From assembly GCA_013619105.1 (NCBI GenBank), contig JABXKU010000020.1, positions 1-61,829 of the forward strand: 61,829 nt of DNA, read 5' to 3'. The position numbers were made by a program, and so were the translations under genes. Positions 1 through 61,829 of the stretch are shown here, piece after piece (position 1 is the first letter of the stretch; each line of letters begins with the position of its first letter). The DNA comes from Desulfuromonadales bacterium (GTDB lineage Bacteria > Desulfobacterota > Desulfuromonadia > Desulfuromonadales > Syntrophotaleaceae). The notes under the pieces are model-generated. The model had not been told where the DNA came from and did not search any database. It saw only the letters and a program-made list of their open reading frames with translations.

Positions 1-2
1 CA

Positions 3-239
3 CGCATGTACCTCAAGGCCGAGACCCTCTCCATCATCGCCCGCCATCCCCGCTGGCAAAAACGGCATAATCTTCGCCAATCGATACTGCGCCATCGCCA
101 CACCCCCCAGATCTGGTTCACCTTATGGTTGCCGATACTTCCGCTGCGCGAGTTACGCACCCTGTTGTTGTCTCGCCAGTCGCCCCTTGCCCAACAAACC
201 CTGATCCGTAATGAACTGAAGCGGCGCCAGCCAGAATAA
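3..239 (+). CDS. C-terminal fragment of an uncharacterised protein, cut by the window edge
   Basis: The reading frame is open to the left edge of the window and ends at a TAA at 237-239, so only the C-terminal ~79 residues are seen. They are rich in Arg and Leu, with a helical pattern (HPRW, then TPQIW, then a Leu-rich helix ending in LRTLLLSRQSP). This recalls HEAT-like or leucine-rich-variant repeats found in proteins of the Desulfuromonadales. I do not recognise a function. The internal ATG at 6 is probably not the true start, because the frame continues upstream of it. A hairpin terminator follows about 130 bp downstream. Confidence 0.5.
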   Translation, partial: RMYLKAETLSIIARHPRWQKRHNLRQSILRHRHTPQIWFTLWLPILPLRELRTLLLSRQSPLAQQTLIRNELKRRQPE

Positions 240-322
240 AACCTGTATATTGACAACATCGCACTACTTTGACCAAACCGCATTTTCAGCTTCCGTTATA
301 TGACCACAATATGGTAATTTAT

Positions 323-353
323 TTCGCCTGCGGAAGCGTGACACCGTAGCGAA
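323..353 (+). other. Hairpin in the leader of the receiver-CheC-GGDEF operon
   Basis: TTCGC (323-327) and TGCGG (329-333) pair with CCGTA (344-348) and GCGAA (349-353), with one bulged C and one G-U pair, around a 10-nt loop. It lies 17 nt before a terminator-like hairpin. Together they could be the sensing and expression halves of a structured leader. I could not match it to the c-di-GMP GEMM consensus. Confidence 0.35.
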
Positions 354-369
354 TAATCATCCCCTATTG

Positions 370-409
370 CCCCTGTTTAGCCACCGCTTACAAACAGGGG
401 GTTTTATTT
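370..409 (+). terminator. Rho-independent terminator or attenuator before the receiver gene
   Basis: A 9-bp stem, CCCCTGTTT (370-378) with AAACAGGGG (392-400), has a 13-nt loop and is followed by GGTTTTATTTAT. It lies between the upstream partial gene and the receiver gene at 440. It may end the upstream transcript, or attenuate the downstream operon if transcription starts before about 320. Confidence 0.6.
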
Positions 410-439
410 ATATTCCAAGGCGGCTAACAATTAATAAAG

Positions 440-823
440 ATGGCCATGATAACTCTGCTAATCGTAGATGACTCACCAATTGCCCGGCAAATTCTCAAGA
501 AATGCCTGCCCAAAGAGAGTGCCTTCTCCATTATCGAAGCGGCTGACGGTCAAGAGGCCTTGGATAAGTACCGCCAATACCACCCCGAAATCACCTTTAT
601 GGACATGACCATGCCGGTCATGGACGGGTTTCAGGCCATTGCTGAGATCAAGCAGGTCGATCCTCAGGCTATTATCATCGCAGCAACGGCCGATGTGCAG
701 AAAAAAGCCAGGCAGCGAATAATTGAGCTCGGCGCCCTGATGCAGTTGGCCAAACCGGTGTCACCCAAAGCAGTCAGGGATGCCTTGGCCAAGGCTGAAC
801 AGGCCCTGCGGGAACAGCTCTAA
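440..823 (+). CDS. Stand-alone CheY-like response regulator
   Basis: A single receiver domain of 127 residues with nothing attached. The acidic pair is in LLIVDDSPIARQIL near the N-terminus, the phospho-acceptor Asp is in TFMDMTMPVMDG, and the conserved Lys is in LAKPVSPKAV. It is the first gene of an apparent operon with a CheC-type phosphatase (7 nt downstream) and a PAS-GGDEF protein. The likely arrangement is a receiver whose phosphate is removed by the neighbouring CheC. The start could be ATG 440 or ATG 446; neither has a strong ribosome binding site. The cognate kinase is not evident nearby. Confidence 0.9.
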   Translation: MAMITLLIVDDSPIARQILKKCLPKESAFSIIEAADGQEALDKYRQYHPEITFMDMTMPVMDGFQAIAEIKQVDPQAIIIAATADVQKKARQRIIELGALMQLAKPVSPKAVRDALAKAEQALREQL

Positions 824-830
824 GGAAGTC

Positions 831-1469
831 ATGATGGCAGAAATTCAATTTTCCGGCGTGGAAAAAGACATCCTTCAGGAGTTAATGAATATCGGCTTTG
901 GCCAAGCTGCGGCCGACCTGGCCCAGGTCATCGACCTTTCCATCGAGCTCAGCGTCCCCGATATTCAACTCTTCAAGGCCAGTGAACTGCGAGAGCATAT
1001 TGGCACCGAGGCTGACAGCGACCAGGAGTTCAGTCTGGTTGAGCAGTATTTCCTCGGCAAGTTCAAAGGCATCGCACTACTGGTCTTTCCCGCCAAAGCT
1101 GGGAAAAAGCTGGTTTCGCTCTTCGGCCTGCAGGATCAGAGCAATAAACCATCGCAGCACCTCGAACTGTTGGAAAAAGAGGTAATGATGGAAGTCGGCA
1201 ACATCCTCATTGGGGCCTGCGTCGGCAAGATTACCGAACTGCTCAACGATGTGGTCATCTATTCGCCTCCGCGGGTCATGATTCAAGATGTGCGCAACAG
1301 CGCCCTGCCTAGAAACCTCTTTGATCCTTCCAGCATGGCCATCTCCATGAAAACCGTCTTTCACTTTGAACAACAGGAAATCAGCGGTCAGCTGTTTTTA
1401 ATCGCCAACCAGGAATCCATCACCTGGCTGAAATCGGCCCTGCATGCCTTCATGGAGCAGTACCAATGA
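831..1469 (+). CDS. CheC-type chemotaxis phosphatase
   Basis: A 212-residue protein carrying both CheC active-site signatures: E17-x2-N20 in LQELMNIGFGQAA and E121-x2-N124 in MMEVGNILIGACVGKI. CheC family members dephosphorylate CheY-P. Two active sites, as here, are typical of CheC rather than CheX. The start at ATG 831 follows AGGAAG from the preceding gene's stop; ATG 834 is an alternative. The gene follows the stand-alone receiver by 7 nt and its stop overlaps the next start (ATGA), so the three genes should be co-translated. The presumed substrate is the receiver encoded just upstream (inference). Confidence 0.88.
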   Translation: MMAEIQFSGVEKDILQELMNIGFGQAAADLAQVIDLSIELSVPDIQLFKASELREHIGTEADSDQEFSLVEQYFLGKFKGIALLVFPAKAGKKLVSLFGLQDQSNKPSQHLELLEKEVMMEVGNILIGACVGKITELLNDVVIYSPPRVMIQDVRNSALPRNLFDPSSMAISMKTVFHFEQQEISGQLFLIANQESITWLKSALHAFMEQYQ

Positions 1470-2365
1470 TCTTCAGTCAGATTTCCGATATGATTAATAT
1501 GGGCTTGGTGGTCCTGGACAAGGATCTGAAGGTCCACTTCTGGAACCGCTGGATGGCTCAGCATAGCGGAATCGACTCGGAAAAGATCGTTGGACAAAGC
1601 CTGTTCGATTTCTTTCCTAATCTCAACGAACCCAAGTTTCTGCGCAACTGCCGCTCGGTCTTCGCCTTCGGTAACTTTGCCTTCTTTTCCCAGAAATTGC
1701 ACCGATACCTGTTTCCTTTGCGCCCCAGCTACAGCGACAAAGAGCCTTTCGACTACATGCAGCAGAGCTGCACCATGGGACCGATTCGGGATGAGGACAA
1801 GAGTGTTCGTTTCATTTTTTTATCGGTGAGTGATGTAACTGAGGTGGTGAAGTATGAGGAACAGTTGCTCGAAATGAATCGAAAAGATGCGCTAACCGGT
1901 ATCTTTAACCGCCGATTTTTTACACAAAAGCTGCAGGAAGAATTTATTCGCGGCCGGCGCCATAATCGACCGCTAAGCCTGATCATGATCGATGTCGACC
2001 ATTTCAAGCAGGTGAATGACAATCACGGCCATCAGGTCGGCGACGAGGCCCTCAAGGCCCTTTCCACTCGGTTGCTGGACCGCATTCGCAAAACCGATAT
2101 TCTGTCCCGCTACGGTGGCGAAGAGTTCGCCTGTCTGCTACCGGAAACCAATGGTCCCTCGGCCCTGAGACTGGCCGAAGATCTGCGCCGAATCGTCGCC
2201 GAGGAAAACTGGGTCTGTCGGGGTGTGAGCCTACAGATGACCATCAGCATCGGTATTGCCGAGGGGCACCCAGAGATGGCGGACGGCGAAGCGCTGCTTA
2301 AAAAGGCCGACGACGCCCTATACGAAGCCAAGGCCGGGCGTAACCGGGCAATTCTCTACGACTAA
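1466..2365 (+). CDS. PAS-GGDEF diguanylate cyclase
   Basis: A 299-residue protein with an N-terminal PAS-like sensor (about 5-125: MGLVVLDKDLKVHFWN) joined by a short coiled linker to a GGDEF domain (about 135-297). The active-site motif is GGEEF at 217-221, and an RxxD inhibitory site (RKTD) lies exactly five residues upstream. An active, product-inhibited c-di-GMP synthase is therefore expected. There is no transmembrane segment, so it should be cytoplasmic. The start overlaps the cheC stop in ATGA. Being in an operon with a receiver and CheC suggests that the phosphorylation signal and c-di-GMP production are linked. Confidence 0.92.
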   Translation: MIFSQISDMINMGLVVLDKDLKVHFWNRWMAQHSGIDSEKIVGQSLFDFFPNLNEPKFLRNCRSVFAFGNFAFFSQKLHRYLFPLRPSYSDKEPFDYMQQSCTMGPIRDEDKSVRFIFLSVSDVTEVVKYEEQLLEMNRKDALTGIFNRRFFTQKLQEEFIRGRRHNRPLSLIMIDVDHFKQVNDNHGHQVGDEALKALSTRLLDRIRKTDILSRYGGEEFACLLPETNGPSALRLAEDLRRIVAEENWVCRGVSLQMTISIGIAEGHPEMADGEALLKKADDALYEAKAGRNRAILYD

Positions 2366-2379
2366 GGCGCCGCCCTTAT

Positions 2380-3498
2380 TTACTCAGCAAGCCTCTTCAT
2401 CAAGCGCTGCGCAGCGACAGCCAGCAGTGTCTCTGCCTGGCCCATCGCCTGCTCGGCACTCATTCCCCTTGTCATGGTTTGCTCGCACAGGGCCAGACCG
2501 ACCTCCCTGCAACGAGCCGGTTCAAGCAACAGCTGCCCGGCCAACACGGCTACTTTAACCGACCGATTTTGCGCCAATCTTGCCACCTCACCGACCACCT
2601 TGCCCTGCAAGGACTGCTCGTCAAGGCACCCTTCTCCAGTAATCACCCAATCCGCATCGGACAGCGCCTTTTCCAGGCCGACCACCTCCGACACTCCTTG
2701 CGCCCCGGGAATAAGCTCAGCACCCAAAAATGCTCGGGCACCGAAACCCAACCCGCCAGCGGCACCATCCCCCGGAACATCGAGAGCCTGCAGACCGAGT
2801 TGGCGTTGAACCAGCTCCGCTAAATGCTGCAAGCCACCGTCCAGTTCAGCGACCATCGCCTCATCCGCTCCTTTTTGCGGCCCGTATACACAGGCGGCCC
2901 CTTCCCGGCCCCACAGAGGATTACGGACGTCGCACCAGGCTTCGACCGGCGGCAGATTCAGTTGGGGGCTCTGCAGCTGGGCAATCTGTGCAAGCCCTCC
3001 GCCACCGAGGGGAACCTCACAACCATCAGCGTCGAGAAACCGCCAGCCTAGGGCGCGAGCCGCCCCGGTCCCTCCATCAACAGTGGCACTGCCCCCTAGG
3101 GTCAAGATAATCCGCTTGGCACCGGCTTCTGCGGCGGCGGCAAGCAATTGACCAGTGCCGTAGCTGGTCGTCAGCAGGGGATTGCGCTGGGCTTTTTCCA
3201 GCAGAGTCAAACCGCTGACGCTGGCCATTTCGACTACAGCAATATCCCCTGGAAGCCAACCGAAAGAGGCCTCAACCTTGATGTCAGGAAGCGGTCCAGT
3301 AACACCCTGAACGACCCTCCACTGCCCGCGACGGTTCTCAACCAGGGCCGTTGCAGTGCCCTCACCACCATCGGCTAGCGGCACGCACTCGACATGCCAG
3401 GCCGGACGCAGGGCGTGCAGTGTGTTGGCCACCACCCTGCAGGCGGTTTTGGCGGACAAGCTGCCTTTAAAGGAATCAAAGGCCAACACAATCTTCAT
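2380..3498 (-). CDS. glxK: Glycerate 2-kinase (GlxK/GarK family)
   Basis: A 372-residue protein opening with MKIVLAFDSFKGSLSA, the hallmark start of the type-2 glycerate kinase family, which phosphorylates D-glycerate with ATP to 2-phosphoglycerate. Family signatures include PLADGGEGTATALV, SYGTGQLLAAA, LGGSATVDGGTGAARALGW and ITGEGCLDEQSLQGK. The length is normal for the family. I chose ATG 3498 over the in-frame GTG 3501 because AGGGGAG lies at a proper distance upstream. It converges with the GGDEF gene (14-nt gap) and seems monocistronic. Confidence 0.9.
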   Translation of the reverse strand: MKIVLAFDSFKGSLSAKTACRVVANTLHALRPAWHVECVPLADGGEGTATALVENRRGQWRVVQGVTGPLPDIKVEASFGWLPGDIAVVEMASVSGLTLLEKAQRNPLLTTSYGTGQLLAAAAEAGAKRIILTLGGSATVDGGTGAARALGWRFLDADGCEVPLGGGGLAQIAQLQSPQLNLPPVEAWCDVRNPLWGREGAACVYGPQKGADEAMVAELDGGLQHLAELVQRQLGLQALDVPGDGAAGGLGFGARAFLGAELIPGAQGVSEVVGLEKALSDADWVITGEGCLDEQSLQGKVVGEVARLAQNRSVKVAVLAGQLLLEPARCREVGLALCEQTMTRGMSAEQAMGQAETLLAVAAQRLMKRLAE

Positions 3499-3534
3499 CA
3501 CTGCTCCCCTGATTAGCCTGAATCACAGCGTTGT

Positions 3535-3735
3535 TCAGGATTGCTGCGCGACTATCTTGGCGACAATATCAAACACCTCCTGCTCCTCGATCCAGAGCAC
3601 AAAACCGTTGCCCTCTTCATCGCTACCCGTAAGATACCCCGCTCCATCGGGTTGTCCTCCGCAGGTTTTGCAGGAAGCATGGACTTCCAGGGGATGGTTT
3701 TTATCCATTTTCATCATAATTTGTTTTTTCGACAT
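3535..3735 (-). CDS. Small CxxC protein of unknown function
   Basis: A 66-residue ORF starting at ATG 3735, with a good ribosome binding site (GGAGGGTAT). It begins MSKKQIMMKMDKNHPLEVH and contains one CKTCGG motif followed by an acidic stretch (GSDEEGNGF). The frame stays open 27 codons upstream, but the Shine-Dalgarno sequence favours 3735. A single CxxC is too little to call a zinc ribbon, though a metal-bound dimer or redox role is possible. It lies 36 nt upstream of the glycerate kinase on the same strand, so it may be co-transcribed with it. Confidence 0.65.
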   Translation of the reverse strand: MSKKQIMMKMDKNHPLEVHASCKTCGGQPDGAGYLTGSDEEGNGFVLWIEEQEVFDIVAKIVAQQS

Positions 3736-3857
3736 ATACCCTCCTTTTACATCATTGCCAAATGCTGCGTAACTAGCAGAAACCGGATCTACCTCAAACG
3801 CACAAATCAGTATCACTGAAACCGGCGTTCGCAGCTTAGTTTAGAGATTTACTCAGT

Positions 3858-3914
3858 AAGAGTGTGGCATGCCCCAGAAGTGGGTCAAAAAAGAGTGGGG
3901 CATGTCACACTCTT
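3858..3914. repeat. Long inverted repeat in an otherwise empty intergenic region
   Basis: A 19-bp stem with one mismatch: 3858-3876 (core AGTGTGGCATGCCCCA) against 3896-3914, with a 19-nt loop. There is no T-tract after it, so it is not a classic terminator. The 10-mer ATGCCACACT in its left arm (opposite strand) also occurs twice in tandem at 41069-41090. Apart from this repeat and a doubtful 70-codon frame, I see nothing recognisable between 3736 and 4323. Confidence 0.6.
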
Positions 3915-3989
3915 TAAAACATCGACCATTCGGTTTTCCCCTTATTTCCCAGGATGTTGCACGACCATAATGAGCCAACTCTTAATAGC

Positions 3990-4202
3990 CTAGCATTTTA
4001 CTCCTAAACAAAAAGATACGTTTTCAATAATTCTAACGACTTGTATTAGTGCAGTGCATCCTACCTCGTCTGCTCGCACAATCTGATTCAAATCTGGCAT
4101 AACAATTGCCATTAATACGATTGATAAGATGGTTCCAACAGGTATTTCTTGACCACCAACGCATAACGAAACCGGCCATAATTGATTCCGTAAGAACACC
4201 AA
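3990..4202 (-). CDS. Doubtful small ORF
   Basis: A 70-codon frame that would encode a hydrophobic middle segment (VGTILSIVLMAIVMPDL) followed by NQIVRADEVGCTALIQ. The base composition is AT-richer than the neighbours. I see no convincing ribosome binding site and recognise no family. It could be a remnant of a lost gene or chance. It occupies the ~590-bp gap between the small CxxC gene and the chemoreceptor. Confidence 0.2.
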   Translation of the reverse strand: MVFLRNQLWPVSLCVGGQEIPVGTILSIVLMAIVMPDLNQIVRADEVGCTALIQVVRIIENVSFCLGVKC

Positions 4203-4323
4203 ACCATCTCACTAATAAAAACGCAAAGGTGCTGGGACAGCATAAACGAGGACGGTATTTTTAACGATCTGCCTATTTTTCTAAACAACATGAATACCCG
4301 AATAATAACCTCAGGAGAAACGA

Positions 4324-6408
4324 ATGATCAAATTGAAATTGCGTGCTCAGATTCTAGTCCCAACTCTGCTTGCCGTGGTTATTGGCATGACTGTAGCCAC
4401 CTTGCTGTCCTATCAGGCCTCTAAAAAGGCCCTGCATAGTAACATAAAAGAACAGATGCAGCAGACAACTGTGGCGCTGAGCAAACAGATCGACAACTGG
4501 GTCGACGACCTTGCCAGTGACATCAAATCCCTAGCCAACAGAGATGTGATGCGTGCCCCCCTTGAACAGAGCGGCGACACAACGGCATCTGCCAACCGCG
4601 TTCTAGAGGAAATGGCCAAAGAGTACGGCAGCTATGAATTGCTGGCCATTGCCGATCGGAATGGCACAGTAGTGGCTGCCTCAGAGCAACGCTACGTTGG
4701 AGAACTGAAAATAGCTGATCGCGTTTACTTTCGTACTGCTCTTGGTGGAGAGGCCACTATCTCCGAAGCCATAAGAAGCAAGGTGAGTGGCGAACCTGCC
4801 TTTGTAATAGCATCCCCTGTTGAGCTCAACGGGAAGATTCAGGGGGTCTGTATCGGTGTCGTCAACCTAACTCACTTCGCCGACGAGTTCATTAAGCAGA
4901 TAAAGGTGGGCAACAAAGGGTATGCATATCTTATAGACAGCAAGGGCCGCTTCCTCTCCCATCCCAAGGCGGCACTAATCCTGGACCGCTCACTCAGCGA
5001 ATTTGCCTGGGGCAAAGAAGTTCTCAATGAAAAACAGGGCTTCAAACAATATCCCTGGGAAGGCAAGGCCAAGATTGTAGCCTTCGAATCGGTAGCGAAA
5101 ACGGGTTGGATCATCGCCGTCGGCGCCGAACTGGATGACATCTTCTCCTCCGTAACCAATATCCGCAACACCAGTCTGATGGTTGCCCTGCTGACTCTGC
5201 TGGCAGTCGGCGCAGTGATCTACTTCATAGCACGCCGAATAGTTGGTGCAATTCAATCCGGAGTTCAATTCGCCGAAACCATCAAGGCCGGCGATACCCG
5301 TCAGCGCATGGAAATACACCGTGACGATGAAATCGGTCAACTGGCCACGTCCCTCAATGAAATGGCAGAAGGACTGGCCGAGCATGCTGAGATGGCAGCG
5401 GAGATAGCCGAAGGCAACCTTAATGTAGAAGTTAGACTCGCTTCAGATCGTGACCAGTTTGGCAAAGCATTCCAGAAGATGGTCTCCCAACTTAATGAAG
5501 TATTGAGCCATATCCAGGTATCTGGAGAGCAGATTGCCAGCGGTTCGGTTCAGGTATCAGACGCCAGCCAGAGCCTTTCTCAGGGGGCGACCGAATCCGC
5601 TGCCTCCTTAGAAGAAATCAGCGCCTCTATGACAGAAATGAGTTCTCAGACATCCCTTAACGCCGACAACGCCAAACAGGCCGACCAACTGGCCAACCAG
5701 GCTCGCAGCGCTGGCGAAGAGGGAAATAAGCAGATGGCAGAGATGATGAACGCAATGACGGAAATCAATGAGTCGGGCCAGAGCATCTCCAAGATTATAC
5801 GAGTCATCGATGAAATCGCTTTTCAAACGAACCTATTAGCTCTCAATGCTGCCGTCGAAGCAGCGCGAGCAGGCCAACAGGGAAAAGGCTTTGCCGTTGT
5901 TGCGGAGGAAGTCAGAAACCTGGCCGCCCGTAGCGCCAAGGCGGCTAAGGAAACCTCAGAACTGATCGAAGGTTCGGTGGCTAAAGCTGCAAATGGGACC
6001 CAGATCGCTAATGGCACAGCCAAAGCTTTGAAAGAAATTGTCGGCAATGTGGGCAAGGCTTCAGATCTGATCGGAGAAATATCCGCCTCCTCCAGCGAAC
6101 AAGCCGAAGGTATTTCCCAAATCACTCAGGCCCTTGGTCAGATAGATCAGGTAACCCAAACCAACACGGCCAACGCTGAAGAAAGCGCCGCAGCTTCTGA
6201 GGAATTAGCCAGCCAGGCTGATTTGCTGAAACAAATGCTAAGCCGTTTTTCCCTGGCATCAGGCGCCGTCCCTTCGGATATGAATCGCGCAGATTCAGCC
6301 CAGCCTGCGGCCTCTAAAAAACTGAACATAAAGTCGGGCGGGGTCAAACCTAAACAAATCCCAGAAACCATGATTGCTTTAGACAGATCCGAATTCGGTC
6401 GATATTAA
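4324..6408 (+). CDS. Methyl-accepting chemotaxis protein with a periplasmic Cache sensor
   Basis: A 694-residue chemoreceptor. It has one N-terminal membrane segment (about 10-32), a periplasmic Cache-type sensor (about 35-280, with [20 protein letters not shown] and [18 protein letters not shown]), a second membrane segment (about 284-304), HAMP, and a long cytoplasmic coiled coil. The signalling tip is around 495-525 ([20 protein letters not shown], then [15 protein letters not shown]). The C-terminus ends in an acidic-aromatic tail ([10 protein letters not shown]) rather than an NWETF CheR-docking pentapeptide. CAGGAGAAACG precedes the ATG. The ligand cannot be told from sequence. It lies apart from the main che operon and is followed by a strong terminator. 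Confidence 0.95.
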
Positions 6409-6433
6409 CAAAAAAGTTAAGAATTAGCCTGCC

Positions 6434-6479
6434 AACAAACAACCCCCACCGGTCTCTCGACCGGTGGGGGTTGTTTGTT
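6434..6479. terminator. Strong bidirectional terminator between convergent genes
   Basis: A perfect 20-bp inverted repeat (6434-6453 with 6460-6479) around the 6-nt loop CTCTCG. The arms begin AACAAACAACCCCC and end GGGGGTTGTTTGTT. It sits between the convergent chemoreceptor and HDOD-GGDEF genes and should stop transcription from both sides. Confidence 0.9.
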
Positions 6480-6506
6480 CAACCTGCGGTAATGATAGGC
6501 AAAGAG

Positions 6507-8078
6507 TCAGATTTCAACGATGTGAATTCGGTTGCGTCCGGTCCCCTTGGCCTGATAAATGGCCTTATCGGCCGCACCGAACATAGTCCTTTTACAGATT
6601 TGCGGATTCTTGCCGTTAAAAGCGGCCCCGCCCACACTGATAGTCACCTGCAACGATGCCTGCTCATAGGAGATAACCATCTCCGCGATACCGCGTCGAA
6701 TTCGCTCGGCAAAGACCTCAAGGCCTTCCCTGCCCGTCTCGGGCATGATAACGGCGAATTCATCGCCGCCATAACGAACAACGATATCGGAACCACGCAT
6801 AATATGGGTTATCTGCCCAGCCACCTGCCGCAACACCTCATCTCCGGCTAGATGCCCGAAGTTATCGTTAATCTCCTTAAAATAGTCGATATCAAAAAAC
6901 AACAGCGACAGGGCATGCCCATAGCGCTTGGCTCGCTCCAGTTCCTTCTCCATGAGATCTTGAAAGTAGCGATTATTATAGAGTCCGGTCAATTCATCGC
7001 GGTAGGCCAATTCACGGTATTTTTTGTTAACGTCGATCAGCTTGCCAACATATTTGCTCGACTCATCTTTGGCCTGCTTCAAGTCCATGACCAGCTGTTC
7101 GTAGCTACAATTGAGTTTGCCCAGTTCCTGATTGGCTTCCTGCAACATCTCGGAGAAGGGCCTGATCGCATCGCCTGGCATATTGAAAAAACTCAGCACC
7201 TCGTTGGCACGGGTGGCAACGGTATCGATGAGGTCTTTGATTTCCTTTTCAGTCAGGCCGTAATCATCCGTTAGGTTCTGAAAAATACCGGCTACATTAT
7301 TTCTGGTCTGGCTACTGTGGTAGACGGCAGAAATCTTGCCGGCCAAATCCAGAAGCTCCACGGCTTTCCGGCCACGGTCCGGTACGCAATCAACGCGATG
7401 ATGATAAAACAACGGCAGGTAGATACTTTCCGGCAAGCCCCATTCTTTAAGCAGGGCTCCGCCCAGTTCGGCATGGCACATACCGAGCAATTGCCGCTCG
7501 ATGATATGGCCGGGAGTCTTGGTGCTGTTCTTCAGGGTCAGAACTTCCAGATAAGAATCGGTGCAGTGCTGAAAAAACACCAAAACGCCAATATCCTGCA
7601 GCAGGCCGCAGACAAAAATGTCATCACTGTCATAGTTAACCAGAGGAGCAAGCATCTTAGCCGCAACCGCCGTAGTAACGGAGCGTTTCCAGAAATATTC
7701 AAAATCAAAGACACTACTTGAATCGCCCTGCAACTTTCGAACGAGAATAAAGGATAGCGCGATGTTCTTCAGAGCATTGATACCGATTCTTGCTAGAGCG
7801 CTTTCGATGTTCTTAACCCGGCCGCCAAAACCATACATGGAGGAATTGGCCACCCGCAACAGCTTAACGGTCAGCGACGGGTCGGCTGAAATGATCTTGC
7901 CAAGCTCGGCAAAGCAGCTGTCTTCGTCCTGCACCGCTTCAAGAAGGCGCATAACAATATTGGGGGGAGATGGAAGTTCTATCTTTTGGCTGATTAAAGC
8001 CTGCGCCTCTTCAATCAACTGCACATTCCCACCGTAGCTCCCTGCCTCTGTAGCGGCTAAACCATCGAGTTCTGGCAT
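6507..8078 (-). CDS. HDOD-GGDEF signalling protein
   Basis: A protein of about 523 residues. The N-terminal HDOD domain (ELPSPPNIVMRLLEAV onward, then ISADPSLTVKLLRVANSS) is an HD-like fold without the metal-binding HD pair. After a helical linker comes a C-terminal GGDEF domain with an intact GGDEF motif and an RGSD inhibitory site five residues before it, so it is probably an active diguanylate cyclase. I use ATG 8078 (MPELDGLAA). An in-frame ATG at 8141 adds 21 residues, but family alignments usually begin near the HDOD domain, and neither start has a clear ribosome binding site. It has its own transcription unit, ended by the 6434-6479 terminator. Confidence 0.88.
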   Translation of the reverse strand: MPELDGLAATEAGSYGGNVQLIEEAQALISQKIELPSPPNIVMRLLEAVQDEDSCFAELGKIISADPSLTVKLLRVANSSMYGFGGRVKNIESALARIGINALKNIALSFILVRKLQGDSSSVFDFEYFWKRSVTTAVAAKMLAPLVNYDSDDIFVCGLLQDIGVLVFFQHCTDSYLEVLTLKNSTKTPGHIIERQLLGMCHAELGGALLKEWGLPESIYLPLFYHHRVDCVPDRGRKAVELLDLAGKISAVYHSSQTRNNVAGIFQNLTDDYGLTEKEIKDLIDTVATRANEVLSFFNMPGDAIRPFSEMLQEANQELGKLNCSYEQLVMDLKQAKDESSKYVGKLIDVNKKYRELAYRDELTGLYNNRYFQDLMEKELERAKRYGHALSLLFFDIDYFKEINDNFGHLAGDEVLRQVAGQITHIMRGSDIVVRYGGDEFAVIMPETGREGLEVFAERIRRGIAEMVISYEQASLQVTISVGGAAFNGKNPQICKRTMFGAADKAIYQAKGTGRNRIHIVEI

Positions 8079-8306
8079 AAGTAAGTGCCCTACGATCCGA
8101 AATGGATAGGTCAAGTCTACACCGAGGTCCTTACTCAACATTATTGGGCTGTAGTTGAGCCGTCCCTCTAAGAGTTGTTACCCGTTTCGATCTGAGTGAT
8201 AAATCTGAACCAACGACAATAAATTGACCTAGCACAATCGAATCATTTTAATCTTGTAGCGTTTTTTTTTGCAATATTTTTGTTCAACTACCGCAGCGTG
8301 CCCACA

Positions 8307-9071
8307 CTACTCCATGGCAACAACGAAACAATTGCTGAACCCGTGGCCTTCAAAGGAAAGCTTGGCCGACTCAGCAGCATCCAGAGAGGCATATTTGCCG
8401 ACCCGCACTCGAAAGTAATTATTGCCATTAATCAAGCTGCGACAGACACTGGCAGCCCCGAACCGGCTGCGCAATTCTGCCGCCAGACGCTGTGCATTGG
8501 CGTCGGAACTGAAAGAGGCCACCTGCACAGCATAACTCTCGACCTGATCACTGGAGGTCGACCGATAAACGATTCGGCCGTCAGCATCCTGTTCTTGAAA
8601 ACCCAGAGCTTCGATTTTAACCGGGGCAGTGCCCGGCCCGACAACACCAAGCTTATCCGCCGCCGTATAAGAAAGGTCGATAATTCGCCCTTGAATAAAG
8701 GGGCCACGATCGTTGACCCTTACCACAAGCTGTCGGCCGTTGGCTAAATTATGCACACGAACAGAGGTACCCAGGGGCAAGGTCTTGTGAGCGGCGGTCA
8801 TGGCGTACATATTGTAAATTTCGCCATTGCTGGTCTTGCGACCATGAAATTTGCGGCCATACCAGCTGGCAAGCCCCTGTTGAACGAAGCCCTCGTGACT
8901 GGCAAGAGGCGTATAAAGCTGCCCGTTAACGGTGTAGGGTTTCTGGTGGGGCTTCAAGCTGGCGTTGGAAGGGCTATCCAGCACTCGAGTCTGATAACCA
9001 CCGCCACAAGCGGTACATAACAGCAGGGCGCAACCGACAGCGGCTATTTTAGAAATACGCAGACAAATCAT
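8307..9071 (-). CDS. rlpA: RlpA-like lipoprotein with DPBB and SPOR domains
   Basis: A 254-residue protein with a lipoprotein signal peptide (MICLRISKIAAVGCALLLC-TAC; the lipobox Cys is followed by GGG). A double-psi beta-barrel domain follows (GLASWYGRKFHGRKTSNGE, ending with VNDRGPF), and then a C-terminal SPOR domain (SYAVQVASF onward) that binds denuded glycan strands at the septum. RlpA homologues are septal lytic transglycosylases; the Asp in VNDRGPF is the expected catalytic residue. I chose ATG 9071 because GAGGTG lies 9 nt upstream and because it gives a proper signal peptide. An upstream in-frame start would lengthen the signal. Confidence 0.92.
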   Translation of the reverse strand: MICLRISKIAAVGCALLLCTACGGGYQTRVLDSPSNASLKPHQKPYTVNGQLYTPLASHEGFVQQGLASWYGRKFHGRKTSNGEIYNMYAMTAAHKTLPLGTSVRVHNLANGRQLVVRVNDRGPFIQGRIIDLSYTAADKLGVVGPGTAPVKIEALGFQEQDADGRIVYRSTSSDQVESYAVQVASFSSDANAQRLAAELRSRFGAASVCRSLINGNNYFRVRVGKYASLDAAESAKLSFEGHGFSNCFVVAME

Positions 9072-9129
9072 AGTGATTTTCACCTCGGAAGACACTTGTT
9101 ACCGGTAGCTAAACAAATTTTATTTTATC

Positions 9130-9162
9130 TAGTGTCCATCCGGAAACCATAGATGAAAACTA
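9130..9162 (-). repeat. Minimal copy (D) of the dispersed palindromic element
   Basis: A 33-bp remnant whose ends are inverted: TAGTGTCCATCCGG at one side and GATGAAAACTA at the other. Read on the minus strand it is TAGTTTTCATC, TATG, GTTTCCGGATGGACACTA, i.e. the two ends of copies A, B and C joined after loss of the middle. It lies 59 bp upstream of the rlpA start. Confidence 0.7.
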
Positions 9163-9164
9163 TC

Positions 9165-9437
9165 TAACCGACAAGAACGGTAGTTTTGATAGCGGCACAG
9201 CCAGCGGGAGTCTTACCGTTGGCTATAAAGGCCAGTTTTGCAGCAAGCCGTACAGATACCCACCGTGAAAAACATCGCCGCAACCGGTGGTGTCAACGGC
9301 TTCACAGCAAATGCAGCCTGATAAAAGCTCTTGCCGTCCTGACACAAAGGGTGGCTACCTGCTTCACCATCGGTAACGGTCGCTGCCCGACCAAGGCAAT
9401 CGCTTGTTTGGCCACTAGGCTCTCGTTGGAAGCTGGC
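9165..9437 (-). pseudogene. Decayed PfkB-family (ribokinase-like) sugar kinase, C-terminal remnant
   Basis: Minus-strand translation in shifting frames recovers a PfkB-family C-terminus. NESLVAKQAIALVGQRP is followed, after a frameshift, by VTDGEAGSHPLCQDGKSF and QAAFAVK. A second one-base shift gives VDTTGCGDVFHGGYLYGLL, the hallmark PfkB catalytic signature (DTTGAGD), and then QNWPL and an in-frame TAG. After another shift TPAGCAAIKTTVLVG resembles the helix that follows in this family. At least three frame disruptions and the missing N-terminus make it a clear pseudogene. It starts right after the accA stop, and copy D of the palindromic element lies at its end. Confidence 0.8.
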
Positions 9438-10391
9438 TTATTCTTCGATAAAACTCATGGCCCGCAGCTTGGCATAGCGCTGCTCCTTCAATTCTTCGGG
9501 CGAAAGCTGTTTGAGTTCATCGAGATGCTTTTTGAGATATGCTTTTACCTGCTGCGCAGCAGCTACGTGGTCACTGTGAGCACCACCTAGCGGTTCGGGG
9601 ATTACATCATCGATGATACAACCGAGCTTATCAATGTCCCGAGCGGTCAACTTCAAGGCTTCGGCCGCCAGGTCGCCCTTGGTGCCATCCTTCCACAAGA
9701 TAGCGGCGCAACCTTCCGGAGAAATCACCGAATAGACCGAATATTCCATCATCAGCACGCGATTACCGACAGCAATAGCCAGCGCCCCTCCCGATCCGCC
9801 CTCACCGGTAACGGTAACGATAATAGGAACACTGAGGGCAGCCATATCACGCAGATTGCGGGCAATGGCTTCGGCCTGGCCCCGTTCTTCGGCACCGATG
9901 CCGGGAAAGGCCCCCGGCGTATCGACAAAGGTGAAGATCGGCAGGCCGAACTGCTCGGCCATCTTCATGACCCGCAGGGCCTTGCGATACCCCTCAGGAT
10001 TAGGCATGGCAAAATTGCGCCGCACCTTTTCCTTGGTGTCCCGCCCTTTCTGGTGGCCGATAATCGCGCAGGGCTCGCCGTCAAAACGAGCAAAACCACA
10101 GACCAGAGCGGGGTCGTCGCTATAGAGACGGTCACCGTGAACCTCGAACCAGTCGCTAAAGATATGCTCGACAAAATCAAGGGTAAAAGGACGGTTGACG
10201 TGACGGGCCAGCTGAGTCAGTTGCCAACGGTTGAGATTGGAAAAAATCTCCTTGCGCAGCTTTTTCGCCTTCTTCTCCAGCTTCTGAATGTCGGTAGAAA
10301 AATTGACTTGATCAGTGGAATAGTCGCGTAGTTCACATATCTTACGCTCCAGTTCAACCAAGGGTTTTTCGAAGTCAAGATAGAATTGCAT
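9438..10391 (-). CDS. accA: Acetyl-CoA carboxylase carboxyltransferase subunit alpha
   Basis: A 317-residue protein matching AccA over its full usual length. It begins [18 protein letters not shown] and contains [15 protein letters not shown]-type and [11 protein letters not shown] motifs, [12 protein letters not shown], the oxyanion-hole region [11 protein letters not shown], and [21 protein letters not shown]. With AccD it transfers carboxyl from carboxybiotin to acetyl-CoA in the first committed step of fatty acid synthesis. I chose ATG 10391 because CAGGAG lies 6 nt upstream; the frame extends 27 codons further. It is downstream of dnaE on the same strand, a common arrangement in proteobacteria. 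Confidence 0.96.
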
Positions 10392-10543
10392 CAGCATCTC
10401 CTGACTGCCCCCCCTGTGGGATGGCAGATTCAAAATATAGCAGGCCATTGCTGGACGGCCTGGTAAGCCCATCGACAGGCAAAAGGAAGCGACCGGAACG
10501 GTCCGTGGCCAACCTTGAGCCAGCTTAACGGTTTAAGTAGAAA

Positions 10544-10571
10544 CTGAAAAGGCCGAAAAAGCACCTTTCAG
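10544..10571 (-). terminator. Weak hairpin after dnaE
   Basis: On the minus strand CTGAAAGG pairs with CCTTTTCAG (one bulge) and is followed by TTTCTAC. It lies 25 nt after the dnaE stop and before accA, so it could partly separate the two transcripts. The T-tract is poor. I see nothing else in the dnaE-accA gap (10392-10595). Confidence 0.35.
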
Positions 10572-10595
10572 CACATTTAAGTTAAAGACAATAAA

Positions 10596-13500
10596 CTATT
10601 CAAACGTTACCACATTGTAACCGAACAACCGATCGGCCTCTTCCATTATTTCATCGCTGGCAGCTACCAGAAGATCGTCGGGTAGCTTAAGTAGGGTTTC
10701 ACTGCGATTAGGAATAAGCAACCGCACCATAGCTCGGCATTTGCCGCGATGACGAGCCACAATATCCCGTAGCGCCCGCAACTGACCACTATCGAGGCCG
10801 GTGGTGTTGATACGAAAGTTGACTCGGGTGGTCTGCTGCAAATTGACATCCTGCAGGGCCACGATCTTCTGGGCCATGAGCTTGCAGGTTTCCTCGCCAA
10901 CATCTAGGGTGCCGGAAACCAGCAATGGAGCTTCGCCCCGCAACAGCTCCATTGATGCCTGGTAGACTTCGGGGAAGACCACCATTTCCACGAATCCACT
11001 CAGATCCTCCAGAGTGACAAATGCCATGCGGTCACCCTTTTTGGTCACTAGTTCCTTGAGCCCTGCGACGACGCCGCCGACCTGAACTTCCTCTTTGTCG
11101 GCCCGCTCCTGCAAGCCTGCGGTATCGCAACTGGCGAAGCGTTTCAGAGTGTCAGCATAACGGTCCAGGGGATGGCCGGTAATATAGAAGCCAAGGGCCT
11201 CTTTTTCGAAACCGAGTAGTACCTTTTCCGACCATTCCTCCATATTCGGCAGTTGGCCGTAGCCATTACCCCGTTGGGAAACAAGTTCTTCGGTGCCAAA
11301 TAGCGATTCCTGGCCGGCTGCCAGTTCTCGTTGGATTTTCTGCCCAACCTCCATGGAATCCTCCAGAACCTCCAGGTACTGGGCGCGTTTGCCACCGAGG
11401 GAGTCGAAGGCGCCGCATTTGATGAGCGCTTCGGCCACCTTTTTATTAACCTTGCGCAGGTCAGCTCGTTCACAGAAATCGTTATGGGTGGCAAAAGGTT
11501 GTTCCTTGCGGCCCGCCATAATTGCTTCAACGGCCGCGCCACCAACTCCTTTGACGGCACCGAGACCGAAGCGAATCGCTTTTCCGTGTACGGTAAATGT
11601 ACGGCTTGAGGCATTGATGTCCGGGGGGAGTACCTCGATACCCATGGACCGCACTTCATTGACATTCTTAATAATCTTGTCGGTGTTCTCCATGTCCTCG
11701 GTAAGCAGGGCGGCCATGAACTCCACCGGATAGTGAGTCTTAAGATAAGCAGTCTGGTAAGCAATCAGAGCGTAGGCAGCCGAGTGAGACTTGTTAAAAC
11801 CGTAGGCAGCGAACATCTCCATCAGGTCAAAGACCGCCTCGGCCTTCTTGAGATCGAGCTTGTTCTCCTTGGCGCCAGCCATGAAAAGGTCTTTCTGCTT
11901 GGCCATCTCCTCGGGCTTCTTCTTGCCCATGGCCCGGCGCAGCAGGTCGGCGGCGCCGAGACTAAAATTGGCCAGCACCTGGCCGATAAGCATTACCTGT
12001 TCCTGATAGACAATGACCCCGTAGGTGTCCTTGAGGATCGGCTCAAGTTGCGGAAAGTCGTAAGTGACTTCCTTCTTGCCGTGTTTACGTAGAATGAAAT
12101 CATCGACCATGCCCGAACCGAGGGGACCGGGCCGATAGAGGGCGCAGGCGGCGATGACGTCTTCAAAGCAGCTTGGTTTAAGTTTAACCAGCATATCTTT
12201 GATACCCGACGACTCGAGCTGAAAGACGCCGGTGGTATTTCCAGCAGACATCAGGCGATAGGTCTCGGCGTCGTCATCGCGGATCAGCTTAAGGTCAAAA
12301 GCAGGGTCCTTCCCCGCATGAATCAGGCGCACCGCGTTTGCGATAACGGTCAGGGTCTTAAGACCGAGAAAGTCGAACTTAACCAGACCGATCTGTTCGA
12401 CATACTTCATGGTGAACTGGGTCACCTGGGCGCCCGACTTGGGCTCGGTATACAGGGGCAGATATTCGGGCAGGGGATTAGGCGTCACCACTACCCCTGC
12501 GGCATGGGTTGAGGCGTGGCGGGTCAGACCTTCGAGGGCCAGAGCCACTTCGAGAAGTTTGGCCACTTGCGGTTCTTTGTTGGCCAGTTCCTTAAGTTTA
12601 GGCTCCTGCGCCAAAGCCTCCTTCAGAGTGATATTCAGAATTGCCGGCACCAACTTGGCAATCTTATCTACCTCGCCGTAGGGCATATTCAGAGCCCGGC
12701 CAACATCGCGCACCACTCCCTTGGCCATCATGGTGCCAAAGGTGATGATTTGGGCGACGTTGGCCTCGCCGTACTTCTTCCTCACATAATCGATAACCTC
12801 TTCGCGGCCATATATGCAGAAGTCGACGTCAATATCAGGCATCGACACCCGTTCCGGGTTGAGGAACCGCTCAAAGAGCAGGTTATAGGGCATGGGGTCA
12901 ATATCGGTGATGCGAATGGAATAGGCCACCAAGCTACCAGCAGCGCTGCCACGGCCAGGTCCCACAGGAATTCCGTTATTCTTGGCCCAATTGATGAAAT
13001 CGGCAACGATAAGAAAATAACCAGGGAAACCCATGGAGCGGACAGTTTCCAACTCAATTTCAAGGCGGGCGCGATAGTCCTTTTCTTGCTCGGCAGAAAA
13101 GTCAGGACATCTCCGCCGAATCTCTACCAGACGTTCATTAAGACCCTTGCGGGAATCTTCGGCCAACACTTCATCGAGGGTCTGTTCCTCGGGTTTTTCG
13201 TATTGAGGAAAGTGGTAGGTGTTGAAATCGAATTCAATATTGCAGCGGTCGGCAATAGCCAAAGTGTTGCTCAGAGCCTCGGGCACCTCTTTGAACAACG
13301 CTGCCATTTCCTCAGGCGACTTGACGTAGAATTCTTCGTTTGGAAACCGCATCCGGTTCGGGTCGTCCATGGTCTTGCCAGTCTGAATGGACAGCAATAC
13401 CTCATGGGCGTAGGCGTCTTCTCGGGTCAGATAGTGGCAGTCGTTGGTTGCCACCAACGGCAGGCTAAGTTCCTTGGAAAGCTGAATAAGCCCCTTGTTA

Positions 13501-14069
13501 GCCACATCCTGCACAGTAAGAAAGTTTTCTTGCAACTCGAGATAGAGCCGGTCACCATCGAAGATTCGGGCCATTTCCTCGGTGCGGCGCTTGGCATCGG
13601 CCATCTTGCCTTGATTGATCAGGGACGGAATCTCGCCGCCAAGACAGGCGGTCATGGCGATGAGTCCTTCGTTGTGCTCGGCCAAGAGCTGCCAGTCGAT
13701 ACGGGGCTTGTAGTAGAACCCCTCACGGTAAGCTGCAGACACCAAGTGGCAGAGATTACGGTAGCCAGTCAGGTTCTGGCACAGCAGCATAAAGTGATGG
13801 GAGGCTTCGGAGGGTCCACGGGCGCTGGTCTTGTCAAACCGGGAACCGGGCGCTATATAGACCTCGCAACCGATAATAGGTTTAATCCCTGCAGCTTTGG
13901 CCTTACTGTAAAACTCCACAGCGCCAAACATGTTGCCGTGATCGGTCACCGCCAAGGCTGGCATCTGGCAGGCCACGGCGCGCTTGACCAGGTCGCCGAT
14001 CTTAATGGCGCCATCAAGCAAACTATATTGACTATGAAGATGTAAATGTACGAAACCTGGAGGGGTCAT
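10596..14069 (-). CDS. dnaE: DNA polymerase III alpha subunit
   Basis: A 1157-residue replicative polymerase subunit. The N-terminal PHP domain (FVHLHLHSQYSLLDGAIKI) is followed by the polymerase core with PVGPGRGSAAGSLVAY and the catalytic acidic motif MPDIDVDFC near residue 405, then fingers and helix-hairpin-helix regions (GFNKSHSAAYALIAYQTAY) and a C-terminal OB-fold. Length and motif order are those of the DnaE1 type without a proofreading exonuclease domain. The start at ATG 14069 has no strong Shine-Dalgarno sequence; a TTG at 14084 is in frame but less likely. Copy A of the palindromic element lies 59 bp upstream. Confidence 0.97.
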   Translation of the reverse strand: MTPPGFVHLHLHSQYSLLDGAIKIGDLVKRAVACQMPALAVTDHGNMFGAVEFYSKAKAAGIKPIIGCEVYIAPGSRFDKTSARGPSEASHHFMLLCQNLTGYRNLCHLVSAAYREGFYYKPRIDWQLLAEHNEGLIAMTACLGGEIPSLINQGKMADAKRRTEEMARIFDGDRLYLELQENFLTVQDVANKGLIQLSKELSLPLVATNDCHYLTREDAYAHEVLLSIQTGKTMDDPNRMRFPNEEFYVKSPEEMAALFKEVPEALSNTLAIADRCNIEFDFNTYHFPQYEKPEEQTLDEVLAEDSRKGLNERLVEIRRRCPDFSAEQEKDYRARLEIELETVRSMGFPGYFLIVADFINWAKNNGIPVGPGRGSAAGSLVAYSIRITDIDPMPYNLLFERFLNPERVSMPDIDVDFCIYGREEVIDYVRKKYGEANVAQIITFGTMMAKGVVRDVGRALNMPYGEVDKIAKLVPAILNITLKEALAQEPKLKELANKEPQVAKLLEVALALEGLTRHASTHAAGVVVTPNPLPEYLPLYTEPKSGAQVTQFTMKYVEQIGLVKFDFLGLKTLTVIANAVRLIHAGKDPAFDLKLIRDDDAETYRLMSAGNTTGVFQLESSGIKDMLVKLKPSCFEDVIAACALYRPGPLGSGMVDDFILRKHGKKEVTYDFPQLEPILKDTYGVIVYQEQVMLIGQVLANFSLGAADLLRRAMGKKKPEEMAKQKDLFMAGAKENKLDLKKAEAVFDLMEMFAAYGFNKSHSAAYALIAYQTAYLKTHYPVEFMAALLTEDMENTDKIIKNVNEVRSMGIEVLPPDINASSRTFTVHGKAIRFGLGAVKGVGGAAVEAIMAGRKEQPFATHNDFCERADLRKVNKKVAEALIKCGAFDSLGGKRAQYLEVLEDSMEVGQKIQRELAAGQESLFGTEELVSQRGNGYGQLPNMEEWSEKVLLGFEKEALGFYITGHPLDRYADTLKRFASCDTAGLQERADKEEVQVGGVVAGLKELVTKKGDRMAFVTLEDLSGFVEMVVFPEVYQASMELLRGEAPLLVSGTLDVGEETCKLMAQKIVALQDVNLQQTTRVNFRINTTGLDSGQLRALRDIVARHRGKCRAMVRLLIPNRSETLLKLPDDLLVAASDEIMEEADRLFGYNVVTFE

Positions 14070-14127
14070 TAATATGTCCAGCAAAGTGTGACAAAAGAAC
14101 GGTCCGCTAGCGGTAACCGAGATTAAC

Positions 14128-14306
14128 TAGTTTTCATCCAGAAACAGCCCTTTCCCCCAATCTCGGCGTCAATCCGCGCCCTTGCGTGTGCGGCGTAAAC
14201 AGCTACGCCTCCGCGCAAGCGCTTGATTTCCTTGACCTTGGAGAAAAGTGTTCGTTTCCCATTTGAAAACTGCGCTGTGTCCATCCAGAGTTCACGGATG
14301 GACACT
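14128..14306 (+). repeat. Full-length copy (A) of the dispersed palindromic intergenic element
   Basis: A 179-bp element with imperfect terminal inverted repeats: TAGTTTTCATCC at the left, and TAGTGTCCATCC read inward from the right. Inside are an outer arm pair (GTTTTCATCCAGAAAC with GTTTCCCATTTGAAAAC), an internal hairpin at 14181-14217 (CTTGCGTGTGCGGCGTA, loop AACAGC, TACGCCTCCGCGCAAG) and a terminal hairpin (GTGTCCATCC...GGATGGACAC). It matches 61682-61829 almost base for base over the shared part. It carries no ORF and lies between maf and dnaE. Confidence 0.85.
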
Positions 14307-14564
14307 AACTAAGAAAACCGATATCGGCAGACGCATAAGCGCGACGATGACCGGCTCAGAAATCGGTCGACAACTTTACCACCGACTGTGATTGAGGGTC
14401 AACCGCCAGCGAAGCATGACAAGTGCCTGCAAAACCTTTGATTTGGTCCGCGAAGCAACAGTGCTTTTGCCAACAGTCTTTTCTGAAGTATGGGCAGGAA
14501 TGGGTTTTCCCTCGCAGCCCCTGCCCGCCCCTGGGGAAACTGTATTGCGCAAAACACCGGCTGT
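14307..14564. other. Intergenic region without a recognisable gene
   Basis: 258 bp between repeat copy A and the maf stop. A minus-strand frame runs through part of it (14399-14608) but overlaps the maf 3' end in another frame and looks like no family I know. A short GC-rich palindromic stretch (GCAGCCCCTGCCCGCCCCTGG) lies near 14515. I see no terminator with a T-tract, and the stretch may be decayed sequence. Confidence 0.4.
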
Positions 14565-15149
14565 TTAAACAAGCACCCGGACGCCAAAATGGGCAAGAAA
14601 ATCGACAACCTTAATCAGCGGCAAGCCGATCAGTGTTGTGTAATCATCCCCGGCCATTCGCTCCATGAGGCTGATACCAAGCCCCTCAACTTTAAAAGAG
14701 CCTGCGCAATCAAAGGGTTGCTCCCGCTCAAGATAGACTTGGATCTGCTCGGAGGAAAGCTTGCGCAGGGTTACAGAATAGCAGTCGTAATCAGTCAATG
14801 ACTCGTCGTTGGCGGCATCATAGATACTGATTCCGGTGTAAAAGGTGTGGGTCTTACCGACCATCTCCCGAAGTTGGGCTGCGGCCTGCGACAGCCCGCC
14901 AGGCTTGCCGTGGATATGTCCACCGGGCCCGACAAAAACCTGATCTGCACCAAGGATCAAAGCATCGGGATACTTCTCTGCTAGGCTTCTGGCTTTATGA
15001 GCGGCAAGATGCTTGACCAACAATTCGGGAGCCACCTGCTGGTCGATCTTCTCTTCATAGAGGGGCGGCGCCATATGAAAGGGGATCCCCAACTGCCGCA
15101 AAAGTTGCAGCCGATAGGGGCTGGTTGAGGCTAGCACCACCGTTCTCAT
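14565..15149 (-). CDS. maf: Maf-family nucleotide pyrophosphatase (YceF type)
   Basis: A 194-residue Maf/HAM1-fold house-cleaning pyrophosphatase. Motifs are VVLASTSPYRLQLLRQL (phosphate-binding start), a KARSLAEKYPDALILGADQV segment containing the conserved Asp, HGKPGG, and THTFYTGISIYD. The C-terminal part (CAGSFKVEGLGISLMERM, then TTLIGLPLIKV) resembles the E. coli YceF subfamily, which hydrolyses 7-methyl-GTP, more than the YhdE dTTP/UTP type. The subfamily call is by motif resemblance only. It is preceded by AGGAAAACGAGCT. Confidence 0.9.
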   Translation of the reverse strand: MRTVVLASTSPYRLQLLRQLGIPFHMAPPLYEEKIDQQVAPELLVKHLAAHKARSLAEKYPDALILGADQVFVGPGGHIHGKPGGLSQAAAQLREMVGKTHTFYTGISIYDAANDESLTDYDCYSVTLRKLSSEQIQVYLEREQPFDCAGSFKVEGLGISLMERMAGDDYTTLIGLPLIKVVDFLAHFGVRVLV

Positions 15150-15238
15150 AGCTCGTTTTCCTTTCCGTTCAAATCAGATCATTCTACCTGCAGACGGTCG
15201 GGAAAAGCAACGATAACCAACTCCATTATCGAATGGCC

Positions 15239-15631
15239 TCAGGCCACTGCAGCCCAGCAAGGTTCACCGGATCCGATTAGGCCATGACTAGACTCTAGAG
15301 CATAATGCGGAAACGTCTGTTCGGCACCCGATGCCCGATTAAAGGTCCGCCCTGTGTCGGTACAGGCAAGGGCCTGATAAAGAGCGGCGCATATCTGGTC
15401 ACGGTCTACCCGGTTGAAAAAATCCTTCAGCGCCAAGCGATTAAACCATTCATCGGCAAAAGTAATGCCTTGATGGGCCCCGATTTCCACTGCGACCTCC
15501 CCTTCATACCAACCATCTCCAAGAATACCGGAAATAACCCAGGTTGATGCTTCCAAAGAGCTCAGTTCTTGATGATGAATTATAAAGTAGGGGCTAGCGG
15601 CCACTTCCTGCTCGAGCTGCAAAACGATCAT
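15239..15631 (-). CDS. Hypothetical protein
   Basis: A 130-residue ORF starting MIVLQLEQEVAASPYFIIHH, with a good ribosome binding site (AAAGGAGTCGTATC-ATG). The sequence is evenly mixed, with no signal peptide, membrane segment or motif that I recognise. It contains an acidic middle (GWYEGEVAVEIGAHQG) and an Arg/Asp-containing helix (FFNRVDRDQICAALYQAL). It lies in a minus-strand run between the WYL regulator and maf with about 90 bp on each side. Coding status rests on the ribosome binding site and amino-acid composition. Confidence 0.6.
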   Translation of the reverse strand: MIVLQLEQEVAASPYFIIHHQELSSLEASTWVISGILGDGWYEGEVAVEIGAHQGITFADEWFNRLALKDFFNRVDRDQICAALYQALACTDTGRTFNRASGAEQTFPHYALESSHGLIGSGEPCWAAVA

Positions 15632-15707
15632 GATACGACTCCTTTGCTGAGGGTTGCCTTCAGCAAGAAGTCTAGGACCAGCGCATGACAGAATATGTCA
15701 CAAGTCT

Positions 15708-16745
15708 TCAGTCGGCAGAATGTTCATTGGCGAGGGCCTGTCGCAGTCCACAAAGAAAGGTGTCGCGCAACGAGGCAGGTTCAAGCACTTCAACATGGGG
15801 CAAAAAGGAATAGATCCATGACAAGATCTCTTTCTCTCCACCGACATGCAGAGTCAGAATCAGGGCACCATCGGCCTGCTCCTCAATTTCTTGGCTGCTA
15901 TGCCAAAGGCGCTCCCGCACCAGATGGGCTACGGCAACGTGGAATCTCACCCGAATCAAGAGCGGATCCTCGGCCACCAAGCCAAAGGCGTCACCGATCA
16001 GATGCTCGATAGAAAAATCTTCCGGCAGTTCAAAACGCTCCTCACCGACGGATACCGTCTCGATACGATCGACCAGAAACAGCCGTAGATCTTGGCGGTT
16101 GTGCGCATAACCGCCCAGGTAAAGGGAATCTTTGTAAAACAGCAGCGTGTAGGGATCGAAGGGGTAATCAGCGGCGGCGCGCTGGGCGGGAGCATAGCGA
16201 ATGGTGCAACGCAGCTGAAACAGCAGCGCCCTGCGTAATTCCTCAAGCACCTGGCGTTTGCCGCTGTAATCCCGCAGGCCTTGAAACCGTGGAGTCACCG
16301 CCTCGGCCAGGCGCTCCAAATGAGCTACACTGCGAGGTGGCAAGTTGGCACGAATTCGACCGAAAACGGCGTCGAGATCATCCTGAAAAGGGGTACCCTG
16401 CAAAAAGGCCAGCTGCCCACGACATAGAAACAGGGTCATCAACTCGGGCAGGGAAAAAATAATGGGGGGGATTTTGCTGAAACCGGTGAGAAAAGAATAG
16501 AGCACGCAGCCATCGCCGCCGGCTTCCTTGATCAAGGGATAGCCGGCTTCTTCGATAGCCTGCAAGTCGCGATAGACGGTACGACGAGTAACCTCGCACT
16601 CCTCCGCCAATTCCGCCACGGTGGCTCCGTGGCGGGCTTCAAGTAAGCGGATAAGGTCGTGCAGCCGGGCCGCCTGACTGTATTTCTTGGCGGGCTTGCC
16701 CGGCCCTTTGCGGTCGCTATACTTGCCGGTCTTGCCGGAAACCAC
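15708..16745 (-). CDS. HTH-WYL domain transcriptional regulator
   Basis: A 345-residue protein. After a basic N-terminal tail (SGKTGKYSDRKGPGKPAKK) comes a DeoR/HTH_11-type helix-turn-helix (about 25-85: LHDLIRLLEARHGATVAELA, then VTRRTVYRDLQAIEEAGYP), and then a WYL-type ligand-sensing domain with PYTLLFYKDSLYLGGYAHNR and a C-terminal WCX extension. WYL regulators often sense nucleic-acid or nucleotide ligands; the target here is unknown. The assigned start is GTG 16745, only 6 nt after the guaA stop, so co-transcription with guaA is likely. A start further inside, nearer the HTH, cannot be excluded. Confidence 0.88.
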   Translation of the reverse strand: MVSGKTGKYSDRKGPGKPAKKYSQAARLHDLIRLLEARHGATVAELAEECEVTRRTVYRDLQAIEEAGYPLIKEAGGDGCVLYSFLTGFSKIPPIIFSLPELMTLFLCRGQLAFLQGTPFQDDLDAVFGRIRANLPPRSVAHLERLAEAVTPRFQGLRDYSGKRQVLEELRRALLFQLRCTIRYAPAQRAAADYPFDPYTLLFYKDSLYLGGYAHNRQDLRLFLVDRIETVSVGEERFELPEDFSIEHLIGDAFGLVAEDPLLIRVRFHVAVAHLVRERLWHSSQEIEEQADGALILTLHVGGEKEILSWIYSFLPHVEVLEPASLRDTFLCGLRQALANEHSAD

Positions 16746-16751
16746 CGTCTG

Positions 16752-18314
16752 TTATTCCCACTCGATAGTCGCCGGCGGCTTGCTGGAAATATCGTAAACC
16801 ACCCGATTGATTCCCTTGACCTCGTTGATGATACGACCACTAATATGGGCCATCTCGGCATAGGGTAGCGGATACCAGCCGGCGGTCATGAAATCTTTGG
16901 TCTCTACTGCCCGCAGGGAAACAACGTATTCGTAGGTACGGCCGTCCCCCATGACGCCAACGCTCTTAACCGGCAGAAAGACAGCAAAGGCCTGGCTAAT
17001 CTTGTGGTAGTGACCGGTGCGATAGAGTTCTTCAATATAGATAGCATCCGCCCGGCGCAGAATATCGGCGTATTCCTTTTTGACCTCACCAAGAATGCGT
17101 ACCCCGAGGCCCGGCCCTGGAAAAGGATGGCGCCAAACCATGGCATGGGGCAGGCCCATCTCTTCGCCAACAGCCCGCACCTCGTCCTTGAACAGTTCAC
17201 GCAGCGGCTCGAGAAGAGACAGTTTCATGTAATCGGGCAGACCACCAACATTGTGGTGACTTTTAATGTTTTGCGCCTTGCCGGTCTTGGCTCCCGCCGA
17301 CTCGATGACATCGGGGTAGATGGTGCCTTGGGCCAGCCACTTAGCATCGCTGAGTTTAGCCGCTTCTTCCTCGAAGATATCGACAAACAGGCCGCCAATA
17401 ATTTTACGTTTTTTCTCTGGATCACTAACTCCTGCCAAACCATCGAGAAAGCGCTGTTCGGCATCGACCCGAATGACATGAACACCCATATTCTCGGCAA
17501 AGGTATCCATGACCTGGTCGCCTTCACCCAATCGCAACAGGCCGTTGTCGACAAACACACAGGTCAGTTGATCTCCGATGGCACGTTGAATTAGGGTTGC
17601 CGCCACCGATGAATCAACACCACCGGAGAGACCGAGGATCACCCGGTCGCTGCCGACCTGCTGGCGAATGCGAACCACTGCATCCTCAATAATCTGCCCA
17701 GGAGTCCACTGTCCACCGCAACCACATATATGCCGCACAAAGCGGTCGACGAGCTGTTCGCCGCGGGGGGTATGGTTCACCTCGGGATGAAACTGCACGC
17801 CATACAGGTTAAGCGCGACATTCTGAATGGCGCAAACCGGGGCGTTGGCAGTACCAGCCACCACTTCAAAGCCCTTCGGTACCCGTTCAACGTGATCCCC
17901 ATGGCTCATCCACACAGGACTTTTTCCCTCAATGAAAAACCCATCGAACAAAGGTCCGGGTTTCCCCTGAGACTGAAGTTCGGCATGGCCGTATTCGCGT
18001 TTGCCAGCAGGCACCACCTCACCGTCAAAATGGCAACTCATCAACTGCATACCGTAACAGATGCCGAGAACCGGCACGCCTAGTTCAAAGAGCTCCTCAA
18101 CAATGGCTGGAGCGCCCTCATCGTAAGCGGACTTTGGTCCACCGGAGAGGATGATCCCCTTGGGAGCAAACGCCTTAATTTCAGCGAGGGTCATGTCAAA
18201 AGGGTGCAATTCGCAATATACGTGAGCTTCGCGCACTCGGCGGGCAATAAGCTGAGTGTACTGGGAACCGAAATCGAGGATAAGAATCTTTTCGCTATGG
18301 ATATCCTGGGACAT
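16752..18314 (-). CDS. guaA: GMP synthase (glutamine-hydrolysing)
   Basis: A 520-residue protein converting XMP to GMP with ATP and glutamine. The N-terminal class-I glutamine amidotransferase domain has its nucleophile Cys86 in [11 protein letters not shown] and the His/Glu pair in [11 protein letters not shown]. It is followed by an ATP-pyrophosphatase domain with the P-loop [15 protein letters not shown] and a C-terminal dimerisation domain ending in PPATIEWE. Length is normal. It is downstream of guaB on the same strand, separated by a 214-bp gap that holds a large hairpin, so the two genes form the usual GMP branch pair. Confidence 0.97.
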
Positions 18315-18437
18315 GCGCTCTCCGTCTGGCAGCAGGTATGGCTTTTAGAGCCTCAGATGGGCATCTTATCTATAATGTCTCGAAAAAGATAATGGCTAGA
18401 CTTAATGGCTAAGCAAAAATTCCGCTCTACAAGGCTT

Positions 18438-18494
18438 GGTGTTTTTTCAGGGACGAAGGCATACATGAGTATGTCGATGTCCTGAAAAAACGCC
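18438..18494 (-). repeat. Long imperfect hairpin between guaB and guaA
   Basis: A 14-bp stem (GGTGTTTTTTCAGG at 18438-18451 with CCTGAAAAAACGCC at 18481-18494, one G-U pair) encloses a second palindrome (GGCATAC-ATGA-GTATGTC). On the minus strand the arm starts GGCGTTTTTTCAGG, right after guaB, so it may act as a terminator or as a processing hairpin between guaB and guaA. From memory it resembles intergenic repeats of Desulfuromonadales genomes; only one copy is in this window. Confidence 0.6.
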
Positions 18495-18528
18495 GTGACG
18501 CAGTAAAATGGACTTTTTGCGACGCCAT

Positions 18529-20068
<1,540 letters not shown>

Positions 20069-20112
20069 GCCAAAAAACGGGCCCGACAGATCATAAATTT
20101 AGGCGACGGAAA

Positions 20113-21180
20113 TCAGTTGGGAATAAACGTTTTTGTTTCCGCCAAACGGGGCATCAAAGCCGCCAGCAGGCGTATCGTATAGTCGATATCGACCAGGGAC
20201 AGGACCTCCACCGGCGAATGCATGTAGCGCAAGGGCACCTGGATCAACGCAGCAGCGACTCCGGCGCGGTTGAGCTGTATAACGTTGGCATCGGTACCGG
20301 TGCCGCGAGGCGCCCCCATCAACTGGTAGGGAATCCCTTCTTCCCGAGCGGTGGCCAGCAACAGATCGAAGAGAGCCGGATTGATATTGGCTCCCCGGGA
20401 AATAATCGGTCCCTGACCCACGACAAACTCGCCGATATCCTTCTTTTCTACACCGGGAAAGTCGGTGGCAAAGCCCACATCGATGGCGATGCCCACATCG
20501 GGATCGACGCCGTAGGCACTGGTAGTCGCCCCGCGCAGGCCGACCTCCTCCTGCACCGTGGTAACGGCGTGCAGGTCGACAGGCACGGATCCCCGTCGTT
20601 TTACTTCTTTGAGCACCTGGCAGACGATAAAGGCGCCCATCTTGTCGTCAAAGGCCCTGGATGCAACCAGCTCGCCCTGCAGGCGCTCGACGCCAACGGC
20701 AAAGGTTGCCGGATCACCGACCGACACGAGCTTCTTGGCCTCTTCGGCACTGGCGCAACCGATATCGATGAACTGCTGGTTAAGCTTGACGACCGTCTCC
20801 CGGTCTTTGGCCTCCATGAGATGAATCGGCTTTTTACCGACCACCCCCAGCACCGATCCGCCAGCACCATGGACATTCACCCGCTGCCCCGGTACCAGAT
20901 GAGCGTCGATGCCACCGATAGGCGCAAAATAAAGGAATCCCTTTTCGTCGATATAACGCACCATGAAACCAATTTCGTCGCAGTGGCCAGCAATCATGAC
21001 CCGCAGAGCCCCTTCTGGGCCTGCCAAACGAGCAATGACATTGCCCATCACATCGGTACGCACTTCGTCGGTCACTTTGCCCATTTCGCGCCGGCAAATG
21101 CGCTGAGCCGGCTGCTCAAAACCAGAGGGGCTCGGCGTTTCCACCAGCTCTTTAAAAAAAGCGAAATCCTGTTCATTCAT
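20113..21180 (-). CDS. M42-family metallo-aminopeptidase / endoglucanase-like peptidase
   Basis: A 355-residue protein of the M42 (FrvX / CelM / tetrahedral aminopeptidase) family, a binuclear zinc peptidase. Visible metal and catalytic motifs are AGHCDEIGFMVRYIDEKGF (first His/Asp), ASRAFDDKMGAFI (bridging Asp), TVQEEVGLRGA (general-base Glu and metal Glu), IAIDVGFATDFPG, and a late His in PLRYMHSPVEVLSLVDID. Length and motif spacing are complete. AAGGA lies 9 nt before the start. Proteins of this family form large cytoplasmic oligomers that trim peptides. Confidence 0.92.
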   Translation of the reverse strand: MNEQDFAFFKELVETPSPSGFEQPAQRICRREMGKVTDEVRTDVMGNVIARLAGPEGALRVMIAGHCDEIGFMVRYIDEKGFLYFAPIGGIDAHLVPGQRVNVHGAGGSVLGVVGKKPIHLMEAKDRETVVKLNQQFIDIGCASAEEAKKLVSVGDPATFAVGVERLQGELVASRAFDDKMGAFIVCQVLKEVKRRGSVPVDLHAVTTVQEEVGLRGATTSAYGVDPDVGIAIDVGFATDFPGVEKKDIGEFVVGQGPIISRGANINPALFDLLLATAREEGIPYQLMGAPRGTGTDANVIQLNRAGVAAALIQVPLRYMHSPVEVLSLVDIDYTIRLLAALMPRLAETKTFIPN

Positions 21181-21298
21181 GACAGTTATTCCTTCATATC
21201 AAAAGGACGACCGATTGCTGCTGGACGCCAAAATTAATGGTGTTGCTAAACGACTTTCTGCTCTATACCTGTGGCAGCACAATAAAGCACTTAATTCA

Positions 21299-21949
21299 TC
21301 AACCGGTCACACGTCGCAGCAGGTTCTCGCTATTCTTACGCAATTCTTCGAACTGGGTTTCGGTCAACCCGGCACCAAGGGCGATACGCCGTGCCTGAAC
21401 CAGAGGGGTTAAATCTCCCGGCGCATGACTATCGGTATTGAGCACCAGAGGCGCACCGCCGGCCAGGGCCAGACGGGCGACGTGGCCGTTGCTCAACGAG
21501 TGACCACGGCGAGTGGTCAACTCCAGATAGATACCCCGTTCGGCTGCCAGTCGAACTTCTTCTTCGCTGATCAGTCCGGGATGAGCAAGAATATCGATGT
21601 CGGCCTCCAGCGCGGCCCGATTGGTCCCCTCGGCAACGGGCTCGCAGAGAGTTTCACCGTGGCAGAGCACCAGCTTCGCCCCCAGAGCCCGCGCTTCGCG
21701 AGCAGCGTCAGCGATATCTGCCGGAGGAATGTGGGTCAGTTCGATACCGGGCACCACGGTCAATCCCCACGCGCGGCCGAGATCGTCCGCTACCCGTGCC
21801 AGGCGAGGTATGATCAGATCCATATTGGATCGATCGCCATGATCAGTCAGCCCGATGGCCCGATAACCGGCCACCGCTGCACGGCGGGTAAGTTCAGCCG
21901 GGATCAATTCGCCATCGCTGAAAATAGTATGGGTATGCAGATCGATCAT
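21299..21949 (-). CDS. PHP-domain phosphoesterase (histidinol-phosphatase type)
   Basis: A 216-residue stand-alone PHP domain. It begins with the metal motif MIDLHTHTIFSDGELIPAEL and continues with AIGLTDHGDRSN, VVPGIELTHIPP, LVLCHGETLCEP and ILAHPGLISEEE, ending with a late NTDSHAPGDL. These supply the His/Asp/Glu ligands of the trinuclear PHP site. Such proteins hydrolyse phosphate esters; the substrate is not evident, and there is no his operon near. It lies between the M42 peptidase and miaB on the same strand. Copy C of the palindromic element is 37 bp upstream of its start. Confidence 0.85.
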   Translation of the reverse strand: MIDLHTHTIFSDGELIPAELTRRAAVAGYRAIGLTDHGDRSNMDLIIPRLARVADDLGRAWGLTVVPGIELTHIPPADIADAAREARALGAKLVLCHGETLCEPVAEGTNRAALEADIDILAHPGLISEEEVRLAAERGIYLELTTRRGHSLSNGHVARLALAGGAPLVLNTDSHAPGDLTPLVQARRIALGAGLTETQFEELRKNSENLLRRVTG

Positions 21950-21985
21950 AACGAAACCTTAGATTGTAGGTTACAGATTACGAAC

Positions 21986-22067
21986 TATGTTTTCATCCAG
22001 AAACGGCTCTTTTCCCATATGAAAACCGCACTGTGTCCATCCAAAGTTTCCGGATGGACACGAACTA
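21986..22067 (+). repeat. Internally deleted copy (C) of the dispersed palindromic element
   Basis: An 82-bp copy that keeps both ends, TATGTTTTCATCCAGAAACG and GTGTCCATCC...GGATGGACAC, but lacks the roughly 100-bp middle of copies A and B. The join falls at TTTCCC, which occurs on both sides of the missing segment in copy B, as expected for deletion between short direct repeats. Its right end (GAACTA) overlaps the miaB stop codon. Confidence 0.8.
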
Positions 22068-23417
22068 ACCGGCTTGCCTGGTATCGACTTCCCCTTCAAC
22101 GACAACCCCAATATGGGAATTACGCTGGGCTTCAATCAGCCGCACCGGCACGATACGGCCAATCAGGCTGATATCGGCTTTAAAATTGGTGATACGGTTC
22201 CAACTGGTCCGACCAAACAACTGGCCGCCTCCCTGGCGGCTCTCGCCCTCGACCAACACCGGCACAACCTTACCGACATCCCCCACCTGGAAACCCAGGG
22301 TGATCTCCTCCTGCAGGGCTAGCATGCGATCGAAACGCTGCTTCTTGATCGCGTCCGGCGTGTCGTCGGCCAACAAGGCGGCAGCGGTGCCTTCCCGAGG
22401 AGAAAAGATAAAGGAATAGATTTCGGCAAACTGAGCCTGGCGGAGCAGGTCGAGAGTCTGTTCGAAATCGGCCTGGTCTTCTCCGGGAAACCCAACGATC
22501 ACATCGGAGGTCAGGCGAATCTCGGGGCAGACCTGGCGCAGATGTTCCACCTTAGCAAGGTACTGGTCACGGCTGTAGCCACGCCCCATGGCCTGCAGCA
22601 TACGGTCAGAACCGGCTTGCACCGGTAGGTGTAGGTGTTTACACAATTTATCGAGGCTACCGAAGCAGTCGATAAGATCGCTGGAGAGGTCCTTGGGATG
22701 AGAGGTAACAAAGCGCAATCGCTGCAAGCCCGGTAGTGCATGGACTTGATGCAATAGCTCGGCAAAGGAGATCTCATCCCCTTCCTTAACCCCGTAAGAA
22801 TTAACGTTCTGACCGACCAGGGTAATTTCCACCGCCCCCTGAGCAATAAGCGAGCGCACCTCCTCCAGAACCTCGGCGCTGGGACGGCTAACTTCCCGAC
22901 CCCGCACATGTGGCACTATGCAGTAGGCACAAAAGTTGTCGCAGCCCTGGACGATGGTTACGAAGCGGCTGATCTCTTGGCTCGGCCGACGAGTCGGAAA
23001 AAGCTGGCGTCGCTGTTCGTCATTAAGAAAATCGACTAACAGACCACGCTCCTGCTTGGCCTCGGCGTTCCGTACCAATTCGGCGAGACGATGAACATTG
23101 TGGGTACCGAAAACAAAATCGAGATGGGGGACCTTATCGAGCATCCGCTCCCCTTCATGCTGGGCCACGCAACCGCCGACCGCAAGAATAAGGTCCGGGT
23201 TCCGTTCCTTAAGGGGCTTAAAACTACCGAGATGGCCGTAAACCTTGCGCTCGGCCTTGGCCCGAATGGAGCAGGTATTCAGCAGAATAAGGTCCGCTCT
23301 CTCGGGAGCATCAGTCTGGGCATAACCCAGCTGTTGAAGAATCTCAACCATTTGCTCGGAATCGACCACGTTCATTTGACAGCCGAAGGTTTCCAGATAA
23401 AAATATTTTTCCGTCAT
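22065..23417 (-). CDS. miaB: tRNA-2-methylthio-N6-dimethylallyladenosine synthase
   Basis: A 450-residue radical-SAM methylthiotransferase that adds the 2-methylthio group to i6A37 of tRNAs. The N-terminal MTTase domain binds one cluster through three Cys (FGCQMNVVDSEQM, LLNTCSIRAKAERK, VGGCVAQ). The radical-SAM CxxxCxxC is in GCDNFCAYCIVPHVRGREVS. A TRAM domain closes the protein (PVRLIEAQRNSHIG). I use ATG 23417 (MTEKYFYLETFGCQ); the frame extends nine codons upstream with further start codons and no clear ribosome binding site for either. The TAG stop lies at the edge of repeat copy C. Confidence 0.95.
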   Translation of the reverse strand: MTEKYFYLETFGCQMNVVDSEQMVEILQQLGYAQTDAPERADLILLNTCSIRAKAERKVYGHLGSFKPLKERNPDLILAVGGCVAQHEGERMLDKVPHLDFVFGTHNVHRLAELVRNAEAKQERGLLVDFLNDEQRRQLFPTRRPSQEISRFVTIVQGCDNFCAYCIVPHVRGREVSRPSAEVLEEVRSLIAQGAVEITLVGQNVNSYGVKEGDEISFAELLHQVHALPGLQRLRFVTSHPKDLSSDLIDCFGSLDKLCKHLHLPVQAGSDRMLQAMGRGYSRDQYLAKVEHLRQVCPEIRLTSDVIVGFPGEDQADFEQTLDLLRQAQFAEIYSFIFSPREGTAAALLADDTPDAIKKQRFDRMLALQEEITLGFQVGDVGKVVPVLVEGESRQGGGQLFGRTSWNRITNFKADISLIGRIVPVRLIEAQRNSHIGVVVEGEVDTRQAG

Positions 23418-23592
23418 TCGCTGTGTACCATCACTTGACATCACTTGATATACAAAAGGCCCGACATACTAAAAACTGTACACGGGAGACCAATTTATTA
23501 ACAATATAGAAAGGGACTATAGCGGCAGCCGCGTAAATGAATCTTGCTACGGCAGGTTAATCGGGAATTGTAGCCAATGAAGGGGCAAAAAG

Positions 23593-24126
23593 TCAAATAT
23601 CTTCCGCAGGCCTGACAATACCAGTTGCGTTTTTCGCATCGGGCTCGACATGGGAGGACAACAACTGTAGAAGCAGATGGGGATATTCAAGACAATGCAG
23701 GGTCATGCACTCGCCACCACCAAAAACCTTAACTGTCGCCAACGCTGTCCCCAGGGCTTGCTGTTCCACTTTCTCTAATTGCTCCAAGCAGAAAACCTGA
23801 CGCCCCCTGCCAAAGATTCCCGAAACAGCTACCAAGCGTCGGTCTGTCATCATATAAAAGACATGCTCCCACTCCATACGGGCCCAGAGAATGTGACCAA
23901 TACCAGCCCAGAAACCCACCACGAGTCCCGCCCAAGTCCACCACTGATCCACGACATAATCTACCCGTATCGGACCGTTTCCCTGCCGAAAAAACAACAC
24001 CATTGCAAGCCCGGCAGCAGCCTGCAAAGACCAGCGCCAGTTGCGAAAGGTAAAGGCACGGGGTGCCGGACGGCCCTGCCAGACGATACGCTCGTCAGCC
24101 TCCAGCTGATCTTTCCAGCGATTCAT
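23593..24126 (-). CDS. Membrane protein with bacterial PH-like domain
   Basis: A 177-residue protein. After a polar N-terminus (QLEADERIVWQGRPAPRAF, a common opening of bacterial PH / YdbS-like proteins) come two hydrophobic segments (LQAAAGLAMVLFF and WAGLVVGFWAGIGHILWA). A PH-like beta domain follows, recognisable by YMMTDRRLVAVSGIFGRGRQ and LEQLEKVEQQ. Function is unknown for the family. The start overlaps the stop of the upstream M48 protease gene in ATGA, so the two are co-translated and may act together at the membrane. Confidence 0.75.
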   Translation of the reverse strand: MNRWKDQLEADERIVWQGRPAPRAFTFRNWRWSLQAAAGLAMVLFFRQGNGPIRVDYVVDQWWTWAGLVVGFWAGIGHILWARMEWEHVFYMMTDRRLVAVSGIFGRGRQVFCLEQLEKVEQQALGTALATVKVFGGGECMTLHCLEYPHLLLQLLSSHVEPDAKNATGIVRPAEDI

Positions 24127-25433
24127 GGATACTCCAATTTCTGTAGACGCTCGGCGGCGGCCTGCCCCAGACGTCCTCCAGCATCGGCTGTGGTAACAGC
24201 TCTGTACATTTCAACAGCTTGAGCAATCTGGCGATTGCCTTCATAGGCGCCAGCTAACAGGTAAGCTCCCTGCAAGGTCGGCAACAGGGCCATGCTGGCC
24301 TCTAGCTCCCGTACCGCTCGCGGATAGCTCTCCTGCTCTAGCAACACGTAGCCCAACCCCAGTCGCGAGCGGTAGTACTGTCCATCAAGCTGTACCGCTC
24401 GATTCAGGTGCTGTTGACCGGCAACCAGGTCGTTGGCCTTGAGGTAAGCCGTACCGAGAGCGGTCAGAATCAGGGCCTGATCAGGCGCCGCGGTGGCCGC
24501 TTGTAGATAACCGGCAATTGCCTTTGAGAGTTGCCCCTGCCCTTCAAACTGCCGAGCCTGGTCATAAAGAGTGTAGCCCTGCCGCAAACGCCGCAGACCG
24601 GCCACAGCCCGAGCAAAGGGCTGTGGCTTGAGCACATAAAGAGGGTCGCCTATTGTCGAAGCATAGCGCTCAGCCACATATTGTTGGAGCTCAAGCATTC
24701 TTTCCTTGGAAAAAGGATGAGTACGGAACAGTCCCGCAAGCCACATGGGCGCAGCGCCCTGCTCCACCTTACGATAAAAATACTCCTGAAGTTGTACCGC
24801 CCCTTGCGGATCATAGCCCGCCAGGACCAGATAATCGACACCCAGACGATCGGATTCCCGTTCCTGCTCGCGGCTATAGGTGTTTTCCAACAAACCGGCA
24901 GCCAACTGTCCGGCCTGTTGCGTTACGATACCGTAACCGCCCTGGCCAGCCACGCCTCCCAGCACAGCGGCGCCAAGGCCAAGAAGAGAACCGCGCTGCA
25001 TGGCCTGAACCGAATGGCGAGCCGTGACATGCCCCAACTCGTGACCAAGCACCGAGGCCAGCTGTGCCTCATTTTCTAAAGCAGCCAGCAGTCCTCGGGA
25101 TATGGCGATAAATCCTCCCGGCAAGGCAAAAGCGTTAGGAGCTGAATCATTGACCACCCTGAATTGATAGGGCAGATCGGGACGCTGGCTGATTTTTGCC
25201 AGCGCGTCACCCACCCGTTGAACATATTTAGCCAGCTGAGGATCGGTAACCTCGCCCCCCATCTGCTGCAATGCCCGAGGAAAGGTCTGCTGGCCAAGAC
25301 TGATTTCTTCACTGGTCGACACCTGAAACAATGCCAGCTCCTGCCGCCCGGTAACTGGGTTTACCGCGCAACCGCCTAACAACCCCAGCAACACAGCAAA
25401 ACCAGCAACCCGCACTCTAAGCCGACACACCAT
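24123..25433 (-). CDS. M48-family periplasmic metalloprotease with TPR tail (BepA-like lipoprotein)
   Basis: A 436-residue protein with a lipoprotein signal (LLGLLGGC, the Cys being about residue 22). The M48 zinc-protease domain has the HELGH motif from His131 (VLGHELGHVTARHS) and the downstream zinc Glu region (YSREQERESDRLGVDYLVLAGYDP). The C-terminal third is a TPR array (PDQALILTALGTAYLKANDL and neighbours). This is the architecture of BepA/YfgC, which degrades misassembled outer-membrane proteins. GAGGAGG lies just before the ATG. It overlaps the PH-domain gene by 4 nt. Confidence 0.92.
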   Translation of the reverse strand: MVCRLRVRVAGFAVLLGLLGGCAVNPVTGRQELALFQVSTSEEISLGQQTFPRALQQMGGEVTDPQLAKYVQRVGDALAKISQRPDLPYQFRVVNDSAPNAFALPGGFIAISRGLLAALENEAQLASVLGHELGHVTARHSVQAMQRGSLLGLGAAVLGGVAGQGGYGIVTQQAGQLAAGLLENTYSREQERESDRLGVDYLVLAGYDPQGAVQLQEYFYRKVEQGAAPMWLAGLFRTHPFSKERMLELQQYVAERYASTIGDPLYVLKPQPFARAVAGLRRLRQGYTLYDQARQFEGQGQLSKAIAGYLQAATAAPDQALILTALGTAYLKANDLVAGQQHLNRAVQLDGQYYRSRLGLGYVLLEQESYPRAVRELEASMALLPTLQGAYLLAGAYEGNRQIAQAVEMYRAVTTADAGGRLGQAAAERLQKLEYP

Positions 25434-25705
25434 GAAGCCTCCTCAGATTGAGATCGTTAGGCGTACCACCTTATGACCAAGTTAACAAAGGTACAATTCC
25501 ACCATGAATTCATTATCTTAAAACGCCTCGTTCCAGAGCGCAAGGCGCTTTGCACGTAAATACGAAGGGCCTTTGACCGTCATCTCCCTAGAAAATGCTG
25601 GCGAGTTTTTTCTCTGGCCATTTCATTCCAATTCATATACAATTGGTGGGTTTTGGAACAGAACCACCAGTTTACATAAATCTTGACAGGAGAAGCACCC
25701 CTTTT

Positions 25706-27405
25706 ATGCTGCCACAGAACATTCGCAACATCGCCATTATCGCCCACGTCGACCACGGCAAAAGTCCAAGAATCTTTCCATTACTCACGGTGAGCGGAAG
25801 ATCAACATCGTCGACACACCGGGCCACGCCGATTTCGGCGGCGAAGTAGAACGAGTGCTGAAGATGGTCGACTCAGTACTGCTACTGGTCGATGCTTTTG
25901 ACGGCCCCATGCCGCAGACGCGATTTGTACTGAAAAAGTCCCTCGATCTGGGCCATCATCCGATCGTGGTCATCAACAAGATCGACCGCCCTGGAGCCCG
26001 CCCGGAACAGGTGGTGGACATGGTTTTCGATCTGTTCTGCGAGCTCAAAGCCGACGAACAGCAGCTCGACTTCCCCATCATCTATACCAATGCTAAAGCC
26101 GGCCACGCAACCCTGGACCCCAACGAACCGGCTGACAATCTTGAGGCCTTGTTTCAGATTATCGGCAAAGAGGTTTCGCCTCCCCAGGGCGACCTAGAGG
26201 CCCCCTTTCAGATGCTGGTGACCAGCATCGCCTACAACGACTATCTTGGTCGCATCGCCACCGGCAAGATATCCAATGGCCGGGTAAGCGCCGGGCAGAC
26301 TATTGCTGTGGTTAAAAAAGACGGCACCATTAGCAAGGGACGGATTTCCAAGCTGATCGGTTTCGAAGGATTGCAGCAGGTAGAGATTCAGGAAGCGGTC
26401 GCCGGTGACATCATCTGCATCGCAGGGTTTGAAGAGGTCGGCATCAGCGAGACCTTTGCCGACGCCGAGCAACCCATCGCACTGCCCTACGTGGCTATCG
26501 ACGAACCGACCCTGTCAATGAACTTCATGGTCAACAACTCCCCCTTTGCAGGCAAGGAAGGCAAATTCGTCACCTCGAGAATCATTCGAGAACGACTGCA
26601 AAAGGAACTACGTACGAACGTTTCTCTGCGGGTAGAGGACACTGAAAACACCGACACCTTCAAGGTTTCTGGACGTGGCGAATTGCATTTGTCGATCCTT
26701 ATTGAGAACATGCGCCGTGAAGGCTTCGAACTGGCGGTATCCAAGCCGGAAGTCATCCTGCGGGAAATCGACGGTGTCAGCTGCGAACCAATGGAGTTTT
26801 TGACCATCGACGTTCCCGAGGAACATCAGGGAACCGTCATCGAGAAGCTTGGTACCCGCAAGGCAGAGATGGTATCCATGCAACCCATGGACGGCACCAA
26901 CCGGCTGGAATTCATTATTCCGGCCCGTGGACTGATCGGCTTTCGCACCGAATTTCTCACCGACACCCGCGGCACCGGCGTCATGAACCACACCTTCCAT
27001 GAATACGGTCCTTTCAAAGGCATAATCCCCGGCCGCAAGAACGGCGTCCTACTCGCCTTGGAGAACGGTGAAACCGTTGCCTATTCTCTTTTCAACCTTC
27101 AGGATCGCGGCACCCTCTTTGTCAACTCCGGCGTTAAGGTCTACGAAGGAATGATCATCGGCGAAAACGCCAAACAGGCCGACATGGTGGTCAACGCCTG
27201 CAAAGGCAAAAAGCTGTCTAATGTTCGCGCTTCGGGCACCGACGAGGCGATCCGCATCACGACCCCGCGTAATCTCAGCCTGGAACAGGCACTAGAATAT
27301 ATTGGCGACGACGAGTTGGTTGAAATCACCCCGACCTCCATCCGGCTCCGGAAAAAATATCTTGACGCCAACGAGCGCAAGCGTTACGAAAAGACTCGAG
27401 GCTAA
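25706..27405 (+). pseudogene. typA: typA/bipA ribosome-associated GTPase gene with internal deletion and frameshift
   Basis: The gene starts normally at ATG 25706 (MLPQNIRNIAIIAHVDHGK) but breaks off inside the P-loop at 25763. Homology resumes one frame over at 25768 with [20 protein letters not shown] and then runs uninterrupted through [12 protein letters not shown], the domain II barrel, domain V and the TypA C-terminal domain to 27405. Against the E. coli protein about 40 codons (roughly 115 nt) are missing: the last P-loop residue, switch I and the G2 region. The downstream frame alone (GTG 25855 or ATG 25864) would give ~515 residues with no P-loop, so GTP hydrolysis is not expected. 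Either a true pseudogene or a sequence error. Confidence 0.85.
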
Positions 27406-27418
27406 GCGTCTACTTCAA

Positions 27419-27445
27419 CTGGCCGGCTCCTTGTGAGCCGGCCAG
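27419..27445 (+). terminator. GC-rich hairpin after typA
   Basis: An 11-bp perfect stem, CTGGCCGGCTC (27419-27429) with GAGCCGGCCAG (27435-27445), and a 5-nt loop, 14 nt after the typA stop. It is not followed by a T-tract, so termination would be weak or would need another factor. Confidence 0.55.
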
Positions 27446-27506
27446 CTCCTCCCAAAACAGGCCAGCGGTTTTGCGGCGAAGGTTAAAATCTCAACCAGGA
27501 GGCGTC

Positions 27507-28070
27507 ATGGGCACACCGTTGACCAAGCAGGAACAGACCGTGCTGCTCGGCATAGCCCGCGATGCCATCACCAGCTACCTGCGCAGCGGTACCATCGTTG
27601 AACCGGCGCGGCAAGAGACCTCCCTTAACCAGCATCGGGGCTGCTTCGTTACGCTATCCCAGGCCGGCCAACTAAGGGGCTGCATCGGCACCTTCACCTC
27701 TCAGCGGCCGCTCTGCAAAGAAGTCAGCATCATGGCCGTTACTGCGGCGACAGAAGATCCCCGCTTTTATCCCATGGACAAAGATGACCTCGACAACTTT
27801 TCCATCGAGATCTCGGTTCTTTCTCCTCTGCGCAAGACCAAAGACCCAACAGAAATAATCGTCGGACTACACGGCATATACCTTGAGAAGGACGGACAAA
27901 GAGGGGTCCTGCTGCCCCAGGTCGCCATTGAACAGCGATGGGATCGCGAAGCCTTTCTCCAACATACCTGCCATAAAGCCGGTCTAGAAAAAGACGATTG
28001 GCAAGCAGCAGACTGCGATATCTATCTTTTTACCGCCCAGATTATAAGGGAAGCAGAGGGCCAAAACTAG
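27507..28070 (+). CDS. AMMECR1-domain protein (AmmeMemoRadiSam system protein A)
   Basis: A 187-residue AMMECR1-domain protein. Recognisable signatures are NQHRGCFVTLSQAGQLRGCI (the conserved LRGCIG box) followed by GTFTSQRPL, AAATEDPRF-like spacing in VTAATEDPRFYPM, EISVLSPLRKTKDP, and the C-terminal LLPQVAIEQRWDREAFLQH. I chose ATG 27507 because AGGAGG lies 4 nt upstream. In many prokaryotes the gene sits with a Memo-like gene and a radical-SAM gene; here neither neighbour is present. The biochemical role of the family is unclear. Confidence 0.9.
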   Translation: MGTPLTKQEQTVLLGIARDAITSYLRSGTIVEPARQETSLNQHRGCFVTLSQAGQLRGCIGTFTSQRPLCKEVSIMAVTAATEDPRFYPMDKDDLDNFSIEISVLSPLRKTKDPTEIIVGLHGIYLEKDGQRGVLLPQVAIEQRWDREAFLQHTCHKAGLEKDDWQAADCDIYLFTAQIIREAEGQN

Positions 28071-28169
28071 CTAGAAAAATACCCCAAGTAACCCTAGGGC
28101 CCTCTTCTATTTGAATGTTATGGTACAATTCCGAGACAGACCTCAGCTTTTCCACCGGAGCTCGATTCA

Positions 28170-28604
28170 ATGAACATTACCAGAGAACTTGGGAGTTTAA
28201 TTTCGGGGCTACTCGGCCATCAGCCCTCCCCCTCAGTACAAAAACCGAGCAAAAACCCCAGCAACCGCCAACGAACGACGACACAAGACCAGGCGAGCAA
28301 CCAGAAAGCGACCAGCACCACCCAAGGCAACGACCGCCTGACCCTGTCGAAGGAATCCTTGTCCCTGGCCAACAGCTCACAGGAACAGTCGACATCAAGC
28401 ACCGCAGCATCCACAACAAACCTTGTCCAATCCAGCCCACTGTTGGCACTCCCTTACGTCCCATCAACAACCACCGCACCCCCGCAACAAACAGGCGAAG
28501 AATCTCCCGCAACCCGGCAATTGGTCCGCAGCGTCTACGGCAACAGTGAGCCCTCTACCACAAAGACCTTTGCCAAACCTTCCCGCATAAATTTCCACGC
28601 CTGA
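28170..28604 (+). CDS. Low-complexity small protein of unknown function
   Basis: A 144-residue frame rich in Ser, Thr, Gln and Pro (NPSNRQRTTTQDQASNQ), so largely disordered. It starts MNITRELGSLISGLL with GGAG 9 nt upstream, and contains DRLTLSKESLSLAN, which resembles the D-x-V-x-L-S motif of small anti-sigma-like or flagella-linked proteins. I do not recognise it. An overlapping frame (28115-28549) is also open, but it lacks a ribosome binding site and the ordered ends, so I prefer this one. Confidence 0.5.
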   Translation: MNITRELGSLISGLLGHQPSPSVQKPSKNPSNRQRTTTQDQASNQKATSTTQGNDRLTLSKESLSLANSSQEQSTSSTAASTTNLVQSSPLLALPYVPSTTTAPPQQTGEESPATRQLVRSVYGNSEPSTTKTFAKPSRINFHA

Positions 28605-28840
28605 GCAGCCCCTCCCCTCCTCAACACCCCTGGTCATTTTCTTGACCAAAACATCTTAAAGCAGTCACTTTCACCCCCACAACCAGCCAAAGACGATTCA
28701 TTGTCAAGATTTTGTCTGCCCTATTTCTATCATTTACAAAAGTATCAATAACTGAAGCAAATCCTCTAACCTACCAATTTTTAGCCGGACTTCACCGCAC
28801 TCTCTCAAAGCACCCTCCACAATAATGGCATCTTTACACA

Positions 28841-28856
28841 TGGCACCCTTTTTGCT
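28841..28856 (+). promoter_or_regulatory. Sigma-54 (-24/-12) promoter of the pseudo-receiver GGDEF gene
   Basis: TGGCAC-CCTTT-TTGCT matches the sigma-54 consensus TGGCAC-N5-TTGC(A/T) perfectly with the right spacing, 75 bp before the start codon at 28931. The rest of the 28605-28930 gap is AT-rich and shows no gene, only a weak TGGTCA/TGACCA hairpin near 28630. Confidence 0.8.
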
Positions 28857-28930
28857 GTTTACCTGAATAAAGAAAAAGCGCAGCACACTGCCAGACATTA
28901 CTCATATGCTTTCTTATAAGGCTTGTAACA

Positions 28931-29962
28931 ATGAAAAATGTTGCCATGATCATCAGCCCGACCAGCAGAGGGGCAAGCGAAATTTCCCGCACTGTAATGG
29001 CCACTGGACTTTTTCAAAACATCGTCCATTGTGCGACTAAACAACAGATCTCTACGACCCTTGAACAACGTCTCGACATTATTTGTTGTCACTACCCACA
29101 CAAAGCTTCTGACCTATCTCCCTTATTGCTCAAACTTCAGGAACGGGATGAATGGCACGACATACCACTGCTGCTTTTCACCTCAAGTGACCTACAAAAC
29201 AAACGCATCAATGCACTTGAACTTGGTGCCAGCGACTGCCTTCCCCTTGACTTGAGTTGCCGTGAAGCTGGCGTGCAGATCGGCTGGCACCTGAAAAACA
29301 AGCACCGCATCGAGCTATTACGGCGATCTGAAGCGAATTTGGCCCACAAGGCAGTCACCGATGGCTTGACGGGACTCTTTAATCGCAGCTATTTCGATGC
29401 GAACCTCGACCAAAATCTATCCCTGGCTCATCGCACAAGCAGGCCCCTGACTCTGCTTCTTGCCGACCTGGATCACTTTAAAACGATCAATGACACCCAT
29501 GGCCACCTGGCCGGGGACCGAACACTACAATGTTTTGCCGATCTACTGAAACAATCGGCCCGCAGATCAGATATCGTGTGCCGTTATGGAGGCGAGGAAT
29601 TTGCCGTAATTTTGCCGGAATGCGACCCCGACCAAGCCTTCCTGGCGGCTGAAAGATTACGTGAAAAAATATCCAGATACGATTTTGGATTTCCACTCAC
29701 AGTGAGCATCGGACTGGCCGCCACAACCAGTAACTGTCGATATAGTCCGACACAGCTACTAGAGCAAGCAGACCTCGCTTTGTACAGTGCCAAGGAAAAA
29801 GGACGCAATCGCACAGAAACATTTCCAACTCCGTTTATCGAGAACCTTCCGACGGGAATTCATCTTTCCCATGGATCCCATGCCCCTAGTTACAATCTTC
29901 CTCAGATCTTACGGAGGTCAATCTCCGCATTGCGCAAAGTAGCACGGTATTCATTTAGTTAG
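28931..29962 (+). CDS. Pseudo-receiver GGDEF diguanylate cyclase (PleD-like)
   Basis: A 343-residue protein with an N-terminal receiver-like domain (about 3-125) and a GGDEF domain (about 140-300). The GGEEF motif is intact, with RRSD five residues before it, so cyclase activity with product inhibition is expected. The receiver is degenerate: the first acidic pair is replaced (MIISPTSRG), and the phospho-acceptor position reads DIICCHYPHK without an Asp. It probably works as a protein-interaction or ligand domain. Expression from a perfect sigma-54 promoter, next to an NtrC-family activator, links it to the flagellar regulon. Confidence 0.9.
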   Translation: MKNVAMIISPTSRGASEISRTVMATGLFQNIVHCATKQQISTTLEQRLDIICCHYPHKASDLSPLLLKLQERDEWHDIPLLLFTSSDLQNKRINALELGASDCLPLDLSCREAGVQIGWHLKNKHRIELLRRSEANLAHKAVTDGLTGLFNRSYFDANLDQNLSLAHRTSRPLTLLLADLDHFKTINDTHGHLAGDRTLQCFADLLKQSARRSDIVCRYGGEEFAVILPECDPDQAFLAAERLREKISRYDFGFPLTVSIGLAATTSNCRYSPTQLLEQADLALYSAKEKGRNRTETFPTPFIENLPTGIHLSHGSHAPSYNLPQILRRSISALRKVARYSFS

Positions 29963-30277
29963 GCAGCTACCCCGGCAGACAACTGAGCCCCCCTCAGGCC
30001 TCAGGCAACACCCCCAACGCCCTTGCCCTTGCCAGAATTGCAAGACCATAACCACCCCCCTGAGCCATTCAGCTTTGACATAGCCTCTTCTTCAAAACCA
30101 TTCCTACCATTTTGATAGAGAAATGTCTTTTTTAGCCTGCCAAGTTTTGATAGGATAGATAGCTGTAGTCCCTTAAGTGTTTTAACTTCCAAACCACTAG
30201 CCTTTCGCAACTAGTTTTCAAAGAAGGCTTACCAGATATTTCAGCCGACATTTACCTAATCCGACGGATAAACCACA

Positions 30278-31717
30278 ATGCAGCAAGACTCTTTACGAAG
30301 CATCCTTCTGGTAAGCGCCGACAGCTCTAAACGTGAAGACCTTGCGGTTCTGTTACGGGAAAGGAACGACTGTTTGGTCCTGGAGGCAAAGACCCCGGAC
30401 GAAGCCGTTGAGATTGCTCTTAATGAAGAAATCAGCGTACTGCTATCGGACCTTTTTCTGCCCCAGAAAAAAGGTATCGAGCTATTAAAAAAGATCCAGA
30501 CCGCAAATCCCCAGGTCGTGGTCCTGGCCGGGGTTCCAGTAGATGATCGCAACGCCCAGGTTGAGGTACTCAAGGCAGGTGCTTTTTTTTGCATTAACAC
30601 GCCATACAACCCTGAAGAGGCCGTCATCGCAACATCAAGAGCATTCAGGCATTACGAGCTGTTGACCGACGGCGAACCCCAGGGCCGCAAGATTCGCAAG
30701 ACGGAAGGCTTTCACGGCATTATCGGTAATTCGTCAAAAATGCAACACCTGTTCAAATGCATTGAACAAATAGCCAAAGAAGGAACGGCTTCCGTTCTGA
30801 TATTAGGTGAAAGTGGAACCGGTAAAGAACTGGTGGCCCGAGCCGTTCACGCCCATGGTCCCCGACGGGGCAAGAACTTTGTTCCGGTCAACTGCGCAGC
30901 AATTCCAGAAGACCTTCTGGAAAGCGAACTTTTTGGCTACGTCAAGGGAGCTTTTACCGGAGCGACTCAATCGAAGATGGGACGCATTCAATACAGCCAT
31001 GGCGGCACCCTATTCCTCGATGAAATTGGAGACATGAAACCGTCCCTGCAGGCAAAACTGCTGCGAGTTATCCAGGAAAAGGAATTTGAACCGGTCGGTG
31101 GGATCAAACCGGTCCCGGTCGATGTGCGCATCGTCGCCGCAACCCATCGCAATCTAGAAAAGGCCGTCGAAGACGGCTTGTTTCGCGAAGACCTCTATTA
31201 TCGCCTCAATGTCGTCCCCGTCACCATTCCGCCGTTGCGAAACCGCAAAGAGGATGTACCGCTGCTGATAGAGCGCTTTGTCGCCATTGCTAACCGCAAT
31301 AAGAAACAGGGCCTGAAAGGGTTTTCACCTATTGCGATCGAGACGCTGCTCAGCTACCCATGGCCGGGAAATGTACGGGAGTTGGAAAACCTTGTACAAC
31401 GGATGGCAATTTTCTGTGCGGGAAAAAGCGTGGGACTGGAAGATCTGCCGGAAAAATACCAACAGGGCAGGAAAGAAGAACGACAGGACAACGTGGTTAA
31501 TTTCGCCGATGAACAGATGACCTTTAATCGTGAAGGAATCGACTTCAATTCCACCGTAAGCCGCTTCGAGAACAAGCTGATTCAGCATGCCCTGACACTA
31601 ACGGGCGGCAACAAGCGGGAAGCAGCCAAACTTCTTAATCTGAAACGGACCACTCTGATCGAGAAAATCAAACGTAAAAAAGAAGATAACGGCTCCCTGA
31701 CCGAACTGCTTTTCTGA
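30278..31717 (+). CDS. Sigma-54-dependent activator, NtrC/FlgR type
   Basis: A 479-residue three-domain protein: receiver (about 5-125), AAA+ sigma-54 interaction domain (about 150-390) and a C-terminal Fis-type helix-turn-helix (NKREAAKLLNLKRTTLIEKI). The AAA+ part has Walker A GESGTGKE, the sigma-54 contact loop GAFTGA and Walker B GGTLFLDEIGD. The receiver keeps the phospho-acceptor Asp (LLSDLFLPQKKG), but the conserved Lys position reads CINTPYNP, so phospho-signalling may be altered. Three sigma-54 promoters in the window, two of them before flagellar operons, make it a candidate flagellar master activator (inference). Confidence 0.92.
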   Translation: MQQDSLRSILLVSADSSKREDLAVLLRERNDCLVLEAKTPDEAVEIALNEEISVLLSDLFLPQKKGIELLKKIQTANPQVVVLAGVPVDDRNAQVEVLKAGAFFCINTPYNPEEAVIATSRAFRHYELLTDGEPQGRKIRKTEGFHGIIGNSSKMQHLFKCIEQIAKEGTASVLILGESGTGKELVARAVHAHGPRRGKNFVPVNCAAIPEDLLESELFGYVKGAFTGATQSKMGRIQYSHGGTLFLDEIGDMKPSLQAKLLRVIQEKEFEPVGGIKPVPVDVRIVAATHRNLEKAVEDGLFREDLYYRLNVVPVTIPPLRNRKEDVPLLIERFVAIANRNKKQGLKGFSPIAIETLLSYPWPGNVRELENLVQRMAIFCAGKSVGLEDLPEKYQQGRKEERQDNVVNFADEQMTFNREGIDFNSTVSRFENKLIQHALTLTGGNKREAAKLLNLKRTTLIEKIKRKKEDNGSLTELLF

Positions 31718-31737
31718 CCCGCCCCACCCGTCGATCA

Positions 31738-32910
31738 TCACACCGCGACATTCTGCACCGACTTAAAATTGGCTTCAACTTTTTCCAGGACTTCTTCTGC
31801 GCTAGCAGGAGTCACCAGAATGTCGCAGACCCCGTATTTCACTGCCTGCAACACCTTGCTTCGAGTCCACTGGCTGCCGGCGGCTATCAGGGGGACCGAC
31901 TCGCCAAAGGCAGTGCGCACCTTGATGGCAACAGAAAAGCTCTGCTCACCAATCTCGTCCATGACCAGAACCAGCCCCTTTACCCTACCGCTCAGCGTCT
32001 TCGACAGATCCTTAAAGTTTTCCTTACGGTCGACCAAGGTGGCCTTGTAACCATGCTCATTGATCATGGCACTGATGGTCTGGCCATGACTAGCGTCGAT
32101 AGCAACCACCAGAATAACCGGTTCTGCTCCAGCTAGGGCACGCTCATCCCCCATGGAGATCGGCTGCCCTGGTCGAACCGGCCTAGTGGTCGAGGTCGTC
32201 TCCACAGCAACGCCGGCCGCAGAGCTACTGTCCGGCGAAAGTTCACCCAACAACGCCGCAGCTTCTTCTGGGTTGACCAACCGGCCAGAAGTCGACCCTG
32301 CATCGTCGCTGGGACTTGTTTCGAGGTCCAGAGCTTCCGGAACCGTTATCCCGAGCAGCGCTGCCGGAAAGAGCAATACCAGATCATCCAATGCCTTGCC
32401 ATCGAGGGCAACAGGATAAGCGGCTTTGAGATACAGGCCCGGCGGAAAGGGTTCCGGCGCGTCCATCTTGATCTTGGAGGGGACGAGGGCTTCCAAGCCG
32501 TCCATTTTGAAGTGAAGCTTTTCTGGATAAAGCTCCTCGAAGGATGAGCACAATTCGCCCGAGACTATATTGGCAATTTCACCGAAGGAATCAACCTCCT
32601 CCTCGCCAAAGGCCTCCTTTTTGACCCGTTCCTCCAGTTCGGCTGGCGGTAGCATAATGAGGGTGCCACCAAGATGAACCGCATCCTTGAGCCGACAGAA
32701 AACGTAGATGTAGCCATCGTGGTCACCGCTGACGATCATGCGAACCATGACCTGCTTTTTGCGGGACTGGTCGAAAAACTCCTTTTTGGAGAGCAGGATG
32801 CTCGTCGGCGCCGGCAGTTCCAGTTCGCAACCGAGCATGCCCCCAAGGCCAATAGCGACCTTGTTGCCCACTTCCTCAAGAACATCTGTAATGATCGGAT
32901 CTATTTCCAT
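31738..32910 (-). CDS. CheX-like domain fused to a degenerate receiver
   Basis: A 390-residue protein. The N-terminal 200 residues form a CheC/CheX-type domain with the phosphatase signature E111-x2-N114 (FGEIANIVSGELC). A Ser/Thr/Ala-rich linker (about 205-265) follows, then a receiver-like fold (about 268-385: VILVVAIDASHGQTISAMIN, with an Asp in LVLVMDEIGE). The conserved Lys of receivers is replaced (ILVTPASAEEV). It may be a self-contained phosphatase-plus-substrate or a scaffold. It is separated from the che operon by 217 bp and a terminator, and converges closely (20 nt) with the NtrC-type gene. Confidence 0.8.
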   Translation of the reverse strand: MEIDPIITDVLEEVGNKVAIGLGGMLGCELELPAPTSILLSKKEFFDQSRKKQVMVRMIVSGDHDGYIYVFCRLKDAVHLGGTLIMLPPAELEERVKKEAFGEEEVDSFGEIANIVSGELCSSFEELYPEKLHFKMDGLEALVPSKIKMDAPEPFPPGLYLKAAYPVALDGKALDDLVLLFPAALLGITVPEALDLETSPSDDAGSTSGRLVNPEEAAALLGELSPDSSSAAGVAVETTSTTRPVRPGQPISMGDERALAGAEPVILVVAIDASHGQTISAMINEHGYKATLVDRKENFKDLSKTLSGRVKGLVLVMDEIGEQSFSVAIKVRTAFGESVPLIAAGSQWTRSKVLQAVKYGVCDILVTPASAEEVLEKVEANFKSVQNVAV

Positions 32911-33064
32911 GGGTGCAACTCTATCAATTTATCCACCGGCATACAAGCTGTGCTTCGGCACAACTTTTTGAAGGCCTAAGAACCACACATCCAACATTTG
33001 AAACCTCACCAGTCGTACTGAACGGACAGCAGTCAAGACCATGCAGTGCCTGAGACAAAACAAT

Positions 33065-33106
33065 AGGGCCGGACAAGCTTCATCCTTACTGAAACTGCCC
33101 GGCCCT
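33065..33106 (-). terminator. Terminator at the end of the chemotaxis operon
   Basis: AGGGCCGG (33065-33072) pairs with CCGGCCCT (33099-33106) around a 26-nt loop. On the minus strand it is followed by ATTGTTTTGT. It lies just after the last gene (cheX at 33128) of the cheA-to-cheX run. Confidence 0.6.
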
Positions 33107-33127
33107 GAGCAATCAAACTGGAAGATC

Positions 33128-33583
33128 TTATTTCTGTAGATGAAATTCCACTAAAAACTCCCCACCTTCAATAGAAAAGGGCATGCTCACCCCATCGCTG
33201 TCGGTGAGACAATCGATTTCATATTCTGCGCCGCACACCACCGAAGGGATCGACAATTTAAATTCCTGACCCTGTTCCGTCAAGTCGGCCTTGATGCTAC
33301 CGGCTACCATATTGGCCAACTCACCAATAGCATCCTTCACATCGTCGTCCACTTCGGTAACTTCCATCATCAAAAAGCTACTGGTAATGATTAGGGCGGT
33401 AGACGCTGGAATGTGAATGGCCAACATCCCTTTGTTAGCGCCTGCCATACCGACAATGGCACTAACGGAATCAACGAAACCCTTGGCTCTTTCAGTTACT
33501 GCCTGCCCAGGGCTGGCTTCCATCATCAACATGGTCTGGAAGATTTCCTGAGTTGCCTGACTAATACTCTTGTTCAAATCCAC
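33128..33583 (-). CDS. cheX: CheX-type phosphatase (copy 1)
   Basis: A 151-residue single-domain CheX-like protein with one active-site pair, E88-x2-N91, in AIGELANMVAGSIK. CheX dimers dephosphorylate CheY-P. It is the last gene of the che operon and follows a stand-alone receiver by 14 nt, so that receiver is the likely substrate (inference). The start ATG 33583 has AAGGAG rather far (11 nt) upstream. It is only distantly similar to the second CheX-like gene at 34020. Confidence 0.85.
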   Translation of the reverse strand: MDLNKSISQATQEIFQTMLMMEASPGQAVTERAKGFVDSVSAIVGMAGANKGMLAIHIPASTALIITSSFLMMEVTEVDDDVKDAIGELANMVAGSIKADLTEQGQEFKLSIPSVVCGAEYEIDCLTDSDGVSMPFSIEGGEFLVEFHLQK

Positions 33584-33597
33584 AGATCAACTCCTTA

Positions 33598-33969
33598 TTA
33601 CAGAAGGCTCCCCAGGGTCTCTTGAATCTGGTCCGGGGTGAAGGGCTTTTTGATGCTGCCAGCGGCGCCAAGACTCTTGGCTTCGTCAAGGATATCCGCT
33701 CCTGCTTCAGTGGTGATCATCACCACCGGGATATCCTTGATCTTTGGATCGGCCTGCTTCTGCCGCAAAAACTCGATACCGTCCATTACCGGCATATTAA
33801 TATCGCTAAGGATGATATCGACCGTTTCTCCGGCCAAAACGTCGAGGGCCGCCTGCCCATCGCCCGCCTCAAGAATGGTCTCAAAGTCAAGGCCGGCCTG
33901 ACGCAGCGAGCGGGTGACGATTTTTCGCATCGTGTTGGAGTCATCGATGATCAGTACTTTTTTCCCCAT
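33598..33969 (-). CDS. cheY: CheY-type response regulator (copy 1)
   Basis: A 123-residue stand-alone receiver with all key residues: acidic pair in VLIIDDSNTMRKIV, phospho-acceptor Asp in IILSDINMPVMDG, Thr/Ser in VVMITTEAG and Lys in SIKKPFTPDQI. It matches CheY architecture with no output domain. GAGGGG lies upstream of the ATG. Being in the cheA operon and next to cheX makes it a likely motor-binding CheY or a phosphate sink; which of the two receivers binds FliM cannot be told from sequence. Confidence 0.9.
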   Translation of the reverse strand: MGKKVLIIDDSNTMRKIVTRSLRQAGLDFETILEAGDGQAALDVLAGETVDIILSDINMPVMDGIEFLRQKQADPKIKDIPVVMITTEAGADILDEAKSLGAAGSIKKPFTPDQIQETLGSLL

Positions 33970-34019
33970 TATTTTCCCCTCTCAAATTAACTGTTGTTGA
34001 AAATGATGATCTTTCCTCG

Positions 34020-34490
34020 TTAAGACTGTTCAGCAATAAAAAATCCATCCCCGGCCAAAGCCAGGGAGAACATATGGTTATCTATCTGGAAATCCCATCG
34101 TTTTAATTCAAACGGATTGTCTTCCTGGCCAACGAGCACCTGCTCAGGCAAGCCCAGGCTATAGGTCTGATCTTCAGGCAAATAGGCGTTCAAAAAGAGA
34201 CCGGCAATGGTGTTGATCAGCTCACACAGCATATCGAGCAGCATCTGTTCTGAAAGCTCTTCCTCTGGCATAATATAGACTGTGGAAACAATCTTAGCCA
34301 AGAGAGGCTTGGGCATCAGTAGATACAGCTCGCCCTGAACAGGGTCATGAACCAGCAACCTGGTGACAGCCATCTCCTCCGCAGGATAACGTTTAGCCCC
34401 TTCAACCTCTTGACTGACTTCCATGAAAGCCATATTTTCAAGGGTCGTGGCTATGGCCCGACACACATCCTGCTCCAGTTTTTCCGACAT
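34020..34490 (-). CDS. CheX-like phosphatase (copy 2)
   Basis: A 156-residue single-domain protein of the CheC/CheX superfamily. The active-site pair E90-x2-N93 lies in DMLCELINTIAGLFLNAYLP. The N-terminal helix and sheet (YLLMPKPLLAKIVSTVYIM) fit a CheX fold, but the sequence is divergent, hence the open symbol. GGGAG precedes the ATG. It lies 14 nt after a second stand-alone receiver, repeating the receiver-CheX order found immediately downstream. Confidence 0.75.
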   Translation of the reverse strand: MSEKLEQDVCRAIATTLENMAFMEVSQEVEGAKRYPAEEMAVTRLLVHDPVQGELYLLMPKPLLAKIVSTVYIMPEEELSEQMLLDMLCELINTIAGLFLNAYLPEDQTYSLGLPEQVLVGQEDNPFELKRWDFQIDNHMFSLALAGDGFFIAEQS

Positions 34491-34504
34491 AGTTTCTCCC
34501 TTGC

Positions 34505-34876
34505 TCAGGACATCAACGACTGAAGGGCAGCCATCAGGACTGACGGCGAAACGGGCTTATTCAACACACCAAAAGCACCGAGTGCTGTCAATTCCTGCTC
34601 CTTCGCCGGATTACCAGCGCTGGTGATCACTAGCACGGGTATATCATGCAAACGGGGGCTACTCTTTACCCACTTAAGCAGGGTCGCTCCATCCATAACC
34701 GGCATATTCAGGTCAGTCAGCAGCAGATCAGTATCTTCCTCTTTAAGCAGGGACAGAGCTTCGCGACCATTTTCCGCTTCTACCAGCGTAGCCTCGCCCA
34801 AACCGATAATCTCCAGACAACGACGAATAAACATCCGTGCCGTTGCTGAGTCATCTGCTATGACGATCCGATTCAT
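34505..34876 (-). CDS. CheY-type response regulator (copy 2)
   Basis: A 123-residue stand-alone receiver with an intact site: RIVIADDSATARMFI, LLLTDLNMPVMDG, VLVITSAGNP and GVLNKPVSPSVL. It differs from the other operon receiver at most surface positions, so it is not a recent duplicate. It lies 15 nt after the HDOD gene and 14 nt before the second CheX-like gene, in one continuous operon. Confidence 0.9.
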   Translation of the reverse strand: MNRIVIADDSATARMFIRRCLEIIGLGEATLVEAENGREALSLLKEEDTDLLLTDLNMPVMDGATLLKWVKSSPRLHDIPVLVITSAGNPAKEQELTALGAFGVLNKPVSPSVLMAALQSLMS

Positions 34877-34891
34877 TCCTTATTCCTCCTC

Positions 34892-35755
34892 TTAGCTTAC
34901 TAAAGACGCTTCCGCCTTACTGAACTCCTCTTCGGAGTTCAGTACGATTTCGGCGAGAACGTTCGGTGAGAGATTAAAAAATTCCTGATATCCAGGATCA
35001 AGCTGATACTTCAGGCCGTCACTCCCCGTATCGCAGCCGGCCATCATGGAAACAATGTCACCGACGTGCACGGCATAGACCAGCGGCTGCATACACTCGA
35101 TGGCTTCAGCAGGGTGGTGGTGATGCAGAATCACCGCCTGCAACGATTCGGGCAACTGCCAATGGCGAGCCATCTCATACCCCACTTCGGTATGATCTAG
35201 GCCGGCCAGATCCTGTTCGGCCATCAGGTAGTCACTGACGATCCCCTGCTCGATCTGACCGAGAGCTTCCAGGGAGGCGTCTTTCCAAAAGGTGGCGAAG
35301 ACCGACTTGCCAATATCGTGCAATAGGCCGCCGGTAAAGGCCAGATCGAGGTCGAAGTTCCCATTGGCATATCGAGCGACTTCCCGGGAAGCGATTGCAG
35401 TGAAAAGATCGTGGCGCCAAAGACCACCCGGTTCGCTCTGATAGCCTTCAAGGGGCTTGCTAAACAACTGGCCGGTGTTCTCCTGCACCGCGATACTGAC
35501 CACCATGCGTTCGCCGAGATAGGAGAGGGCCCGATCGATGGAGGTAACCTCCTTCACCAGGCCATAGACCGGCGAATTGACCGCCTTCAGCACCCGCATG
35601 GTCAATGCCGAATCGAACTTGACGATCTTAATGACATCTTCAAGCTCATGATCGGGGTCGGAAATCACCTGCAGCAACTGTAAGGCAGCGGATGAAAAAA
35701 GGGGCAATTTTTCAATCGCCTGGCGAACGGCCTCGCGATCCACAACTTTGCTCAT
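34892..35755 (-). CDS. HDOD-domain protein of the chemotaxis operon
   Basis: A 287-residue protein consisting mostly of an HDOD domain (LPLFSSAALQLLQVISDPDH, then FDSALTMRVLKAVNSPVYG), with helical repeats and a mid-protein GGLLHDIGKSVFA that looks like a degenerate HD signature. HDOD proteins occur in che and c-di-GMP pathways, but their biochemical role is open. I use ATG 35755 (MSKVVDREAVRQ) after AAGAAGG. An alternative ATG at 35770 overlaps the cheD stop in ATGA. It is co-transcribed with cheD and the receivers. Confidence 0.85.
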   Translation of the reverse strand: MSKVVDREAVRQAIEKLPLFSSAALQLLQVISDPDHELEDVIKIVKFDSALTMRVLKAVNSPVYGLVKEVTSIDRALSYLGERMVVSIAVQENTGQLFSKPLEGYQSEPGGLWRHDLFTAIASREVARYANGNFDLDLAFTGGLLHDIGKSVFATFWKDASLEALGQIEQGIVSDYLMAEQDLAGLDHTEVGYEMARHWQLPESLQAVILHHHHPAEAIECMQPLVYAVHVGDIVSMMAGCDTGSDGLKYQLDPGYQEFFNLSPNVLAEIVLNSEEEFSKAEASLVS

Positions 35756-35766
35756 AACACCTTCTT

Positions 35767-36255
35767 TCATACTTCCCACTGCCCACGTCCGGGGCAATTG
35801 ACGATGACTTTGCCGGTATCGACGAACACGGAAACGGTTCGGCTGTGATTGCCGCCCACGTCTTCGGCCAAGGGTCCCAGGCCATAAGCCCAGAGATGTT
35901 TTTTCAGTGCAAGCACATTGCGCTTACCGATGTTGAAGGTGTCGTTATGGTCCATGATCGATGCACCACCGACCAACTTAACCACCAAACCGCGACCGTT
36001 AGCCGGCGAACCGAGCCTGGCCATTTCCTGAATCAGCAGAGGCAGGCCAAGATCGGCAAAATATCCGGGACGCTGCCGAGCCTTGGCTTCATTAATGCTC
36101 GAATCAGGAAGAGCCACGTGGACCATCCCTACAGCTTTGGTGCGGGGGTCGAGCAAAATAGCCGCCACACAGGACCCCAGGGCAAAGGTTTTGACCTCCC
36201 CTCCCGGATGTTTGGCGGCGCCGTAATCTCCTATTCCCAATATTGATTGACTCAT
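35767..36255 (-). CDS. cheD: Chemoreceptor glutamine deamidase CheD
   Basis: A 162-residue protein matching CheD. The catalytic Cys29 is in TFALGSCVAAILLD and His46 in GMVHVALPDS, with a conserved GGASI box and an N-terminal loop. It deamidates Gln residues on chemoreceptors and, in other bacteria, also stimulates CheC. Given the several CheX-type genes here, that second role could matter. The start overlaps the cheB stop in ATGA, and the stop is followed closely by the HDOD gene. Confidence 0.93.
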   Translation of the reverse strand: MSQSILGIGDYGAAKHPGGEVKTFALGSCVAAILLDPRTKAVGMVHVALPDSSINEAKARQRPGYFADLGLPLLIQEMARLGSPANGRGLVVKLVGGASIMDHNDTFNIGKRNVLALKKHLWAYGLGPLAEDVGGNHSRTVSVFVDTGKVIVNCPGRGQWEV

Positions 36256-37313
36256 GATTTCCGTTCTGAAAGTAAATCGATAACAGCAGGCGCGATACGA
36301 TCCAATGGCAAAAGACGCTCTGCTCCACCCCGCTCATAAGCCACCTTCGGCATACCAAAGACGACCGAAGTCGCTTCATCCTGAGCCAGATTTCTTGCTC
36401 CAGCCTCGCGCATAGCCAGCATTCCAGCTGCGCCGTCTGACCCCATGCCGGTAAGCATTACACCGACAGCGTTGCTACCAACATTCTGCGCTACCGAATG
36501 CATCAGCACATCGACGGACGGACAGTGACCGCTGACATTTTCGCCAGCTTGGCAATGCACCTGATAGAGTCCGCCGGAACGAATGACCCGCATATGCAAC
36601 CCACCCGGACTAACCAGAATCCGCCCAGGCATCACCCTGTCGCCATTCTCAGCTTCCTTAACCTCCATAGCGCACAGTTGATTGAGACGATCTGCAAACA
36701 TCTTAGTAAAACCAGCCGGCATATGCTGAACAATAACTACCCCAGGCATACTCACTGGAAACTGGGTGACCATTTGGCGAATAGCCTCAGTACCTCCGGT
36801 CGAGGCACCGATGGCGACGACCTTATCGGTCGATTCGGCCAAAGCTCTTTGCGGGATCTGGGAAGTTGGTGCAGAACGAACAGCCTGTTTGTTTTTCCAA
36901 TGGGAAACATTGGCACGGGAAGTCTGTTTGACCTTAGCTCGCAAGTCCTGCAGCATGCTGGCCAGGCCCCGGGCCAGATCGGTCGATGGCTTGGCAACAA
37001 AATCAACAGCACCCGCATCCAACGCATCGAGGGTGATCTGTTTACCTCGCTGAGTCAGCGAACTGACCATCAATACCGGAATCGGACATTGCGGCATCAA
37101 GCGGCGCAAAAAATCGACCCCATCCATGCGCGGCATTTCCACGTCAAGTGTCATTACATCCGGTTTCAATTGCACGATTTTGTCGCGAGCCACGTAGGGA
37201 TCGGAGGCCGTCCCAACGACCTCAATCTCCGGATCCATGCCCAGACCTTTGGACAGAAGCTGGCGCACCAGCGCAGAATCATCGACAATCAGGACGCGAA
37301 TCTTTCGACTCAT
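36252..37313 (-). CDS. cheB: Protein-glutamate methylesterase CheB
   Basis: A 353-residue protein with an N-terminal receiver (RVLIVDDSALVRQLL, Asp in MTLDVEMPRMDG, Lys in FVAKPSTDLARG), a basic linker and a C-terminal methylesterase domain. The catalytic triad residues are visible: Ser171 in GASTGG, His in VIVQHMPAGFTKMFADRL and Asp in LTGMGSDGAAGM. Phosphorylated CheB removes methyl groups from chemoreceptors for adaptation. It overlaps cheR upstream and cheD downstream by 4 nt each. Confidence 0.96.
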   Translation of the reverse strand: MSRKIRVLIVDDSALVRQLLSKGLGMDPEIEVVGTASDPYVARDKIVQLKPDVMTLDVEMPRMDGVDFLRRLMPQCPIPVLMVSSLTQRGKQITLDALDAGAVDFVAKPSTDLARGLASMLQDLRAKVKQTSRANVSHWKNKQAVRSAPTSQIPQRALAESTDKVVAIGASTGGTEAIRQMVTQFPVSMPGVVIVQHMPAGFTKMFADRLNQLCAMEVKEAENGDRVMPGRILVSPGGLHMRVIRSGGLYQVHCQAGENVSGHCPSVDVLMHSVAQNVGSNAVGVMLTGMGSDGAAGMLAMREAGARNLAQDEATSVVFGMPKVAYERGGAERLLPLDRIAPAVIDLLSERKS

Positions 37314-38173
37314 GTAGAAATTTCCTTCTGATAGACTGCCGGCACCAGATACTTGAATAAATTCTGCTGGCGGCCGAGAGTTTCCGAGTGACCTATAAAT
37401 AGATAACCACCGGGATGCATGAACTGATGGAATTTATTCACCAAATTCAAACGAGTCGGTGCATCGAAATATATCATGACATTACGACAAAAAATAATAT
37501 GAAATGGGTTTTTGAATGGAAATTTCTCATTCATGAGATTAAACCGTCTAAAAACCGCCTCTTTCCTCAAACTATCACTAAAAGCAAACTGACCATTGCC
37601 TGCGGGTTGCACATATTTGTTGCGCAACGGCTGGGGCAGAGCCTGGATTTTATCTTCCGGGTAGATCCCTTTACCAGCGACATCCAATACCCGCGAAGAG
37701 ATATCGGTCGCTAACAAACCGCAATTCCACTGTGGATATTCGCTGCCCAAATACTCACGCATGAGCATCAACAGCATGTAGGCCTCTTCACCCGATGAAC
37801 ATCCGGCGCACCAGACACGCAGATCCTTTTCCCCAGCCTTTCTCAGTTGCTTAATAACGGCCGGCAGGGCGGTCTGGGAAAAATAATCGAAATGGGTTCG
37901 TTCCCGATTGAAATAAGTATGGTTGGTAGAAATACGGTCTACCAGTTCGCTCAGCTTTGTTTCGGACTGGTCGCCGACCAGATCGTCGTAATAGGCTTTG
38001 AAGTTCGTATAGCCAGTACTGCGTAACAGCTTTTGCATGCGCCCTACCAAAAGGGACTTCTTTTGATCGGTAAGGTTGATGCCAAAACGCTCGTAGATCA
38101 GTCCTCGTAGTAATTCGAATTCCTCATCGGAAATCGGCATCAGAGCTGCAGAATCGGAACCGCTATTGGTCAT
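37310..38173 (-). CDS. cheR: Chemoreceptor methyltransferase CheR
   Basis: A 287-residue CheR with an N-terminal helical domain (LLRGLIYERFGINLTDQKK) and a C-terminal SAM-dependent methyltransferase domain containing TNHTYFNRERTHF, the SAM loop VWCAGCSSGEEAYML, and FCRNVMIYFD. It methylates glutamates on the chemoreceptor coiled coil. No C-terminal TPR domain is present. It is 46 nt downstream of cheA and overlaps cheB. Confidence 0.95.
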   Translation of the reverse strand: MTNSGSDSAALMPISDEEFELLRGLIYERFGINLTDQKKSLLVGRMQKLLRSTGYTNFKAYYDDLVGDQSETKLSELVDRISTNHTYFNRERTHFDYFSQTALPAVIKQLRKAGEKDLRVWCAGCSSGEEAYMLLMLMREYLGSEYPQWNCGLLATDISSRVLDVAGKGIYPEDKIQALPQPLRNKYVQPAGNGQFAFSDSLRKEAVFRRFNLMNEKFPFKNPFHIIFCRNVMIYFDAPTRLNLVNKFHQFMHPGGYLFIGHSETLGRQQNLFKYLVPAVYQKEIST

Positions 38174-38219
38174 GCCCCCCCCTTGAGTATAAAATATAGA
38201 ACATTACATCTTAAACGGT

Positions 38220-40778
38220 CTATGCCGGCAACTGGCGGGCTCGCCCTGCCCCTTCGGTAAGGTGGCCAACATCCAGGATCAAGCAGACTTCGCCGTTACC
38301 AAGAATCGTACAGCCCGAAGCCACCCCAACATTACCGATATATTCAGTCAGGCCTTTAATGACGGTTTGTTGTTGACCGACGATTTCATCGACCAGCAGG
38401 CAGACGGTATTGTCCTGGTTTTCAAGAACCACCAGCACTCCATCGACGACCTGTTCCGAATCAGGCTTGTCCTGCAGAATTTTGTATAAATGTTTCACCG
38501 GATAGAAGCAATCCCTGACACGCACCAGCTCTAGGCCGTCCGGCATGACCGTAATCATATCGGGAGTCGGTCGAAAGATCTCCCGAATAGACAACAGCGG
38601 CAGGATACATTTGGTTTCTCCGACCCGTACCAGCATGCCATCGATAATTGCCAAGGTCAGGGGAATACGCAGGGTAATACGAGTGCCCTGGCCCAACTTG
38701 CTGGTCACCTCGATCTTGCCTTTAATTTTTTCTAAGTTCTGTTTGACGACATCCATACCGACTCCGCGCCCGGAGACATCAGTAATCTTTTCAGCCGTTG
38801 AAAACCCGGCCTGGAAAATCATATTAAAAACCTCTTTGTCGCTCAATTGGGAGCCGTCACCAGCAACCAACCCCTTGCTGACAGCCTTTTTCAGGATCTT
38901 CTCCCGATTCAGACCGCGGCCGTCGTCCTCAACGATGATCCAGACTTCCCCTTCTTGATGCCGAGCCGAAAGCTTAACCACTCCTTTTTCCGACTTGCCG
39001 GCGGCTACACGCTCGGCTGGTGTTTCCAGGCCGTGATCCAAGGAGTTACGCAAAAGATGCACCAGCGGGTCTGAAATCTGTTCAATAACCGTCTTATCGA
39101 CCTCGGTTTCTTGACCGGAGAGTTGTAGATCGACCTTCTTACCTGACTTGACCGAGAGATCATGCACCAGGCGGATCATGCGCCGAAACAGGCCGGAAAC
39201 CGGGATCATGCGAATGATCATGGCCATTTCCTGCAAATCACGCACGATCTTGCTCAGGTGTTGGGAAGCCTTGCCAAAATTGTCCAATTCAAGGCCCTCA
39301 AGGTCAGGGCTGCGCACCAACATGTTTTCGGCAATAACCATTTCGCCGATAAGGTTGATCAGGTCATCCAATTTGCTCAGATCGACCCGGATATCCTGGC
39401 GTACAACCGCGCTCGACTTGGACTTAGTCGCCTTTTTGGGAGTGGCCTTCTGCTGGATCTTCAGGGCGTCTTCCACCGCTTTGGCTTCGGCCTTACCCGT
39501 ATCGACAAGTACTTGCCCTAAAGGTTTGGTTTGAGAGTCGAGAGCTTCGCGCACCTGTGCTTCTGAGGCGATCCCCTTTTCGACCAGAATTTCTCCCAGG
39601 GGTTTTCCCTGCTCCTGAAGCGCCTGATCTACCGTCGCCTCGTCGACAACGCCTTGCTCGACTAGAATCTGCCCAAGCAACGGGGCTTCTTTTTCCTCAC
39701 CCTCTGGGGCATCACCGGTTATCAATGCTCCAAGCTTGGCCAGTTGCACGTCCAGTTCGTCGATCTCGCCGCGGCCACCCTGAGAAATATCGGCAACAGC
39801 CGAGCGTAAGAAATCGAGACATTCCAGCATAGAATCGGCCGGCGCCTCACCGTGCAAAGTGCCTCCACTCTTAACCAAGTCAAGCACTGTTTCAACCTGA
39901 TGGCTGAGTTGCTCCATGTGCCGGTAACCAAAAAAGCCGCAATTGCCTTTAAAACTATGGGCACTACGGAACAGGGCCCCCATGGCCTCTTCATCAAGAG
40001 GTGCTTCATTCCAGGCCAGCAGCCCCTCTTCTACATTCTGTAACAACTCATCGGCTTCCTGAACAAACTTCTCCACCATCTCAGGACCGATCAACATGGC
40101 GAGTTCGTCCTCTGCCGAGAGCTCAGCATCAGGAGCCTGTGCTGCCACCGTTTCATTCGCTACTGCCGGTTCAATTGCGGCCAAGGCGAGCGCTTCACTC
40201 GCTGCCAGTTCGAGATTGGCGGCAATGGCGTCGGCAGCATCCGCCATGGCATGATCGTTAAGATCAGCTTCGACCGCCTCCATTGCCTCCCGAGAAAAAT
40301 CACAGGCCTTGCACAGATGGCTGACATGCTCAGACTGCATTTTAACCTTACCGGCGCGGATCAAATCCAATAAACTCTCCGCATGGTGGGCAACCCGCGA
40401 GATGTTATCGAGTTCAAGGAAACCAGCACTACCCTTCATCGAATGGAACAGACGGAAAATGGCGTTCATAGTCTCACCACTGCCGTTTATCGACTTAAAC
40501 ACCTCGCAGGAACGGCAATCTTCAGCCGACGAACAATGGATACAACTTTTTTTACCTTCTTCCAAAAATCCTGTGTGCAACCAGCAGGGATGGGCCACCT
40601 TTTGACTGTGTCGCGAACAGTCTCTGTTGTCGCAGGCCATCGCCTCCCAACAGTCGACATTTTGACAGCTCTGTCCCAGCTCGATAATAGTCGGCTCCAG
40701 GTTGTCCAGCATATCCCGGCTTTCCTGAAGAAATTCGTTTATGATTTCAGCCTGTTCAGAAGAAATATCGTCGTTCAT
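38220..40778 (-). CDS. cheA: Chemotaxis histidine kinase CheA with two Hpt domains, a two-CW insert and MshEN-like repeats
   Basis: An 852-residue CheA. Hpt-1 (about 10-175) is split by a cysteine-rich insert at 38-95 with CWEAMAC, HPCW, CIHC and CRSC (Cys 43, 49, 54, 65, 79, 82, 88, 91; the two-CW pattern), and carries phospho-His112 (FHSMKG). Hpt-2 (about 225-330) carries His274 (AHSFKG). At about 366-445 there are three 24-residue repeats (for example PLGEILVEKGIASEAQVREA). Then follow the dimerisation domain, the ATPase with N-box HLLRNSLDHG, G1 EDDGRGL and G2 GRGVGMDVV, and a CheW-like C-terminus. I chose ATG 40778 after AGAGGG. It heads the che operon; no cheW is present. Confidence 0.95.
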   Translation of the reverse strand: MNDDISSEQAEIINEFLQESRDMLDNLEPTIIELGQSCQNVDCWEAMACDNRDCSRHSQKVAHPCWLHTGFLEEGKKSCIHCSSAEDCRSCEVFKSINGSGETMNAIFRLFHSMKGSAGFLELDNISRVAHHAESLLDLIRAGKVKMQSEHVSHLCKACDFSREAMEAVEADLNDHAMADAADAIAANLELAASEALALAAIEPAVANETVAAQAPDAELSAEDELAMLIGPEMVEKFVQEADELLQNVEEGLLAWNEAPLDEEAMGALFRSAHSFKGNCGFFGYRHMEQLSHQVETVLDLVKSGGTLHGEAPADSMLECLDFLRSAVADISQGGRGEIDELDVQLAKLGALITGDAPEGEEKEAPLLGQILVEQGVVDEATVDQALQEQGKPLGEILVEKGIASEAQVREALDSQTKPLGQVLVDTGKAEAKAVEDALKIQQKATPKKATKSKSSAVVRQDIRVDLSKLDDLINLIGEMVIAENMLVRSPDLEGLELDNFGKASQHLSKIVRDLQEMAMIIRMIPVSGLFRRMIRLVHDLSVKSGKKVDLQLSGQETEVDKTVIEQISDPLVHLLRNSLDHGLETPAERVAAGKSEKGVVKLSARHQEGEVWIIVEDDGRGLNREKILKKAVSKGLVAGDGSQLSDKEVFNMIFQAGFSTAEKITDVSGRGVGMDVVKQNLEKIKGKIEVTSKLGQGTRITLRIPLTLAIIDGMLVRVGETKCILPLLSIREIFRPTPDMITVMPDGLELVRVRDCFYPVKHLYKILQDKPDSEQVVDGVLVVLENQDNTVCLLVDEIVGQQQTVIKGLTEYIGNVGVASGCTILGNGEVCLILDVGHLTEGAGRARQLPA

Positions 40779-40993
40779 TCGTCCCTCTCTGAATGCTTTG
40801 TATTGTTGTTTTAAGGCCCAGAAAAGCAAACTATTGCCACCTGGTTGCAAGGCACTAGCACCTGCCGGTGAAAATGCAATCGACTAATATACAAATTTCG
40901 CACCACCTTTTTCTGCCAGCTGTCCATATCTGCTTAATAAAACGAGCAGATATCGCTCAAGGGGCCGAAATGAGCTACTTCACAGCCGGGCAG

Positions 40994-40999
40994 ATTATA
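40994..40999 (-). promoter_or_regulatory. Possible -10 element upstream of cheA
   Basis: A consensus TATAAT on the minus strand, 216 bp before the cheA start. No good -35 hexamer lies at 16-18 nt, so this is only a candidate. The 40779-41314 gap separates the divergent che and flagellar blocks and otherwise holds an 11-bp tandem repeat and a sigma-54 site. Confidence 0.3.
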
Positions 41000-41068
41000 C
41001 CAACAACAATTCACATCCGGTGCACAGTCCCAAACAACTGGTTAAGACAAGGGGCATCACTGTCAACA

Positions 41069-41101
41069 ATGCCACACTTATGCCACACTTATGCGACATC
41101 T
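41069..41101. repeat. Short tandem repeat in the che-fla divergent region
   Basis: Two perfect copies of ATGCCACACTT (41069-41079 and 41080-41090) and one degenerate copy (ATGCGACATCT, 41091-41101). An 11-bp period places the units on one face of the helix, as for an operator. The core 10-mer recurs in the inverted repeat at 3858-3914. Confidence 0.5.
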
Positions 41102-41224
41102 CTGCCCCACCTTGCGTCAAACCGACCGCTCCACCACTCTCCAGAAACTGTCAATTTTTTGGCTAAACTGCGCCAGTGCCACCATTGACCGAAAAAACAA
41201 TTTGGGAATCGGCTAGTTATACAT

Positions 41225-41240
41225 TGGCACGCTACTAGCA
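41225..41240 (+). promoter_or_regulatory. Sigma-54 promoter of the TPR-flagellar operon
   Basis: TGGCAC-GCTAC-TAGCA keeps the invariant GG and GC at the correct spacing (one mismatch in TTGC), 75 bp before the TPR gene start at 41315. It would drive the TPR gene and, by read-through, flgB onward. Confidence 0.65.
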
Positions 41241-41314
41241 CAACGGATCTATATCTACCGACCGAGCAAAAGCACGCTGTGATCTTAATCTATTATTTGA
41301 GTTAATTGACGACC

Positions 41315-43717
41315 ATGTTCCTTCGCCGCATCACATATCTTCTCTTCTGGGCGCTACTATTGGGAGCGGCTCAACAGGCCATGGCCGCTACGAGCCCTCT
41401 GTTGGACCGTATGACCAAAGAAGACGGGCTTGCCAACAGCCGTATCATGTTGCACTTTTCTGCTCTTCCGGAATACCGGGTCGAACCGTCAGGACAGCGG
41501 ATTGATCTCTTTTTCAGTGATACCTCAGCAGCTCCGACCCTGCATCTGTTAGCTGAAGACGATAAAATCGTCAAGATTCTGCTGGCCAAATCCCAAAACG
41601 AATTGATGGTCTCGCTGCTTCTGCGTCAGATCCCCGCCAGCGTTACCGTAGCTACCAACCAGGCAACCGCCACCGTTGAACTCGAACTTTTCTGGCAAGA
41701 AGCAGGGGGCAGTCGCCCGGCAATTGCCTTCCGCATAAGCGGTCTGCCTTCACGGCAAAGAAGCACCAGCAGCAGCCAGAGCATGATCAAATCCAAGTTT
41801 AGTGGTCAATGGCACAAATTCTTCAGCGAATACCAAACGCCCCTGTTGATGGATCTGCCCCTTAAAATATCCATACCAATCCTTCCCCGTTTTGGGTTCG
41901 AGGAGGCTTCGCCCTCTTTTGTAGCTATCCTCAAAACAGTTGAAGGCCAGGAGCCACAAAAGGCTCTCGCTCTTTTACAAGATCTTTCCTCGGACAAATT
42001 AAGTCAAGAAGACCTGCGGAAAATGCAGCTTCTACAAGCCGAAGCCCTGCTACGCAGCGGATCTGCCCAAAAAAGTTTGACTATTCTGGAGAATTTTCCA
42101 GAAAAGGAACTCTCCCCGAAACTGCAACAGCGAGTCGGCTATCTGCATAACCTGGCCCTCGCTTTAACAGATGACCACTACGGTGCCATGGTTTGGCATG
42201 CCGACCTTGAAAAACTATTAGGAGAAGGTCCCTATCGTTATCCGCTACAGCTGTTGCAAGCTGAAATTGCCCTTCTAAAAGACAACGGCCAATTGGCATT
42301 AAAAAAACTGCTAAGGGAAAACAGTCGTTGGCCTAAAGGCCTACGCTCCATTCGGCAGTTACGTATCGCCGATGCCCAGGTAGCAACTGGCCAGTCTCGA
42401 GAAGCCTTGGCATATTACCAAAAACAGTTCAAAAACTCTGAACTGCCAACAGCTAATCTTTATTCCTTTCAGCAAGCAGCCAAAGCCTTTTTCGATAATC
42501 ATCGGTGGGAACAGGCCCACCTTCTTTACCAGGACCTGTCCACCTTATTGCAAGGAGTCGATGCGACCAGTCAGGCGCTTTTTCTCAGCAGTCTAGCGAC
42601 CTACCACAATGGAGACCAGCAGGCCGCCATGTTGCATTTCCGCCTATTACGAGAGGGTTTCAAGGGAACCACCGGCGACTTACGAGCCTGGTTGAAGATG
42701 CTTGACCATAGCCTTGTTACCATGGAAGAACGCCATCTACTACAAGGACTTCGCGATTATCCAGTCATTCTCTCCTTGACATCAGATCGACCATTGCGCG
42801 AGGAAATTCTACTTAAACTCGGCATCTCTCTCCATCTGTCTGGCGAACCCTTGCGAGCCATCGAAACCTTAGGTAGATTTAGGCGCAATTTTGCCAGCAG
42901 TCCCTTGCGAGCCGAAGCCGAAGCCTTGATGGCAGAGATTCTTCCTCCCGTACTGGAAAACTTTATTGCCAAGGGAGAAGACCTGCAAGCAGTGATACTC
43001 CTTGAAAAATACCGTGAACTGCTGATTCGAGGAGATGGGAAATGGCCGTTTCTACCTAAACTAGCCAATGCATTCTCTCGCCTGGGACTCTTCGACCGCG
43101 GCTGCAGAGTCTACCTTTATATGATAGATCACGCAAAAAGCGAGGGTGACACCGAAAAATTCTATTTACCGCTGACATCCCTCTACTACGATCGGGACGA
43201 ATATGCCCTGACCGAAAAATACAGCAAGGCCTACCTACAGAGCTATCCCAAAGGCACCGATCGTAACGCTCTCTTTCTGCTGCGCTTGCGCGCCCTGTAC
43301 AAACTTGCACGATTAGAAGAGGCAGCGGAACTGCTGCAGGACAAGCAATACCCCCGTAGCAACGATATCGAATTACTGGCCACGCAGATTTACTGGGAAC
43401 TAGGCGACTACAACCGGGTTATCGATTTTGCCAATCGGTTGGGCGACCGAGGCGAATCGATTCCCCCCTTAGGCCTGCTCCTTGAAGCGGAAGCCCTGCG
43501 TCGGTTGGGTCATGGCCAGCAGGCACTGCCTCTCTATGAAGTCTTGGCCGAAGACGGAACCTTCAGCGATCAGGCGACCTATCGTTGCGGCCAGATACTG
43601 CTGGCCAAAGGAGAACGCACCCGAGCGCTTAACCTTTTTCAGACTCTGGTCGAAAAAGGAAAGGATGATCTCTGGCGACAACTGGCCAGTGATTTTATTA
43701 CTGCTGAAACCTACTGA
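41315..43717 (+). CDS. Exported TPR-repeat protein at the head of the flagellar operon
   Basis: An 800-residue protein with a signal peptide (MFLRRITYLLFWALLLGAAQ, cut near AMA-ATS). An N-terminal beta-rich domain (about 30-150: RIMLHFSALPEYRVEP) resembles AMIN-like domains, and a long TPR-type helical array follows (about 205-795, for example ALPLYEVLAEDGTFSDQATY). ATG 41315 is used; the frame opens 3 codons upstream with a TTG. It is likely a periplasmic scaffold. Position directly upstream of flgB (44-nt gap) suggests a role in flagellar assembly in the cell envelope, which is an inference from context only. Confidence 0.85.
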   Translation: MFLRRITYLLFWALLLGAAQQAMAATSPLLDRMTKEDGLANSRIMLHFSALPEYRVEPSGQRIDLFFSDTSAAPTLHLLAEDDKIVKILLAKSQNELMVSLLLRQIPASVTVATNQATATVELELFWQEAGGSRPAIAFRISGLPSRQRSTSSSQSMIKSKFSGQWHKFFSEYQTPLLMDLPLKISIPILPRFGFEEASPSFVAILKTVEGQEPQKALALLQDLSSDKLSQEDLRKMQLLQAEALLRSGSAQKSLTILENFPEKELSPKLQQRVGYLHNLALALTDDHYGAMVWHADLEKLLGEGPYRYPLQLLQAEIALLKDNGQLALKKLLRENSRWPKGLRSIRQLRIADAQVATGQSREALAYYQKQFKNSELPTANLYSFQQAAKAFFDNHRWEQAHLLYQDLSTLLQGVDATSQALFLSSLATYHNGDQQAAMLHFRLLREGFKGTTGDLRAWLKMLDHSLVTMEERHLLQGLRDYPVILSLTSDRPLREEILLKLGISLHLSGEPLRAIETLGRFRRNFASSPLRAEAEALMAEILPPVLENFIAKGEDLQAVILLEKYRELLIRGDGKWPFLPKLANAFSRLGLFDRGCRVYLYMIDHAKSEGDTEKFYLPLTSLYYDRDEYALTEKYSKAYLQSYPKGTDRNALFLLRLRALYKLARLEEAAELLQDKQYPRSNDIELLATQIYWELGDYNRVIDFANRLGDRGESIPPLGLLLEAEALRRLGHGQQALPLYEVLAEDGTFSDQATYRCGQILLAKGERTRALNLFQTLVEKGKDDLWRQLASDFITAETY

Positions 43718-43761
43718 CCTTCCGCGGCCATTAGCTGCCTGCTAAAAGGGAGAAACAACAG

Positions 43762-44175
43762 ATGCCAACAGATGGGATATTTGACCGCACCGTTGGGGTA
43801 TTAGGAAAGGTTCTGGACCTGCGCAGCCGCAGCCAGCAGATCACCTCCTCCAACCTGGCCAACATCGACACGCCTGGCTACACACCGAGCCGGCTTCGCT
43901 TTGAAGAAGACTTGCAACAGGCCCTCGGCGATAAATCCACGACGACCCCGCCTCGGCATGCAAAACACTTCGACATCACCAGCGGCAGCATAGAGCAGGT
44001 CCACGGCCGGGTCGAAAGTCTGGCCAACAACAATGGCCTCGGCGATCAAAACGGGGTCGACCTCGACCAGGAGATGGTAGCCCAGGCCGAAAACCAGATC
44101 TTTTACGAAGCTGCGACCCAGATGCTGAACAAAAAACTGGGACTACTCAAATATGTCATTCAAAGTGATCGCTAA
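43762..44175 (+). CDS. flgB: Flagellar basal-body rod protein FlgB
   Basis: A 137-residue proximal rod protein. It has the FlgB/rod N-terminal signature QQITSSNLANIDTPGYTPSR and the C-terminal helix ending in KKLGLLKYVIQ, the usual length and pattern. It is exported through the flagellar type III apparatus without a cleaved signal. It begins the flgB-flgC-fliE run, 44 nt after the TPR gene and 13 nt before flgC. Confidence 0.95.
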   Translation: MPTDGIFDRTVGVLGKVLDLRSRSQQITSSNLANIDTPGYTPSRLRFEEDLQQALGDKSTTTPPRHAKHFDITSGSIEQVHGRVESLANNNGLGDQNGVDLDQEMVAQAENQIFYEAATQMLNKKLGLLKYVIQSDR

Positions 44176-44188
44176 GGAGACTTAAGCA

Positions 44189-44620
44189 ATGGATATCTTC
44201 ACGTCAATGCAAATCAGTTCCTCGGCCCTAAGCGCCCAGCGAACCCGGTTAAACGTCATCAGTTCCAACCTGGCCAATGTCGGCACGACCCGTACCTCCG
44301 AAGGCGGTCCCTACCGCAAACGGCAAGTCGTCTTTCAAAGCAGCAATGAAAGCTTTGCCAAGCATCTGGATAATGCCAACGAACAAGGCATCCACGGAGT
44401 CAAGGTCGCGGGAATCCAGGTCAGTCAGACGCCGTTGCGGACAGTCTATGAACCGGGCCATCCCGATGCCGACGAAAATGGCATGGTTCAACTTCCGAAT
44501 GTCAACACCATGGAAGAGATGGTCGACATGATGAGCGCCACTCGCACCTACGATGCCAACGCCTCGGCCATTCAAGCCGCCAAACGAATGGCCCTTAAAG
44601 CCCTCGAGATAGGCAGGTAA
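44189..44620 (+). CDS. flgC: Flagellar basal-body rod protein FlgC
   Basis: A 143-residue rod protein: SSSALSAQRTRLNVISSNLA, followed by the C-terminal MVDMMSATRTYDANASAIQA helix typical of FlgC. AAGGAGACTT precedes the start. It is placed between flgB and fliE as in most bacteria. Confidence 0.95.
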   Translation: MDIFTSMQISSSALSAQRTRLNVISSNLANVGTTRTSEGGPYRKRQVVFQSSNESFAKHLDNANEQGIHGVKVAGIQVSQTPLRTVYEPGHPDADENGMVQLPNVNTMEEMVDMMSATRTYDANASAIQAAKRMALKALEIGR

Positions 44621-44623
44621 GCA

Positions 44624-44917
44624 ATGATAAATAATATCAATGCCATTAATTCGACCCTGCCCTCCCCTACCGCAGCGCAAAAAGCGGACAAACCGGGGGG
44701 CGGCTTCGCCGAGCAACTCAAAGAAGCCATCAACAGCACCAACGAAGCTCAAGTCACCGCGGATAAGGCCGTGGAGGAACTGCACAGCGGCCAGGGTGGA
44801 AATCTACACGAGGTGATGATTTCCCTGGAAAAGGCCGACATCTCCATGCGCCTGTTCGTGCAGTTACGCAACAAGGCAGTCGATGCTTATCAGGAAATCA
44901 TGCGCATGAATGTGTGA
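44624..44917 (+). CDS. fliE: Flagellar hook-basal body complex protein FliE
   Basis: A 97-residue FliE, the adaptor between MS ring and rod. The conserved half is FAEQLKEAINSTNEAQ followed by the C-terminal KADISMRLFVQLRNKAVDAY and QEIMRMNV. It starts 3 nt after flgC with its ribosome binding site inside the flgC end (GGCAGGTAAGCA). Confidence 0.94.
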   Translation: MINNINAINSTLPSPTAAQKADKPGGGFAEQLKEAINSTNEAQVTADKAVEELHSGQGGNLHEVMISLEKADISMRLFVQLRNKAVDAYQEIMRMNV

Positions 44918-44997
44918 TGGGGCACGTCTCCTGACCAACCCATGTGTCAATTATTTGTTTCAATTGTTTTCAAGATGCCGACCGGAGGTTAACCGCC

Positions 44998-46551
44998 ATG
45001 GCGGAAGAGACCAAACCCAATCTCATTGGAATCATCAAGCAGTGGCCACAATCGCGCCAGATCAGCCTGGGCATTGTGATGCTACTCTGCCTGGTGATCT
45101 TCTCCTTTCTGATAATGAAGGGCCGTCACGTCGATTATCAGTTGTTGTTCGGCAACTTGCCGGCCAGTGATGCTTCGGCTGTAATTACTCGCCTGAAGGA
45201 ACAGAAGATCGCCTATCGCCTTGAAAGCGGCGGCACCGCCATTTATATTCCGGCGAACAAGGTCTACGAAATCCGCCTCGAATTGGCCGGGGCCGGACTT
45301 CCCCAGGGCGCCGGAGTCGGTTTCGAAATATTTGACAAGCAAAGCTTCGGCATGACCGACTTTGCTCAGAAAATCAATTACCAGCGCGCCCTGCAGGGTG
45401 AATTGGGCCGAACCATATCGTCCCTGGCTCCTGTGGAAGGCGCCCGGGTGCACCTGGCCATGGCCGCAAAACGACTGTTTCGCGAGCAGCAGGAAAAAAC
45501 CACGGCCTCGGTTATCGTCAAACTGGTTCCGGGACACAAGCTTAACGACGGCCAAATTCAGGGCATTGTCAATTTAGTGTCCGGTAGCGTTGAAGGGCTC
45601 CATGCCGGTCAGGTCTCAATTATCGATGCTAACGGCCGCGTCTTGTCGAAATCACCTCAAGCTGAAATGAATAGCCCTCTCAGCCCAGGTTTACAGCAAT
45701 ATCAGCAAAGCCTTGAAAAACGTTTGGAAAACCGGGCACAATCCCTGCTCGACCGAGCACTGGGGGTCGGCAATTCCCTGGTCCAGATCACCGCCAGTCT
45801 CGACTTCTCGCAACGGGAGCATCTGGAAGAAGCCTATGACCCCAACGGCTCGGCGGTCCGCAGTGAACAAGCCACAACCGAGAAGAGCGGCAACAGTACC
45901 AGTGGCGGCGTTCCCGGTGTGGACTCAAACCTCAACGGGTCTTCCGGCAGTAAGGGGTTCAACTCTTCCAACCGCAGTGATGAGACCACCAACTACGAGG
46001 TCAGCAAAACGGTCAGCAAAATTGTGGAATCGGTGGGCTCCATAAAAACCCTGTCGGTCGCGGTATTGGTTGCCGACCGCGAACTGCCTGCTGGAGAAGC
46101 TAACGAAGCGACCTACGAACCCCGACCGGCCGAAGAGCTCGCTTCCATCGAGCAGATGGTGCGCAGCGCCCTGGGAATTAGTGATGAACGTGGAGACCAG
46201 ATCGTGGTTCTTTCCCGCCCCTTTGAAAATGATTTTTACGATGCAACCGCTCCAGAAGCCCCCCCCGGAGCTGATATCTACAGTTATTTGCCGATGATCA
46301 AATACGGACTCTTAACGGTCGCCGCTCTACTCCTCTATTTTCTGCTCGTCCGCCCACTGGTCAAGACCCTTAAGGGCGAAAGCAAGATGGTGGAGCACTA
46401 CAAAACCGTCGGACAGCTGGAATCGGAACTCTCCGGTGTGCCGCTACAGCTTGAGGGACCCAACGTCGAAGCGGCAAAGCTGAGGGAACAAGTCATGAAT
46501 TCCGATAACGTCTCCGCACAGGTGATCAAAACCTGGCTTAAAGAAGGATGA
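44998..46551 (+). CDS. fliF: Flagellar MS-ring protein FliF
   Basis: A 517-residue inner-membrane ring protein. It has an N-terminal membrane segment (about 21-41: ISLGIVMLLCLVIFSFLIM), the YscJ/FliF ring-building motifs (LELAGAGLPQGAGVGFEIFD, ARVHLAMAAKRLF), a Gly/Ser-rich linker (NSTSGGVPGVDSNLNGSSGS), a second membrane segment near 440-460 and a cytoplasmic tail that binds FliG. I chose ATG 44998 after GGAGG; the frame opens earlier with a GTG. Its stop overlaps the first in-frame ATG of fliG. Confidence 0.96.
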   Translation: MAEETKPNLIGIIKQWPQSRQISLGIVMLLCLVIFSFLIMKGRHVDYQLLFGNLPASDASAVITRLKEQKIAYRLESGGTAIYIPANKVYEIRLELAGAGLPQGAGVGFEIFDKQSFGMTDFAQKINYQRALQGELGRTISSLAPVEGARVHLAMAAKRLFREQQEKTTASVIVKLVPGHKLNDGQIQGIVNLVSGSVEGLHAGQVSIIDANGRVLSKSPQAEMNSPLSPGLQQYQQSLEKRLENRAQSLLDRALGVGNSLVQITASLDFSQREHLEEAYDPNGSAVRSEQATTEKSGNSTSGGVPGVDSNLNGSSGSKGFNSSNRSDETTNYEVSKTVSKIVESVGSIKTLSVAVLVADRELPAGEANEATYEPRPAEELASIEQMVRSALGISDERGDQIVVLSRPFENDFYDATAPEAPPGADIYSYLPMIKYGLLTVAALLLYFLLVRPLVKTLKGESKMVEHYKTVGQLESELSGVPLQLEGPNVEAAKLREQVMNSDNVSAQVIKTWLKEG

Positions 46552-46559
46552 AGGAGCTC

Positions 46560-47576
46560 ATGAACAATATGGATCTTCAAAACCTAAAAGGGGCTAAGAA
46601 AGCCGCAATTCTACTGTTGTGTCTAGGAGAAGAGGCCACTTCAAAGGTGTTTGAGTCTCTCAGCGATCCTGAGGTACGCGAAATCACAAGACACATGATG
46701 AATGTTGAACACATCCCCGCCGAAATATCCCGGGCCGTGGTAGCAGAATTTCATCGCACGCAGAAGGCCCATGCCGGAATTTTTGTTCGCGGCAATGAAT
46801 TTGTCAAAAATGTCATTTCTGGCGGTGACCAATCGCGTGTTGAAAGATTAATGGAGGATATTACCTGGGACGATGAAGCACGCCCCTTGGAAACCATTGC
46901 CATCATGCAGCCTCATATGGTCGCCAGCCTGCTGGATAACGAACACCCGCAGACCGTGGCGCTGATTTTGTCGACACAGAAGATCGAGCACGCTGCCAAG
47001 GTTCTAAATTTCATGAACGATTCTCTCCGCTCCGATGTCATGCATCGTATTGCTCGGATTGAACAGGTTTCTCCAGAAATCATCGGCCAGATCGAAGACG
47101 CCCTGCGCAAAGAGATCGGCATTGTCGCCCGTCAGGACAAACAACAACAACTGGGAGGCATCAACCGGGTCGTCGACCTCATTAACAATATGGGCCAAGG
47201 GGCTGATAAGAGCATTCTTCAGGGGATTGAAAAAACTGACCCGGACATGGCCGAAGAGATTCGCAAAAACATGTTTAGGTTCGAGGACTTGGTCAACCTT
47301 GATGGTCGCACCCTGCAAACCGTCCTGAGAGAGGTCAACAACGATCAATTGACCCTGGCCCTCAAGTCAGCATCCGAAGGACTCAAGGAATCGATATTCC
47401 AGAACATATCGGGCCGAGCAGCGGAAATGATTCAAGATGACCTTGAAGCCATGGGACCGGTGAAACTTTCGGAGGTCGAAACCATGCAACAGACAATCGT
47501 CAAGATTATACTGAAGCTCGAAGAGGAAGAAAAGATCCTGATCCCTGGCCGTGGAGGGGCAGATGCTCTCGTCTAA
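46560..47576 (+). CDS. fliG: Flagellar motor switch protein FliG
   Basis: A 338-residue rotor protein. The N-terminal FliF-binding part (GAKKAAILLLCLGEEATSKV), the middle domain (EHPQTVALILS) and the C-terminal torque domain with charged residues (EEIRKNMFRFEDLVNLDGRT) are all present. I chose ATG 46560 because GGAG lies just upstream; ATG 46548 overlaps the fliF stop and would add four residues. Its 3' end overlaps fliH. Confidence 0.95.
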   Translation: MNNMDLQNLKGAKKAAILLLCLGEEATSKVFESLSDPEVREITRHMMNVEHIPAEISRAVVAEFHRTQKAHAGIFVRGNEFVKNVISGGDQSRVERLMEDITWDDEARPLETIAIMQPHMVASLLDNEHPQTVALILSTQKIEHAAKVLNFMNDSLRSDVMHRIARIEQVSPEIIGQIEDALRKEIGIVARQDKQQQLGGINRVVDLINNMGQGADKSILQGIEKTDPDMAEEIRKNMFRFEDLVNLDGRTLQTVLREVNNDQLTLALKSASEGLKESIFQNISGRAAEMIQDDLEAMGPVKLSEVETMQQTIVKIILKLEEEEKILIPGRGGADALV

Positions 47577-48264
47577 AGTTTCTCGTTCCAGCAATACGCA
47601 GGGTATTAAACGAATCAGCTTTCGGGAGTTCGGTGACGATGGCCAGGTAATAGAAGACGGTCTGCTCTTCGAGGACGTGTCCTTCAGCGAAGAAGCCGTT
47701 TCAAGCCCGCAGCAAATCCAAGCTGAGCAGCCCCCTGTTCATCAACCAGCTGCGCCGGTGGACCTCGGCAAACAGATCGAAGAGGCTTATCTGCAGGGCA
47801 AGGAAGAGGGACAGCAGGAAATTCGACTGCAGTTCGATAGTTCCCTTGAAATGCTCGCTCAAGGCATCGAGGAAGTCAGTCGCCTGCGGTCTACCCTGCT
47901 GCAGAATAGCACTCAGGACATGTTGCGTTTGGTGCTGTCCATCGCACGCCAGGTCATTCACGGTGAAGTGAGCCTCAACCGCGAACTCATCCTAACCACG
48001 ATTGACAAGGCGTTACGCGCCGCCGTACGTTCCGACCATTACCACATCAAGGTTCATCCCGAAGACCTAGCCTTGGTCACAGAAAAAAAACCCTTGTTCA
48101 TCACCAGCATCAACGGTTTGGAAAGCATTACCGTTGAAGGCGACCCGAAAATCGCCCAGGGGGGCTGTCTGGTTGAATCGGATCTCGGTGCCGTGGATGC
48201 CACCATCGAAGGACAACTCGAAGAGTTCCGCCGCACCCTGTTGAGCGCCGTGGAGCAAGGCTGA
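47563..48264 (+). CDS. fliH: Flagellar assembly protein FliH
   Basis: A 233-residue regulator of the export ATPase. An acidic N-terminus (GDDGQVIEDGLLFEDVSF) and a Gln-rich coiled coil (KQIEEAYLQGKEEGQQEIR) lead to the C-terminal V-ATPase E-like domain (IKVHPEDLALVTEKKP, QGGCLVESDLGAVDATIEGQ). ATG 47563, with GGAGGGG upstream, lies inside the end of fliG (14-nt overlap). Its stop shares one base with the fliI start. Confidence 0.92.
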   Translation: MLSSKVSRSSNTQGIKRISFREFGDDGQVIEDGLLFEDVSFSEEAVSSPQQIQAEQPPVHQPAAPVDLGKQIEEAYLQGKEEGQQEIRLQFDSSLEMLAQGIEEVSRLRSTLLQNSTQDMLRLVLSIARQVIHGEVSLNRELILTTIDKALRAAVRSDHYHIKVHPEDLALVTEKKPLFITSINGLESITVEGDPKIAQGGCLVESDLGAVDATIEGQLEEFRRTLLSAVEQG

Positions 48265-49565
48265 TGGAAAAGTTACTGCAATGCGTGGCCAACCTCAACC
48301 CCCTGCAGGTCAGCGGCAAGGTCACCAAGATCGTCGGTCTGGTGGTTGAAGGCTACTGTCCGGCATCGACCGTCGGCACCCTATGCGAAATGGTGCCTCT
48401 CAACGGGGGCGAACCGGTCCCCGCCGAGGTGGTGGGTTTTCGCGACGGCCGGGCCCTGCTTATGCCCCTTGGCGAATTGCGCGGTCTCGGTCCCGGCAGC
48501 CTGATACGAGTATTGAGGGACAGCGCCTCGCTGGCCGTCGGCCCCGAACTCCTCGGCCGGGTGATCGACGCCATGGGCCAGGCCATCGACACCGGCCCCT
48601 CGCCCTGTCCGCAGGTTGAGATGCCTCTCTACGCCCTGCCCGTCGGCCCCATGGCCCGCAAGAACATCGGCCAACCCCTCGATTTGGGCATCCGCGCCAT
48701 CAACGGTCTCTTGACCTGCGGCGAAGGACAACGCATGGGTATCATGGCCGGCTCCGGGGTCGGCAAAAGCGTCCTGCTCGGCATGATCGCCAAAAACACC
48801 CACGCCGACATCAACGTGATCGCCCTCATCGGCGAGCGCGGCCGCGAAGTGCGGGAATTCATCGAACGAGACCTGGGCGAAGAAGGCTTGGCCCGCTCGG
48901 TTCTCGTAGTGGCCACCTCCGATCAATCCCCGTTACTACGCATGCGTGGCGCCTTTGTCGCCACGACCATCGCCGAATATTTCTGCAAACGGGGCAAAAA
49001 CGTGCTGTTGATGATGGACTCGGTGACCCGCTTCGCCATGGCCATGCGCGAGGTCGGACTGGCCATCGGCGAACCGCCTACCACCAAGGGCTACACGCCA
49101 TCGGTCTTCGCCACCTTGCCCAAACTGTTGGAACGAGCGGGCAGCTTCAAGGGAGCCGGCAGTATCACCGGCCTGTATACCGTGTTAGTCGAAGGCGATG
49201 ACATGAACGAACCAGTAGCCGACGCGGTCCGCTCCATTCTTGACGGCCATATCGTCCTGTCCCGTAAGCTGGCGGCGGCCAATCATTATCCCTGCATCGA
49301 TATTCTCACCAGCGCCAGCCGTGTTATGCGCGATATCGTCTCCGACGAGCATTATAAATGCGCCGGTCAGGTCAGAGAGGTATTGGCGACCTACCAGGAA
49401 GCTGAGGATTTGATCAACATCGGGGCTTACAGTTCCGGCAGCAACCCCGATATCGATTATTCGATTACCAAAATCAATGCGGTAAAACAATTCCTTCGCC
49501 AAGGCATGAACGAGGCAGTCGACTATCCCTCTACCCTGCAGCAAATCAGCAAGCTTTTCGATTAA
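48264..49565 (+). CDS. fliI: Flagellum-specific ATPase FliI
   Basis: A 433-residue hexameric ATPase of the flagellar type III export apparatus, related to the F1 beta subunit. The Walker A motif GSGVGKS is at 163-169 and Walker B is in NVLLMMDSVTRFAMA; the family segment TKGYTPSVFATLPKLLERAG and a C-terminal helical domain follow. Length is normal. The codon use here is more GC-rich than in neighbouring fliJ and motE-like genes. Confidence 0.96.
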   Translation: MEKLLQCVANLNPLQVSGKVTKIVGLVVEGYCPASTVGTLCEMVPLNGGEPVPAEVVGFRDGRALLMPLGELRGLGPGSLIRVLRDSASLAVGPELLGRVIDAMGQAIDTGPSPCPQVEMPLYALPVGPMARKNIGQPLDLGIRAINGLLTCGEGQRMGIMAGSGVGKSVLLGMIAKNTHADINVIALIGERGREVREFIERDLGEEGLARSVLVVATSDQSPLLRMRGAFVATTIAEYFCKRGKNVLLMMDSVTRFAMAMREVGLAIGEPPTTKGYTPSVFATLPKLLERAGSFKGAGSITGLYTVLVEGDDMNEPVADAVRSILDGHIVLSRKLAAANHYPCIDILTSASRVMRDIVSDEHYKCAGQVREVLATYQEAEDLINIGAYSSGSNPDIDYSITKINAVKQFLRQGMNEAVDYPSTLQQISKLFD

Positions 49566-49710
49566 AACGATGTGCCCGTATCCACTCTAAAGGGCTTGGC
49601 CAGCATCGACTGATCCGCAACCTGACGGTTTTAAACCTGCTATTACCAAGAACCTGACTGCCAACAGCAATCCGGTTTTCATTTTTCCTCGCGCCAACGG
49701 ACTTTTCACT

Positions 49711-50151
49711 ATGGCCGACAAGTTCAAACTCCAGACCGTTCTCAATCACAGACAGAGACTTGAAAATCTGGCTCAGCAAAAGCTAGCGGATTCACTGCGG
49801 CGCGATAGCGCACTGCAGCATCAGGTCGCTAGTCAACGAGCTACCCTTAATAAACTTCAGCAAGAACTCACTCACCACCAACAGGCTGGGATCACCGTAC
49901 AGGATTTGCAACTGTATCGTTTAAGCATCAATCGGCAGCGTAAAGACCTGCATGCGTTAATCGAACAAGCTGACAAACTGCATCGAGAGGTGAAAAGCAA
50001 TCGCCAGCTACTGGCCGAAGCCGCCCAGGAAAAAAAACTGTTGGAAAACCTCAAAGAAAAAAAGGAGACCGAGCAAAAATATCAGGACAATAGGCAAGAG
50101 TCAGCCACCCTTGACGATATTGCCCTGAGACTCGGAAAGCATTCTTTATGA
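49711..50151 (+). CDS. fliJ: Flagellar export chaperone FliJ
   Basis: A 146-residue, almost wholly coiled-coil protein (FKLQTVLNHRQRLENLAQQK and LLENLKEKKETEQKYQDNRQ), matching FliJ in size, position after fliI and heptad pattern. FliJ is the central stalk of the export ATPase and escorts chaperones. It follows a 145-bp gap without a clear ribosome binding site, and its end overlaps the next gene by 4 nt. Confidence 0.88.
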   Translation: MADKFKLQTVLNHRQRLENLAQQKLADSLRRDSALQHQVASQRATLNKLQQELTHHQQAGITVQDLQLYRLSINRQRKDLHALIEQADKLHREVKSNRQLLAEAAQEKKLLENLKEKKETEQKYQDNRQESATLDDIALRLGKHSL

Positions 50152-50660
50152 ACAAACTTATTATTACTTTAGGCTTACTGGCGTCGATCCTTTTGCCCTC
50201 GGTCCAAGGGCTCCGAGCCGAAACAACATCGGACTTGTTACCCCCGGAAGGACCCACTTCGACGGTGGAAGAACGGCGCATTCGTTCCTCCATTCAAAAA
50301 GAAGTGGCTAGACTAGAACAGAAAGAAAAAATGCTCCAAATGAAGGAAATGGAACTAAAGACCCTGAGCAGAGAAGTCGATAAGAAGTTAGCTGAAATGG
50401 AAAAGGCCCGTATCGCTCTCACCGAACTGCTCCAGGAAAAAAGACGGTTGGAGAACGAAAAGGCGCAGGCTTTAAGCAAGATCTACGAAAAAATGGAACC
50501 CGCCAAGGCAGCACAATTGCTAATCAGCCTCGACAAAGACCTGGCGGTCACCATTATTGAAGGAATGAACAGCAAAAAGGCCGGAAAAGTCTTGAACAAT
50601 ATGGACCCGAAAGTAGCAGCAGCCTTAAGTAGATCCTACGCCAGCCTCGAGAAACAATAA
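50148..50660 (+). CDS. MotE-like flagellar protein
   Basis: A 170-residue protein with an N-terminal export signal (MNKLIITLGLLASILLPSV), a long coiled coil (LEQKEKMLQMKEMELKTLSR) and a C-terminal MgtE-N-like helical domain (YEKMEPAKAAQLLISLD, then VLNNMDPKVAAALSRSY). That architecture is seen in MotE, a periplasmic chaperone for MotC in rhizobia, and in a widespread family encoded between fliJ and fliK. A periplasmic stator- or export-linked role is inferred from context. ATGA overlap with fliJ. Confidence 0.85.
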   Translation: MNKLIITLGLLASILLPSVQGLRAETTSDLLPPEGPTSTVEERRIRSSIQKEVARLEQKEKMLQMKEMELKTLSREVDKKLAEMEKARIALTELLQEKRRLENEKAQALSKIYEKMEPAKAAQLLISLDKDLAVTIIEGMNSKKAGKVLNNMDPKVAAALSRSYASLEKQ

Positions 50661-50718
50661 CCTCAACCAGAGGCTGGCCTACAAATAGTTAATATCCCAT
50701 TAGAAAGGAGGTGAAAAC

Positions 50719-52122
50719 ATGGAAATGCTGAATATTCCACCGGTGCAACCACAGACCAACCCAACGTCCGCGCCCAAAGGCAAAACGGGCAAGGCAGAGA
50801 ACGTATCTTTTCAGAACGTTCTGGGCAAGGCCAATCAAAGCGCACAAAATGACCAGCAGAAAGGGTCTGTAAATTCAACGAACGGTGAAGGCACCGAGTT
50901 CGAAGATACTGTACAACTCGGTGAAGAAGCAACGGAGCTCGATGCAGAGGATACTGCTTCGGTCGTGACCATGGTAGCGCCTCCGGGTCTTCCAGCAGAA
51001 CCAGTCCTCGTGGTTCCAGAGAGCGTAAAACCTGCGGGCATGGCCCCTGATGCAGCGATCCCAGTACTAACTGCGACAGCAACAACACCCCAGAAGACTA
51101 CCGCTGGGCTGGCAACAGGATCATCGCCCATCGATAAAATGAACGTTGCTGACAGCACTCAACCTGTCGAACTGGCAGAGGCGAACACATCCGTCGGGTC
51201 CCGGCAGAACACGCCCACCCCGACAGACGCTAAATCGATGACTAGCCAAGTCATGCCAGCGGACAACCCAGAACAAACCGACATGACAAACATCGAAGCC
51301 AGTAAGCAAACGGGTCTGATGGAAAGCAGCCTGGGTAATCTTTTGCAAGAGGTCAGACCACCGCGAGAACAATCTCGCGGGCGTCATGCTGCCAACCTCA
51401 ACCGTGGCGAAACCCCTGCCATCGCAATCCAAACGCAAGAATCCGCGCAAGTCGTTGCCGAGACGAAAGAGGGAGATTCGCACCCTTCATTCGCCTCCCA
51501 ACAAGATCAAGGTTTCTCTGCCTTACAATCCGATGCAGCGGTCAATGGCACCCCTTCGGCTATCAACGCTACACCCTTTGAAGCAGTACTCGAAGGTGGC
51601 ATGCACGGTTCCCTGACGACTCAGCAAACCAGCCAATTGCCGCAGGCAACTTCTGCCGAAGCAGGCAGCATCCGGCTGGCTTCTGGGGAGTTTCTCCGCG
51701 AAAGTCAGATCGTCGATCAGGTACTAGGACGCTTCTCGGTTGATCGTGCCGGGAACCAACGAATCATCATCAAAATGAATCCGGAAGAACTTGGCGAGGT
51801 CAAACTAGCTCTCACCATGGAAAAGAACCAACTACGGGCTCAGCTGCTGACTCAGAACCATCAAGTCCAGGAAATTCTGGAAAAGCACCTACCTAAGCTG
51901 CATGAAGCACTCAGTCAGCAAGGAGTTAAACTCGAAGATATCCAGGTCGACATCGATTCCAATCGTCATTCCGGTCAGGAGTCTTTTGCCAACCATCAAC
52001 AACCCGAATCGTCCCGCAGGCATTTCAATGCCCCCGCTGGTGCCAGAGACAACGATCGAGTGCACCCAGCAACCGCATCCGCCCGTTCCGTTTCGACGGA
52101 AGGCCTTAGCCTGCGCATTTAA
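50719..52122 (+). CDS. fliK: Flagellar hook-length control protein FliK
   Basis: A 467-residue protein with a long disordered Thr/Ala/Pro/Gln-rich ruler region (about 1-325) and a compact C-terminal switch domain (about 335-425: RIIIKMNPEELGEVKLALTM, then LPKLHEALSQQGVKLEDIQV). FliK measures the hook and changes export specificity through FlhB. It is preceded by an ideal ribosome binding site (AAGGAGGTGAAAAC). Position and domain plan support the call; the ruler region itself is not conserved. Confidence 0.9.
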   Translation: MEMLNIPPVQPQTNPTSAPKGKTGKAENVSFQNVLGKANQSAQNDQQKGSVNSTNGEGTEFEDTVQLGEEATELDAEDTASVVTMVAPPGLPAEPVLVVPESVKPAGMAPDAAIPVLTATATTPQKTTAGLATGSSPIDKMNVADSTQPVELAEANTSVGSRQNTPTPTDAKSMTSQVMPADNPEQTDMTNIEASKQTGLMESSLGNLLQEVRPPREQSRGRHAANLNRGETPAIAIQTQESAQVVAETKEGDSHPSFASQQDQGFSALQSDAAVNGTPSAINATPFEAVLEGGMHGSLTTQQTSQLPQATSAEAGSIRLASGEFLRESQIVDQVLGRFSVDRAGNQRIIIKMNPEELGEVKLALTMEKNQLRAQLLTQNHQVQEILEKHLPKLHEALSQQGVKLEDIQVDIDSNRHSGQESFANHQQPESSRRHFNAPAGARDNDRVHPATASARSVSTEGLSLRI

Positions 52123-52143
52123 CCAAGGAGGAGAATCAGCCAT

Positions 52144-52806
52144 ATGTCAACTATTGCCGACATAAGCGGCAGCTCCAATACCGGCCAACTCTCGGCCGTC
52201 ACCGGCAGTACCAGTATGGGCAAGGAGGACTTCCTGACCTTGCTGGTAGCTCAGCTGCAAAATCAGGATCCAATGAACCCGTCCGACCCCACCGAGTTCA
52301 CGGCACAACTGGCCCAATACAGTTCCCTTGAGCAACTGATGTCGGTCAATGAAAACATTCAAGGCTTGGCCAGTGCCTCTCAAAACCAACAGCAACTTTC
52401 TGCTCTGGGACTGATCGGCCGGGAAGTCACCGTCGACACGGCAGCCTTCCAACTGGGCGACAGCGATGTCACTCTGGGTTACCAGCTCGATGCCAAGGCC
52501 GACCGGCTCGAACTTCACGTTCAGGACAGCCACGGCAAGAGCCTGGCAGTTGTTAAACCGTCCGACATGACAGCCGGCAGCCACTTCATCACCTGGGACG
52601 GCACCGACAACAACGGTCGGCCCATTGCCCAGGGCGACTACACCTTGTCGATTCTGGCCCTCGACAGCAGTGAAGAGGGCATCAGCAACCAACCGCTGAT
52701 CAAGGGAAAGGTCACCGGGGTCGATCTCGATGGATCACAAAGCACCCTGGTTACCAACTGCGGCAGTTATTCACTCAGCAATGTCAAAAGCATCAGGGAA
52801 CTCTGA
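52144..52806 (+). CDS. flgD: Flagellar hook assembly protein FlgD
   Basis: A 220-residue hook-capping protein. It begins with the FlgD export/hallmark region MGKEDFLTLLVAQLQNQDPM and continues with PTEFTAQLAQYSSLEQLMSV. A FlgD Ig-like / Tudor domain follows (HFITWDGTDNNGRPIAQGDY) and it ends with the C-terminal SLSNVKSI. AAGGAGGAG lies upstream. Confidence 0.95.
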   Translation: MSTIADISGSSNTGQLSAVTGSTSMGKEDFLTLLVAQLQNQDPMNPSDPTEFTAQLAQYSSLEQLMSVNENIQGLASASQNQQQLSALGLIGREVTVDTAAFQLGDSDVTLGYQLDAKADRLELHVQDSHGKSLAVVKPSDMTAGSHFITWDGTDNNGRPIAQGDYTLSILALDSSEEGISNQPLIKGKVTGVDLDGSQSTLVTNCGSYSLSNVKSIREL

Positions 52807-52808
52807 TC

Positions 52809-53195
52809 ATGAGTGATAAAATCACCCTGATCCCCCAACCGATTGTACCGCCATCCGCAAGGACCGGCGAAAAGGTCAGTCGGCAAAACAGACCGTCCGG
52901 GGCTTCCTTTGACGAGGTCTTCAGTAAAGAGTTGCGCGGCAGCGAAATCTGTTTTTCTCGTCACGCCCAGCAACGCATGGCCAGTCGCAACATCGATCTC
53001 TCGCCAGCGGAGCTTGTCCGGCTCAATGACGCCGTCGGCCAAGTTCGAGCCAAAGGGGGACGGGATTCCCTGGTAATACTCAACGACAATGCGCTGATCG
53101 TCAGCGTAAAAAACAACCAAGTGGTCACCGTGGTCGACAAAGACAGTCTCAAGGACAACGTGTTCACCAAAATTGACAGCGCAATCATCGCTTAA
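52809..53195 (+). CDS. Flagellar operon protein (TIGR02530-type)
   Basis: A 128-residue protein recognised by SRHAQQRMASRNIDLSPAEL followed by RLNDAVGQVRAKGGRDSLVI, the conserved core of a small family found between flgD and flgE in many bacteria. Role unproven, presumably in hook assembly. It starts 2 nt after flgD. Confidence 0.88.
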   Translation: MSDKITLIPQPIVPPSARTGEKVSRQNRPSGASFDEVFSKELRGSEICFSRHAQQRMASRNIDLSPAELVRLNDAVGQVRAKGGRDSLVILNDNALIVSVKNNQVVTVVDKDSLKDNVFTKIDSAIIA

Positions 53196-53268
53196 CCGAA
53201 CCGGTCCTCTCGTAGGAGGTTCGCGGACCACCGACTGACAGACGTGGTCCCATCATGGAGGATATATT

Positions 53269-54756
53269 ATGGCTATCTCAAGTTCACTGTACAGTGGCAT
53301 CAGCGGTCTGAATACTAACGGAAATGCCATGGCGGTCATCGGCAATAACATCGCCAACACCAACACCATCGGCTTCAAATCGAGCCGGGCAGTCTTCTCC
53401 GATTTACTTTCCGCCAGTGTCAACGGTTCCGGCGGCGCCTCACAGGTCGGCCGCGGTACCGGCCTGTCCAGCATCGACAATATCTTCGGCCAGGGCACCT
53501 TTGAAAGTACCGAGTCAAATACCGATATGGCCATCGAAGGCGAAGGCCTGTTCGTGCTGCGCGAAGCGGACAGCGCCACCAGTTTCTACTCCCGCGCCGG
53601 TGCTTTTCGCTTCGATGGTGACGGTTTCTTGGTCAACCCGGAAGGCTACCGGGTGCAGGGCAAGGATTTCGATGTCAGCGGCAACCTCACCGCCGGTGGC
53701 GCCAGCGATGTGCAGGTCGATTCCAACTCAGCGATCCCCGCCAACATGACCGCCAACATGACCCTGACGACCAACCTCGACTCCAACGCCAACCCAATCA
53801 GCCCTACCGATCGCTTCACCAGCGTCATCCTTCCGAGCGATCCCACCATAGCTATAGGCGATACGGTCCTCGTGAACATCACCGTAGCCCATGACGGAGG
53901 TGTTGACTACACCGATGCCGACCTCAGCGGCGACATCGACGGTGCATCCCTAAGCAACCTCATCCGGATCGACAACACCACTTACTCCGCCGAGTACACC
54001 GCCGAGGTTGCCGGCGACCAGAGCTCTCTTCAGGCCAACATTAACATTACAACCGACACCTTTTCTGCAGCCGTTCCGGACACCTACAACTACGCTTCGC
54101 CGGCCACTGTCTTCGATTCCCTCGGCAACACCCACATGCTGACCACCTATTTCAGCAAAGCGGGCGACAACAGCTGGAACTACAACGTGGTCGATGAAAG
54201 CAACCAGCTGGTTGCAAGCTCGGGCGCCACGCCCCTAGCCTTCGACACCAACGGCAGCCAGACCGATGGCGGCAGCATCACCATCAGCGGATTGAACTGG
54301 GGCGGGGGCACCACGGTACAGGATATTAAGCTCACCCTCGACACCACCCAGTACGCCAACGAATCGCAGGTCATTTCCAATGCGGTGGACGGCTATGGCC
54401 CCGGCGACCTGATGAAAATCAGCGTCGATGAAACGGGCACCGTGACCGCCAACTATTCTAACGGTGAACGGATCAAAGTATCCCAAATCGTACTGGCCAA
54501 GTTCAGCAATTTCAACGGTCTGGTTAAACAGGGCATGAACCTGTATTCCGCCACCGACGCCGCCGGTCCTCCGCGCACGGGCGTCCCGGGTCCCGAGCTG
54601 GGCAATCTGTTCACCAACGCCCTCGAGCAGTCGACCGTTGACCTGGCTGCCGAATTCGTCAAAATGATCACCACCCAGCGAGGTTTTCAGGCCAACTCCA
54701 AAGTCATCACCACCACCGATGAAATGCTCGGAGAACTGATTAACCTCAAGCGCTAA
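53269..54756 (+). CDS. flgE: Flagellar hook protein FlgE
   Basis: A 495-residue hook subunit. The N-terminal rod-family motif (SLYSGISGLNTNGNAMAVIG, then NNIANTNTIGFKSSRAVFSD) and the C-terminal EFVKMITTQRGFQANSKVIT flank a large Thr/Asn/Asp-rich D1/D2 region. ATGGAGGATATATT precedes the ATG. The gene ends the first flagellar transcription unit before a strong terminator. Its length is above that of the short enteric FlgE (about 400). Confidence 0.96.
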   Translation: MAISSSLYSGISGLNTNGNAMAVIGNNIANTNTIGFKSSRAVFSDLLSASVNGSGGASQVGRGTGLSSIDNIFGQGTFESTESNTDMAIEGEGLFVLREADSATSFYSRAGAFRFDGDGFLVNPEGYRVQGKDFDVSGNLTAGGASDVQVDSNSAIPANMTANMTLTTNLDSNANPISPTDRFTSVILPSDPTIAIGDTVLVNITVAHDGGVDYTDADLSGDIDGASLSNLIRIDNTTYSAEYTAEVAGDQSSLQANINITTDTFSAAVPDTYNYASPATVFDSLGNTHMLTTYFSKAGDNSWNYNVVDESNQLVASSGATPLAFDTNGSQTDGGSITISGLNWGGGTTVQDIKLTLDTTQYANESQVISNAVDGYGPGDLMKISVDETGTVTANYSNGERIKVSQIVLAKFSNFNGLVKQGMNLYSATDAAGPPRTGVPGPELGNLFTNALEQSTVDLAAEFVKMITTQRGFQANSKVITTTDEMLGELINLKR

Positions 54757-54788
54757 AAACGCTGTCAATTTTATGACCGAAACTCTGA

Positions 54789-54818
54789 ACCGCCCCTGCT
54801 GATAGGGGCGGTTTTTTT
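54789..54818 (+). terminator. Rho-independent terminator after flgE
   Basis: A 9-bp stem, ACCGCCCCT (54789-54797) with AGGGGCGGT (54804-54812), a 6-nt loop and a run of seven Ts at 54812-54818. It separates the hook operon from the motA operon. Confidence 0.92.
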
Positions 54819-54917
54819 GTTAATGTCAGCCTGTTGACGTAAAAAGAAGAACCAACCTCTTGATTTAGAACCAGTTTTGCCTCACCTTCCCGGCAAGCAC
54901 ACCGATTTTCCCGCAAC

Positions 54918-54933
54918 TGGCACGCTCCTTGTA
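54918..54933 (+). promoter_or_regulatory. Sigma-54 promoter of the motA operon
   Basis: TGGCAC-GCTCC-TTGTA fits the -24/-12 consensus with invariant GG correct and one change in the -12 box (GT for GC), 72 bp before the motA start. It follows the flgE terminator directly, so motA to flhB probably form a separate sigma-54-dependent unit. Confidence 0.75.
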
Positions 54934-55005
54934 AATGCATACCCCCAAAAGCCATTGTATCCCTTTACAAACACCCAAGCTTGTTTTGAATGAGGTTTTT
55001 TATTC

Positions 55006-55779
55006 ATGGATCTCTCGACTATAATCGGTATTGTTGCCGCCTTCGGCTTGATGTTGATGGCCATTCTTCAGGGTGGCAGCATCATGATGTTTGTCAACAC
55101 TCCGTCACTGATCATCGTCTTCGGCGGCACCATCGGGGTTACCCTGGTTAACTACCCCTTCGACGATATTCTCGGCACCATCTCGATCGTCAAAAAAACC
55201 TTCAAGACTCAGAGCTCATCGAGCGCCAACCGCATTGAACAGCTCATCCGTTTCGCCGGCAAGGCCCGCAAAGAAGGAGTCCTATCCCTGCAGTCAGTGA
55301 TCGCTGAGGTGGATGACCCATTTTTCATCAAGGGCTTGCAGATGGCCGTGGATGGCCAGGAACCGGACAATCTCAAAGAAATGCTCGATCGGGAAATTGA
55401 ATATATCGAAGAACGCCATGGCAAAGGCGCGAGCATTCTGCTGGCAATCGGAGCGACCGCACCGGCCATGGGTATGATCGGCACCCTGATCGGTCTGGTG
55501 CAGATGCTGCAGACCATGAGTGACCCTTCCAGTATCGGGCCCGCTATGGCCGTCGCCCTGTTGACGACCTTCTACGGAGCGGTTATTGCCAATGTTCTGT
55601 GCATGCCCTTGGCGGGCAAACTGAAGAACCGCTCAGCCACCGAAATTCTGGACAAAACCCTGGTCGCCGAAGGCATGAAGTCAATACTTGAAGGCGAAAA
55701 CCCGCGGGTCATTGAGCAAAAGCTGCATGCCTTCGTCGCGCCCAAAGAGCGCGAGTCGAATTTCAACAAGAAAGGCTAA
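55006..55779 (+). CDS. motA: Flagellar stator protein MotA
   Basis: A 257-residue stator subunit with four membrane segments, starting MDLSTIIGIVAAFGLMLMAI. The cytoplasmic loop contains IRFAGKARKEGVLSLQ (the charged torque region), and the third and fourth helices start from the conserved Pro in TAPAMGMIGTLIGLVQML. This belongs to the MotA/MotP group. With MotB it forms the proton channel. Confidence 0.95.
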   Translation: MDLSTIIGIVAAFGLMLMAILQGGSIMMFVNTPSLIIVFGGTIGVTLVNYPFDDILGTISIVKKTFKTQSSSSANRIEQLIRFAGKARKEGVLSLQSVIAEVDDPFFIKGLQMAVDGQEPDNLKEMLDREIEYIEERHGKGASILLAIGATAPAMGMIGTLIGLVQMLQTMSDPSSIGPAMAVALLTTFYGAVIANVLCMPLAGKLKNRSATEILDKTLVAEGMKSILEGENPRVIEQKLHAFVAPKERESNFNKKG

Positions 55780-55785
55780 ATCGCT

Positions 55786-56532
55786 ATGGCTCGCAAGAAA
55801 AAAAAGGACGAAGGGGGCGGAGGCGCTCCGGAATGGTTGGTCACCTACAGTGATCTGGTCACCCTGCTGCTAACGTTTTTCGTGTTGCTACTGTCCATGG
55901 CCAATATGGACAAAGTGAAATTCCACGATGCCCTCGGTTCGCTGAAAGGGGCCTTCGGTTTGGCCGGCAGTATCGGTAAAACCGACATAACCAAACCGAA
56001 AGTTATCAGCTTTGCGCCGATGGACGACGATTACATCAGCCGGCTTTATCAAAAGATCAACGTCGCTCTTACCCGGCTACGTATCGACAAGGACATTGAA
56101 CTAGTCAAGGACCGTGGCGCAGTGGTGTTACGGGTTAAAGAATCGATTCTATTCGAGTCCGGATCAACGCTTCTCAAAGCAGAAGCTCATCCGATCTTGC
56201 AAAAGGTAGCCACCCTGGTCAAACCGTTGCCTTTAAACATGCGCATCGAGGGGCATACTGACGACCTACCCTCCGGTAATCCACAGCTGTCCAATTGGGA
56301 CCTGTCGGTACAGAGAGCGGTCAGCACTCTTAAGTTTTTTGCCACTGAAAAACTTATTCCCCTGGAACGAATGGCGGCCGTCGGCTATGGCGCTCAACAA
56401 CCTGTCGTTCCGAATACCAGCAGTAAGCAACGCCTCTTGAACCGCAGGGTTGAATTTGTACTGGAGAGCCTTGGCCACTACAAGCAGGAGCTTCCCTATT
56501 TGATCGATGCTAACGACCAATTACCTTTCTAA
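55786..56532 (+). CDS. motB: Flagellar stator protein MotB
   Basis: A 248-residue stator subunit. A basic N-terminus is followed by the single membrane helix with the ion-carrying Asp23 (WLVTYSDLVTLLLTFFVLLL). The C-terminal OmpA-like peptidoglycan-binding domain has RIEGHTDDLPSGN and VGYGAQQPV. The start is 6 nt after motA; the two are always co-expressed. Confidence 0.95.
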   Translation: MARKKKKDEGGGGAPEWLVTYSDLVTLLLTFFVLLLSMANMDKVKFHDALGSLKGAFGLAGSIGKTDITKPKVISFAPMDDDYISRLYQKINVALTRLRIDKDIELVKDRGAVVLRVKESILFESGSTLLKAEAHPILQKVATLVKPLPLNMRIEGHTDDLPSGNPQLSNWDLSVQRAVSTLKFFATEKLIPLERMAAVGYGAQQPVVPNTSSKQRLLNRRVEFVLESLGHYKQELPYLIDANDQLPF

Positions 56533-56550
56533 GCAGGAGTAATCGATACA

Positions 56551-57051
56551 ATGGCTGACAAGGACACCAGCGCCGAAGCCGGTGCAGAACAAAAATCTTC
56601 GAAAAAAATGCTGATCATTATTATCGCCGCGGTAGTGATTCTACTCGGCGGCGGTGCAGCGGCTTTTTTCCTACTCAAAGGAGAAGACCCGGCAAGTACA
56701 ACGGCCTCGCAACCGGCGGCGGCCATCACACCCATGGCTAAGGGCACCATCGGCCCGATGGTGGAGATCGAACCGTTCATCATCAATATTCTCGATAAAG
56801 ACGGCACCCGTTATCTCAAGGCGGCCATTACCCTTGAGACAAACAACGATCCCGCCGTTGAAGAAATCACTCAGCGCATGCCACAGATGCGTGATTCCAT
56901 CCTGTTGCTAGTGGGCAATAAGACCTTCGGTGAGCTGGCCGACCTGCAAGGCAAATTACAATTGCGCAGCGAACTTCGTGAACGCCTCAACAAAATTCTG
57001 ACAGGTGGACGCGTTGAAAAAATTTACTTTACCGAATTTGTCGTCCAATAG
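56551..57051 (+). CDS. fliL: Flagellar basal body-associated protein FliL
   Basis: A 166-residue single-pass membrane protein (IIAAVVILLGGGAAAFFLL near 33-52) with a periplasmic stomatin-like domain (EIEPFIINILDKDGTRYLKA, then KILTGGRVEKIYFTEFVVQ). It supports the stator around the motor. AGCAGGAGTAATCGATACA precedes the ATG. Standard length. Confidence 0.92.
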   Translation: MADKDTSAEAGAEQKSSKKMLIIIIAAVVILLGGGAAAFFLLKGEDPASTTASQPAAAITPMAKGTIGPMVEIEPFIINILDKDGTRYLKAAITLETNNDPAVEEITQRMPQMRDSILLLVGNKTFGELADLQGKLQLRSELRERLNKILTGGRVEKIYFTEFVVQ

Positions 57052-57059
57052 AGGCCCCT

Positions 57060-58064
57060 GTGGAACGCATTCTATCCAAAGATGAAATTGCCGAACTGCT
57101 CTCGGCGGTACGCGCCGGAGACATTGTCGTTGAGGGCGAATTAAGCGCCGCCGGTGGTGGGTCGAAAGTCAATAGTCTCGACCTGGTTTTCAGCCATAGC
57201 AGCCGCAAGTGCAAATTCGAAAATTTCGATATTGTGCTCGACACCTTCGCTCGCAACTACAGCATCTCGCTGACAAATTGTCTGCAACATTCCATTTTGG
57301 TCCAACGAGAAGCGATCGAGGCTTACGAGTTCGAAGGTTTTCTGCAACGGCTTAGCGGACATGAGGCGATCGGCATTATAAGTCTCGAGCCTCTGCGTTG
57401 GGGGGGACTGCTGGTTTTCAGTGATGCCCTTTCTTTTTATCTGGTGGAGAAACTGCTGGGAGGTAATGCGGATGCTCAACAGATTCTGCCCAATCGACCT
57501 TTATCCGCTATCGAACGCTCCGTCTTAAGAAGATCCTTTGATGATGCCTGTCTCGATCTAACGAAAGCCTTTCTGCCCCTGGAAGAGCTCGACAGCTCGT
57601 TGGTCAAAATTGAAGGCAACCCGCGACTGGTCAATATCGTACCACCCGATACTCAGGTTATCGTCTGTCGTTTTACTGTCTCGATTGGTACGTTGTCCGG
57701 GAAAATCAGTCTGGCGATTCCTTTGCCCGCTCTAGAGCCACTACGGGAAAAGATGCGCGATCAGATGGGCCCCTTGAATAAACAAGCTGACCAGGGCTGG
57801 AAGCTGAAAATCGAGGACGCACTGACCGAAATGGAAACGGATATCGCGGCCCAGTTAGCACAAATAGCGTTGCCGGTTCGGGATATTCTCAACTTTCAGG
57901 TCGGTGACATCATCGATTTGGGACAAGACCCATCCGGTCCCCTGACGGTACTAGTTGAAGACAAGGCCAAGTTCATTGCCCGAGCCGGAGTCTTCAAGGG
58001 AAAAAAGGCCGTCCGCCTCACCGAGCGCATTAAATCTAAAACAAATTCTCAATCGAAGGACTAA
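57060..58064 (+). CDS. fliM: Flagellar motor switch protein FliM
   Basis: A 334-residue C-ring protein. The N-terminal ILSKDEIAELLSAVRAGD gives the CheY-binding region but lacks the usual LSQ(D/E)EIDALL spelling. Middle CheC-like domain and C-terminal SpoA domain (VGDIIDLGQDPSGPLTVLVE) follow. It starts with GTG after GAGG, 8 nt after fliL. Confidence 0.94.
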   Translation: MERILSKDEIAELLSAVRAGDIVVEGELSAAGGGSKVNSLDLVFSHSSRKCKFENFDIVLDTFARNYSISLTNCLQHSILVQREAIEAYEFEGFLQRLSGHEAIGIISLEPLRWGGLLVFSDALSFYLVEKLLGGNADAQQILPNRPLSAIERSVLRRSFDDACLDLTKAFLPLEELDSSLVKIEGNPRLVNIVPPDTQVIVCRFTVSIGTLSGKISLAIPLPALEPLREKMRDQMGPLNKQADQGWKLKIEDALTEMETDIAAQLAQIALPVRDILNFQVGDIIDLGQDPSGPLTVLVEDKAKFIARAGVFKGKKAVRLTERIKSKTNSQSKD

Positions 58065-58076
58065 AGGAATCTCACC

Positions 58077-58391
58077 ATGCCGACCAACCAAGAGCCCAAT
58101 CAAGCCCAGGCGAACCCGGCCAGCACCGAAAATAAGGAACTCGGATTTTTGCTGGATATTCCCTTACAGGTATCGGTGGAAATCGGCCGTTCGAAAATCC
58201 TGATCAAAGACTTATTGCAAATGCAGGAAGGCTCCATCATCGAACTGGACAAACTTTCCGGCGAACCTCTAGACCTGTATGTCAACTCACGGTTAATCGC
58301 CCGAGGCGAGGCAGTGCTGGTTAAGGACAAATATGGTATTCGCCTGACCGAGGTGGTCAGCCCGTCCGAACGTATCGAGAACCTGGGATAA
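58077..58391 (+). CDS. fliN: Flagellar motor switch protein FliN
   Basis: A 104-residue SpoA-domain protein: FLLDIPLQVSVEIGRSKILI, EGSIIELDKLSGEPLDLYVN and GIRLTEVVSPSERIENL are the hallmark FliN blocks. It forms the lower C-ring with FliM. AAGGA precedes the ATG; 12 nt after fliM. Confidence 0.95.
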   Translation: MPTNQEPNQAQANPASTENKELGFLLDIPLQVSVEIGRSKILIKDLLQMQEGSIIELDKLSGEPLDLYVNSRLIARGEAVLVKDKYGIRLTEVVSPSERIENLG

Positions 58392-58397
58392 CCGACC

Positions 58398-58772
58398 ATG
58401 CCGCTCTGTTTACTGCTGATACTATTACCCGCAACGGTCCATGCAGGGGCCGAGGCTCCCGATCCATTAATCGGCAATGGTTTACGTATGGTGGCCGGCC
58501 TGCTGTTGGTCCTCGGTCTGATGCTGTTGCTCTTTGCTCTGAGTAAACGGGGCCTGCGCTGGTTGCCTGGCAGCCGCGAAGGGCGCATCCATATTCGGGA
58601 AACCCGGCCACTAGGCGGCAAAAAAGCTCTTTGCCTAGTCGAAGTGCAAGGCCGCGAACTCCTCATTGGGGTCAGTAACGAGCGTATCGAACTTCTTTGC
58701 GAGCTCGATTCCCCGCCGGGCCAATCCTTTGAACAGACCCTGCAGAACCAGAACCGAGAAAGTCGTAAATGA
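58398..58772 (+). CDS. fliO: Flagellar biosynthesis protein FliO
   Basis: A 124-residue protein with an N-terminal hydrophobic segment, a second membrane helix (MVAGLLLVLGLMLLLFALSK) and a small cytoplasmic domain (HIRETRPLGGKKALCLVEVQ). It matches FliO in size, topology and position between fliN and fliP. It helps FliP assembly. Its end overlaps the fliP start (ATGA). Confidence 0.88.
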   Translation: MPLCLLLILLPATVHAGAEAPDPLIGNGLRMVAGLLLVLGLMLLLFALSKRGLRWLPGSREGRIHIRETRPLGGKKALCLVEVQGRELLIGVSNERIELLCELDSPPGQSFEQTLQNQNRESRK

Positions 58773-59512
58773 AACGCCTCATCACCATCGCCATCACCGC
58801 CACCCTGCTGCTGCTGCCCCTGCTGGTTCAAGCCGAGGGTTTGCCGAGCATCACCGTCGGCATCGGTCAAGCGGCCGATCCCGGCGAGACCTCCACCGCC
58901 CTGCAGGTCTTGCTGGTACTGACCGTGCTTTCCATGGCGCCGGCTATCTTGCTGATGACCACGGCCTTCATCCGCATCGTGGTGGTGCTGTCTTTCGTTC
59001 GCCAAGCGATGGGTACTCAACAGATGCCACCGAATCAGATCATCATCGGTTTAGCGCTGTTTTTAACCTTTTTTGTCATGGCACCGGTTTTTACCCAGGT
59101 CAACGACAACGCCCTGCAACCGTATCTTGACAAACAGATCAGCCAGGAACAGGCCCTGACTGCAGCGGTCATCCCCATGCGTGAGTTCATGTTCAAACAG
59201 ACCAAGGAAACAGAACTGGGATTGCTGATGGAGATCGCTGGTCAGCCGGCACCGGACAACATGGAAGACGTACCGACCATGACCCTGATTCCCGCCTTTA
59301 TGCTGTCGGAACTCAAGCGGGCCTTTCAGATCGGCTTTATGGTCTATATCCCCTTTTTGGTCGTCGACATGGTGGTTGCCTCGGTCCTGATGTCCATGGG
59401 CATGATGATGCTGCCTCCGGTCATTATCTCCCTGCCCTTTAAATTATTGCTCTTTGTCCTGGTCGACGGCTGGAACTTGGTGGTTAGCTCTTTGGTCCAG
59501 AGCTTCTTCTGA
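58769..59512 (+). CDS. fliP: Flagellar export gate protein FliP
   Basis: A 247-residue export-gate core protein with a cleavable signal (MKRLITIAITATLLLLPLLV) and the family motifs LSMAPAILLMTTAFIRIVVV, GTQQMPPNQIIIGLALFLTF, and the C-terminal MGMMMLPPVIISLPFKLLLF. Length typical. Confidence 0.96.
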   Translation: MKRLITIAITATLLLLPLLVQAEGLPSITVGIGQAADPGETSTALQVLLVLTVLSMAPAILLMTTAFIRIVVVLSFVRQAMGTQQMPPNQIIIGLALFLTFFVMAPVFTQVNDNALQPYLDKQISQEQALTAAVIPMREFMFKQTKETELGLLMEIAGQPAPDNMEDVPTMTLIPAFMLSELKRAFQIGFMVYIPFLVVDMVVASVLMSMGMMMLPPVIISLPFKLLLFVLVDGWNLVVSSLVQSFF

Positions 59513-59554
59513 GTGGGATCAACCGTAATCCCGTCCCATTAAAAGGAAACCTCC

Positions 59555-59824
59555 ATGAGCCCTGAATTTGTCACCGGCCTCGGACGCCAGGCTATCGAAA
59601 CAATTTTACTGGTCGCGGCCCCCATGCTGCTGGCCGGACTTATCGTCGGTCTGCTGGTCAGTATCTTTCAAGCAGCGACCCAGATCAACGAACAGACCAT
59701 GACCTTTATTCCAAAGATCGTCGCGGTCTTCGTCACCCTGCTGATCTTCGCCCCCTGGATGATCAAGGTCCTAGTCGGTTTCACGACAAGCGTGCTGACC
59801 GGCATCGCCACCGTTGGAAGCTGA
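59555..59824 (+). CDS. fliQ: Flagellar export gate protein FliQ
   Basis: An 89-residue protein with two membrane helices (LLVAAPMLLAGLIVGLLVSI) flanking QAATQINEQTMTFIPKIVAV, the FliQ signature. AAAAGGAAACCTCC lies before the ATG. Confidence 0.96.
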   Translation: MSPEFVTGLGRQAIETILLVAAPMLLAGLIVGLLVSIFQAATQINEQTMTFIPKIVAVFVTLLIFAPWMIKVLVGFTTSVLTGIATVGS

Positions 59825-59832
59825 GGCCTATC

Positions 59833-60618
59833 GTGCCTTTTCCCGCCCTGTCCACCGAGACTTTCGGCCTATTTCTGGTCTGTGCCTCCCGAGTTGCCGC
59901 CTTGATGAGCAGCATACCGGTTTTCAGCAGCGCCCAGACCCCTATGCAGTTAAAGGCCGGCCTATCCTTGACCTTGTCCCTGCTGGTTTTTCCAATCGTC
60001 TCACCGTTGGTACCGAACCTACCCCAGACACCCATCGGCTTAGCGCTGCTCGTTAGCCAAGAAGCCCTGCTCGGTTTTATCCTCGGCTTTATGGGCCGAT
60101 TAATTTTCACCGCCGTCGAATTCGGCGGCACCATCATCGGCTACCAGATGGGTTTTGCCGCCGCCAACGTCTTCGACCCGCAGAACCAACGTCAGATATC
60201 ACTAATGTCCCAGTTTCAGAGCGTCTTCGCCATCCTGCTGTTTCTGGCCCTTGATGTCCATCATCTGTTCCTACGGGCGATCGTTCACTCTTATCGGCTG
60301 TTGCCACCGGGAGAGCTCGATCTTTCCGGAGGTGCGGTCCCATTTCTGCTGGACCTGACGGGCAACATGTTTACTCTCGCGGTCCGCTTCAGTGCCCCGG
60401 TTTTGGCTCTATTGCTGTTATCAGGCCTGGTGCTCGGAATTATGTCCAGAGTCTTTCCTCAGCTTAATGTCTTCATGCTGTCCTACCCGATCAACATAGG
60501 GCTCGCCCTGATTGTCATAGGTTTGACATTTCAGATGGTTGCCACCCTGCTTACACGGGAATTCAGCCTGCTCGGCGACCGCTTTGTACACATGTTCCAA
60601 CTACTGGGGGGGACTTAA
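59833..60618 (+). CDS. fliR: Flagellar export gate protein FliR
   Basis: A 261-residue polytopic protein (ALLVSQEALLGFILGFMGRL, GAVPFLLDLTGNMFTLAVRF, VFMLSYPINIGLALIVIGLT). It starts with GTG after GAGG, 8 nt after fliQ. It ends the FliPQR gate set and is directly followed by flhB. Confidence 0.94.
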   Translation: MPFPALSTETFGLFLVCASRVAALMSSIPVFSSAQTPMQLKAGLSLTLSLLVFPIVSPLVPNLPQTPIGLALLVSQEALLGFILGFMGRLIFTAVEFGGTIIGYQMGFAAANVFDPQNQRQISLMSQFQSVFAILLFLALDVHHLFLRAIVHSYRLLPPGELDLSGGAVPFLLDLTGNMFTLAVRFSAPVLALLLLSGLVLGIMSRVFPQLNVFMLSYPINIGLALIVIGLTFQMVATLLTREFSLLGDRFVHMFQLLGGT

Positions 60619-61680
60619 ATGGCCGACGACTCCTCCGGCGAACGTACAGAACAGGCCACAGACAAACGTCGCACGGAGTTTCGCGGTAAAGGTCAGGTGG
60701 CCCAGAGCAAAGAGATACAAACTGCGGCGATGATGGCTACCACACTGCTGTTGTGGTTCTTCTATGCGCCCCTATTCTGGAACAAGCTTGCGGTGTCCCT
60801 GGCTGGAACCTGGAAAGTCTGCGCTTCTTTTGAGGTGACATCCAACTCCATCGTCAACCTTTTTACTCTGGTGCTGCAACAGGGCGGTCTATTGCTGGCG
60901 CCGCCCTTTTTACTCGTAATGGTTGTCGGGTTTTTCTCCAGCGTATTACAGATTGGCTGGCTGTTTACAGGCAAACCACTGCAACCCGATTTCTCCAAAC
61001 TGAACCCCATTGCCGGTGCAGCCCGCTTTGTTTCCAAGAAATCACTGGTTGAAGTTGTCAAATCGCTGGCCAAAATACTGCTCATCGGGGCGGTAGCCTA
61101 CAAGGTGGTCTTCGACGAATTCGATCAAGCCCTGCTGCTGATTGACATGGAAGTCGTCGACACGGTGCGTTTTCTCGGGCGGGTCGCTACCAACGTACTG
61201 ATCAAGTCTTGCGGTGTCCTGATTCTATTGGGTCTGTTCGATTTTCTGTTCGTTCGCTGGGAAATGGAACAGAAAATGAAGATGACTAAACAGGAACAAA
61301 AAGAAGAGTTCAAGGAAGCGGAAGGTGATCCTTATATCAAAGGCCGCATCCGTGCCTTGCAACAGGAGATGTCCCGGCGGCGCATGATGGCTGAGGTGCC
61401 CAAGGCGAACGTAATCGTGACCAACCCGACCCATCTGTCAATCGCCCTGCTCTATGATCGCCAAACCATGGATGCCCCGCAAGTTGTGGCCAAGGGCGCC
61501 GATCATCTGGCCATGCGGATTCGTGAAATTGCCACCGAGAACCGCATACCGCTGGTAGAGAACATACCCATTGCCCGCGTGTTGTACAAGGTGGAGATCG
61601 GTCAACCGATCCCCGATGAGATGTTCAAGGCCGTGGCCGAGATACTGGCTTATGTTTACGGTCTGCCAGGTCAAAAATAA
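60619..61680 (+). CDS. flhB: Flagellar export switch protein FlhB
   Basis: A 353-residue protein that switches export from hook to filament substrates. It has the N-terminal GERTEQATDKRRTEFRGKGQ, four membrane helices and a cytoplasmic domain with the autocleavage motif N269-P-T-H (VTNPTHLSIALLYD). The ATG follows the fliR stop directly (TAAATG). Its TAA stop abuts repeat copy B. flhA, which often follows, is not in the window. Confidence 0.97.
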   Translation: MADDSSGERTEQATDKRRTEFRGKGQVAQSKEIQTAAMMATTLLLWFFYAPLFWNKLAVSLAGTWKVCASFEVTSNSIVNLFTLVLQQGGLLLAPPFLLVMVVGFFSSVLQIGWLFTGKPLQPDFSKLNPIAGAARFVSKKSLVEVVKSLAKILLIGAVAYKVVFDEFDQALLLIDMEVVDTVRFLGRVATNVLIKSCGVLILLGLFDFLFVRWEMEQKMKMTKQEQKEEFKEAEGDPYIKGRIRALQQEMSRRRMMAEVPKANVIVTNPTHLSIALLYDRQTMDAPQVVAKGADHLAMRIREIATENRIPLVENIPIARVLYKVEIGQPIPDEMFKAVAEILAYVYGLPGQK

Positions 61681-61681
61681 T

Positions 61682-61829
61682 TTGTTTTCATCCGAAAACG
61701 GCTCTTTTCCCCAATCTCGGCGTCAATCCTCGCCCTTGCGTGTGCGGCGTAAACAGCTACGCCTCCGTGCAAGCGCTTGATTTCCTTGACCTTGGGAAAA
61801 ATTGCTCGTTTCCCATATGAAAACTGCAC
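61682..61829 (+). repeat. Long copy (B) of the dispersed palindromic element, truncated by the window end
   Basis: Begins 1-2 nt after the flhB stop (TTGTTTTCATCC) and runs to the window end. It matches copy A nearly base for base, including the internal hairpin at 61735-61773 (CTTGCGTGTGCGGCGTA, loop AACAGC, TACGCCTCCGTGCAAG). In that 37-39-nt hairpin the only change is C to T, which turns a G-C pair into G-U. The right end is expected just beyond the window. Confidence 0.85.

Follow-up and report, generated by a model that had tools for sequence, protein, structure and literature searches.

The closest described systems come from Geobacter species. Twenty-four predicted short RNA elements with the central palindrome GRCGTAGCGCTGCTACGCC were reported in G. 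metallireducens, one of them between dapB and dapL (Aklujkar 2009, PMC2700814); the family was annotated as RNA, and the available text of that paper describes neither ends nor duplications for it. The Chunjie MITE of Geobacter uraniireducens Rf4 (Chen 2008, via the review PMC10969869) is described in the relevant part of the review as 178-235 bp long and present in 38 copies, mostly intergenic, with inverted ends and direct repeats. Multicopy sequences, some of them palindromic, are mentioned for G. bemidjiensis in the available text of PMC2996986.

REP/BIME elements resemble the element considered here in being intergenic palindromes with many copies. However, they consist of a single 20-40 bp hairpin and make no target duplication, whereas the present element is larger, duplicates its target and has a different architecture. 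Correia elements come from Neisseria and duplicate TA; to our knowledge, they have no phylum-wide covarying core. In the part of a review that treats them, they are likewise small, palindromic, MITE-type elements found in many places.

Here we analyse repeats in a 61,829-nucleotide stretch of a Desulfuromonadales genome (the window). They very probably form a family of non-autonomous DNA transposons (MITEs) with a covarying internal hairpin core, and this grade applies to the explanation as a whole. As far as these searches show, the combination of MITE ends, target duplication and phylum-wide covarying core is new, a part being already in print in the available text of PMC2700814. No published description joining the three was found in the open-licence literature, a body of text that leaves most subscription journals outside.

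Copies in the window

The four related places listed in an earlier note on this DNA were all confirmed by reading the sequence, and duplications fix their limits (Table 1). Inverted ends are present in copies A-D, as the note had it, and given the genome-wide matches the element is not a chance resemblance. Copy A starts with GTTTTCATCC at 14130 and finishes with GGATGGACAC at 14305, and its terminal inverted repeats are GTTTTCATCC / GTGTCCATCC. It folds, in this order, into a single long imperfect hairpin with the apex GGCGTA-AACAGC-TACGCC, a short spacer and a 29-nt hairpin. Copy B has the architecture of copy A, truncated by the contig end. Ten-base ends with at most one mismatch are barely more frequent in the window than in shuffles (7 vs. 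a mean of 5.1, and 5 vs. 3.8), and thus copy D alone is weak evidence; it was accepted because of its duplication and the genome-wide counts of ends. Transcription from a promoter-like site at 14402-14373 (minus strand), upstream of copy A, would read through A towards dnaE.

Table 1. Copies of the element in the window, their parts and neighbouring genes
Feature	Position	Strand	Remarks
Copy A, full element, 176 bp	14130..14305	+	ends and target duplications
Copy A, left target duplication TAACTA, 6 bp	14124..14129		present once in the G002 empty site
Copy A, right target duplication TAACTA, 6 bp	14306..14311		
Copy A, conserved hairpin core	14145..14255	+	covariance model R1, 115 bits, E 2.6e-27
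Copy A, apical hairpin GGCGTA-AACAGC-TACGCC	14192..14209	+	loop AACAGC at 14198-14203
Copy A, right-end hairpin	14277..14305	+	10-nt arms, loop 9, total 29 nt
Copy A, neighbours			DnaE 10596-14084 (-); Maf-family gene 14565-15149 (-)
Copy B	61684..61829	+	ended by contig edge; core 61699-61809
Copy C, 73 bp, without core	21989..22061	+	
Copy C, duplications GAACTA	21982-21987 and 22062-22067		one additional T on the left side
Copy C, neighbours			gene 21299-21949 (-), histidinol phosphate phosphatase domain; MiaB 22065-23444 (-)
Copy D, 29 bp, ends only	9132..9160	-	
Copy D, duplications TATCTA	9126-9131 and 9161-9166		
Copy D, neighbours			RlpA-family gene 8307-9095 (-); AccA 9438-10472 (-)

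Copy number, spread and mobility

The many genomic copies predicted from the window are indeed there. The 3.3-Mb genome to which it belongs yields at least 44 matches to copy A (40 of 89 candidates scored), which correspond to about 40 places, as four copies are split in two pieces by an insert; some of these places hold partial copies. Ten further copies, 72-74 bp long, belong to the short form represented by copy C. A 15-base end pattern, at most two mismatches allowed, occurs at 166 sites vs. 10 for the reversed control. Copy A also finds further copies in 50 of 97 other genomes (51 of 98 with its own; eight candidates scored per genome), and these 98 genomes have matches in 30 of their 48 genera. 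With the covariance model R1, which was built from the core, matches were obtained in 66 of the 395 genomes searched from the phylum, own genome counted, and in 46 of 246 genera (E<=0.001, strict filters, nine candidates scored per genome).

The core pattern was seen in at least 112 stretches of named records, and the 80 listed mostly carry Desulfuromonadales, Geobacter or Deltaproteobacteria labels. Lone MAGs labelled Thermoanaerobaculales, Chloroflexi or Myxococcales also have it and may be binning errors. Plasmid, phage and E. coli records contain no match at 1e-5; relaxing E to 10 brings up weak hits only, the best at 0.6 and one on a Geobacter plasmid. A viral collection has one contig with the core pattern. 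Contigs end inside copies, for instance that of the window (61684-61829) and G000:C119 (1-108). Thus the element is a practical cause of assembly breaks, and the copy counts are low estimates.

The 176-bp copies are bounded by ends like GTTTYCRTCCGGAAAC and GTGTCCATCCGGAAAC. Both ends agree in at least 7 of 10 bases in 109 of 113 size-selected copies, an agreement that arises partly by construction, as the copies had been chosen by their ends. Perfect 6-bp duplications flank 49 of the 113 copies of 170-182 bp, compared with 2.4 in shuffles. Per-base agreement between the flanks of these copies is 68-81% at the six-base offset and much lower at other offsets, the consensus of the target being about TARYTA. 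The size classes of 29 bp and 120-160 bp were left out as elements, since they are mostly parts of full ones.

Empty sites corresponding to copy A were found by Blast in the sister species G002 and G001, where the flanks overlap by six bases and the element is absent. In G002 the site reads ACCGAGATTAACTAAGAAAACC, identical across the junction to the window once 176 bp and one TAACTA are removed; in G001 it agrees across the junction apart from point changes. Outside this order, both ends are present in 10 of the 15 loci read in G539, and 8 of these 10 have perfect duplications. Duplications were read by eye also in G287, G460, G378, G490 and G198, and near-identical copies in G287 occupy different TANNTA sites. 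In most loci printed from the R1 matches, GTTTCC-type left ends adjoin the core, as judged by eye. A strand bias suggested by the site list of G460 was rejected, because the list misses a site present in the sequence.

The earlier note had found no ORF, and indeed no frame is consistently kept open: the most open one is free of stops in 57 of 111 copies, and column entropies by phase (0.69, 0.57, 0.56) form no clear three-base rhythm. A coding reading was rejected, as many copies have stops in every frame. The assignment to MITEs follows from the inverted ends, 6-bp duplications, empty sites, absence of coding and many copies. Such an element would be moved in trans by a DDE-type transposase encoded elsewhere.

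The hairpin core

The core is about 111 bp long and forms one long hairpin. An alignment of 58 copies with less than 90% identity (A1), picked from 111, has 37 consensus pairs. Changes on both sides occur in 18 of these pairs vs. 10.0 in shuffles; for instance, columns 5-142 contain TA in 28 and CG in 28 copies, and columns 35-109 contain TA in 30 and GC in 21. In A1, 95.8% of the pair cells are paired, compared with 31-54% in slid versions. None of 500 shuffles, which do not keep relatedness, reaches A1 on any of five measures. For copy A, the fold z is -5.85 as RNA and -4.66 as DNA, and for its minus strand as RNA it is -6.35. Pairing is kept among copies. R1 itself detects A and B in the window, and weakly also their own reverse strands.

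The length is 110-113 in most R1 matches listed, and bulges and internal loops hold their position across the phylum. The hairpin had been called almost invariant; the loop AACAGC and the stem GGCGTA-TACGCC do stand in copy A, but stems and loop vary across the wider family, the stems for the most part without loss of pairing.

In some genomes, above all in G542, the core stands without MITE ends, and no duplication was demonstrated for such copies in the loci read. R1 has 18 matches in G542 (a single contig of 4.0 Mb); MITE ends are absent, and 5 of the 15 matches listed contain exact GRCGTAGCGCTGCTACGCC. At four loci of this genome (L398, L400, L402, L406) core-only copies follow one another in the same orientation, at intervals of about 128 bp.

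This palindrome is what core relatives have in common with the predicted short RNAs of G. metallireducens, as far as the available text of PMC2700814 describes them. The window copies do not have it, as their loop differs. Of 136 genomes from the order, 16 contain exact GRCGTAGCGCTGCTACGCC, and the family of the window genome is not represented among these 16. At 9 of 25 such loci R1 matches at the palindrome with E <1e-9, and three more match weakly; over all 25, R1 gives 16 matches at E<=10, of which 14 are below 0.01. Loci where the palindrome has different arms match R1 weakly or not at all, and possibly represent a second, related palindrome family. Exact palindromes with different arms, many like CATCTGCGGCGTT ... 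GCCTTGCATCTG, were seen at L228, L234-L237, L242-L244, L247 and L249-L252.

The Chunjie MITE may belong to the same family as the window element. The host genus and size range fit, the two being likened by description and not by sequence, on the basis of the part of PMC10969869 that covers it; in G539 (a single contig of 5.1 Mb) the element has 175-177 and 239 bp. The multicopy sequences of G. bemidjiensis, as the available text of PMC2996986 presents them, may include the family too. The conserved interior ties the 2009 family of predicted RNAs together with, perhaps, the 2008 MITE.

The core was found directly upstream of dapL in 7 of 49 regions, three times on the strand of the gene and four times on the opposite one. 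Three of the 49 regions had been selected for holding the palindrome, and the position was matched to the dapL side only. Among 169 copies, 67 could be classified by gene context: 40 lie between tandem, 15 between divergent and 12 between convergent genes. Relative to the tandem genes, 22 are opposite and 18 have the same orientation. A cis-regulatory reading was rejected, as there is no orientation preference and the core stands at dapL in both orientations.

As a rule, the interiors of MITEs drift and are dissimilar in different lineages. Here, compensatory changes preserve an interior hairpin of nearly fixed length in many families of the phylum, and also outside the MITE. An ordinary MITE needs no phylum-wide conserved core, and this speaks against a plain MITE reading; the conservation suggests that the hairpin itself has some role. 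The core may be kept since its minus strand (as oriented in the window) has a function as a folded RNA, or as single-stranded DNA, beyond being a spacer, although of this step we are less sure.

Two lines of evidence bear on the strand. Of the 58 copies, 56 fold better on the minus strand, which has a consensus energy of -36.9 vs. -23.2 for the plus strand. Further, the covarying pairs of A1 (16 pairs, Watson-Crick covariation only) contain 74 A.C and 13 G.T, uncorrected for relatedness; 12 pairs lean to A.C and three to G.T, and 19 of the 74 A.C come from a single pair at the loop. Because an A.C mismatch of the plus strand corresponds to a G.U pair in its complement, the excess points to the minus strand, the counts overstating the certainty because the sequences are related. 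A non-redundant replicate of 25 sequences has 17 A.C vs. 7 G.T (p=0.06); it initially had 35 rows with 30 A.C to 7 G.T, from which seven near-duplicates of A1 and three mutually redundant rows were dropped. The core-only set (32 sequences) has no asymmetry, with 18 A.C vs. 17 G.T.

Off-axis controls (13 G.T to 20 A.C, and 3 to 7) are not significant. The mutation spectrum of 23 copies from the own genome is symmetric (50 C>T changes over 53 C, and 43 G>A changes over 39 G), and 14 tRNAs from the loci studied have 11 G.T and no A.C, as expected of RNA. An earlier count of 31 G.T vs. 39 A.C was set aside as biased, its pairs having been predicted on the plus strand, and so was a fold without G.U, which has too few pairs (three covarying, 3 G.T to 5 A.C). 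We take this as a hint that in the MITE-type copies the minus strand adopts its fold in single-stranded form, most likely as RNA.

One possibility, to which we give somewhat less than an even chance, is that the core is a structure at the DNA level without RNA function, a cruciform or a hairpin of single-stranded DNA to which the transposase or a host DNA-bending protein would bind. This agrees with the occurrence in either orientation and in all gene contexts, with the symmetric core-only set and with the fold z as DNA. However, it does not account for the excess of A.C in A1, whose direction is repeated in the replicate, and forms that lack the core have duplications as well, which deletion in place also explains (see below).

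More tentatively, the element may be a mobile non-coding RNA, close to the mobile structured RNA suggested in the earlier note. Its minus strand would be transcribed, the folded RNA would act in trans or in cis, and the MITE ends would spread it. The better folding of the minus strand and a wobble asymmetry that has no mutational counterpart are consistent with this, as are the RNA pattern of the tRNA control and the annotation as predicted short RNA in the available text of PMC2700814. On the other hand, there is no orientation preference, and the wobble asymmetry is uncorrected for relatedness. The window has no match in Rfam, where nine loci gave two weak matches far below the gathering cut-off. 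On the minus strand of the region scanned at copy A there is a single promoter-like site, where chance alone would give 0.4, and nothing resembling a terminator.

It is conceivable, if rather unlikely, that the core is an ancient folded minus-strand ncRNA of the phylum, spreading as a parasite or passenger in MITEs or without MITE ends. If true, this would make it a mobile RNA gene that disperses in two ways, one within the MITE and one, in Geobacter-like genomes, without ends and even in tandem arrays.

Pairing could also be maintained by mutation instead of selection, since quasi-palindromes are known to be corrected by template-switch repair. We consider this improbable for the core: over the phylum its bulges and internal loops stay fixed, its length is nearly constant in most matches listed, and one class of wobble is tolerated above the other. 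A REP/BIME element mobilised by a RAYT (Y1) transposase, a type named in the earlier note beside the MITE, the reading that held, fits the intergenic, palindromic and multicopy character and can hardly be correct, as it is contradicted by the 176-bp size, the empty sites and the 6-bp duplications, Y1 transposition producing no such target duplication.

Autonomous partner, shorter and longer forms

A transposase with matching terminal repeats, proposed in the earlier note as something to look for, was sought across loci and end lists and not found. The end-pair search of 213 loci (1.1 Mb) yielded no autonomous element with matching ends, nor did the end sites listed from a search of 13 genomes, to which three of the 13 (G056, G063 and G003) contributed none; searches for longer end-paired elements allowed 0-1 mismatches. 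In G287, whose copies are nearly identical, none of 15 sites combines with another to bound a longer element, and of three single sites inspected in this genome one is an 83-bp short form. No autonomous partner is among the sites listed for G460. The end pairs listed for G010, G095 and G059 are only MITE-sized, two neighbouring MITEs, or one 606-bp stretch. A 1.4-kb end pair in G059 was rejected as an autonomous element, being actually two separate MITEs, and the 606-bp stretch in G010 was rejected because it has no duplication and no transposase-like frame. The latter (L254 1055-1660, G010:C1:2420354-2420959) has both kinds of ends, and its flanks are mutually inverted.

Perfect duplications flank 6 of 11 of the 73-bp forms without the core. 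Mobility may thus not require the core, though deletion in place explains these duplications too. A clustering test did not find the short copies to be a lineage of their own (652 of 5000). The 73-bp and 29-bp forms are probably best read as derivatives of the full element. The junction of the 73-bp form falls in TTTCCC repeats at the base of the hairpin, which would suggest an origin by slippage over the hairpin.

An insert of about 60-73 bp, rich in hairpins, distinguishes the longer forms. Its place in the 249-bp copies (L030, L054, L055, L058, L143, L159) is directly before the apical hairpin. Copies of 239 bp were seen at L397 and L405, and the latter, from another genome, carries a different insert at the spot where the 249-bp copies have theirs.
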